A DNA stretch of 37,018 nt. Origin: Thermoleophilia bacterium (lineage in GTDB: Bacteria > Actinomycetota > Thermoleophilia > UBA2241). Position 1 is the first letter of the stretch; every line of letters begins with the position of its first letter. Location: assembly GCA_017882325.1 (NCBI GenBank), contig JADGPQ010000006.1:1-37018 (forward strand), written 5' to 3'. This document shows positions 1 through 37,018 of the stretch, one piece after another. The position numbers and the translations under genes were made by a program. The notes under the pieces are model-generated. The model worked only from the letters and a program-made list of their open reading frames with translations. It did not search any database and had not been told where the DNA came from.

Positions 1-99
1 AAGCCCAACACCGTGCTGCGGCACATCATGTTCTCGGTCTACAGCGACGCGGCGAGGGCGGCGTTCAACAACGCGCTCGCCGGCGCCAGCCGCTTCTAG
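1..99 (+). CDS. C-terminal fragment of an unidentified protein (truncated by window start)
   Basis: Frame 1 is open from base 1 to TAG at 97-99 (KPNTVLRHIMFSVYSDAARAAFNNALAGASRF*); too short to assign a family. Confidence 0.5.
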   Translation, partial: KPNTVLRHIMFSVYSDAARAAFNNALAGASRF

Positions 100-129
100 A
101 CGCAGCGGCGCGAGGTCCAGGGGCCGCCG

Positions 130-1716
130 ATGCCGATCGCCTCGATGACGGGGTCGACGGCCGGGATCGCGGAGGCCCTCGTCCTCCTGCTGATCATCGC
201 CTCCGCGGTCGCCGTGGTGGCGCGGCGCGTCGGCGTCCCCTATACCATCGGACTCGTGCTCGTGGGCTTGGCTGTGGGCCTCGCCGCGCACGTCGAGACG
301 CTGCGCCTCTCTTCGGACCTCGTCTTCTACGTCTTCCTGCCGATCCTCCTGTTCGAGGCGGCGTTCTACCTCGAGGCTCGTCATCTGCGGGACCAGTGGC
401 GCCGGATCCTGGCGCTCGCCGTTCCCGGTGTGCTCGTCGCCTTCGCGCTCACCGCTCTTGGCGTGCACCTGCTCGGCGGCGTCGCCTGGTCGCTGGCGCT
501 GCTGTTCGGCGCGCTCATCGCCGCCACCGACCCGGTCAGCGTGGTGTCGCTCTTTCACCGGCTCGGCGTGTCCGAGCGCCTCACGACGCTCGTCGACGCC
601 GAGAGCCTGTTCAACGACGGGGCCGCCGCCGTCCTGTTCGCCATCGTGCTCGCGGTCGTCGTCGACGGGCACGCGTTCACGGCGGGCTGGGCGGCCGGCA
701 AGTTCGTATGGATGGCGGCCGGCGGCCTCGTCGTGGGCCTCGTCGTCGGCTACGGCGCCTCATTCGTTCACCGCCACCTCGACGACCACCTGATCGAGAT
801 CACGCTCTCCACGATCGTCGCGTACGGATCGTTCCTGCTCGGCCAGACGCTCGGTATGTCGGGCGTCGTCGCCTGCGTCTCGGCCGCCATCGTGCTCGGC
901 AACCTCGGCCGCCGGCGCACCATGGGCCCGGTGACGCGCGTGACCATGAGCACCGTCTGGGAGTACGCGGCCTTCGTCGCCAACTCGCTGATCTTCCTGC
1001 TGATCGGCCTTAGCATGCACCTGTCGCTGATCGCCGAGCACGTCGGATTGGTGCTCATCGCGTTCCTTGTGGTCGTCGTCGCGCGGGCCGTGACGATCTA
1101 CGGGTACGGCCTGATCGCGCGCCTGCTCGGCGCCGGCCTGCCGTTTCGCTGGCAGCACGTACTCGTGTGGGGCGGTCTGCGCGGTACCATCGCTTTGGCC
1201 CTGGTCCTGAGTGTGCCGGCTGCAGTGAGCGGGCGCGCGACCCTCGAGGTGGTCACCTTCGGCGTCGTCCTGCTCTCGCTCGTAGGCCAGGGACTCACGA
1301 TGCCGTGGCTGACGCGGCGGCTGGGGCTCGAGGGGCAGGAGCAGTCGGTGAGCCGGCGCCGCCGCGAAGTCCTGCTCGAGGGCTTCGTCAGCGCCCACGT
1401 GGAGCTGGACCGGCTGCAGGAGGCCGGGGACGTGCCCCGCCCGGAGCGGCAGCACCTCGAACGGACCATCGAGGAAGAGGAGAACGAGTTACTCGAAGGC
1501 ATGGCGCCGATTGCGGAAGAACCCGGCGCGGGCGAGGACGACCGGCTGGCCGAGCGCATCGGGGCCCTGGTCGCGCAGCGCCCCCGCATCGAGGCGTTGC
1601 GCCGGGCGGGCGCCGTCGACGAAGCCGTGACGGCGGCGCTCCTGGACGAGCTGGACCATCGCGTCGCACTGCTCGGCGAGCGATTGGCGGGCGAGAGAGG
1701 GCAAGGAGTGACGTGA
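130..1716 (+). CDS. Na+/H+ antiporter, CPA1 (NhaP/YjcE-like) family
   Basis: 528-aa multi-TM ORF with CPA1-like motifs (FNDGAAAVLFAIVL, GALIAATDPVSVVSLF, WGGLRGTIALALVLS) and a hydrophilic C-terminal tail. Confidence 0.9.
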   Translation: MPIASMTGSTAGIAEALVLLLIIASAVAVVARRVGVPYTIGLVLVGLAVGLAAHVETLRLSSDLVFYVFLPILLFEAAFYLEARHLRDQWRRILALAVPGVLVAFALTALGVHLLGGVAWSLALLFGALIAATDPVSVVSLFHRLGVSERLTTLVDAESLFNDGAAAVLFAIVLAVVVDGHAFTAGWAAGKFVWMAAGGLVVGLVVGYGASFVHRHLDDHLIEITLSTIVAYGSFLLGQTLGMSGVVACVSAAIVLGNLGRRRTMGPVTRVTMSTVWEYAAFVANSLIFLLIGLSMHLSLIAEHVGLVLIAFLVVVVARAVTIYGYGLIARLLGAGLPFRWQHVLVWGGLRGTIALALVLSVPAAVSGRATLEVVTFGVVLLSLVGQGLTMPWLTRRLGLEGQEQSVSRRRREVLLEGFVSAHVELDRLQEAGDVPRPERQHLERTIEEEENELLEGMAPIAEEPGAGEDDRLAERIGALVAQRPRIEALRRAGAVDEAVTAALLDELDHRVALLGERLAGERGQGVT

Positions 1717-2681
1717 ACGGCACGCTGACCGATGTCGCCGGCCTCGAGGTGGGGCATTGGACGAACCTTGACGCCGGGACGGGCTGCACTGTCGTGCTGT
1801 GCGCCGGAGATGGCGCCGTGGCTGGCGTCGATGTGCGTGGCTCGGCGCCCGGCACGCGCGAGACCGACTTGCTGGATCCTGTGAATCTCATCGAGCGCGT
1901 CCACGCGGTGATGATCGGCGGCGGCAGCGCGTTCGGCCTGGACGCCGCCGGCGGAGTGATGCGCTGGCTCGAGAGACGCGGCCGCGGGGTAGAGGTCGGC
2001 GACTTCCGGGTGCCGATCGTGTGCGCCGCCGTGCTCTTCGACTTGCCGGTGGGGCGCGCCGACGTGCGCCCCGACGCGGCCGCCGGGGAGACGGCGTGCG
2101 ACGCCGCCTCCCCGGCGGCCGTTCCCCAGGGCTCGGTCGGCGCCGGCACCGGCGCCAGCATGGGCAAGGCGCTAGGCTTCGAGCGCGCCACCAAGAGCGG
2201 CCTCGGCTCGGCCAGCGTCAGGCTGGGTAGTGGAGTGGTGGTCGCGGCGCTGGTGGCAGTCAATGCTTTCGGTGACGTCGTCGACCCCGCGAGCGGCGCC
2301 GTCCTTGCCGGTCCGCGACTGCCGCACGGCGGCTTCGCGCGCACCTCCGAGGTGCTGCTCGAGTCCGCGCCCTCCGTCGCGCCTGGATGGAACACCACGC
2401 TGGCCGTGGTGGCGACCGACGCCACGTTGACCAAGGCTGGCGCGACGAAAGTCGCGCAGATGGCCCACGACGGACTCGCTCGCACGATCGACCCGGTGCA
2501 CACGATGTTCGACGGCGACACGGTCTTCGCGCTTGCCACGGGCGCGGCCGAGACGCCCGCCGACGTGACCGTCGTCGGCAGCGCGGCCGCGGGCGTGCTC
2601 GCAGCCGCCGTTTTGGCAGGGATGCATGCCGCCACGGGCCTCGCCGGCCTGCCCTCGGTGAGTGAGCTGGTGGCCGGCTAG
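1713..2681 (+). CDS. P1 (DmpA/S58-like) family peptidase
   Basis: GTG start at 1713 overlaps the antiporter stop (GTGA). Motifs LTDVAGLEVGHWT, IGGGSAFGLDAAGGVMRWLE and GSVGAGTGAS (nucleophile region) are typical of the family. Confidence 0.88.
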   Translation: MNGTLTDVAGLEVGHWTNLDAGTGCTVVLCAGDGAVAGVDVRGSAPGTRETDLLDPVNLIERVHAVMIGGGSAFGLDAAGGVMRWLERRGRGVEVGDFRVPIVCAAVLFDLPVGRADVRPDAAAGETACDAASPAAVPQGSVGAGTGASMGKALGFERATKSGLGSASVRLGSGVVVAALVAVNAFGDVVDPASGAVLAGPRLPHGGFARTSEVLLESAPSVAPGWNTTLAVVATDATLTKAGATKVAQMAHDGLARTIDPVHTMFDGDTVFALATGAAETPADVTVVGSAAAGVLAAAVLAGMHAATGLAGLPSVSELVAG

Positions 2682-2725
2682 CTCATACCTGGAGGGTGGA
2701 GTGCTCGCAGGGCGCGGCGCCGGCC

Positions 2726-3715
2726 TCAGCCCGTCGCCGCGAGCACCGCCACGAACGCGATGTATAGCGCGATGATGAACGCGCCAGCCCACCGGCCGAG
2801 CCCTCGTCCCGCCCAGGCGAGCGCTATGGTCACGAGGGTCAATCCGACGTACGCGGCGGTGATGAGCACGGCGTCGCGCGAAAGAGTGGCGCCGGCTGCC
2901 ACCACCGCGGGTATGATTAGTCCGACCAAGACGTTCACCGCGTTGCTGTTGAGCGCCACGCTGAAAGCGGCTGCCCCCCTTCGGCGACGCGCGAGGTACA
3001 CGGCCGCGACCGCGTTGGGCAGGCTGGTCACCGCCGCGAGGACGATGCCGCCTGTCACGATGCTTGGGATGCCGTGCCGAGCGCCCAGCGCCGAGGCGGC
3101 CCCCTCCATCGCCGCGCTTGCACCCACCACCGCCGGGATCGCGACGGCGGTGACGGCGCCGTCCCTCCACGTACCTCTTCGAGGAGCGATGGCCGTAAGC
3201 AGCTCGACCTCCTCCTCGGCGATCGCGCTTGTCAGCCACGTTCTCCACACCCGGGGGAGGGGTACCTGCGGTCGTCGCTCGGGAGGTAGGGCCGAGAGGA
3301 CCACGTAGGGAACGAGGATGACGACCGTCAGCGCCAGGCAGGTTACGGGGCTGGCCAGCCCCGTGATCGTCATGGCAGCGAGTACCGCGATCGCAAGTGC
3401 CACGATGCCTTCGAGGAGCACCACCTTGCGATGAAGTGCGATGCCCCCTGCGACGACGGCACCCAAGCCGAGGAGCGCCGCGAGGTTGAACGCGTTGGAG
3501 CCCAGCACCACGCCTGCGCCCAGGCTAGACTGGCCGCGCGCATACGCGGCCACCGCCGCGGACACCTCAGGTGAGTCGGCGGCCAACGCGACAACCAAGC
3601 CGAGGGTCGCCTCCGGAAGGCCGAACCGTGCGCCCAGCCGCTCGAGAGCAGTAACGAGTGCCGCGCTCGCCGCCAAGGCGACTGCGGCTCCGGCCGCGAT
3701 GATCAGCCAGTCCAC
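2726..3715 (-). CDS. Sodium/calcium exchanger (CaCA) family membrane protein; start uncertain
   Basis: Two alpha-repeat-like segments (ADSPEVSAAVAAYARGQSSLGAGVVLGSNAFNLAALLG; GGIVLAAVTSLPNAVAAVYLARRRRGAAAFSVALNSNAVNVLVG). The upstream part of the 414-aa ORF is low-complexity, so a GTG start near 3715 (VDWLIIAAG) is preferred. Confidence 0.82.
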   Translation of the reverse strand: MDWLIIAAGAAVALAASAALVTALERLGARFGLPEATLGLVVALAADSPEVSAAVAAYARGQSSLGAGVVLGSNAFNLAALLGLGAVVAGGIALHRKVVLLEGIVALAIAVLAAMTITGLASPVTCLALTVVILVPYVVLSALPPERRPQVPLPRVWRTWLTSAIAEEEVELLTAIAPRRGTWRDGAVTAVAIPAVVGASAAMEGAASALGARHGIPSIVTGGIVLAAVTSLPNAVAAVYLARRRRGAAAFSVALNSNAVNVLVGLIIPAVVAAGATLSRDAVLITAAYVGLTLVTIALAWAGRGLGRWAGAFIIALYIAFVAVLAATG

Positions 3716-3929
3716 GCTGAGCCCGGACGAGATCGGTGAGGGCGCCGGGCGCGCGGGGGGAGCATCGCTCCGTCGGGCGCGCGCTCCGTGTGACGGGTCA
3801 AGGGCAGTCCCTCCTCGTCTGTCGGGCGCCCTCACGCGACGAGGGCGCCGAGATCCTTCCGATCCGACGCCCGGAACGCAGAGCAGCGCCGGTGCCGACC
3901 AGACTTCCCGGCGCTCCTGAACTACGGCG

Positions 3930-3957
3930 ATTATACCCCGCGGAGCGCCGCCGTCAG
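3930..3957 (-). promoter_or_regulatory. Putative sigma70-like promoter of the CaCA exchanger
   Basis: On the minus strand: CTGACG (3952-3957), 16-bp spacer, TATAAT (3930-3935, perfect -10). Confidence 0.55.
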
Positions 3958-4240
3958 CGCCCACTGACACGGCACGCGGCCTTCGCCGTCACTTGCGGGC
4001 GGACGCGAAAGTGCCAGCCGGTTTGGGACCGGGGCCGACTCTCGCGGCGGGATATCCGCTCAATCTGCGCGGGTCCGTCGTCTTGACAAGGGTCGTTTGG
4101 GCGCCGACGGGCGGTGTTCGGGGTGAGTGGACCTCGCCAAGGGACCCGTGGTGAGAAAGGGCGACGTCGAGCGTGGACGCCCGACGGCTCCAGGTGTTTG
4201 GCCAGAGGAGCAAGCGGATTGGTCGAGTCGACGCCCTGTG

Positions 4241-5332
4241 CTAGTTTCCGCCGTCCGGTGTCACGCCTCGTTCCGCGAATGCCCGCAGCAGCCCGAAGCA
4301 GCCCGTGAGCATCATGTCGCCGTGGGGCGCCGCGTACTCGAGCGGCAGCGCGCTGCCGGCGAGCAGGACGCGGCGCGGCCCTGTGGCGAAGAGCGGCAAC
4401 GCGCTCAGGTCTGCCGTCTTTGTCGCGGCGGCCAGCACGGCTCCGTGGCCGCCGTCTTCGCGAACCTCGTCGCTGCCCAGGTCGCCGGCGAGGAAGCGGA
4501 GCAGGCGCCGCTCGAGGCCCGGTCCATCGAGCTTGCTGGTGTGGTGCTCGAACACGCCGGCCAGGCGCCCTCCCAGCGTGACCACGCAGATCGTGTGCCC
4601 GTTGCCGACGTTGACGAGCACGGCGTCGGTAATGCCTTGGGGGAGGGCACCGTACAGCGCCGCCGGGCCGGTGTCGGCGACGAGCGCCGGCCCGCCGCCG
4701 GCGAGCTCGTCGGCGATTCCCGCCGCAGCGCGCAGCCTGGTGAAGTCGGGGGGCGTGTCCCGGGTGGCGTAGAAGAGCTCGCCGAGAGGGCGGCCCTCGT
4801 CTACGGCGGCCTTCCAGAAGGCGAAGCGGAAGACGCGGTTGGAGCCGCGCGGGCTGAAGCCGTGGTCCTGGACGGCCACCGCGGCGGCGTCGAAGCGCGG
4901 CTCAACGCCGAGCGTCTCGAGCGCGGCGCGCAGGCCGGCCACGTCGAGGTCGCCGGAGTCCACATGCGCGAACGAGCCGGACGGCAGGCGGGCCAGCAGC
5001 TCGGCCGTTGTGCTTTCGCCGACCACGCGGGCCCCCAGAGCGCGGACCTTGTCCACGTCGTCGGCGAAGGTCCGCGCCGCCTCCTCGGTGGCCACGAAGG
5101 CGTGACCGGCGGCGAGATGCGCCTTCATGGCGGCGCCGTCGGCGCCGCCGCCCATCGTCGGGCCCGTGAACACGACGGTCTGGGCGCGCGCGGTCGCTTG
5201 GGCGATCTGCGCGGCCACGACCTGCGTGCGTGACGGCACGACGAGCTTGACGGCGTTCTCGAGTGGCTGGCCGGGACGCGTGAGAAGTATGTCGGCCGTA
5301 CCCGTGCCTACGTCGACGGCGAGGATGCGCAT
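4241..5332 (-). CDS. DUF1786-like protein (ASKHA-fold type)
   Basis: ATG at 5332: MRILAVDVGTGTADILL (phosphate-binding-like DVGTGT), VLVNVGNGHTICVVTLGGRLAGVFEHHTSKL; 363 aa. Confidence 0.72.
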   Translation of the reverse strand: MRILAVDVGTGTADILLTRPGQPLENAVKLVVPSRTQVVAAQIAQATARAQTVVFTGPTMGGGADGAAMKAHLAAGHAFVATEEAARTFADDVDKVRALGARVVGESTTAELLARLPSGSFAHVDSGDLDVAGLRAALETLGVEPRFDAAAVAVQDHGFSPRGSNRVFRFAFWKAAVDEGRPLGELFYATRDTPPDFTRLRAAAGIADELAGGGPALVADTGPAALYGALPQGITDAVLVNVGNGHTICVVTLGGRLAGVFEHHTSKLDGPGLERRLLRFLAGDLGSDEVREDGGHGAVLAAATKTADLSALPLFATGPRRVLLAGSALPLEYAAPHGDMMLTGCFGLLRAFAERGVTPDGGN

Positions 5333-5412
5333 GCCGGGAGTCTGCGGGTCCGGGGCCGCGCCGGGGGCGCTTCCACGGCGGCCGGAGGGGGCGGCGCCGT
5401 CGGCGCCGCCGC

Positions 5413-6144
5413 TCACGCCGGCCGCCGGGCCGGCGCCTTGCCGAAGCGGAGCTTCCAGACGTTGGTCATGGCTTCGAGCACGATGTCGTTGCTCATCTTG
5501 CTCTCGCCCACTTTGCGGTCGACGAAGATGATGGGCAGCTCCACGACCTTGAAGCCGAGCTTGTACGCGCGGTAGGTCATCTCGATCTGGAAGCCGTAGC
5601 CAGCGGTGTCGATGCCGTCGAGATCGATGGTCTCGAGCACGCGGCGGCGGAAACACTTGAAGCCGCCCGTGAGATCGTGGAACGGCAGGCCGAGGATCGT
5701 CTGCGCATACAGGCAGCCGCCGCGGCTGATGATCTTGCGCGACAGCCCCCAGTTCTCGACGCCGCCGCCCTTGACGTAGCGCGACCCGAGCACGAGGTCG
5801 GCGCCCTGGTCGACGAGTCGCAGGAAGTGCGGCAGGTAGCTCGCGTCGTGGCTCAGGTCGGCGTCCATCTCGAAGATGTGTTCGGCGCCCATGGCGAGCG
5901 CCTCGCGAAAGCCGGCGACGTAAGCCTTGCCCAGGCCTTCCTTGCCGGCGCGGTGCATCACCGAGACGTCGGCGACCTCGAGGGCGAGCTCGTCGGCCAG
6001 CTCGCCCGTGCCATCTGGGGAGTTGTCGTCGACGATGAGCGTGTGCAGCTGCACACCGTGACCTTCGGCGACCTCGCGGATGCGGGCCAAGGCGTGCCGC
6101 AGGTTCTCGCGCTCGTTGTAGGTGGGGAGGACGATGACGTTCAC
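5413..6144 (-). CDS. Polyprenol-phosphate mannosyltransferase-like glycosyltransferase, family 2
   Basis: VNVIVLPTYNERENLRHALARI, IVDDNSPDGTGELAD, MDADLSHDASYLP, DLTGGFKCFRRRVLE; typical DPM1-like GT2. GTG start at 6144. Confidence 0.92.
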   Translation of the reverse strand: MNVIVLPTYNERENLRHALARIREVAEGHGVQLHTLIVDDNSPDGTGELADELALEVADVSVMHRAGKEGLGKAYVAGFREALAMGAEHIFEMDADLSHDASYLPHFLRLVDQGADLVLGSRYVKGGGVENWGLSRKIISRGGCLYAQTILGLPFHDLTGGFKCFRRRVLETIDLDGIDTAGYGFQIEMTYRAYKLGFKVVELPIIFVDRKVGESKMSNDIVLEAMTNVWKLRFGKAPARRPA

Positions 6145-6356
6145 CGTGCGGAGAGTATACCGTCGCCGGGGCCGCTGCGCCGCCCGGCTGAGGCCCCGCA
6201 TCCTCGTCGGCGACCGTGTGTTCGCGTCCGTCCGGGATCTTTGCTACCCTTGCCGCCCGAAACGGAAGAGAACGTCAGTCTCAGGCCAAGTATCACCCTC
6301 AACATAAGACTGAGACTTTTCCGCCAGCGCAGGCGACAAATGCCGCCGAAGGATGG

Positions 6357-6384
6357 TTGTCAGGACCGTGGAATACACTATAGT
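6357..6384 (+). promoter_or_regulatory. Putative sigma70-like promoter of nrdR-nrdJ
   Basis: TTGTCA (6357-6362), 16-bp spacer, TATAGT (6379-6384); each hexamer has one mismatch to consensus. Confidence 0.65.
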
Positions 6385-6420
6385 GGTGTCCTCATTCGGC
6401 AGGGGCACTACATCTTGTGG
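6375..6420 (+). promoter_or_regulatory. Two putative NrdR-box-like sites
   Basis: Site 1 ACACTATAGTGGTGT (6375-6389) overlaps the -10. Site 2 GCACTACATCTTGTGG (6405-6420). Centres are about 30-31 bp apart. Confidence 0.6.
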
Positions 6421-6433
6421 TGAGGGGTCATCC

Positions 6434-7012
6434 GTGCATTGTCCTTTCTGCAGCAGCGACGAGAGCAAGGTCGTCGATTCCCGCGACTCGGAATCGGGCG
6501 ACGCCATACGTCGGCGTCGTGAGTGTCTGGCCTGCGAGCGACGCTACACGACCTACGAACGGCTCGAAGAGGTGCCCCTGGTGGTCGTCAAGCGCAGCGG
6601 GAGCGAAGAGGTGTTCGCGCGCCAGAAGCTCCTCAACGGCCTCTTGCGCGCAACCGAGAAACGCGAGATCCCGATCGAGAGACTGGAGCGGGCCGTCGAC
6701 GACATCGGGAACGAACTGCGCCGCGTCCCCGGGCAGCGGGTGACCACGCAGATGGTCGGGGAGCGTGCCCTGCGGCACCTCCGGGACATCGACAAGGTGG
6801 CCTACGTGCGCTTCGCCTCGGTCTACCGGCAGTTCGACGGCGTTGACGAGTTCCAGCAGGAGCTCGCCCGTCTCGAGCTCTCCGGCGCCGATCCGCTGCC
6901 GGGCGAGGAACCGCTGCCGGGCATCGAGGCCGAGATCGATGTGCTCACCACGACAACTTTTACCGAGCCGCCACAAGCGGTCGCGACCGGGGGGGACAAG
7001 GGGCATGACTGA
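6434..7012 (+). CDS. nrdR: Transcriptional repressor NrdR
   Basis: GTG start: [45 protein letters not shown] (zinc ribbon) followed by an ATP-cone. Confidence 0.95.
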
Positions 7013-9260
7013 CACAGAGAAGGCAGTGATCGAGCTCTCCGCCAATGCGCTCAAGGTGCTGCAGCGCCGCTACCTCAAGAAGGGCGAGAACGGCGAGCAG
7101 CTCGAGACCCCCGAAGAGATGTTCCGGCGCGTCGCTCGCGCCATCGCGCAGGCTGAGCGTCTGTACAACCCCGCCGCCCCCGTCGAAGAGTGGGAGGCCA
7201 CCTTCTACGAGCTCATGACCAGCCTCGAGTTCCTCCCCAACAGCCCCACTCTCATGAACGCCGGCCGCGAGCTGGGCCAGCTCTCGGCCTGCTTCGTGCT
7301 CCCGGTCGGCGACTCCATGGAGTCGATCTTCGAGGCCATCAAGAACACCGCCCTCATCCACAAGAGCGGCGGAGGCACCGGCTTCAGCTTCTCCCGCGTG
7401 CGACCTCACAATGACGTGGTGATGAGCACCAAGGGCGTCTCCAGCGGCCCTCTCTCCTTCATGAGCGTCTTCGACGCGGCCACCGAGACCATCAAGCAGG
7501 GGGGCACGCGGCGCGGCGCCAACATGGGCATCATGCGCGTCGATCACCCGGACATCCTCGACTTCATCAAGGCCAAAGAGGACGACGACCGCCTCAACAA
7601 CTTCAACATCTCGGTGGCCGTCACCGACGCCTTCATGCGCGCCGTCGACGCCGACGAGGACTATCCGCTGGTCAATCCGCGCTCCGGCGATGTGGTGCAG
7701 ACCTTGAACGCCCGCAAGGTGTTCAAGACCATGGTCGCGCTCGCCTGGAAGAACGGCGACCCGGGCCTCGTCTTCATCGACCGCATCAACGCCGACAACC
7801 CCACGCCGCACCTCGGCGAGATCGAGAGCACCAACCCGTGCGGCGAGCAGCCGCTGTTACCCTACGAGAGCTGCAACCTGGGCTCCATCAACCTTAGCAG
7901 GGTGGTGCCCGACGGCCACGTCGACTACGGCGCCCTGGGTCGCATCGTGCGCACCGCGGTGCGCTTCCTCGACGACGTCATCGACGTCAATCGCTATCCG
8001 CTGCCCGAGATCGAACGGATGACCAAGGGCAATCGCAAGATCGGTCTCGGCGTCATGGGCTTCGCCGACATGCTCCTGCGACTCGGGGTGCCCTACGACT
8101 CCGAAGACGCCTGCAAGATCGCCGGCGACGTCATGAGCTTCATCCACGACGAGGCCCGCGCGGCCAGCGAGGAGCTGGCCCGCGAGCGCGGCGTGTTCCC
8201 CAACTTCGAGGGCTCCATCTTCGACGGCCCCGCGGGCGCCCGCGTGCGCAACGCCACCGTCACCACGATCGCACCCACGGGTACCATCAGCATCATCGCC
8301 GGCTGCTCCAGTGGCATCGAGCCCCTGTTCGCGATCAGCTACGTGCGCGCCAATGTGCTCGACGACGACCGCATGGTCGAGGGCCACCCCTACTTCGAGC
8401 AGGTCGCGCGGCAGCGCGGCTTCCACAGCGACGATCTCATGAAGCAGATCGCCGAGGTGGGCTCGGTGCGGCATCTCGACGGCGTCCCTCCGGACGTGCA
8501 GCAGGTCTTCGCCACCGCGCACGACATCACCCCGGAGTGGCACGTCAAACTGCAGGCGGCCTTCCAGAAGAGCACCGACAACGCCGTCTCCAAGACGGTC
8601 AACTTCCCCAACGACGCCACCAGCGACGACGTCGAGAACGTCTACCTGCTGGCCTTCCGCAGCGGCTGCAAGGGCGTCACCATCTACCGCGACGGTAGTC
8701 GCGAGGAGCAGGTGCTCAACGTCGGTCGGAGCAAGAACAAGCGAGAACGTGACCCGGCAGCCGGAGGCATCGCCACCACGCGGCCTTCGCGACCGCAGCT
8801 GCTCAGCGGCGAGACACAGCGCATGGACACGGGCTGCGGCAAGCTGTTCGTAATCATGAACGACGACGAGTACGGGCCACGCGAGGTCTTCGCCAACATG
8901 GGCAAGGCCGGCGGCTGCGCTTCGAGCAACACCGAAGCGCTGGGCCGGCTCATCTCCCTTGCCCTCAAGAAGGGCGCCTCGGCCGGCGAGATCGTGGAAC
9001 AGCTCAAGGGCATCCGCTGCCACGTGCCCTACGGCCTCGGCCCTAACGCCACGCTGAGCTGCGCCGACGCCATCGGCAAGGCGCTCGAGCGGCGCTACGT
9101 GGCCGGCGCCGCGGCGGCCGCGGCCGGCGAAGCGGAACCACAGCTGTCGTTCGCCCAGGTCGCGCAGGGCGCGTGCCCGGAGTGCGGCGGCGACATGCGG
9201 CACGAGGGCGGTTGCGCGGTGTGCAACGACCCCGGGTGCGCCTTCAGCAAGTGCAGCTGA
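7005..9260 (+). CDS. nrdJ: Vitamin B12-dependent (class II) ribonucleotide reductase
   Basis: ATG at 7005 overlaps the nrdR stop by 8 nt. Motifs [76 protein letters not shown]-terminal [27 protein letters not shown]. Confidence 0.96.
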
Positions 9261-9312
9261 GGCGGCCGCGCCGTCGGCCGCCACGCGCTCCTCGCCGCGT
9301 CTGCCGACACGT

Positions 9313-9343
9313 TTGACACGCCGCGCCCCGCGACGGGTACAGT
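9313..9343 (+). promoter_or_regulatory. Possible promoter of the Asp23/AmaP-like cassette
   Basis: Perfect TTGACA (9313-9318), 19-bp spacer, TACAGT (9338-9343, 4/6); the spacer is longer than usual. Confidence 0.35.
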
Positions 9344-9406
9344 AGGTATACAGAAGTCCCCGGCCGCGGCGTGCGGCCGTCGACGACCGACGAGGGGAGG
9401 AAGGCG

Positions 9407-9790
9407 ATGACTGACACCTCTAAGCCCGAGGTGCCTGCGGCCACCAGCGGAGTGACGATCTCCGACAACGTGGTGGCCAAGGTGGCCTTCAAGGCGATCG
9501 CTGGCATCGATGGCGTCCAGGCCTTGGGCGGCGGCAGTTCCCGCGCCTTGGCCGGCCTGCGTGGCGACAAGGGTACGCCGGGCATCAGCGTCGACCTCCG
9601 CGACGGCAGCGTCGACATCGACATCACCATGAGCATCGTGTTCGGCTCGAGCGTGCCCACGATCGCCGAGGCCTGCCGCACGGCGGTCACCGAGCAGGTC
9701 GAGGGCACGACCGGCCTCAAGGTGCGCGCCGTCAACGTCCTCGTCACCGACGTCGTCTTCCCGGAGGAGCAGCCTGCCTCAGACGACTGA
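9407..9790 (+). CDS. Asp23/Gls24 family envelope stress protein
   Basis: GVTISDNVVAKVAFKAIAGIDGVQALGGG and DIDITMSIVFGSSVPTIAEACRTAVTEQVEGTTGLKVRAVNVLVTDVVF are characteristic. Confidence 0.92.
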   Translation: MTDTSKPEVPAATSGVTISDNVVAKVAFKAIAGIDGVQALGGGSSRALAGLRGDKGTPGISVDLRDGSVDIDITMSIVFGSSVPTIAEACRTAVTEQVEGTTGLKVRAVNVLVTDVVFPEEQPASDD

Positions 9791-9833
9791 CAGGCGGCCC
9801 CCGGCCGGGGTCGCGCCCGCGGCAGTCACGCGG

Positions 9834-10352
9834 GTGGCGTCGTTTGTGCTGCTCGTCGCCGCAGGCTTCGTGGCTTTGCTGTTCGCCGTGCGGCTTACGG
9901 CGGCTGCGCTTGGCTGGGCGTTCTCCCCCTTCCACTATCTTGGCATCACCGCCGACCATGCGTCGCGGGCGTGGCTGCTGGCGAGCGTCGTCATCGTGCT
10001 CGCCATGCTCGTGTGGCTCGTGCTGCGGCACGGCGAGGAGATGCTCTGGCTGCCCGGCGAGGCCGGGGGCGTCCTGGTGCCGGCCGCCGCCCTCGCGCGC
10101 CTTGCCGAAGAGGCCGCGTGCCGGCACCCCGAGGTCGTCCGCGCCGAGGTCGTCCTGGGCGTCCGTGAGGGCGCCCCCGGCGGCACCGTGCGCGTCTACG
10201 GCCGGCCCTTGGCCGACCCCGCGCGTCTCGCCGCCGAGGTCGAACACGCGGTGCGCGAGCGGCTGGCCCGGGTCGTCGGCGTCGCGCCGGGGCGCCTCGT
10301 GGTGCGGCCGCGCGTCCTCACGGTGCCGCAGCTCAAGAGGCACCTGCCGTGA
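9834..10352 (+). CDS. AmaP-like membrane protein associated with Asp23
   Basis: Two N-terminal TM segments plus a C-terminal alpha/beta domain; directly downstream of Asp23. GTG start is tentative. Confidence 0.65.
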   Translation: MASFVLLVAAGFVALLFAVRLTAAALGWAFSPFHYLGITADHASRAWLLASVVIVLAMLVWLVLRHGEEMLWLPGEAGGVLVPAAALARLAEEAACRHPEVVRAEVVLGVREGAPGGTVRVYGRPLADPARLAAEVEHAVRERLARVVGVAPGRLVVRPRVLTVPQLKRHLP

Positions 10353-10948
10353 CGGCCACCGGACGTGTCGTCGCGGTGCTCGCGGGGCTCGTGGGGCTGT
10401 TGTTCGCGGCCGCGGACCTGATTCGCGAAGTGGCGCTGGCCAGCGAACACAGCGCCGCGTGGCCGTTCGCCGAGTGGTGGTCGCGGCTCGCTGCGGATCC
10501 TACGTGGGCGACGGTGGTCGCCGCAGCGGCAGCGGCCGTCGTGGGCGCGGCGTTGATCGCCCTTGCCGTGCGCCAGCTATGGCCGCAGGGCCGCGACCCC
10601 GAGCGGGTTGAGTTCGGCGATGCGGCAAGTCACGCGCAGCTCGACGTCCTTGCCGTGGAGCGCGCCCTGCGTCGCCGTCTCGAGACCGACCTCCCCGGAA
10701 TGGAGACGCGCGAACTCAAGCTCACCAAACGTGGCGCCGGCTGGTGGATACGCGTCGAGGCCGACCTGCCAGCGCGCGACGTGCTCGGCGTGCTGGCGCG
10801 CGCCGGCGGGCTCTTGGCTACCGATCTCGCGCGCATGGGCGGTCTGCGACTGGACGGGCTCGACGTCGTCGTTGCGCGCCTCACGCGAGCGGCCGCGAGG
10901 CCGGTTCGAGCGAAAAAAGAAGACCTGGGAATGACCAGGTCTTCGTGA
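10349..10948 (+). CDS. Membrane protein, third gene of the Asp23 cassette
   Basis: GTG start overlaps the previous stop (GTGA). Two predicted TM segments plus a soluble domain, analogous to the preceding ORF. Confidence 0.7.
   Translation: MTATGRVVAVLAGLVGLLFAAADLIREVALASEHSAAWPFAEWWSRLAADPTWATVVAAAAAAVVGAALIALAVRQLWPQGRDPERVEFGDAASHAQLDVLAVERALRRRLETDLPGMETRELKLTKRGAGWWIRVEADLPARDVLGVLARAGGLLATDLARMGGLRLDGLDVVVARLTRAAARPVRAKKEDLGMTRSS
10913..10944 (-). terminator. Intrinsic terminator, minus-strand orientation
   Basis: Perfect 10-bp stem GAAGACCTGG (10919-10928)/CCAGGTCTTC (10935-10944), 6-nt loop. The A6 at 10913-10918 gives U6 after the stem on the minus strand. Confidence 0.75.
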
Positions 10949-10987
10949 GAAGCCGCCCCGTGGGTGCTGGGGTCTGTGCTTCTCCTG
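10913..10987 (-). ncRNA. Candidate small RNA antisense to the 3' end of the Asp23 cassette
   Basis: Minus strand: weak promoter (TTGCTC 11019-11024, 19 bp, TATGCT 10994-10999), hairpin GAGAAGC/GCTTCTC (10947-10984) with nested CCCC/GGGG, then the intrinsic terminator. Confidence 0.35.
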
Positions 10988-11092
10988 TGAACGAGCATAC
11001 ACCCCCTGTGTACCCCGAGAGCAAGGGGCGGCAACCGTTGTCTCCGCGGCCGTTGACGATCGCGGAGGACAAGAGGAGAGGGGCCTGAGACC

Positions 11093-11911
11093 ATGACGGC
11101 GCGGCCCTTTCGTCCAGATCTGGTGGCCTCCGATCTCGACGGCACGCTGCTGACCCCCGAGCTCGAGTTCTCCCCTGAGTTGCCGCGTGCGCTCGTGGCG
11201 CTCGAGGCCGCCGGGGTGCCCTTCCTGATCTGCACCGGACGCATGTTTCGCAGCGCCCGGCGCGTAGTGGCCCAGCTCGGCCTGTCACGTGGGCCTATCG
11301 TCTGCTACCAGGGGGCCATGGTCGCAGACCTGGGTACGGGCGAACGGCTGCTGCACCGGCCTATGGACGGAGACGTGGCGGCCGCGGTCGTGCGTCGCCT
11401 GCGCGACCTCGGCCGGCACGTCAACGCCTACATCGACGACCAGCTCTACGTGGAGCAGCTCGACGAGTGGGCGCGTCAGTACGCCGAGTACGCAGAGGTG
11501 GGCATCGAGCTCGTGGACGATCTCGCTGCAGAGGTCGCGGCGCGTCCGCCGACCAAGCTCGTGGTGCTCAGCGAGCCGGCGGATGTGGACGTGCTCCTGC
11601 CGCGCCTCCAGGAGGAGTGGCGCGATCGTCTCTTCGTCGCGCGTTCGCAAGCGTCGTACATCGAGTTCGCCGCTGCCGGCGTGAGCAAGAGCGGCGCTCT
11701 GCAGTGGCTGTGCGACCGCGAGGGCCTGCGGCGCGAGCGCACGGTTGTCTGCGGCGACGCCGAGAACGACCTCGACATGCTGCGCTGGGCCGGGCTGGGT
11801 GTGGCGATGGCCGAGGCCGCGCCGGACGTGCGGGCCGCCGCCGACCTCGTCGTGGCCCGCGCCGACTTGCCCGCGCTTCTCGGAAGACTTGCCGCCGCGG
11901 CGCCCGGATGA
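11093..11911 (+). CDS. Cof-type HAD-IIB family hydrolase
   Basis: DLVASDLDGTLLTPE (HAD motif I), FLICTGRMFRSARRV, VVCGDAENDLDMLRWAGLGVAMAEA (motif IV). Confidence 0.94.
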   Translation: MTARPFRPDLVASDLDGTLLTPELEFSPELPRALVALEAAGVPFLICTGRMFRSARRVVAQLGLSRGPIVCYQGAMVADLGTGERLLHRPMDGDVAAAVVRRLRDLGRHVNAYIDDQLYVEQLDEWARQYAEYAEVGIELVDDLAAEVAARPPTKLVVLSEPADVDVLLPRLQEEWRDRLFVARSQASYIEFAAAGVSKSGALQWLCDREGLRRERTVVCGDAENDLDMLRWAGLGVAMAEAAPDVRAAADLVVARADLPALLGRLAAAAPG

Positions 11912-11978
11912 GCGGTCGCCAGCCTCGCGCGGGGGTGTTGTGGCCTGTCGCCGGCGGCAGAAAGCATGCGCGAAAGGC

Positions 11979-12013
11979 CGAAGGCGGCGCCTGGAGGGGA
12001 GACGCCGCCTTCG
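11979..12013. terminator. Hairpin, possible (bidirectional) terminator between convergent genes
   Basis: Perfect 11-bp inverted repeat CGAAGGCGGCG (11979-11989)/CGCCGCCTTCG (12003-12013); no U-tract. Confidence 0.5.
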
Positions 12014-12064
12014 AGGGGCCCGGGCGCCTTGTGGAAAAGGCACCGCAATATCCCCTGACGGGAC

Positions 12065-12095
12065 GCGCATTCAAGTCTTTAGAGTACGAATGCGC
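12065..12095. repeat. Inverted repeat in convergent intergenic region
   Basis: GCGCATTC (12065-12072)/GAATGCGC (12088-12095), 15-nt loop. Confidence 0.5.
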
Positions 12096-12190
12096 ACTAA
12101 AAGAATACGGCCGCAAAGCCTCGCCGTCAAGTGCTCGGCGGACGCGACTGTCACGGGAGCCAGGCCGGCGTCGTGGAGGGTTCGACGGCG

Positions 12191-12475
12191 TCAGGCATCG
12201 CGGCGTCCGGCGCCGCTCAGACCGATGCGCTTCTTGACCTCGGCGTAGCGGTGGGAGAGGGCGCGTTCGTGCGCCTCCTCCTCTCGCAGGAGCTGCTCGA
12301 ACATGCGGCAGGCCTCGGGGTCGGCGCAGCGCTCGAGGCCCTCACGGTACTTCTGCTGGGCGGCGCGCTCGTCGGCGATCGCCGCCTCCAGGATCGCCAG
12401 CAGACCGTCGTCGCCGATGAGGCCGCCGTCGGCGGGTTCGGCGAAGAGCGGCTCGGGAAGTGGCTCGTCGGGCAT
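12191..12475 (-). CDS. Small ferritin-like/rubrerythrin-like helical protein
   Basis: LLAILEAAIADERAAQQKYREGLERCADPEACRMFEQLLREEEAHERALSHRYAEVKKRIG; ExxxxE and EExxH carboxylate/His pattern. Confidence 0.7.
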   Translation of the reverse strand: MPDEPLPEPLFAEPADGGLIGDDGLLAILEAAIADERAAQQKYREGLERCADPEACRMFEQLLREEEAHERALSHRYAEVKKRIGLSGAGRRDA

Positions 12476-12477
12476 GG

Positions 12478-13308
12478 TCAGCCCTCCTTGGTCATCTTCA
12501 GCGAGAAGCTGAGGGGGAAGTCCTCGCGGTGGCCCTTGACGCGCAGCAGGCCGTCCTCGCCCACCTCGAGGAAGGGGAACGGCAGGCCCACGATCGTGTA
12601 GGGGAACTCGTGCAGGAACTCGAGGCGCAGGCCGTTTCGCAGCAGCGGATCGAGGATCTCGGCGAAGCCGTGGTTCCACTCAAAGGTGACGGTGTGCTGC
12701 ATCGTGGCCCCGCGGTCGGCGTAATCGTCCGGCTCGTCGAAGCGCTGCGGCCGGCCGTACTGAAAGTAGGGATAGCCGATGCGCAGAGACTCAGGCGAAG
12801 CGTCGTCGGCGAGGAGATAGGCGTAGGGGTGGAACTCCGCGATGTAGAAGGTCCCGCCGGGCTTGAGGAAGTGGGCGATCACCTGCGCCCAGCGCTCGAG
12901 GTCACCGAGCCAGATGAGCGCTCCCCAGGAGATGAAGACGACGTCGAAGCTGGCCTGCAGTACGTCCGGTAGCGCGAGGACGTCGCTCTGTACGAAGGTG
13001 GCGCGCGCGGAGAGGCAGACTTCGTCGGCCAGGGCGCGCGCCGTCGCGATGCCCTCGCCCGAGAAGTCGACGCCGGTGACGACGGCGCCGCGGCGCGCCC
13101 AGCTGAGGGTGTCGAGGCCGAAATGGCACTGCAGGTGCAGCAGCGTCGTGCCCTCGTGAACGCAGGGTCCCAGCTCGCTGAGCTCGACGTCCGACAGCGA
13201 GCAGCGGCCCTTCTTGAAGCCCTCTACGTCGTACAGCTGCGAGCCGACGTGCAGGCCCACGGCCTCATCCCAGCTCGCGAGGTTCGCCTTGAGATAGTCC
13301 TCCAGCAT
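12478..13308 (-). CDS. Class I SAM-dependent methyltransferase (copy 1)
   Basis: EGTTLLHLQCHFGLDTLSWARRGAVVTGVDFSGEGIATARALA (motif I region), FDVVFISWGALIWLGDLERWAQVIAHFLKPGGTFYIAEFHP. Confidence 0.9.
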   Translation of the reverse strand: MLEDYLKANLASWDEAVGLHVGSQLYDVEGFKKGRCSLSDVELSELGPCVHEGTTLLHLQCHFGLDTLSWARRGAVVTGVDFSGEGIATARALADEVCLSARATFVQSDVLALPDVLQASFDVVFISWGALIWLGDLERWAQVIAHFLKPGGTFYIAEFHPYAYLLADDASPESLRIGYPYFQYGRPQRFDEPDDYADRGATMQHTVTFEWNHGFAEILDPLLRNGLRLEFLHEFPYTIVGLPFPFLEVGEDGLLRVKGHREDFPLSFSLKMTKEG

Positions 13309-13321
13309 CGCCCTCGTCCTG

Positions 13322-14182
13322 TCAGGTCGCGGGCTTGGTCGCCCTGATGGAGTAGCTGAACGGCAGGTCGCGGCGGAGCCCGCCTTCACCGTCCGGCAGC
13401 CACCACCAGCGCGCCTCGTCCTGGACCATCCAGTCCCAGAACGGCGCCGGGGAGGCGGCGAACTCGTGCAGGTGCTCCACGCGCAGGCCGGCGCCGGTGA
13501 GCGCGCCGAGGATCTCGGCGAGATCGTGCGTCCAGCCGTAGGCGACGAGGTCCTTCGTCTCGGCACTCCTGTCCGCATAGCGGCCCTGGACCGGGTCGAT
13601 ATCCGGGCGGTCGGGCGCCGGCAGCAGGCGGTACTTCACGCGCACGTCGTGTTCGCCGGCGACTTCTTCGAGGCCGTAGGCGAACGGATGGATCTCGGCC
13701 ATGTAGAAGGTGCCGCCGGGCGCGAGATGGCGGGCGACGATACCGGCCCAACGCGTGAGGTCGGGCAGCCATTCGAGGGCGCCCCAGCTGACGAACACGA
13801 TGTCGAAGGCGCGGCTGCCGAGATGGGCATCCGCGTCGTAGAGGTCGGCGCAGACGAACTCGGCGCGGCCGGACAGGCCGACTTCGTCGGCCAGCCTCCG
13901 CGCCAGCGCGATGGCTTCGTCGGAGATGTCCAGCCCGACCACGTCGGCGCCGAGGCGCGCCCAGCTGAGAGTGTCGAGGCCGAAATGGCACTGCAGGTGG
14001 AGCAGCGTCGTCCCCTCGTGAACGAGCGGGCCGAGCTCCTCGAGCTCGAGCGGCCACAGCGACGTGGCGCCCGCCTTGAAACCCTCCACGTCGTAGAACG
14101 CGCTCCCCTCGTGGATGCTGGTCCACGCGTTCCAGAGTCGCGGGTTTGCCGCGCGGGCCTGCGCCGGGATGGGGTCGGTCAT
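13322..14182 (-). CDS. Class I SAM-dependent methyltransferase (copy 2, paralogue)
   Basis: EGTTLLHLQCHFGLDTLSWARLGADVVGLDISDEAIALARRLA, FDIVFVSWGALEWLPDLTRWAGIVARHLAPGGTFYMAEIHPFAYG. Confidence 0.9.
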   Translation of the reverse strand: MTDPIPAQARAANPRLWNAWTSIHEGSAFYDVEGFKAGATSLWPLELEELGPLVHEGTTLLHLQCHFGLDTLSWARLGADVVGLDISDEAIALARRLADEVGLSGRAEFVCADLYDADAHLGSRAFDIVFVSWGALEWLPDLTRWAGIVARHLAPGGTFYMAEIHPFAYGLEEVAGEHDVRVKYRLLPAPDRPDIDPVQGRYADRSAETKDLVAYGWTHDLAEILGALTGAGLRVEHLHEFAASPAPFWDWMVQDEARWWWLPDGEGGLRRDLPFSYSIRATKPAT

Positions 14183-14251
14183 GTCGGGGCGCCAGGCATT
14201 CGGCGGAACGGTAGCACAGGGGAGTCCGGGCCGCCGCCGCGCCGGACCTTG

Positions 14252-14458
14252 TCAGTCGTCGTCGACCTCGTACGCCACGGTGCGGATAAGGCCGATGGTC
14301 TCGCCGTTCTCGCCGGCCGTCGTCGTGTCGCTGACCGAATAGACCTTGGCGGCGCTCTCCTCGTTCAGGAGCTTCGTGACGTGGTCGTCGAGCTCCTGAA
14401 GCTCGCGCTGGGTGGCGAAGATCTTGATGGGCGTGGTGAAGGTCCTGACCTTGATCAT
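14252..14458 (-). CDS. Small protein of unknown function (68 aa)
   Basis: ATG at 14458: MIKVRTFTTPIKIFATQRELQELDDHVTKLLNEESAAKVYSVSDTTTAGENGETIGLIRTVAYEVDDD; GGGAGCAT context upstream. Confidence 0.6.
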   Translation of the reverse strand: MIKVRTFTTPIKIFATQRELQELDDHVTKLLNEESAAKVYSVSDTTTAGENGETIGLIRTVAYEVDDD

Positions 14459-14663
14459 GATGCTCCCTTCGGCGGTGTCGACGGGCCGGCGCCGGCAGCC
14501 AGAATGGGGCTGACGCACCGGTCCTTGCTGCATTCCCGCGAGCGCGGGGTTCCGTAACGCGGCCCGCGCGCGGGACCTCCTGGACAAGTCGACGAAGAGA
14601 TTGGGTGCATTGTGACACACGTTAGCCTTTTCAGCGCACGCGCTGTGCGATAGAGTGACCACC

Positions 14664-15368
14664 ATGGAGACCGCGTACGACAAAGATGGCAGGTATCTGG
14701 GCAAGCTCGCGGACGTCTTCGGCGACCCGACGCGTCGCAGCATCTACCGTCACCTCCGGGGTGCGGCTGAGCCGCTGACGGCGAGCGAGGTCGCCGGGGT
14801 GTTCGGCGTGCACCGCACCGTCGCCCGCGCTCACCTCGAGAAGCTCTCGGAGCTCTCTCTGGTGGAGTCCGGCACGCGCCGGCGAGCCGGCGGCGGCAGG
14901 CCGGCCAAGACCTACGTGCTCAGCACGGAGCGACTCGAGGTCATGCTTCCGCCGCGGCGCTACGAGCGGTTGTCACGTTTCCTGCTGATGCTGATCGACC
15001 GCACCGTCGAGTCCGGGGTCGCCGCCGACGCGGCCTTCGAAGTCGGGCGCGCGTTTGGTGCGGAGACCGCCACCGAGATCGCCGGCGACGCCGTGCAGCC
15101 GCCCGTCAAACTGGCCCCGCGCGCCGTGGTCGCCTGGATGGACGAGGCCGGCTACAGCGTCAGCCTCGAAGACGGCGCCAAGGGCGTCATGGCCGTCGAG
15201 GTCCACAACTGTGTGTATGGTGAGCTGGCCCAGGAGTTCCCCGACATCGTCTGCCCCTTCGATCGTGGCACGGTCTGCGGCATGCTCGGCGTCGAGCCTT
15301 CCGCACACACCCAGACGCACTCCATGAGCGCCGGCGACGACTTCTGCCGGCACGAGTTCCGGCTATAA
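14664..15368 (+). CDS. SufR-like HTH transcriptional regulator with Cys-rich C-terminus
   Basis: FGDPTRRSIYRHLRGAAEPLTASEVAGVFGVHRTVARAHLEKLSELSLVESG winged-HTH; four C-terminal Cys (NCVYGELAQEFPDIVCPFDRGTVCGML...FCRHEF). Confidence 0.78.
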   Translation: METAYDKDGRYLGKLADVFGDPTRRSIYRHLRGAAEPLTASEVAGVFGVHRTVARAHLEKLSELSLVESGTRRRAGGGRPAKTYVLSTERLEVMLPPRRYERLSRFLLMLIDRTVESGVAADAAFEVGRAFGAETATEIAGDAVQPPVKLAPRAVVAWMDEAGYSVSLEDGAKGVMAVEVHNCVYGELAQEFPDIVCPFDRGTVCGMLGVEPSAHTQTHSMSAGDDFCRHEFRL

Positions 15369-15375
15369 CCGGGGC

Positions 15376-15397
15376 GGCCGGCGGAGCCCCGCCGGCC
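15376..15397. terminator. Hairpin terminator between convergent genes
   Basis: Perfect 9-bp stem GGCCGGCGG (15376-15384)/CCGCCGGCC (15389-15397), loop AGCC, followed by a pyrimidine-rich stretch. Confidence 0.55.
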
Positions 15398-15408
15398 TTC
15401 GTCTTCCC

Positions 15409-16233
15409 CTATCTCTCGGCCGCGGGCCGCCCCGTGAACTCGTCCATCGCCCCTGTGATTCCGAAGAAGTCGGCGAGGCCGTCGAAGGCCCACACCGGCA
15501 GCAGGCGCATGAGCGGCAAGGTGCGCACCATCCAGGGCATGTCGACCTGCGCGGTGTCACGCTGGATGGCGCGCAGGATGCGCTCCGTGACGTCGGCTTC
15601 CTTGAGGATGGGGAGCAGCAGCGGGAAGCGCGTGTTCACGCCCGCGAACATGCCGGTATCGATGTAGAACGGCCGCACCACGGTGGTCTTGACCCCGGGG
15701 GCGCTGCGCTGCAGCTCCAGGCGCAGCGCCTCGTTGAAGCCCACGGCAGCGAACTTGCTGGCCGCGTAGTCGGTCTCGCGCGGGGAGCCGATGAGGCCCG
15801 CGGCCGAAGCCACGTTGACGATATGCCCGCTGCCGCGCGCGATCATCGCGGGCAGGAAGGCCTTGGTCGTCCAGAACAGCGCCAGCGTGTTGACCCTGAA
15901 GGTGCGCTCGATGTGCTCGTCCGAGAGTTCCAGGAGCGGCCTGCCGCTGACTATCCCGGCGTTGTTCACGAGAATGTCGACCTGACCCTGAGCGGCGAGG
16001 ACGTCGGCGGCGCAGGCGGCGACCTGCTTGTTGTCGCCGACATCGCAGACGAAGGCGCGGATCGGGCCGGCGCCGCGGGCCGCCGCCTCGTCGGCGGCCG
16101 CCTCGGCGCCGGCCTCGTCGACGTCCAGGATGGTCACGGCGGCGCCCATCTCCGCGCATCTCTGCACGAGGCGCCGGCCGAGGCCCGAGGCGCCGCCGGT
16201 GATGAGCACGTGCTTGTTATTGATCGTCGTCAC
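15409..16233 (-). CDS. SDR family NAD(P)-dependent oxidoreductase
   Basis: VLITGGASGLGRRLVQ (TGxxxGxG), ILVNNAGIVSG (NNAG), YAASKFA (YxxxK). Confidence 0.93.
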   Translation of the reverse strand: MTTINNKHVLITGGASGLGRRLVQRCAEMGAAVTILDVDEAGAEAAADEAAARGAGPIRAFVCDVGDNKQVAACAADVLAAQGQVDILVNNAGIVSGRPLLELSDEHIERTFRVNTLALFWTTKAFLPAMIARGSGHIVNVASAAGLIGSPRETDYAASKFAAVGFNEALRLELQRSAPGVKTTVVRPFYIDTGMFAGVNTRFPLLLPILKEADVTERILRAIQRDTAQVDMPWMVRTLPLMRLLPVWAFDGLADFFGITGAMDEFTGRPAAER

Positions 16234-16252
16234 GGTGTTCCTCTGTGCGTAG

Positions 16253-17854
16253 TCACTTGATGAGCGGCACGTGCTTGAGGAGCTTCACGGCGGCGCTCAT
16301 GAGCGTCGCGTACTGCTGGTGGCTCAGGAACGGCGGCGTGTCGATGGCCAGCAGGCGCTCCACCGCCACCGTCTGAGCTTCCGTGAACTTGATGATGCCC
16401 TGACGGCCGTGGCGCCGCCCGAGACCGGACTCCTTGAATCCGCCCATGGGGCCGGCCGACGCCCAGGTGGCCGCGTAGGCATCGTTGATGTTGACGGTTC
16501 CCGTCTGCAGGCGCGCGGCCAGCTCGCGGCCGAAGCGCGTGTCGCGCGTCCAGATGCTCGCATTGAGGCCGTAGCTTGAGTCGTTGGCGCGCTCGACCAT
16601 CTCCTGCACCGAGTCGCAGCGGTAGATGGCCGCAACGGGGCCGAACGTCTCGGCGCGGCACAGATCCATCTCGTCCGTGACCCCGGCCAGCAGCGTGGGC
16701 TCGAAGAAGTACGGGCCGAGGTCGGGCCGGGCCTTGCCGCCCGCCAGCACCTCGGCCCCTTTGCCGACGGCGTCGGCGACATGGCCCTCGATCTTCGAGA
16801 GCTGGTCGGCGCCGATCAGGGAACCCATGTCCTCGAGGAAGGTGAGGCTCGCGCCCAGCCTCACGGCGCGGAGCGACTCCGCGAGCCGCGCCGCGAACAC
16901 GTCGTACACCGCGGCGTGTACGTACACACGCTCGATGCTGATGCAGAGCTGCCCGCCGCCCGAGGTGATACCGCACACCGCGCCCGGGACGGCCCGCCGA
17001 AGGCTGGCGTCGGGAAGCACCAGCAAGGCGTTCTTGCCGCCGAGCTCCATCGAGCTGTTCTTGAGGCGCTCGGCGCCCATGCCCGCGACCTTGCGGCCCG
17101 TCGCCGTCGACCCGGTGAACATGAGGTAGTCGGCGCCGTCCGCGAGCGGCTCGCCGAGCTCGGCGCCGCGCCCGGTGACCACCCGCAGAAGTCCCTGCGG
17201 GAGACCGGCCTCTTCAAGCAGACCCGCGGCCCACAGCGCCGAGAACGGCGTCAGGGCATCCGGCTTGACGACCACCCCATTGCCGGCCATGAGCGCCGCG
17301 AGCGCATCGCTCACCGCCAGCGTGAGCGGATAGTTCCAGGGTGTGATGACGCCGATCACGCCGCGCGGGTGGTGGTACTCCCAAGCCTTGGTGAGCAGGG
17401 GCAGCGCCCCCTGGCGCCGGCGGGGCTTCAGAAACGCCGCTGCCGTGTGCGCGTAGTAGCGCGCCTGGATGGCGACGTCCAGCACTTCTTCGAAGGCGTG
17501 GCGGCGCGCCTTGCCGGACTCGAGCTGGATGATGTCGAGGATCTCGGCGGCGTTGTCGATGACGAGGTCGTGAAAGCGCAGCATGACCGCAGCGCGCGCG
17601 GCGAACGAGTGCCGCGCCCACTCCTGCTGCGCCTCGCGCGCTTGCGCACACGCGGCCACCACGTCGGCGGGCGCGCCGTGCGGGACGTGCCCCAGCACCT
17701 CGCCTGTGAACGGCGCCTCGATAGCGATGGTCTTCTTGACCGCCGACACGGCGGCGCGCGCCGCGAGGCGTTCGAGCAGCGCCGCGCTCACGCGCGGCGA
17801 CCATTGCCGCTCAATGGTCTCGGGCGACTCGGTCTGCTTGCTCCTGCGTGCCAT
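16253..17854 (-). CDS. Aldehyde dehydrogenase, succinate-semialdehyde dehydrogenase-like
   Basis: GVIGVITPWNYPLTL, FTGSTATGRKVA, MELGGKNALLVL (catalytic Glu), SGGGQLCISIERVYV (catalytic Cys), ETFGPVAAIYR. Confidence 0.93.
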   Translation of the reverse strand: MARRSKQTESPETIERQWSPRVSAALLERLAARAAVSAVKKTIAIEAPFTGEVLGHVPHGAPADVVAACAQAREAQQEWARHSFAARAAVMLRFHDLVIDNAAEILDIIQLESGKARRHAFEEVLDVAIQARYYAHTAAAFLKPRRRQGALPLLTKAWEYHHPRGVIGVITPWNYPLTLAVSDALAALMAGNGVVVKPDALTPFSALWAAGLLEEAGLPQGLLRVVTGRGAELGEPLADGADYLMFTGSTATGRKVAGMGAERLKNSSMELGGKNALLVLPDASLRRAVPGAVCGITSGGGQLCISIERVYVHAAVYDVFAARLAESLRAVRLGASLTFLEDMGSLIGADQLSKIEGHVADAVGKGAEVLAGGKARPDLGPYFFEPTLLAGVTDEMDLCRAETFGPVAAIYRCDSVQEMVERANDSSYGLNASIWTRDTRFGRELAARLQTGTVNINDAYAATWASAGPMGGFKESGLGRRHGRQGIIKFTEAQTVAVERLLAIDTPPFLSHQQYATLMSAAVKLLKHVPLIK

Positions 17855-17880
17855 GATCCCTCCCGTGCCGCGCGCCGCCG

Positions 17881-19212
17881 TCAGTCGCTCCTCGGCGCGC
17901 CTTTCGTTTCTTCGCCGCACCGGCCGGCGCGTTCGATGAGCCCCTGCAGCGTGGCAGCCTCGCCGGCAGGCCAGAACACGTGGCCCAGGCTGGCCTCCAG
18001 CTTGTACGGGCGTTGCCTCTTCGCGTTGCCGGTGGCGATGCGCCGACGGATGCGCTTGGCGAGGGCTTCCGCCGCCGCCGCATCGTCCTCGACGAGCACG
18101 ACGAACTCGTCGCCGCCCGCGCGGGCGAGCAGGTCGGACTCGCGGATGCAGGCCGCGAGCACGCCGGCCAGGTCGCGCAGCGCCTGGTCACCATGGCGGT
18201 GGCCGAGGCGCTCGTTGATGGCGGCGAGTCCGTCGAGATCGAGGAAGACCACGCCCACGCCCGTCTTGTGCCGGTGGGCGCTGCGCATCATGTGCTCGCC
18301 GAGCGCGTAGAGGCCGCGCCGGTTGTAGAGGCCGGTGAGATCGTCGGTGAGGGACAGCATGCGCAGCTGCTTCTCCCGGCGCCGCAGCTCGGTCTCGGCG
18401 CGCTTTTGCGCGGTGATGTCGATGATGTAGCCCTCGTAGGCCGTCACAATCCCCTCGGGGTCGCGCACGGCATGCGTGTAGTCGCGGATCCAGCGCGTCT
18501 CGCCGGCCGCATCCACGAGCCGGTACTCCAGCGTCCACGTCTCGAGGCCGCTGCGGGCCTTCTCGTTATCCTCCTCGACTGCCCGGGCGAGGTCGTCCCG
18601 ATGGACCATGCTGTCGTAGGTCCGGCGTCCGCTCACGAGCTCGTCGGCGCTGTAGCCGAAGGTCGACACGTTGGGGGACACGTACAGCACGGTTCGCTCG
18701 TCATCGACGTCCCAGCGGAAGGTGACCACCGGTCCGGCGACAAGCAGGTCGCGCTCGCGCTGGAGAGTCTCCTCGGCCGCCTGCCGCCGTTCAATCTCGG
18801 CCCTCAGGCGCTGCTCGCGTTCCGCGAGCTGCTGGACCATCGAGTTGAAGGCCTGCGAGAAATCGCCCATGAAGTCGGCGCGGTGGCTGTAGTCCCCGCG
18901 GGCGATCTCGCCCGCCTGCCAGGTGAGTCTGCTGAGGTGTCTGTGCAGCTCGACGAACGGCGCCGCCATGGCGTTGTCGGGGGACGGCAGGGGCGCTGAG
19001 AGATCGCCGTGCGCCAGGGGCAGCACGAACACGGCGAGCTCCTCCATGAACCCCACGAGCCGGTTGACCGCGTCCACCAAGGGTCGCGCTTCCGTAGGGC
19101 AGGAGGACGCGGCGATGCGCTTCGGGGTGCGCGCGGCCAGGAGGTCGTCGAGGACGCTCTTGATGGCGTCGAGACACTCAGCCCCTTCGGGCGCGTTCGC
19201 TCCGGTACCCAT
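17881..19212 (-). CDS. HAMP-like/PAS/GGDEF diguanylate cyclase, no obvious TM segments
   Basis: SLTDDLTGLYNRRGL, LDLDGLAAINERLGHRHGDQALRDLA, RESDLLARAGGDEFVVLV (GGDEF plus RxxD I-site); PAS/PAC WTLEYRLVDAAGETRWIRDYTHAVRDPEGIVTAYEGYIIDIT. Confidence 0.93.
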   Translation of the reverse strand: MGTGANAPEGAECLDAIKSVLDDLLAARTPKRIAASSCPTEARPLVDAVNRLVGFMEELAVFVLPLAHGDLSAPLPSPDNAMAAPFVELHRHLSRLTWQAGEIARGDYSHRADFMGDFSQAFNSMVQQLAEREQRLRAEIERRQAAEETLQRERDLLVAGPVVTFRWDVDDERTVLYVSPNVSTFGYSADELVSGRRTYDSMVHRDDLARAVEEDNEKARSGLETWTLEYRLVDAAGETRWIRDYTHAVRDPEGIVTAYEGYIIDITAQKRAETELRRREKQLRMLSLTDDLTGLYNRRGLYALGEHMMRSAHRHKTGVGVVFLDLDGLAAINERLGHRHGDQALRDLAGVLAACIRESDLLARAGGDEFVVLVEDDAAAAEALAKRIRRRIATGNAKRQRPYKLEASLGHVFWPAGEAATLQGLIERAGRCGEETKGAPRSD

Positions 19213-19373
19213 ACCGCCCCCCGTGTTCGGACCTTCGGGCAGTCTACACCAGGTGCGGAGTCGCGGCGGGGGTATGCGCGGGCCCGTGGCGAACAGGAGA
19301 GGCGAGGCCGCGAGCGCGGGTACGACCGTCCGTGACGCGGCCCCGCCGCCCCACGTGACGAGGAGGCACGCTG

Positions 19374-21062
19374 ATGAAGATACGCACGCTGGCGCTGCTG
19401 CTCCTGGCGGCCGCCGGTATCGCTGCGCTGCCGGCCGCCTGCGGCGTCAAGATCGCCGAGAAAGCGACGCCGACGGCGGCGCCGACGAAGGCCGCGCAGC
19501 CTTCGGCCGCGGCCTCGGCGTCGCCCTCCTCGAGCGGCGTCGCGACTCCCTCGCCCTCGGTCACTGTGACGCCCTCGCCGACGCCGTCGGCCGAGGCCGC
19601 TGCCGCGAGGCGGGCGGCCGCGACCGTCGCGGTCAAGGCGATCCTGCCGCAGTTCGACGCGCGGGCCCAGGACATCTTCACGAGCAGCAAAGTGCCCGGC
19701 GCCGCCGTCGCGGTGGTCGCCGGCGACGGCGCCGTCTACGTGCGCTGCTTCGGCATCCGCGAGGTGGGCCGGCCGGACAAGGTCGACAAGGACACCGTGT
19801 TCCAGCTCGCCTCCATCTCGAAAAGCTTCACCACGACCATGCTTGCCGCGCTCGTCAGCGGGCGCGAGATCGCTTGGGACGACCCCGTGGAGAAGTACTG
19901 GCCGGGGTTCGTGCTGTGGGATCCCTGGGTGAGCCGGCACATCACGTTCCGCGATCTCACGGCTCATCGCAGCGGGCTGCCCGAGTACGCCGGCGACGAG
20001 CTCCAGCAGTTCGGCTACGGCCGCAGGGAGATCCTGCGCCGGCTCCGGTACCTGCAGCCGGCCGCCGGCTTCCGCGCGGCCTACGCCTACCAGAACGCTC
20101 TGCCTACGGCCGCCGCCGAGGGTGCGGCGAAGGCCACGGGTGAGTCGTGGGAGAGACTCGTGCGCACGCGCGTGCTGGCGCCGCTCGGTATGGATGCGAC
20201 CGTCCTCAGCTACCGCGACTACCTCGACGCGCCCGATCGCTCGGGGTCGCACACACTGGTGAATGGGACGATGCAGGGCGGGACACCAGCGGACGACGAC
20301 GTCTTCGCCCCCGCGGGGGGCGTGAGTTCGTCGATCGCCGAGATGGTGCCGTACCTGCGCATGCAGCTGAACGGAGGGGCGCTGGCCGGTGTGCGCGTCG
20401 CGGCAGACAAGGCCTTGGCGGCGACCCACGCGGCGACCACGGTGATCGGTGACGACGAAGCCGGCCCCACCGCCTACGCACTGGGCTGGGAGACGAGCGA
20501 CTACCTCGGGCGCCGCGTGGTCCAGCACGGCGGCGATTTCAGCTCCGGGGTGAGCACCATGATCAGCATGGTGCCGGCCGACGGCGTAGGCGTCGTCGTG
20601 CTCGCCAACGCGTTCCCTGAGGGTCACGCGCTCGCGGCCGCGCTGACGAAGACGCTGTACGACCTCTACATCGAAGGCCAGCCGCAAGAGGACTGGCTGA
20701 CGAAGGAGCAGCAGCTGCTTCAGGACACGCTGAAGGGATCGATCCTCGACCCCTACGAGCACCTGTCCGAGGAGCCTCCCGCCGATGCGGCCTCACCGCG
20801 CGACAGGGCCGCCTACGAGGGCACCTTCACGAACGTCTACTACGGACGCGTGACGGTGCGCCGCGGCTCGGGCTCGGGACTCAGCGTCCGGCTCGGCCGC
20901 GGGGCGTCGCTGCGCTACGTGCCGTGGGACGGCGACACCTGGCGCCAGCCGCAGACCGACACAGCGGCCGTCTTCAGCGTGCGCGATGGCCGCGCGCGCA
21001 GCGTCAGGCTCATGGTCCTGGACTTCGCCGGTCGCAACGGGCTGTTCGTGCGTCGGCCGTAG
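19374..21062 (+). CDS. Serine hydrolase (class C beta-lactamase/penicillin-binding-like) lipoprotein
   Basis: Lipobox-like ALPAAC; Ala/Pro/Ser/Thr linker; FQLASISKSFTTTMLAAL (SxxK), YAYQN (YxN), QHGGDFSSGVSTMI (HxG-like). Confidence 0.9.
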   Translation: MKIRTLALLLLAAAGIAALPAACGVKIAEKATPTAAPTKAAQPSAAASASPSSSGVATPSPSVTVTPSPTPSAEAAAARRAAATVAVKAILPQFDARAQDIFTSSKVPGAAVAVVAGDGAVYVRCFGIREVGRPDKVDKDTVFQLASISKSFTTTMLAALVSGREIAWDDPVEKYWPGFVLWDPWVSRHITFRDLTAHRSGLPEYAGDELQQFGYGRREILRRLRYLQPAAGFRAAYAYQNALPTAAAEGAAKATGESWERLVRTRVLAPLGMDATVLSYRDYLDAPDRSGSHTLVNGTMQGGTPADDDVFAPAGGVSSSIAEMVPYLRMQLNGGALAGVRVAADKALAATHAATTVIGDDEAGPTAYALGWETSDYLGRRVVQHGGDFSSGVSTMISMVPADGVGVVVLANAFPEGHALAAALTKTLYDLYIEGQPQEDWLTKEQQLLQDTLKGSILDPYEHLSEEPPADAASPRDRAAYEGTFTNVYYGRVTVRRGSGSGLSVRLGRGASLRYVPWDGDTWRQPQTDTAAVFSVRDGRARSVRLMVLDFAGRNGLFVRRP

Positions 21063-21065
21063 GCT

Positions 21066-21206
21066 CTACTTCTTGCGCCGCTCCCTCCAGGAGCGGAGTG
21101 AGAGCCCCGTGAAGAGCCCGGCGAGGCCGGCGACGATCAGTAGGAGCGCCTTGCTCGCGCCGGTCATGGCGAGCAGCGCGAGCATGTCGACGTGCGCTCC
21201 GATCAC
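21066..21206 (-). CDS. 46-aa single-TM microprotein
   Basis: Not in the ORF track. GTG at 21206 overlaps the PAS gene stop (GTGA). VIGAHVDMLALLAMTGASKALLLIVAGLAGLFTGLSLRSWRERRKK*: hydrophobic helix followed by a basic tail. Confidence 0.5.
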   Translation of the reverse strand: MIGAHVDMLALLAMTGASKALLLIVAGLAGLFTGLSLRSWRERRKK

Positions 21207-21601
21207 CAGCCTGGGAGACTCTGCGCCCCCTCGAGGGCGCGCATATCGGTGACGTCGTGGTTCACTTCAAGGATCCCCTGGTAGACGCCGGCGTCGTCGC
21301 GCACCGCGCTGTAACGCGTGTACTTGAAGCGTTTGCCGTCCTGCTCCCAGCCTTCGGCCACATCCTTCGTGCCGGCCTTGAGCTCGCGCAGGATCTCCTC
21401 GAGGCACTCGAGCGAAGTCTCGGGGTGGCAGTCGCGCACGTCGCGGCCGATGTAGCGCGCGTCGCAGGTCTTGTAGGTCGTGCCACTCCAATACACCAGC
21501 ACGTCGTTCTCGTCGGCGAAGCTGACGTCGATGGGCAGGTCGCGCAGGACCAGCCTGGCCTGTTCGGGAGTGAGCGTGCCGCGCTGGAAGTACATCGCCA
21601 A
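21203..21601 (-). CDS. Stand-alone PAS domain protein
   Basis: LTPEQARLVLRDLPIDVSFADENDVLVYWSG...VRDCHPETSLECLEEILRELKAGTKDVAEGWEQDGKRFKYTRYSAVRDDAGVYQGILEVNHDVTDMRALEG; similar to the PAS part of the neighbouring DUF438 protein. Confidence 0.85.
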   Translation of the reverse strand: MAMYFQRGTLTPEQARLVLRDLPIDVSFADENDVLVYWSGTTYKTCDARYIGRDVRDCHPETSLECLEEILRELKAGTKDVAEGWEQDGKRFKYTRYSAVRDDAGVYQGILEVNHDVTDMRALEGAQSLPGW

Positions 21602-21639
21602 GTCACCTCATGTCGGTAGGGATGTGTCTGGCGACCATG

Positions 21640-23109
21640 CTACCAGTCGAGCAGCCGGCGCTGCCCCTCGAGGGCGCGGATGCCGGTGACATCCTGCGTG
21701 GTCTCGACGACGCCGCGGTAGGCGCCGTCCGCGTCGCGAACCGCGAAGTAGCGGATGTGCAGGAACTTGCCGCCGAGCTCGATCCAGAACTCGGCGGTGC
21801 TCTTGTCGCCGGCGCGGAAGGCGTCGATGATCTGCTGCACCTTGTGCACGCTCGCCGGCGGGTGGCAGTTCTGCACCTTGCGGCCGATCACGCCGGGGCT
21901 GCGCGGGAAGATGCGCTCGCCTTCGCTGTAGAAGCGCACCTGGTCGTGCTCGTCGACGAACTGGACGTCGACGGGGAGGACGGTGAGCATGAGGTTCAGC
22001 TGTTCGGCAGTGAGGCCGCCGGTGGTGAGCCGCAGGAGGCCGGCGGGCGAAGCCGGCCCGGCCGGAGCGCCTGCGGCGCCGGCCCCCACCGCCGCGTCCG
22101 CCGGCGGCCACGCCGGCACTCCGCTGATAAATGCGTAGCCGATCTCGCCTTCGCCGGCGCGGATCGCGGCCCACTCCTCGTCGCTCAACGTGTCGACGGC
22201 CATGGGGTGGAGCACCTTCTCCTCCTTGGCGGCCATGTCGTCGGCCATCTTCGCGAGCGCCAGGCAGGTGCTCACCGACAGGGCGGCATCGTCGGCGGCG
22301 ATGGTCTCGCGAGCTTGCTTGATGAGGGCGCGGACGTCGTCGTGGATCGCCCACATCACCTTGCTGGGTCCTTCGACGCCGTGCTCTTCCAGGTAGGGGA
22401 AGAGTTGGTTCTCCTTGCGCAGGTAGTGCGCGTTGATCTCGGCGACGCGGTCCACGGTGCTGGCCAGCGCCGTCTTGAGCCGCCCCCAGGCGTCGGGCGC
22501 CGGTGGCTCGCCGATGGCCTCCGCGACCTTGCGCAGCGAAGCGGTGACCTGCAGCAGAGCCCGGTTCTCGCGCTGGAACGTGTCGAGGGGGTGACCCGCA
22601 GGCACGCTCACCGCCGCGTGGCCCTCCAGGGCGTCGGCGAATACCTGCACGTGCACGTCGCAGAGCCGCTTCACGTCATCCGCGGGCACACCGCCTTCGA
22701 TGAGCTTCTGCTCCATGGCGGCGATCTCGGTGGCCTCCACGTCGGCGATGAGCTCTTCGAATCGCGGCTTGACCTCATCGGCGGTCTTGCCCGCGTGCAG
22801 TTCGCCGACGATGGCGGCGAGCTCTTCCAGACGCGCCGGGTCGACGGTGTCGACGCCGGGCGCGTCGGCGATGTCGGGGCGAGTGCCCGTCTTTGCCTCG
22901 ATCTGAGCGGCTAGGTCGAGCATGAGCTGGTTCAGCGGCACGTTGCCTTGCTCGGCCACCGCGTCCAGGGTCGTCATGCGGCCAACGGTGCGGCGCAGCA
23001 CGGGATTGGTCAGCTTCTTGAACTCTGGGTGGTAGCCTGCCAGGAAGTCCAGGAGGAACGGATACTCCTTGAGCAGCGTGTGTATGGTGGTCTTGGGCGT
23101 GATCGTCAT
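21640..23109 (-). CDS. DUF1858-like / DUF438 / hemerythrin-like / PAS protein
   Basis: N-term TIHTLLKEYPFLLDFLAGYHPEFKKLTNPVLRRTVGRMTTLDAVA; hemerythrin-like NAHYLRKENQLFPYLEEHG...WAIHDDVRALI...KEEKVLHPMA; C-terminal PAS. Confidence 0.88.
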   Translation of the reverse strand: MTITPKTTIHTLLKEYPFLLDFLAGYHPEFKKLTNPVLRRTVGRMTTLDAVAEQGNVPLNQLMLDLAAQIEAKTGTRPDIADAPGVDTVDPARLEELAAIVGELHAGKTADEVKPRFEELIADVEATEIAAMEQKLIEGGVPADDVKRLCDVHVQVFADALEGHAAVSVPAGHPLDTFQRENRALLQVTASLRKVAEAIGEPPAPDAWGRLKTALASTVDRVAEINAHYLRKENQLFPYLEEHGVEGPSKVMWAIHDDVRALIKQARETIAADDAALSVSTCLALAKMADDMAAKEEKVLHPMAVDTLSDEEWAAIRAGEGEIGYAFISGVPAWPPADAAVGAGAAGAPAGPASPAGLLRLTTGGLTAEQLNLMLTVLPVDVQFVDEHDQVRFYSEGERIFPRSPGVIGRKVQNCHPPASVHKVQQIIDAFRAGDKSTAEFWIELGGKFLHIRYFAVRDADGAYRGVVETTQDVTGIRALEGQRRLLDW

Positions 23110-23166
23110 ACCCGACTCCAATGGTTGGGATTAGGCTCTGACGGCATGGTACCACCGGCCAACGGC

Positions 23167-23186
23167 GAGGCAACGTGACTTGCCTC
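23167..23186. promoter_or_regulatory. Palindromic operator-like element upstream of the DUF438 gene
   Basis: GAGGCAA-CGTGAC-TTGCCTC perfect 7-bp inverted repeat; one arm overlaps a possible minus-strand -35 (TTGCCT, 16 bp, TACCAT). Confidence 0.4.
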
Positions 23187-23529
23187 AAGGGCGGGCTTCG
23201 AGTTGACGTCCCTGCGCGGGTCTCCGTGACCTGTGACGCCGGCTCCTGGCACTCGGGTGACCAGCAAGCCCGGGCAAGTCCGACTCCGAAGGGCACCCGC
23301 TAGCGCCTGCGATGAGGCACGCTTCGGTCGCTGACTCGGTGCGCTCGGCGAGACCGACGCAGTCCTCAGGGGGCTGAATGCCCTCCACTGAGGCCGCCCA
23401 TCACAAGTGATCGGTCTCAAGGAACCCGCCACTCCCCAAGTCACTTGAGCCGTCTCGGTGAGTGGCCCAGCCGCTGCGCGCCATGCTGCGTCGGACGCTG
23501 ATCGCGAGCCGCAGGGCGCGTGGCACGAC

Positions 23530-24003
23530 CTACGTTGCCTGCAAGTCCCGCACGATGCCGACGAGTCCCGGCAACAGGCCGACGGCGATCGCCGGCTCCT
23601 CGCGCAGGAGCTTGAGGAAGGCGCTGCGCGCAATGCTCGCCGTGGTGAGCTCTCCCACCGCCGCGACCGTCGCGGCGCGGGGCGCGCCGTCGAGCAGCGC
23701 CAGCTCGCCGAAATAATCGCCCGGCTGGAGGGACATCGTGCTGCCGTCGGCCGTCAGCACCTCGGCGCTCCCGTCCAGAATGATGTGGAAAGCATCGCCG
23801 CGCGACCCGGCGCGGACGACGGGCTTGCTGCCGACGTACTGTCTCAGCTCGGCGAGCCGAGCCACGCGCTTCAGGTGACGTTTCGAAAGGCCGCGGAACA
23901 GGGGGATGTCCGTCTGCGCCAGAAGCCGCTGGAGATCCAAAGGCGAAGCCGCTGCCCGGTCCTTCTCCGGTGCTGCGTCCCAGCCTGCATCGTGAGTTTC
24001 CAT
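23530..24003 (-). CDS. Cyclic nucleotide-binding domain protein (no HTH)
   Basis: IPLFRGLSKRHLKRVARLAELRQYVGSKPVVRAGSRGDAFHIILDGSAEVL...LQPGDYFGELALLDGAPRAATVAAVGE; ends soon after the cNMP fold. Confidence 0.87.
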   Translation of the reverse strand: METHDAGWDAAPEKDRAAASPLDLQRLLAQTDIPLFRGLSKRHLKRVARLAELRQYVGSKPVVRAGSRGDAFHIILDGSAEVLTADGSTMSLQPGDYFGELALLDGAPRAATVAAVGELTTASIARSAFLKLLREEPAIAVGLLPGLVGIVRDLQAT

Positions 24004-24303
24004 GAAGGCCTCCTTCTCTTCGCCACCGGGCGTGCGCAGCTCCGAAACCGACATCTGCTGCAGTATACGTCTCTGGTGTCGATCGTGGACCTGCGCAGAG
24101 AAGTACGTGGAGTTGCTTCGTGTCCAGAGTGCTGTTGCTCGTGACGCCTGCCCTCGCGCCACGAGGCTCCTCTCGGGCGCCGGAGGACTTATGATAGGTA
24201 GCTCTCAGACAAACCTCGACGCAGGACAACGCCCATACTAGTGGACTCCCACCGAGGGAGAGAGGGCAGAGAGAATGCCTCCAGCCAGGAGCGCGAGCAC
24301 GCC

Positions 24304-25698
24304 ATGCGACTTCGTCTGATAAACCCATCCAACCCGCTTGTCAGCATCGTCAGGCTCAGCGAGAACCGCTGGAACCGTTACCGCGTGTGGAAACCGCTCG
24401 GCCTCATGGCTCTGGCGGGTCTGACCCCGCCGGGTTGGGAGATCTCGATCGTGGACGAGAACCTCGGCGCGCCGGACTATCCGGCCATGCCGCGGCCGGA
24501 CCTGGTGGGCATCACCGCCTTCACATCGCAGGCGAACCGCGCCTACGAGGTGGCCGCCCACTTCCGGCATCTCGGCGTTCCCGTCGTCATGGGCGGCATT
24601 CACGCGACCACCTGCGTAGACGAAGTCATGGAGCGGGTCGATTCGGTGGTCACTGGGGAAGCCGAGACCGTCTGGCCGCAGGTCGTGGACGACGCCCGGC
24701 ACGGCCACCTGAAACGCCGCTATGACGGCGTGCACGCCGAGCTGATCGATCTCCCGCCGGCACGTCATGACTTGCTGCCGACGGGGTACGTCTTCGGAGC
24801 CATTCAGACCACGCGCGGCTGTCCATTGAGCTGCAGCTTCTGCAGCGTGACGGCGATCAACGGAGCACAGTACCGGCAGCGACCCATTGCGGATGTCGTG
24901 CGGGAATTCGGCTTGATCCGTGAAAACGCCGTTCTCGTGGTGGACGACAATCTGATCGGCACGCGACCTGAACACGTCGCGCGCGCCAAGGACCTGTTCC
25001 GCGCCATGGCACAGGCGAAGCTGCGAAAAGAATGGATCGCCCAGGTCACCATCAACTTCGCCGATGACGAAGAACTCCTGACGTTGGCCGCAAGAGCCGG
25101 ATGCAGAGGAGTCTTCATCGGCTTCGAATCCCCCACGGCGGAAGGGCTTGGCGAGCTCGGCAAGAAGTTCAACCTTCTGGGAGGCCGCGACTTCCGCGCC
25201 TCCGTGCGACGCATCCAGCGGCACAAGATCCTCGTCGTGGGCTCCTTTGTCGTCGGCCTTGACGTAGACGAACCGGGCGTCGGCAGGCGGGTCGCCGAGA
25301 CAGCCAACCGTTACGGCGTGAACAATCTCAACGCGCTGTTTCTGACGCCCCTGCCCGGCACCCGCCTGTGGGACAAGATGAAGGCGGAGGACCGGATCAC
25401 CCTCAACGAGTTCCCGGGAGACTGGAAACACTACACGCTGGGCTTCCCCGTGGCTCGGTACAAGCATCTGTCTGTGGACGAGAGCATCGACGAAGTGGAC
25501 GCCTGCAATCGAGACTTCTATTCCATGCCGCGGATCGTTCGACGGGTCGCGGGCGACCTGTGGGGCCGCCGTCAGCCCCTGAGAAGTCTGGTGAGCAATC
25601 TTGCGTACCGAAACAACGCCCGGCTGAACTGCACGGCGCACGATGACTTCAAGCGTGAATGCGTCGACAGGGGCAACGGGGGAACGTCTCAGACGTGA
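24304..25698 (+). CDS. B12-binding domain radical SAM protein
   Basis: MRLRLINPSNPLVS...WKPLGLMALAGLTPPGWEISIVDENLG (B12-binding-like N-term), TTRGCPLSCSFCSVTAINGAQYRQRP (CxxxCxxC), FIGFESPT. Confidence 0.92.
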   Translation: MRLRLINPSNPLVSIVRLSENRWNRYRVWKPLGLMALAGLTPPGWEISIVDENLGAPDYPAMPRPDLVGITAFTSQANRAYEVAAHFRHLGVPVVMGGIHATTCVDEVMERVDSVVTGEAETVWPQVVDDARHGHLKRRYDGVHAELIDLPPARHDLLPTGYVFGAIQTTRGCPLSCSFCSVTAINGAQYRQRPIADVVREFGLIRENAVLVVDDNLIGTRPEHVARAKDLFRAMAQAKLRKEWIAQVTINFADDEELLTLAARAGCRGVFIGFESPTAEGLGELGKKFNLLGGRDFRASVRRIQRHKILVVGSFVVGLDVDEPGVGRRVAETANRYGVNNLNALFLTPLPGTRLWDKMKAEDRITLNEFPGDWKHYTLGFPVARYKHLSVDESIDEVDACNRDFYSMPRIVRRVAGDLWGRRQPLRSLVSNLAYRNNARLNCTAHDDFKRECVDRGNGGTSQT

Positions 25699-25893
25699 CG
25701 GACCTTCGACTCCACGTGTGGGACGGCGCTACGGGGGCAGCCAGGATCAAGCGCCGCTGATCGCGCGCGCATGGCCCACGGGCTCCCGCCGGTGCCTTCC
25801 GCCGCCGCGCAAGCTGCTATCCTGTCTGTCAGCGAAGAGTCCATCAGAGAACACTGCCGCTCGTTCGGCCTGCTCCTTGCAGAAAGTGACCCC

Positions 25894-26409
25894 ATGGCCA
25901 CCACAAACGCGACTCGTCCTTGGTGGGACAGGCTCACGCCCCGTGCCGGCGTCCGCGTCCAGATGTTCTCGGCGGCGGTGCTCTGGCTCGTGGCTGTGAG
26001 CTTCCTGATCGTGCGCGGCGTGCTGTTCATCGAAGCGCCGCCGGGCCCGCACTCTCACTTCAGCTACTGGATCGTGCCCATCGCGCTCGTGGCCATCGTG
26101 ATCGGCATCATCAAGGCGCGCTTCATCCTGATCAGGTACGCGAACAAGGCCGTCGCTCGCATCCAGAAGCGCGGGCACGCCTGCTTCTTCGGCTTCTTCG
26201 CGCCCACGTCGTGGCTCTTCGTCATCGTGATGATGGGCGGCGGGATGATGCTGCGCCACTCGGCGCTCGTGGACTATGCGTGGGGCCGTGCGGCTCTCTC
26301 CACGCTCTACATCGCCGTGGGCACGGCCCTGGCCATCGCCGACCGCATCTTCTGGATCGCGGCGCTGCGTCCTCAGCCGGTTCCGAAGGAGAAGTCCGCC
26401 ACCGAGTAG
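25894..26409 (+). CDS. Integral membrane protein of unknown function
   Basis: 171-aa ORF with about four hydrophobic segments (FSAAVLWLVAVSFLIVRGVLFI; WIVPIALVAIVIGIIKARF; WLFVIVMMGGGMML; LSTLYIAVGTALAIADRIFWIAAL). Confidence 0.75.
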   Translation: MATTNATRPWWDRLTPRAGVRVQMFSAAVLWLVAVSFLIVRGVLFIEAPPGPHSHFSYWIVPIALVAIVIGIIKARFILIRYANKAVARIQKRGHACFFGFFAPTSWLFVIVMMGGGMMLRHSALVDYAWGRAALSTLYIAVGTALAIADRIFWIAALRPQPVPKEKSATE

Positions 26410-26494
26410 TCCGGCGCGCCGGTGCACCGCGACGGATCGTGCGCGCACGGCGAGCGTCGACTTACGTGGCGGGCGCCGCAGCGCCACATGCGGT

Positions 26495-27922
26495 CTACAT
26501 CTGTGACGAAGAAAGTGGCAGGCGCACGCTGAAGGTGGCGCCGTCACCGGGCTGGGTGCGCAGTGCCACCGAGCCACCGTGCGCCTCGACGATCGCCGCG
26601 ACGATGGCGAGGCCCAGGCCGGCTCCGCCGGACTGCCGCGCCCGCGACTTGTCGGCGCGGTAGAAGGGCTCGAACACCTGGGCCGCGACCTCGGGCGTGA
26701 GACCCGGGCCTTCGTCGGCCACCTCGAGGACGGCGTCGCCGGACTCGCTGAGCAGCCGCACGTGCACCGGACAGTCCGGCGGCGTGTGCTGGCGGGCGTT
26801 GCCGAGCAGGTTGGCGACCACCTGGCGGAGCTGATGCTCGTCGCCGGTGACGACGACTTCCGCCGGCGCCTCCAGCGAGATGTCGCGGACGCCGTCGGCG
26901 GCGCGCGCGTCGCCGACGGCGTCCGCCACGACGCGCGCCAGGTCGACGGGCTCCCGCTCGGGCACGCGGCCCTCGCCGAGTCGCGCCAGCAGCAGCAGCT
27001 CGTCGACCATCACGCCCATGCGCCTGCTCTCCTCTTCGATGCGGCGCATCGCCGTGGCGAGGTCTTCGGGGTCGTCCTTGGCGCCGCGCTCGAAAACCTC
27101 GGCGTAGCCGCGGATGCTGGTCAGCGGCGTGCGCAGCTCGTGCGAGGCGTCGGCGAGGAAGCGCCGCAGCTTCTCCTCCGTGGCGGCGCGTTCCGCGAAG
27201 GCCACTTCGATCTGCTCGAGCATCGCGTTGAGGCTGAGGCCGAGCCGGCCCACTTCCGTGCGCGGCTCGGCCGGCGTCACCCGCTGCGTGAGGTCGCCGG
27301 CGGCGATCTCACCGGCCGTGTCGGCCATCGCCTCGAGTGGGTGCAAGTCGTGCTTGATGAGCAGCCAGGCGGCCACGGCGAGGCCGGCCAGCACGAGCGC
27401 GAACACGAGGGTCTCGATGCCGAGCAGGCGGTCCATAGTCTGCGTGGTCTCGGTAAGCGGCTCCGCGACGATGAGGATGCGCTGCGCGTCCGGGAATGGC
27501 TGCACGAGGACGCGGAAGGCGGGACCGTGGCCGCCGGTGGCGCTCGTGTCGAACAGCGTCGTCACCCCGGCCTGGGCCGACGCGCCGGGCAGCGGGGAGG
27601 GCAGTCGCGGAGTGGGCTGCGTCTCGTTGCCATACGCGAACGAGATCTTGTTGAGCACGACGCCTTGTGAGTCGCGCACTTCGCCGTACGTGCCCGGCGG
27701 CAGGTTGGGGGGCCCCTGGCTGCCGCCGGGCTGGCCTGGGACCCCGGGTATCTGGGTGCTTGCCAGCGTCAAGGCGACCGGCCCCCGGGCCTCACGCAGC
27801 TGCTGATCGACCCGCTCCAGCAGAAACGAGCGCAGCGAGGAGTAGGTGACGATGCCCGCAACCAGAAGGCCCGCGGCGACGAGGCCCAGCAGCGCGACAA
27901 GCAGCCTCGTACGCAGGCTCAC
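26495..27922 (-). CDS. Sensor histidine kinase (HAMP-HisKA-HATPase)
   Basis: FLADASHELRTPLTSIRGYAEVFERG (H box), VANLLGNARQHTP (N box), VADEGPGLTPEVAAQVFEPFYR, GGAGLGLAIV (G box). Confidence 0.96.
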   Translation of the reverse strand: MSLRTRLLVALLGLVAAGLLVAGIVTYSSLRSFLLERVDQQLREARGPVALTLASTQIPGVPGQPGGSQGPPNLPPGTYGEVRDSQGVVLNKISFAYGNETQPTPRLPSPLPGASAQAGVTTLFDTSATGGHGPAFRVLVQPFPDAQRILIVAEPLTETTQTMDRLLGIETLVFALVLAGLAVAAWLLIKHDLHPLEAMADTAGEIAAGDLTQRVTPAEPRTEVGRLGLSLNAMLEQIEVAFAERAATEEKLRRFLADASHELRTPLTSIRGYAEVFERGAKDDPEDLATAMRRIEEESRRMGVMVDELLLLARLGEGRVPEREPVDLARVVADAVGDARAADGVRDISLEAPAEVVVTGDEHQLRQVVANLLGNARQHTPPDCPVHVRLLSESGDAVLEVADEGPGLTPEVAAQVFEPFYRADKSRARQSGGAGLGLAIVAAIVEAHGGSVALRTQPGDGATFSVRLPLSSSQM

Positions 27923-27924
27923 GG

Positions 27925-28629
27925 TCAGTCCCGCGGCGTGCGGATGGTATAGCCCACGCCGCGCACGGTCTGGATGAGCGGCGGACCGAGGCTGTCGATC
28001 TTGCGCCGCAGGTAGCTCACGTAGGTCTCGACGATGTTGGCGTTACCGCCGAAGTCGTAGTTCCACACGTGGTCGAGGATCTGGTCTTTGGAGAGCACGC
28101 GGCGCGCATTGAGCATGAGGTAGCGCAGGAGCTTGAACTCGGTGGCCGTGAGCTCGATGTCGTGGCCGGCGCGACGCACCTCGTGGGTGTCCTCGTCGAG
28201 CTGGAGGTCGGCGACGACCATGCGCCCCATCGCCGCCTCCGCGGGTTGCACGCGGCGCAGGATGGCGCGGATGCGAGCCACCAGCTCCTCGACGCTGAAC
28301 GGCTTGGTCATGTAATCGTCGCCACCGAGAGTGAGGCCGCGCACCTTGTCGTCAGTCGCGTCGCGCGCCGTGAGGAAGAGCACCGAGAGGCTCGAGCCAC
28401 CGTTGCGCAGGCGGCGAGCCACTTCGAAGCCGTCGATGCCCGGCATCATGATGTCGAGGACGACGAGGTCGGGGGAGAACGTCTCCACCATGTCGAGCGC
28501 CTCGCGGCCGCTGTGCGCCACCTGCACGGCGAAGTGTTCGTAGCGAAGCGCCATGGCGATGAGATCGGTGATGCTCTGTTCGTCGTCGACGACGAGGATG
28601 CGCGCCGTCGTCTCCGTTGCCGTGATCAT
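27925..28629 (-). CDS. OmpR/PhoB family response regulator
   Basis: ILVVDDEQSITDLI, LVVLDIMMPGIDGFEV, LFLTARDATDDKVRGLTLGGDDYMTKPF; C-terminal winged helix ELTATEFKLLRYLMLNARRVLSKDQILDHVW...VSYLRRKID...IQTVRGVGYTIR. Confidence 0.97.
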   Translation of the reverse strand: MITATETTARILVVDDEQSITDLIAMALRYEHFAVQVAHSGREALDMVETFSPDLVVLDIMMPGIDGFEVARRLRNGGSSLSVLFLTARDATDDKVRGLTLGGDDYMTKPFSVEELVARIRAILRRVQPAEAAMGRMVVADLQLDEDTHEVRRAGHDIELTATEFKLLRYLMLNARRVLSKDQILDHVWNYDFGGNANIVETYVSYLRRKIDSLGPPLIQTVRGVGYTIRTPRD

Positions 28630-28701
28630 GTGGGAACCCCTCCCGTGTGCGGCCGCTTGCTCTGCTGCTGCCCTCCTGCGACCGGATCATAGGTCTGTTT
28701 C

Positions 28702-28787
28702 CTGAGAGAACCCTGAGAAAACACTGAATGCCGCCTGTGGCCCCTTCGAGGCGGCCGATTCTCAGCATCTTCTCAGGTCGGGTTCAG
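28702..28787. promoter_or_regulatory. Two opposed arrays of 11-bp-phased TCTCAG-type repeats (putative response-regulator boxes)
   Basis: CTGAGA 28702-28707, CTGAGA 28713-28718, CTGAAT 28724-28729; TCTCAG 28760-28765, TCTCAG 28771-28776, GTTCAG 28782-28787. Located between divergent RR and ABC genes. Confidence 0.8.
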
Positions 28788-28860
28788 GGTCCTCCAAGGC
28801 TCGTGGTCTAGAAGTGAGATTGCACACGACCGCGGCGCGTCGCCGCATGAGGAGGAGCCG

Positions 28861-30318
28861 ATGTTCTTCACGTACATCTACCGGGAGCTGCGCCGCCGCC
28901 ACCGGCAGGCGTTGCTCACCGCACTCGGGCTGGCCGTCGGCGTGGGCCTCGTGGTGGCCGTCACGGCCTATGCGGGTGGGGTCAGCGAGGCCCAGGACAC
29001 GGTGCTGCACTCGCTGTACGGTGTGGGCACCGACATCACCGTGTCGCAGACGCAGAAGCTCGACCAGGCCGGGCCGCCGCGCTTCAACATGAACCCGGGC
29101 AGCAAGAGGCAGCAGGGCAAGGCGTTCTCGCGCGACGCCGTGCGGAGCGCGCCCGGTCAGCAGTCGTTCAGTGCGACCAAGGTGACTTCGGTCACGTCGC
29201 TCGACGGCGTTGCCCAGGCGGTCGGTGGGCTCACGTTGAGCTCCACGCACGTGTCGGGCAACTTCGCCAAGGCCTTCAGCCAGGCGAGCTCCCAGCCTCC
29301 GAGCAGCGGCAGCACGAGCGGCAGTGGCAGCTCGCAACCCGCGCCCTCGGCGTCGCAGGCGCCCATCAAGGTGTCTTCCTACTCGATCGCCGGCGTCGAC
29401 GTCGGCAAGATGGGCCTCGGCCCGCTGAGCTCCACGGAGCTGGTCTCGGGCCGCACCTTCACGTCCTCGGAGACGACCACCAAGGTGGCCGTGCTCGACA
29501 AGGCGTACGCCAAGCAGAACACCTACGCGCTCGGCGACACCATCAAGATCGCCGGCGCGAAGTACACGGTGATCGGCCTTGTCACTTCCTCGGCCGGCAG
29601 CTCCTCCGGGTCCAACGTGTACATCCCGCTCACTCTGGCGCAGAAGATTAGCGACAACGTCGGCAAGGTGAACCAGATCTACGTGCGCGCCGCGAGCTCC
29701 AACGACATCGCCAAAGTGAAGACGGAGATCAAGACCGAGCTGCCCAAGGCCACCGTGACCACGGCTCAGGACCTCGCCAACCAGGTGAGCGGCTCGCTGA
29801 AGAGTGCCTCGCAGCTCGCCGACACCCTCGGCAAGTGGCTCGCCATCGCCGCGCTCGTCGCCGCGTTCGCCGTCGCGAGCCTGCTCACCGTATCCGCCGT
29901 CTCAAGGCGCGTCAGGGAGTTCGGCACGCTGAAGGCGCTGGGCTGGAAGAGCCGTCGCGTGGTCGGCCAGGTCATGGGCGAGTCGGTGGTGCAGGGCGTC
30001 CTCGGCGGCGTCATCGGCGTGATCATCGGCGTCGCCGGCGCCCGTCTGATCGCGCACTTCTCTCCGCTGCTCAAGGCTACCGTGGGCCAGACCACCGCTG
30101 CCGGCGGCCCCGGAGGCCTCGCGGCGCCGCCTGGCATGCAGGCTGCTTTGGGTCAGGCCGCGCAGACGGTGGCCGTGCACCTGACGGCTCCGGTGAGCAT
30201 CCAGCTCGTGTTGCTCGCCGTGGGGCTCGCTCTGGCAGGCGGTGTGCTGGCCGGCGCTCTCGGCGGCTGGCGTGCCTCGCGGCTGCGGCCCGCCGACGCC
30301 CTGCGCCGGCTCGATTGA
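28861..30318 (+). CDS. MacB/FtsX-type ABC transporter permease
   Basis: N-terminal TM plus extracytoplasmic domain with a Ser/Pro/Gly-rich insert; C-terminal FtsX region (AALVAAFAVASLLTVSAVSRRVREFGTLKALGWKSRRVVGQVMGES...GGWRASRLRPADALRRLD). Confidence 0.93.
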   Translation: MFFTYIYRELRRRHRQALLTALGLAVGVGLVVAVTAYAGGVSEAQDTVLHSLYGVGTDITVSQTQKLDQAGPPRFNMNPGSKRQQGKAFSRDAVRSAPGQQSFSATKVTSVTSLDGVAQAVGGLTLSSTHVSGNFAKAFSQASSQPPSSGSTSGSGSSQPAPSASQAPIKVSSYSIAGVDVGKMGLGPLSSTELVSGRTFTSSETTTKVAVLDKAYAKQNTYALGDTIKIAGAKYTVIGLVTSSAGSSSGSNVYIPLTLAQKISDNVGKVNQIYVRAASSNDIAKVKTEIKTELPKATVTTAQDLANQVSGSLKSASQLADTLGKWLAIAALVAAFAVASLLTVSAVSRRVREFGTLKALGWKSRRVVGQVMGESVVQGVLGGVIGVIIGVAGARLIAHFSPLLKATVGQTTAAGGPGGLAAPPGMQAALGQAAQTVAVHLTAPVSIQLVLLAVGLALAGGVLAGALGGWRASRLRPADALRRLD

Positions 30319-30369
30319 CAGGAAGACGTCATGATCGTGACTACTCCGCGAACCCTGGAGGAGGACTCC

Positions 30370-31107
30370 ATGCTCTACGACCTGACCGGCGTCACGAAGC
30401 GCTACACGCAGGGGCGCAAGACCGTCGACGCCCTCGCCGGTGTGGACCTGCGGATCGCCGAGGGCGAGTTCCTCGTCATCCAGGGCTCCACCGGCTCGGG
30501 CAAGACGACGCTGCTGCAGATGCTCGGCGCCCTCGACCGTCCCACCGGCGGTTCGCTGATCTACGAGGGACGAGACGTCGCCAAACTGGGAGAGGGCGAC
30601 CTGGCGGAGCTCAGGAGCCACTCCTACGGTTTCGTCTTCCAATCCTTCAACCTCATTCCCACGCTGACCGCCCAGGAGAACGTGGAGACGGCGCTCGTGC
30701 CCTGGCACGTGCGCGCCGACGAGCGCCGGCGGCGCGCCGCCGAGGCTCTCGACGGGGTCGGCCTCGCCGACCGCGCCCGCCACATCCCCTCCGAGCTCAG
30801 CGGCGGCGAGCAGCAGCGCGTGGCCATCGCCCGGGCGCTGGTGCGCGAGCCCAGGGTGATCCTCGCCGACGAGCCCACGGGGAACCTCGACGAGAAGACG
30901 CGCGACGACATCATCGGCCTGCTCGAGGAGCTGTGGCGCGAGCGCGGCCAGACGCTGATCGTGGTCTCGCACGACACCTGGGTCGCAGGCCGTGCCTCGC
31001 GGCGCATTTGGCTCGATGCCGGCAAGCTTGAGGCGCCCCTGGTGGACGACCGTCCCGGCGTCGAAATGACTGCCGTGCCGGTCCCCGAACCGGCGCTGCA
31101 GGCGTAG
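30370..31107 (+). CDS. ABC transporter ATP-binding protein (MacB/LolD-like)
   Basis: IQGSTGSGKTTLLQMLGALDRPTGG (Walker A), ELSGGEQQRVAIARALVREPRVILADEPTGNLD (signature, Walker B). Confidence 0.95.
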   Translation: MLYDLTGVTKRYTQGRKTVDALAGVDLRIAEGEFLVIQGSTGSGKTTLLQMLGALDRPTGGSLIYEGRDVAKLGEGDLAELRSHSYGFVFQSFNLIPTLTAQENVETALVPWHVRADERRRRAAEALDGVGLADRARHIPSELSGGEQQRVAIARALVREPRVILADEPTGNLDEKTRDDIIGLLEELWRERGQTLIVVSHDTWVAGRASRRIWLDAGKLEAPLVDDRPGVEMTAVPVPEPALQA

Positions 31108-31127
31108 CAGGCGGAAGGCGGCGGGGC

Positions 31128-31814
31128 TCAGTACAAGTCGACCGGCGGCGCGGCGAGGCACTCTTCGAGCGCTCGCCGCCCGTCCGCGAGCACGGCCGGC
31201 CCGTGGGTGGTGAGGACGCACTCGATGTCCTGCTCAGCCAGCGGGCGCAGGGTAGCCGCGAATACGTCACGGTACCAGTCCGCCCCGGTGCTCGAGCTCT
31301 GGTTCCAGAACCGCAAGCCGCCCTGCGCGCCGACGACGGCGTCGCCGAAGACGACGGCGCGCAGACCCGGGAAGTACAGCGGGTACTCGCTGCGTCGCGG
31401 CTTGCCGATGGTGTAGGCCAGGACGGCGCCGTCGGCGATCTCCGACGCCTCGCCGGCGGCGCTCTGCGGGATCACTTCGAACGGGGCCAGGCGGGTGAGC
31501 CGCTTCTTGACGCCGGGGTGCCCCCAAATGAGCGTCGGCACGGTGCGGGAGTAGCGTTCGTAGAATGTCTCGACGCTGCGCGCGTGGTAGGGGACAGTGA
31601 CGAGCAGCTCGAGGCGCTGGGTCTCGCCGATCATCGCGTCGATGTCGGCGAGCAGCGGCGCCCGCCGGTCGTCGCCCTCGCACGGCAACAGTGGGTCGAC
31701 GAAGGCGAGGATCTCGCCGGTCACGAGCGCGTAGCTCACGACCTCTTCGACGCTGGACCGCCATTCCGGGTGCGGCGCCGTCCAGCGATAGATCTGCGGG
31801 GCGATCTGCTCCAA
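31128..31814 (-). CDS. MBL-fold-like protein lacking the HxHxDH motif
   Basis: MEQIAPQIYRWTAPHPEWRSS...LAFVDPLLP; TVPYHARSVETFYERY where HxHxDH would be expected; AVVFGDAVVG and VLTTHGPAVL in later motif positions. Confidence 0.6.
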   Translation of the reverse strand: MEQIAPQIYRWTAPHPEWRSSVEEVVSYALVTGEILAFVDPLLPCEGDDRRAPLLADIDAMIGETQRLELLVTVPYHARSVETFYERYSRTVPTLIWGHPGVKKRLTRLAPFEVIPQSAAGEASEIADGAVLAYTIGKPRRSEYPLYFPGLRAVVFGDAVVGAQGGLRFWNQSSSTGADWYRDVFAATLRPLAEQDIECVLTTHGPAVLADGRRALEECLAAPPVDLY

Positions 31815-31969
31815 TCCGTCCTCCTCGCTCGTCGTCCCCTAGTCTATGCCATACGGCGACGGGCCGGGCCCCACAGGCTTCTCATCCGCCCCCGGTGGGT
31901 ACTCAACGTTCGACATCGCCAAGAAACGTCGCGCCGCCGGGCGGCGCGTCCGGTCCCCGGAGGTCTCCG

Positions 31970-33508
31970 ATGCCCGAGAGTCGTGTGTTCCTTGAAGGAC
32001 CGTTCAAGGTCGACTTCAAGAAGGCTTGGTTGCCGGCGGCAGACCGGCGCGCCGCCGGCTTGGAGGCGCGAACACGCGTGAGCCCCCGGGCGCTCGGCGT
32101 TTGGGAGCCGGTGGACGAGGCGCGCGATCCCGTCGACGTGGTGATGGCCGTGGCGGCGCCGCGTCAGACTGGCCTGATCCCGCTGCGTACGGCCCGCATG
32201 GCGGTTTCGCCGTTCACATTCTACCGAGGCGCCGCGCAGCTCATGGCCAACGACCTGGGGACTCAACCGCACACCGGCATCTACGCCCAGCTCTGTGGGG
32301 ACGCTCACCTCTCCAACTTCGGCATGTACGCCTCGCCGGAGCGCACCCCCGTGTTCGACATCAACGACTTCGACGAGACCAGCCAGGGGCCGTGGGACTG
32401 GGACCTCAAGCGCTTGACCACGAGCTTCGTCCTCGCGGCTCGCGACAACGGCCAGATGCGGCGCTCCGAGGAGGCTGTGCGCACGACGGCGAGCGCGTAC
32501 ATCGCGGCGCTCAACGAAATGGCCGGACTGGGATGGCTCGAGCGTCGCTACCGCATGATCCGCGCCGACGCGCCGGCGGCCGACGGGATCGTCTGGACCG
32601 GCAAGATGACGGCGCTTGTGAACCAGGTGGTCTCCAAGGCCGCCAGGCGCACGCAGGCCTGGACGGTGGGGAAGTACACGGAAGTAGTCGACGGCGTGCC
32701 GCGGCTGCGCACCGACCCGCCGGTGATCACCGCCGTAAGTCGCCGTACCGCGGCAGCGGTGACGGCGTCCCTGCACTCCTACCTCGAGGGGTTGTCGGTG
32801 GAGCGCCGCGCCTACCTGGCCGCGTACCACGTCGTCGATGTCGCGCACAAGGTCGTCGGCGTCGGCAGCGTGGGCACCTACGACTACATCGTGCTGCTCG
32901 TGGGCGACGGCCTGCACGACGAGCTCCTGCTGCAGGTCAAGGAGGCCGAGCCCTCGGCGGTCAAGACGGCACTCGGCGAGAAGCCGCTGCTGGCCAACGG
33001 CGAGCGCGTGGTGGTGGGAAGCTGGGTGATGCAGGGCGTCAGCGACCCCTTCCTCGGCTGGACGACGCTGCACGGGCGCAGCTTCTACGTGCGCCAGCTC
33101 AAGGACATGAAGGGTTCCATCGACCCGGCGATGCTCACGGGAAAGGCGCTGGTCGCCTACGCCAACCGTTGCGGCTACACCCTGGGTCTGGCCCACAGCC
33201 GGGCCGGTGACCCGGACGTGGTTCTCGGCTATGTCGGCAAAGGCGCCGCACTCGCGGACGCCATGTGGGAGTTCTCGGAGGCCTACGCCGACCAGACGGA
33301 GCGCGACTACGGGCGCTTCATCGAGGCGATCCACGAAGGCCGCATCGAGGCCGCCGAGCTGGAGCCGGCGGCCCCTGAGGCGACGGCGAAGGCGGCGAAG
33401 CCGAAGGTCAAGGCGAAGACGGCCAAGGCGAAGGCGGCGAAGACAAAGGCCACCGCCGCGAAGGGCAAGGCCGCCAAGGCGAAGGCCTCAGGCGGTGCAA
33501 AGCGGTGA
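31970..33508 (+). CDS. DUF2252 family protein with C-terminal Lys/Ala-rich tail
   Basis: FTFYRGAAQLMANDLGTQPHTGIYAQLCGDAHLSNFGMYASPERTPVFDINDFDETSQGPWDWDLKRLTTS is typical of DUF2252. Confidence 0.93.
   Translation: MPESRVFLEGPFKVDFKKAWLPAADRRAAGLEARTRVSPRALGVWEPVDEARDPVDVVMAVAAPRQTGLIPLRTARMAVSPFTFYRGAAQLMANDLGTQPHTGIYAQLCGDAHLSNFGMYASPERTPVFDINDFDETSQGPWDWDLKRLTTSFVLAARDNGQMRRSEEAVRTTASAYIAALNEMAGLGWLERRYRMIRADAPAADGIVWTGKMTALVNQVVSKAARRTQAWTVGKYTEVVDGVPRLRTDPPVITAVSRRTAAAVTASLHSYLEGLSVERRAYLAAYHVVDVAHKVVGVGSVGTYDYIVLLVGDGLHDELLLQVKEAEPSAVKTALGEKPLLANGERVVVGSWVMQGVSDPFLGWTTLHGRSFYVRQLKDMKGSIDPAMLTGKALVAYANRCGYTLGLAHSRAGDPDVVLGYVGKGAALADAMWEFSEAYADQTERDYGRFIEAIHEGRIEAAELEPAAPEATAKAAKPKVKAKTAKAKAAKTKATAAKGKAAKAKASGGAKR
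33381..33505 (+). repeat. Low-complexity Lys/Ala-rich coding repeat (histone H1-like tail)
   Basis: TAKAAKPKVKAKTAKAKAAKTKATAAKGKAAKAKASGGAKR encoded by imperfect aag-gcg/gcc repeats. Confidence 0.85.
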
Positions 33509-33542
33509 CGCAGCGACCGGCGGGCGGACGAAGGGGCCCGCC

Positions 33543-35054
33543 GTGAGCGAGCTCTTCCTCGGCGTGGACGTCGGGTCGTCGAGCACCAAAGCTGTGCTGG
33601 TGCGGCCCGACGGCCATGTGCTGGCCGAGGCCGTGCAGCCGCACGGCATCGCGCATCCGCGGCCGGGCTGGGCCGAGCAGGATCCCGAGCGCGACTGGTG
33701 GGACGGTTTCGTCGCCGCGTGCCGCGAGCTGCTGGCGCGAGGGCTCGGGGACGTGGCGGCGATCGGCGTCAGCGGCCTCGGCCCCTGCGTCGTGACCACC
33801 GACGTCGATGGGCGGCCGCTGCGCCCGGCGATCCTCTACGGTATCGACACGCGCGCCACGCGGGAGATCGTCGAGCTCACGGAGCGTTTCGGGGCCGGCG
33901 AGATCCTGGCTCGCTGCGGCTCGCCGCTCACGAGCCAGTCGGCCGGCCCCAAACTGGCGTGGCTGGCGCGGCACGAGCCGGCGGTCTGGGCGGCCTCGCG
34001 GCGCTTCTTCACCGCCGGCTCGTGGCTCGTCCATTGTCTCACCGGCGAGTACGTGCTCGACCATCACTCGGCCAGCCAGTGCGGACCGCTGTACGACGTG
34101 CGCGAGAACCGCTGGGCCGGCGACTGGGCGGCGGAAGTCGCTCCAGGCTTGCCGCTGCCGCGGCTGGCGTGGGCCCACGAATCCCTGGGCGTGGTGAGCG
34201 CGGACGCGGCGGCGGCGACCGGGCTGCCGAAGGGCATCCCGGTGGCCGCCGGCACGATCGACTCGTGGGCCGAGGTCGCCGCCTCGGGTCTCCGCGGCCC
34301 CGGCGAGGCTCTGCTGGTCTACGGCACGACGATGTTCATGATCGAGGTGGGGACGGGAGCCGCTCCCGACCCGCATCTGTGGAGCACGACCGCGTTCGCG
34401 CCGGGTGAGCGAAACCTGGCGGCGGGCCTGGCGACGGCGGGCGCGCTCGCCGTCTGGATGCGCGGCGTGGCCGGCGACGTCTCTTACGAGACCCTGTTCT
34501 TGGAGGCGGCCGGCGCCGGTTCCGGGGCCGGCGGCCTCCTCGCCTTGCCGTACTTCGACGGTGAGCGCACGCCGCTCTTCGACCCCGACGCTCGCGGCCT
34601 GCTGCTGGGCCTTACGACCTCGCACACGCGCGGCCACGTCACGCGCGCGCTGCTCGAGGGCGCGGCCCTTGCGGTGCGGCACAATCTTGACGTCATGCGG
34701 CAGGCGGGCGCTCACATCGGCGCCCTTCGGGCCAGCGGTGGGGGCGCCCGCGGCCGCCTCTGGCCGCAGATCGTGAGCGACGTGACGCAGCTGCCGCAGG
34801 AGAGCCTGGCCGAGACCGCGGGCGCCGCCTACGGCGACGCCCTCCTGGCGGCGATCGCGGCGGGGGCGGCAGGGTTGGACACGGTCTGGGCCGCCGCCGC
34901 GATGCGCTTCGCGCCCGACCCGACCTGCGCTGCGCTCTACGACGAGCTCTACGGCCTCTACCGTCAGCTGTACCCCGCCACGGCGAGCCAGGCGCACGCC
35001 CTCGCCTTGCTCCAGCGACGCGCGAACGGGCGTGAGCACGACGAGGCGGGGTAG
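33543..35054 (+). CDS. FGGY family carbohydrate kinase
   Basis: LFLGVDVGSSSTKAVLV, HPRPGWAEQDPERDWWDGF, PYFDGERTPLFDPDARGLLLGLTTSHTRGHVTRALLEG, LRASGGGARGRLWPQIVSDV. Confidence 0.94.
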   Translation: MSELFLGVDVGSSSTKAVLVRPDGHVLAEAVQPHGIAHPRPGWAEQDPERDWWDGFVAACRELLARGLGDVAAIGVSGLGPCVVTTDVDGRPLRPAILYGIDTRATREIVELTERFGAGEILARCGSPLTSQSAGPKLAWLARHEPAVWAASRRFFTAGSWLVHCLTGEYVLDHHSASQCGPLYDVRENRWAGDWAAEVAPGLPLPRLAWAHESLGVVSADAAAATGLPKGIPVAAGTIDSWAEVAASGLRGPGEALLVYGTTMFMIEVGTGAAPDPHLWSTTAFAPGERNLAAGLATAGALAVWMRGVAGDVSYETLFLEAAGAGSGAGGLLALPYFDGERTPLFDPDARGLLLGLTTSHTRGHVTRALLEGAALAVRHNLDVMRQAGAHIGALRASGGGARGRLWPQIVSDVTQLPQESLAETAGAAYGDALLAAIAAGAAGLDTVWAAAAMRFAPDPTCAALYDELYGLYRQLYPATASQAHALALLQRRANGREHDEAG

Positions 35055-35064
35055 AAGGGGCGCG

Positions 35065-35952
35065 ATGCCAAGCGCAGGCTCAGACTGGAAGTACGAGGTC
35101 GCCGTGCCGCCGGAAGCGCAGCTCGGCGAGGGTCCGCGCTGGGACGCGGCGACGGGCACACTGCTCTGGGTCGACATCCTCGGGCAACGCGTGCACCGCT
35201 ACGACCCGGCAACCGGCGTCGACGCCGCATGGGCAACGCCGGACCTCGTCAGTCTGGCTCTGCCGCGCCGGCGCGGCGGCAGCGTCGTCGTCGGCCTGCC
35301 CGACGGGTTGTACCTTCTGGACGACCTCGACGGAGTGCCCCTGGTCCCGCTGGAGGCCGACGTCATAGGGAACCGCACCAACGACGGCGCCTGCGACGCC
35401 CATGGACGCCTTTGGGTCGGCACCATGGCGCTGGACGAACGTTCGCCGAGCGCCGCGCTCTACAAGGTGGAGGCCGACCGGCGCGCGATCCGCGTGCTGG
35501 CCGGAACGACGATCTCGAACGGTCTGGGCTGGAGCCCCGACGGCGCACGCTTCTACTTCATCGACAGCCCGACACGGCGGGTCGACGTGTTCGCCTGCGA
35601 CCCGGAGACCGGCGCTCTCGGCGAACGGCGACCGCTGGCGACCGTGGACGTCGACGGCGCCGTCCCCGACGGGATGGCCGTTGACGCGGAGGGCTGCCTC
35701 TGGGTGGCCCTCCACGGGGGCTGGGGTCTGAACCGCTACTCGGCGGAGGGGGAGCTGCTGACTACCGTGCGCCTGCCGGTGGCCAACGTGACCAGTTGCT
35801 GCTTCGGAGGACCGGAGCTGAGGGACCTGTACGTGACGACGCGCCGCGAGAGCCTCAGTGACGCCGAGCTGGCGCAGCAGCCCCTTGCGGGGGCGCTGCT
35901 GCGCCTCGACCCCGGCGTCGCCGGGCTGCCGACCTACGCGTTCGCGGGATGA
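35065..35952 (+). CDS. SMP-30/gluconolactonase/LRE family protein
   Basis: LGEGPRWDAATGTLLWVDILGQRVHRYDPATG, NRTNDGACDAHGRLWVGTM, TISNGLGWSPDGARFYFIDSPTRRVDVF, PDGMAVDAEGCLWVALHGG. Confidence 0.95.
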   Translation: MPSAGSDWKYEVAVPPEAQLGEGPRWDAATGTLLWVDILGQRVHRYDPATGVDAAWATPDLVSLALPRRRGGSVVVGLPDGLYLLDDLDGVPLVPLEADVIGNRTNDGACDAHGRLWVGTMALDERSPSAALYKVEADRRAIRVLAGTTISNGLGWSPDGARFYFIDSPTRRVDVFACDPETGALGERRPLATVDVDGAVPDGMAVDAEGCLWVALHGGWGLNRYSAEGELLTTVRLPVANVTSCCFGGPELRDLYVTTRRESLSDAELAQQPLAGALLRLDPGVAGLPTYAFAG

Positions 35953-35977
35953 TCAGCGCCCCAGAGAGGACGAGACG

Positions 35978-36745
35978 ATGAGACTGAGCGGCAAGAAAGC
36001 CCTGGTGACGGGGAGCTCGAGCGGAATTGGGGAGGCCATCGCCCTGCGCTTTGCGCGCGAGGGTGCCGACGTGGCCGTGCACTATCACCACGGCGGCGAA
36101 AGTGCCCGCGCGCTGGTCGCCGAGATCGAGAAGCTGGGCCGCGCCGGCGTCGCGTTCGGTGCCAACGTGGGCGTGGCGGCGGAGGCCGATGGCCTCGTGG
36201 CCGCCGCCGTCAAGGCCCTCGGCCACCTCGACATCCTGGTGAACAACGCCGGCGTCGAGTTCCGCGAGCCGTTCCTCGACGTCAGCGAGGAACACTACGA
36301 CCTCGTTCTCGACGTGAACCTGAAGGGGGCGTTCTTCGCCGCGCAGGCGGTCGCCCGCCACATGGTGGAGCGCGGGGCGGGCGGCCGTATCGTCAACGTC
36401 TCCTCCATCCACGAGGACGTGGCCTTTCTGAACTACACCACGTATGCGGCCTCCAAGGGCGGCCTGCGCATGTTCACGCGCACGGTGTGTCAGGAGCTGG
36501 CGCCGCACGGGATCACCGTCAACGACATCGCTCCCGGGGCGATCGCGACGCCGATCAACCAGCGTACTCTGGGGGACGGCGAGCTGCTGCGCGAACTGCA
36601 GGCGGTGATCCCCGCCGGACGGCTCGGCGAGCCCGACGAAGTCGCGGGGCTCGCCGTCTTCCTCGCCTCCGACGAGGCCGGCTACGTCACCGGGAGCACA
36701 TACTACGTGGACGGCGGCATGAGCCATTGGAACAGGGGGCTGTGA
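35978..36745 (+). CDS. SDR family oxidoreductase (glucose 1-dehydrogenase-like)
   Basis: ALVTGSSSGIGEAIALRFA, ILVNNAGVEF, YAASKGGLRMFTRTVCQELAPHGITVNDIAPGAIATPIN, YVTGSTYYVDGGM. Confidence 0.95.
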   Translation: MRLSGKKALVTGSSSGIGEAIALRFAREGADVAVHYHHGGESARALVAEIEKLGRAGVAFGANVGVAAEADGLVAAAVKALGHLDILVNNAGVEFREPFLDVSEEHYDLVLDVNLKGAFFAAQAVARHMVERGAGGRIVNVSSIHEDVAFLNYTTYAASKGGLRMFTRTVCQELAPHGITVNDIAPGAIATPINQRTLGDGELLRELQAVIPAGRLGEPDEVAGLAVFLASDEAGYVTGSTYYVDGGMSHWNRGL

Positions 36746-36746
36746 C

Positions 36747-37018
36747 ATGAGCGATCCCACCAAGCAGTTCTTCGACGAGCTGGCGGCGCGGGGCCACGTG
36801 CCGTTGCTCAAGAGCAGTTCGGGCACGCTGCGCTTCGACCTGGAGGGCGACGGACGCACCGCGCACTGGTACGTGACGATCAAGAAGGGTGACGTGAGCG
36901 TGTCCCACGACACCGCCGAGGCCGATTGCGTCGTGCGAACCGGCAAGGAGCTCTTCGACCGCATGGCGGCGGGCACGGCCAACGCGACCGCCGCCGCCCT
37001 CCGCGGGCTCGTCGCCAC
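36747..37018 (+). CDS. SCP2 sterol-binding domain-like protein (truncated by window end)
   Basis: MSDPTKQFFDELAARGHVPLLKSSSGTLRFDLEGDGRTAHWYVTIKKGDVSVSHDTAEADCVVRTGKELFDRMAAGTANATAAALRGLVA; SCP2-like pattern; continues past the window. Confidence 0.7.
   Translation, partial: MSDPTKQFFDELAARGHVPLLKSSSGTLRFDLEGDGRTAHWYVTIKKGDVSVSHDTAEADCVVRTGKELFDRMAAGTANATAAALRGLVA

Follow-up and report, generated by a model that had tools for sequence, protein, structure and literature searches.

The window analysed here is the whole stretch of 37,018 nucleotides from a Thermoleophilia genome, and it contains two divergent operons separated by a 231-bp intergenic region (Table 1). To the left lie the genes of a response regulator (RR) and a sensor histidine kinase (HK), and to the right those of the permease and the ATPase of an ABC exporter. 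The extracytoplasmic domain of the kinase comprises about 135 amino acids without any cysteine and would be fit for sensing a presumed envelope signal. The intergenic region holds two arrays of short direct repeats arranged as mirror images, and the two promoters share the same geometry of four 11-bp-phased boxes, a 10-bp spacer and a -10 hexamer, which reads CCACAG/ATTCAG/TCTCAG/TCTCAG-N10-TATGAT towards the RR gene and TCTCAG/TCTCAG/GTTCAG/TCCAAG-N10-TAGAAG towards the exporter.

Table 1. Genes and sequence elements at the RR-HK/exporter locus, with positions in the window.
Feature	Position	Strand	Remarks
Sensor histidine kinase (HK)	26495..27922	-	Two TM segments, HAMP, HisKA, HATPase
OmpR/PhoB-type response regulator (RR)	27925..28629	-	Pfam Response_reg + Trans_reg_C
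Putative -10 TATGAT, RR-HK operon	28686..28691	-	10 bp after box 4
RR-side box 4 TCTCAG	28702..28707	-	
RR-side box 3 TCTCAG	28713..28718	-	
RR-side box 2 ATTCAG	28724..28729	-	
RR-side box 1 CCACAG	28735..28740	-	Degenerate; in 11-bp phase; the three nearest orthologs of the same genus retain CACAG
Inverted repeat GCCGCCT-N12-AGGCGGC	28730..28755		Between the two arrays
Exporter-side box 1 TCTCAG	28760..28765	+	
Exporter-side box 2 TCTCAG	28771..28776	+	
Exporter-side box 3 GTTCAG	28782..28787	+	
Exporter-side box 4 TCCAAG	28793..28798	+	Degenerate; ortholog forms TCCAAG, TCCCAT, TCCCAC, CTTCAA or TCACAG, always in phase
Putative -10 TAGAAG, exporter operon	28809..28814	+	10 bp after box 4
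MacB/FtsX-type ABC exporter permease	28861..30318	+	MacB_PCD + FtsX
LolD/MacB-type ABC ATPase of the exporter	30331..31107	+	

A first-pass annotation of this DNA had named three hexamers per side, and all of them were found in place and on their strands in both arrays, with exact 11-bp spacing and with TATGAT 10 bp beyond the last box of the left array. If each array is continued in phase, one more box of weaker sequence appears on either side, CCACAG and TCCAAG, respectively, bringing the total to four. On the exporter side, where TTCAGG-N18-TCTAGA had been proposed, the -10 is better placed at TAGAAG (28809-28814) than at TCTAGA (28807-28812), and a sigma-70 scan gave no -35/-10 pair and no -35. 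The positions assigned to both -10 hexamers are read from the sequence. The result of the scan, together with a conserved gap of 10 bp between the last box and the -10 (see below), agrees with the earlier suggestion that the boxes stand in place of a -35.

For scoring, boxes were defined as TCNCAG, which follows the published motif of Mycobacterium tuberculosis PhoP but allows any base at position 3. At period 11, a set of four boxes gave 17/20 on each strand of the intergenic region, a value reached by none of 3000 dinucleotide shuffles (0/3000) on either strand, and other periods from 7 to 19 scored at most 14. The pattern TCTCAG-N5-TCTCAG occurs without mismatch at three places in the 3.02-Mb genome, two of which are the window arrays, while the third precedes another exporter operon. 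Allowing at most one mismatch, we counted 15 matches in the genome, compared with 2 for the reversed pattern. The 7-bp arms of the inverted repeat located between the arrays recur at L099 and, with one compensated change, at L097. By eye, L101 has a 9-bp version with a longer loop, and the repeat was not seen at L098 and L102. L028, a locus with two RR copies whose recognition helices are nearly identical, has divergent arrays too, and the place between them is taken there by a long inverted repeat of unrelated sequence.

The best PDB relative of the RR is M. tuberculosis PhoP (277.7 bits; next family 178), and a PhoP-like RR from Williamsia (L030) hits the window RR at 276.7 bits, the next RR of the genome scoring 157.4. 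On these pairwise scores, against PDB families and the Williamsia protein, the RR most probably belongs to the PhoP subfamily. In the PhoP-DNA structure, the bases are contacted by N212, V213, E215, S216, Y217, and Y220 (PMC4832192). Four of these six residues are identical in the RR (N212, E215, Y217, and Y220) and two are conservatively replaced (V213I and S216T), the recognition helix being NIVETYVSYLRR in the RR and NVVESYVSYLRR in PhoP; R222 and R223 of the structure are kept as well. PhoP binds as a tandem dimer to TCACAGC repeats whose spacer is strictly 4 bp, corresponding to an 11-bp period, and its affinity for three or four motifs in a row exceeds that for two (PMC4832192). Position 3 of the box is T or A here, as compared to A in the PhoP box. 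The idea that residue 216 of the RR (S or T) covaries with the third position of the box (A or T) was considered and rejected, as T216 RRs use both TCTCAG and TCACAG. With a receiver domain, a winged-helix Trans_reg_C domain and one-turn direct repeats at its own promoter, the RR shows the features of the OmpR/PhoB family.

Orthologous loci had been set beforehand as the refutation test for the annotated box set, and the hexamers, the 11-bp phase and the 10-bp gap were found to be kept both in the family and in other Actinobacteria. Orthologs of the RR were identified in 13/15 family genomes and orthologs of the exporter permease in 12/15; several of these genomes are fragmented drafts, and the absence of a gene therefore means little. 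When the arrays were placed by the boxes alone, TA followed exactly 10 bp downstream in 23/26 family promoters, including 12/14 RR promoters and 11/12 exporter promoters, compared with only five occurrences at the remaining offsets up to 30 taken together (TA background 1-2%). The hexamers drift between TCTCAG, TCACAG, and TTCAG forms, giving TCWCAG as the box consensus across orthologs, while phase and offset are constant. The exporter promoter keeps its array in three genomes in which the RR gene is no longer divergent from it (G009, G010, and G001), and in G014 no array was found directly upstream of the exporter. Read by eye, the arrays of some exporter promoters (L104, L105, and L106) are longer, with five or six boxes, and one of their outer steps measures 10 bp. 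Two genomes, G003 and G011, were considered as RR-free negative controls and rejected; in G011, part of an RR gene lies at the end of a contig along with divergent arrays, and in G003, where the missing RR may be an effect of the draft assembly, an array still precedes an HtrA fragment.

RR genes from other actinobacterial families, which had played no part in setting up the array test, gave a high-scoring period-11 array in 20/31 upstream regions, with 0 or 1 array at periods 8-10 and 12-15; the remaining 11/31 RR promoters were without a scoring array. In all array-bearing promoters of this outgroup (20/20), NANNNT is located exactly 10 bp downstream (background about 3%), and the neighbours of these RR genes are otherwise different. 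Conservation at both promoters thus supports the earlier prediction of an OmpR/PhoB-type box set through which the adjacent RR would control its own operon and the exporter, and it is very probable that the repeats serve the neighbouring sensor-regulator pair as genuine docking sites on the DNA.

The predicted regulon is wider than the two operons of the first-pass annotation and also includes HtrA, a SurA-like foldase and a second MacB-type exporter. A profile, R1, was built from the RR and exporter promoters only, all other target classes being held out, and its two top-scoring matches in the genome are the window arrays. Held-out matches in this genome were found before two HtrA genes (on C143 and C275), that is, 2/3 of its HtrA-type genes, before two genes on C12, one for a SurA/PrsA-like lipoprotein foldase and the other the ABC gene in an ABC/HlyD/MacB cluster, and before a short ORF on C290. 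Among the 83 sites listed across 13 family genomes, 14 precede RR genes, 11 exporter genes and 18 HtrA genes, where by our own arithmetic fewer than one HtrA site would be expected by chance. The other 40 precede none of the three classes and many of them are weak; true and chance sites are probably mixed among the weak profile matches. The array also precedes SurA-like genes in the four genomes G000, G008, G012, and G014, and a GtrA/DPM-type or family-2 glycosyltransferase gene in two genomes. In 14 other genomes outside the family, R1 gave few sites; these lay mostly at RR genes, and a link to HtrA or exporter genes was not found. The third HtrA gene of this genome (G000, C128, L193) has no array. 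It adjoins an RR/HK pair of its own, different from that of the window, which is perhaps a second HtrA-controlling two-component system.

Two tandem four-box promoters (13117-13066 and 12899-12844) precede the SurA-like foldase gene on C12 (L109). A third array on this contig belongs to the ABC gene of the MacB cluster and reaches into the 5' end of its open frame when this is called from TTG, which suggests a true start further downstream. An MMPL transporter gene is found near the cluster. On C290 (L110), a complete four-box array with its N10 (6251-6297) precedes an ORF of 35-46 amino acids. The counterpart in G006 (L249) is a 173-aa lipoprotein-like protein without a Pfam match, and that in G004 (L256) resembles C290 in its DNA; in this genome the gene may have decayed or be evolving fast.

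Taken as a whole, we consider it highly probable that the arrays are operator/promoter elements of the adjacent PhoP-type two-component system, which would activate itself and control extracytoplasmic protein quality control and export. Most likely, this uncultured actinobacterium switches an envelope-stress response through this element. From the sequence evidence we infer the binding of the RR, its dependence on phosphorylation, the activation and the signal. An envelope signal would be passed by the kinase to the RR, and the phosphorylated RR would bind head-to-tail along the four TCWCAG-like boxes of each promoter, which at 11-bp spacing all lie on one face of the DNA, filling them cooperatively. 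With 10 bp between its end and the -10, the last box takes the position of a -35, so that the bound RR would recruit RNA polymerase as PhoB does, by class-II-like activation, and the fixed 10-bp offset would bring the last RR protomer into contact with the polymerase and so lead to activation. One array would then drive rr-hk in a positive feedback and the mirror array the MacB-type exporter, while the phosphorylated RR would also activate the genes of the HtrA proteases, the SurA/PrsA-like foldase and the second ABC/HlyD/MacB exporter cluster. As the same element stands before these genes, the output is predicted to be an extracytoplasmic quality-control and export response.

The presence of the array at two MacB/FtsX-type exporter operons could also indicate a regulon devoted mainly to the detoxification of antimicrobial peptides or drugs, with HtrA and the foldase as side targets. 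We hold this to be unlikely, though worth weighing, as HtrA is the largest class of held-out targets and in several genera (genomes G001, G009, G010, and G011) stands divergent from the RR gene in place of the exporter. It is improbable that the RR binds the boxes as a repressor, blocking RNA polymerase at both promoters until it is released on stress, even if the last box overlaps the -35 region, from where some regulators repress. The place of the -35 is also that occupied by PhoB-type activators. No -35 is available to support RR-independent transcription, and the strictly kept 10-bp offset would be expected for polymerase contact, although CutR acts as a repressor of htrB through a site at -17 (PMC12802291). 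Still less probable is that the boxes belong to another regulator and that the adjacent RR is merely a target. Full-length OmpR-type RRs number about a dozen in the genome and autoregulation is something we infer, but arrays precede the RR gene throughout the family and at the 20/31 outgroup loci with otherwise different neighbours, the recognition helix matches that of PhoP with its known box TCACAGC, and no R1 match of this genome falls on a contig where another full-length OmpR-type RR is encoded. An origin of the repeats by chance, or through the sequence bias of a GC-rich intergenic region, has virtually no standing, for even though TCTCAG-N5-TCTCAG with two mismatches is not rare in the window, it is refuted by the conserved phase and offset as well as by the shuffle test and the genome pattern counts.

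Beyond the self-activating system proposed for this locus, the PhoP-type systems of Actinobacteria might share an ancestral self-activating promoter, composed of phased TCWCAG boxes, 10 bp and a -10, and in this uncultured family the systems would form a dedicated regulon for extracytoplasmic proteostasis with HtrA, the SurA/PrsA-like foldase and MacB exporters. We put this forward tentatively, as a possibility rather than the expected outcome; if true, the role of PhoP in M. tuberculosis would represent a later use of an older envelope-stress regulator. OmpR/PhoB tandem boxes and HtrA-controlling two-component systems are already known as kinds. A full-text literature search for TCTCAG direct repeats of a response regulator gave no match, and the present system, with its strict four-box/N10 code and its predicted regulon in an uncultured lineage, appears to be new and undescribed. 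The boxes, their phase and the -10 offset provide a testable code for predicting a PhoP-type regulon in bacteria known mainly from metagenomes, and they would tie the PhoP-type RR subfamily to envelope protein quality control.

The pho boxes of Escherichia coli stand in place of the -35. Like the arrays described here, the boxes of PhoB are tandem 11-bp repeats, consisting of CTGTCAT plus 4 bp (cited in PMC4832192), whereas the window system differs in its hexamer (TCWCAG), in having up to four boxes as a rule, in the divergent mirror pair and in its targets. Two-component control of HtrA-like proteases is also known from the secretion-stress systems CssRS/CutRS of Streptomyces (PMC12802291; PMC5157995), but the CutR site is TAWATAAA as compared to TCWCAG, and CutS senses through two conserved cysteines, which the sensor domain of the window kinase lacks. 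MprAB of Corynebacterium and Mycobacterium is likewise an envelope-stress system and binds the htrA promoter and its own (PMC12113857), although the motif of C. glutamicum MprA, TKTTAAGAAM, is unlike TCWCAG. Given these differences between the published motifs, CutR and C. glutamicum MprA were rejected as sources of the boxes. PhoPR of M. tuberculosis shares with the window system the RR subfamily, the base-contacting residues and a box of 11-bp period (TCACAGC-N4), while its regulon has been described around lipids, secretion, and virulence and the one predicted here comprises HtrA, a foldase and exporters. M. tuberculosis PhoP reportedly autoregulates via repeats downstream of the transcription start (PMC3413638), in contrast to the window RR promoter, where the boxes replace the -35. 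The arrays suggest that boxes replacing the -35 are a widespread means of PhoP-type autoregulation in Actinobacteria, unlike the downstream arrangement at M. tuberculosis phoP.
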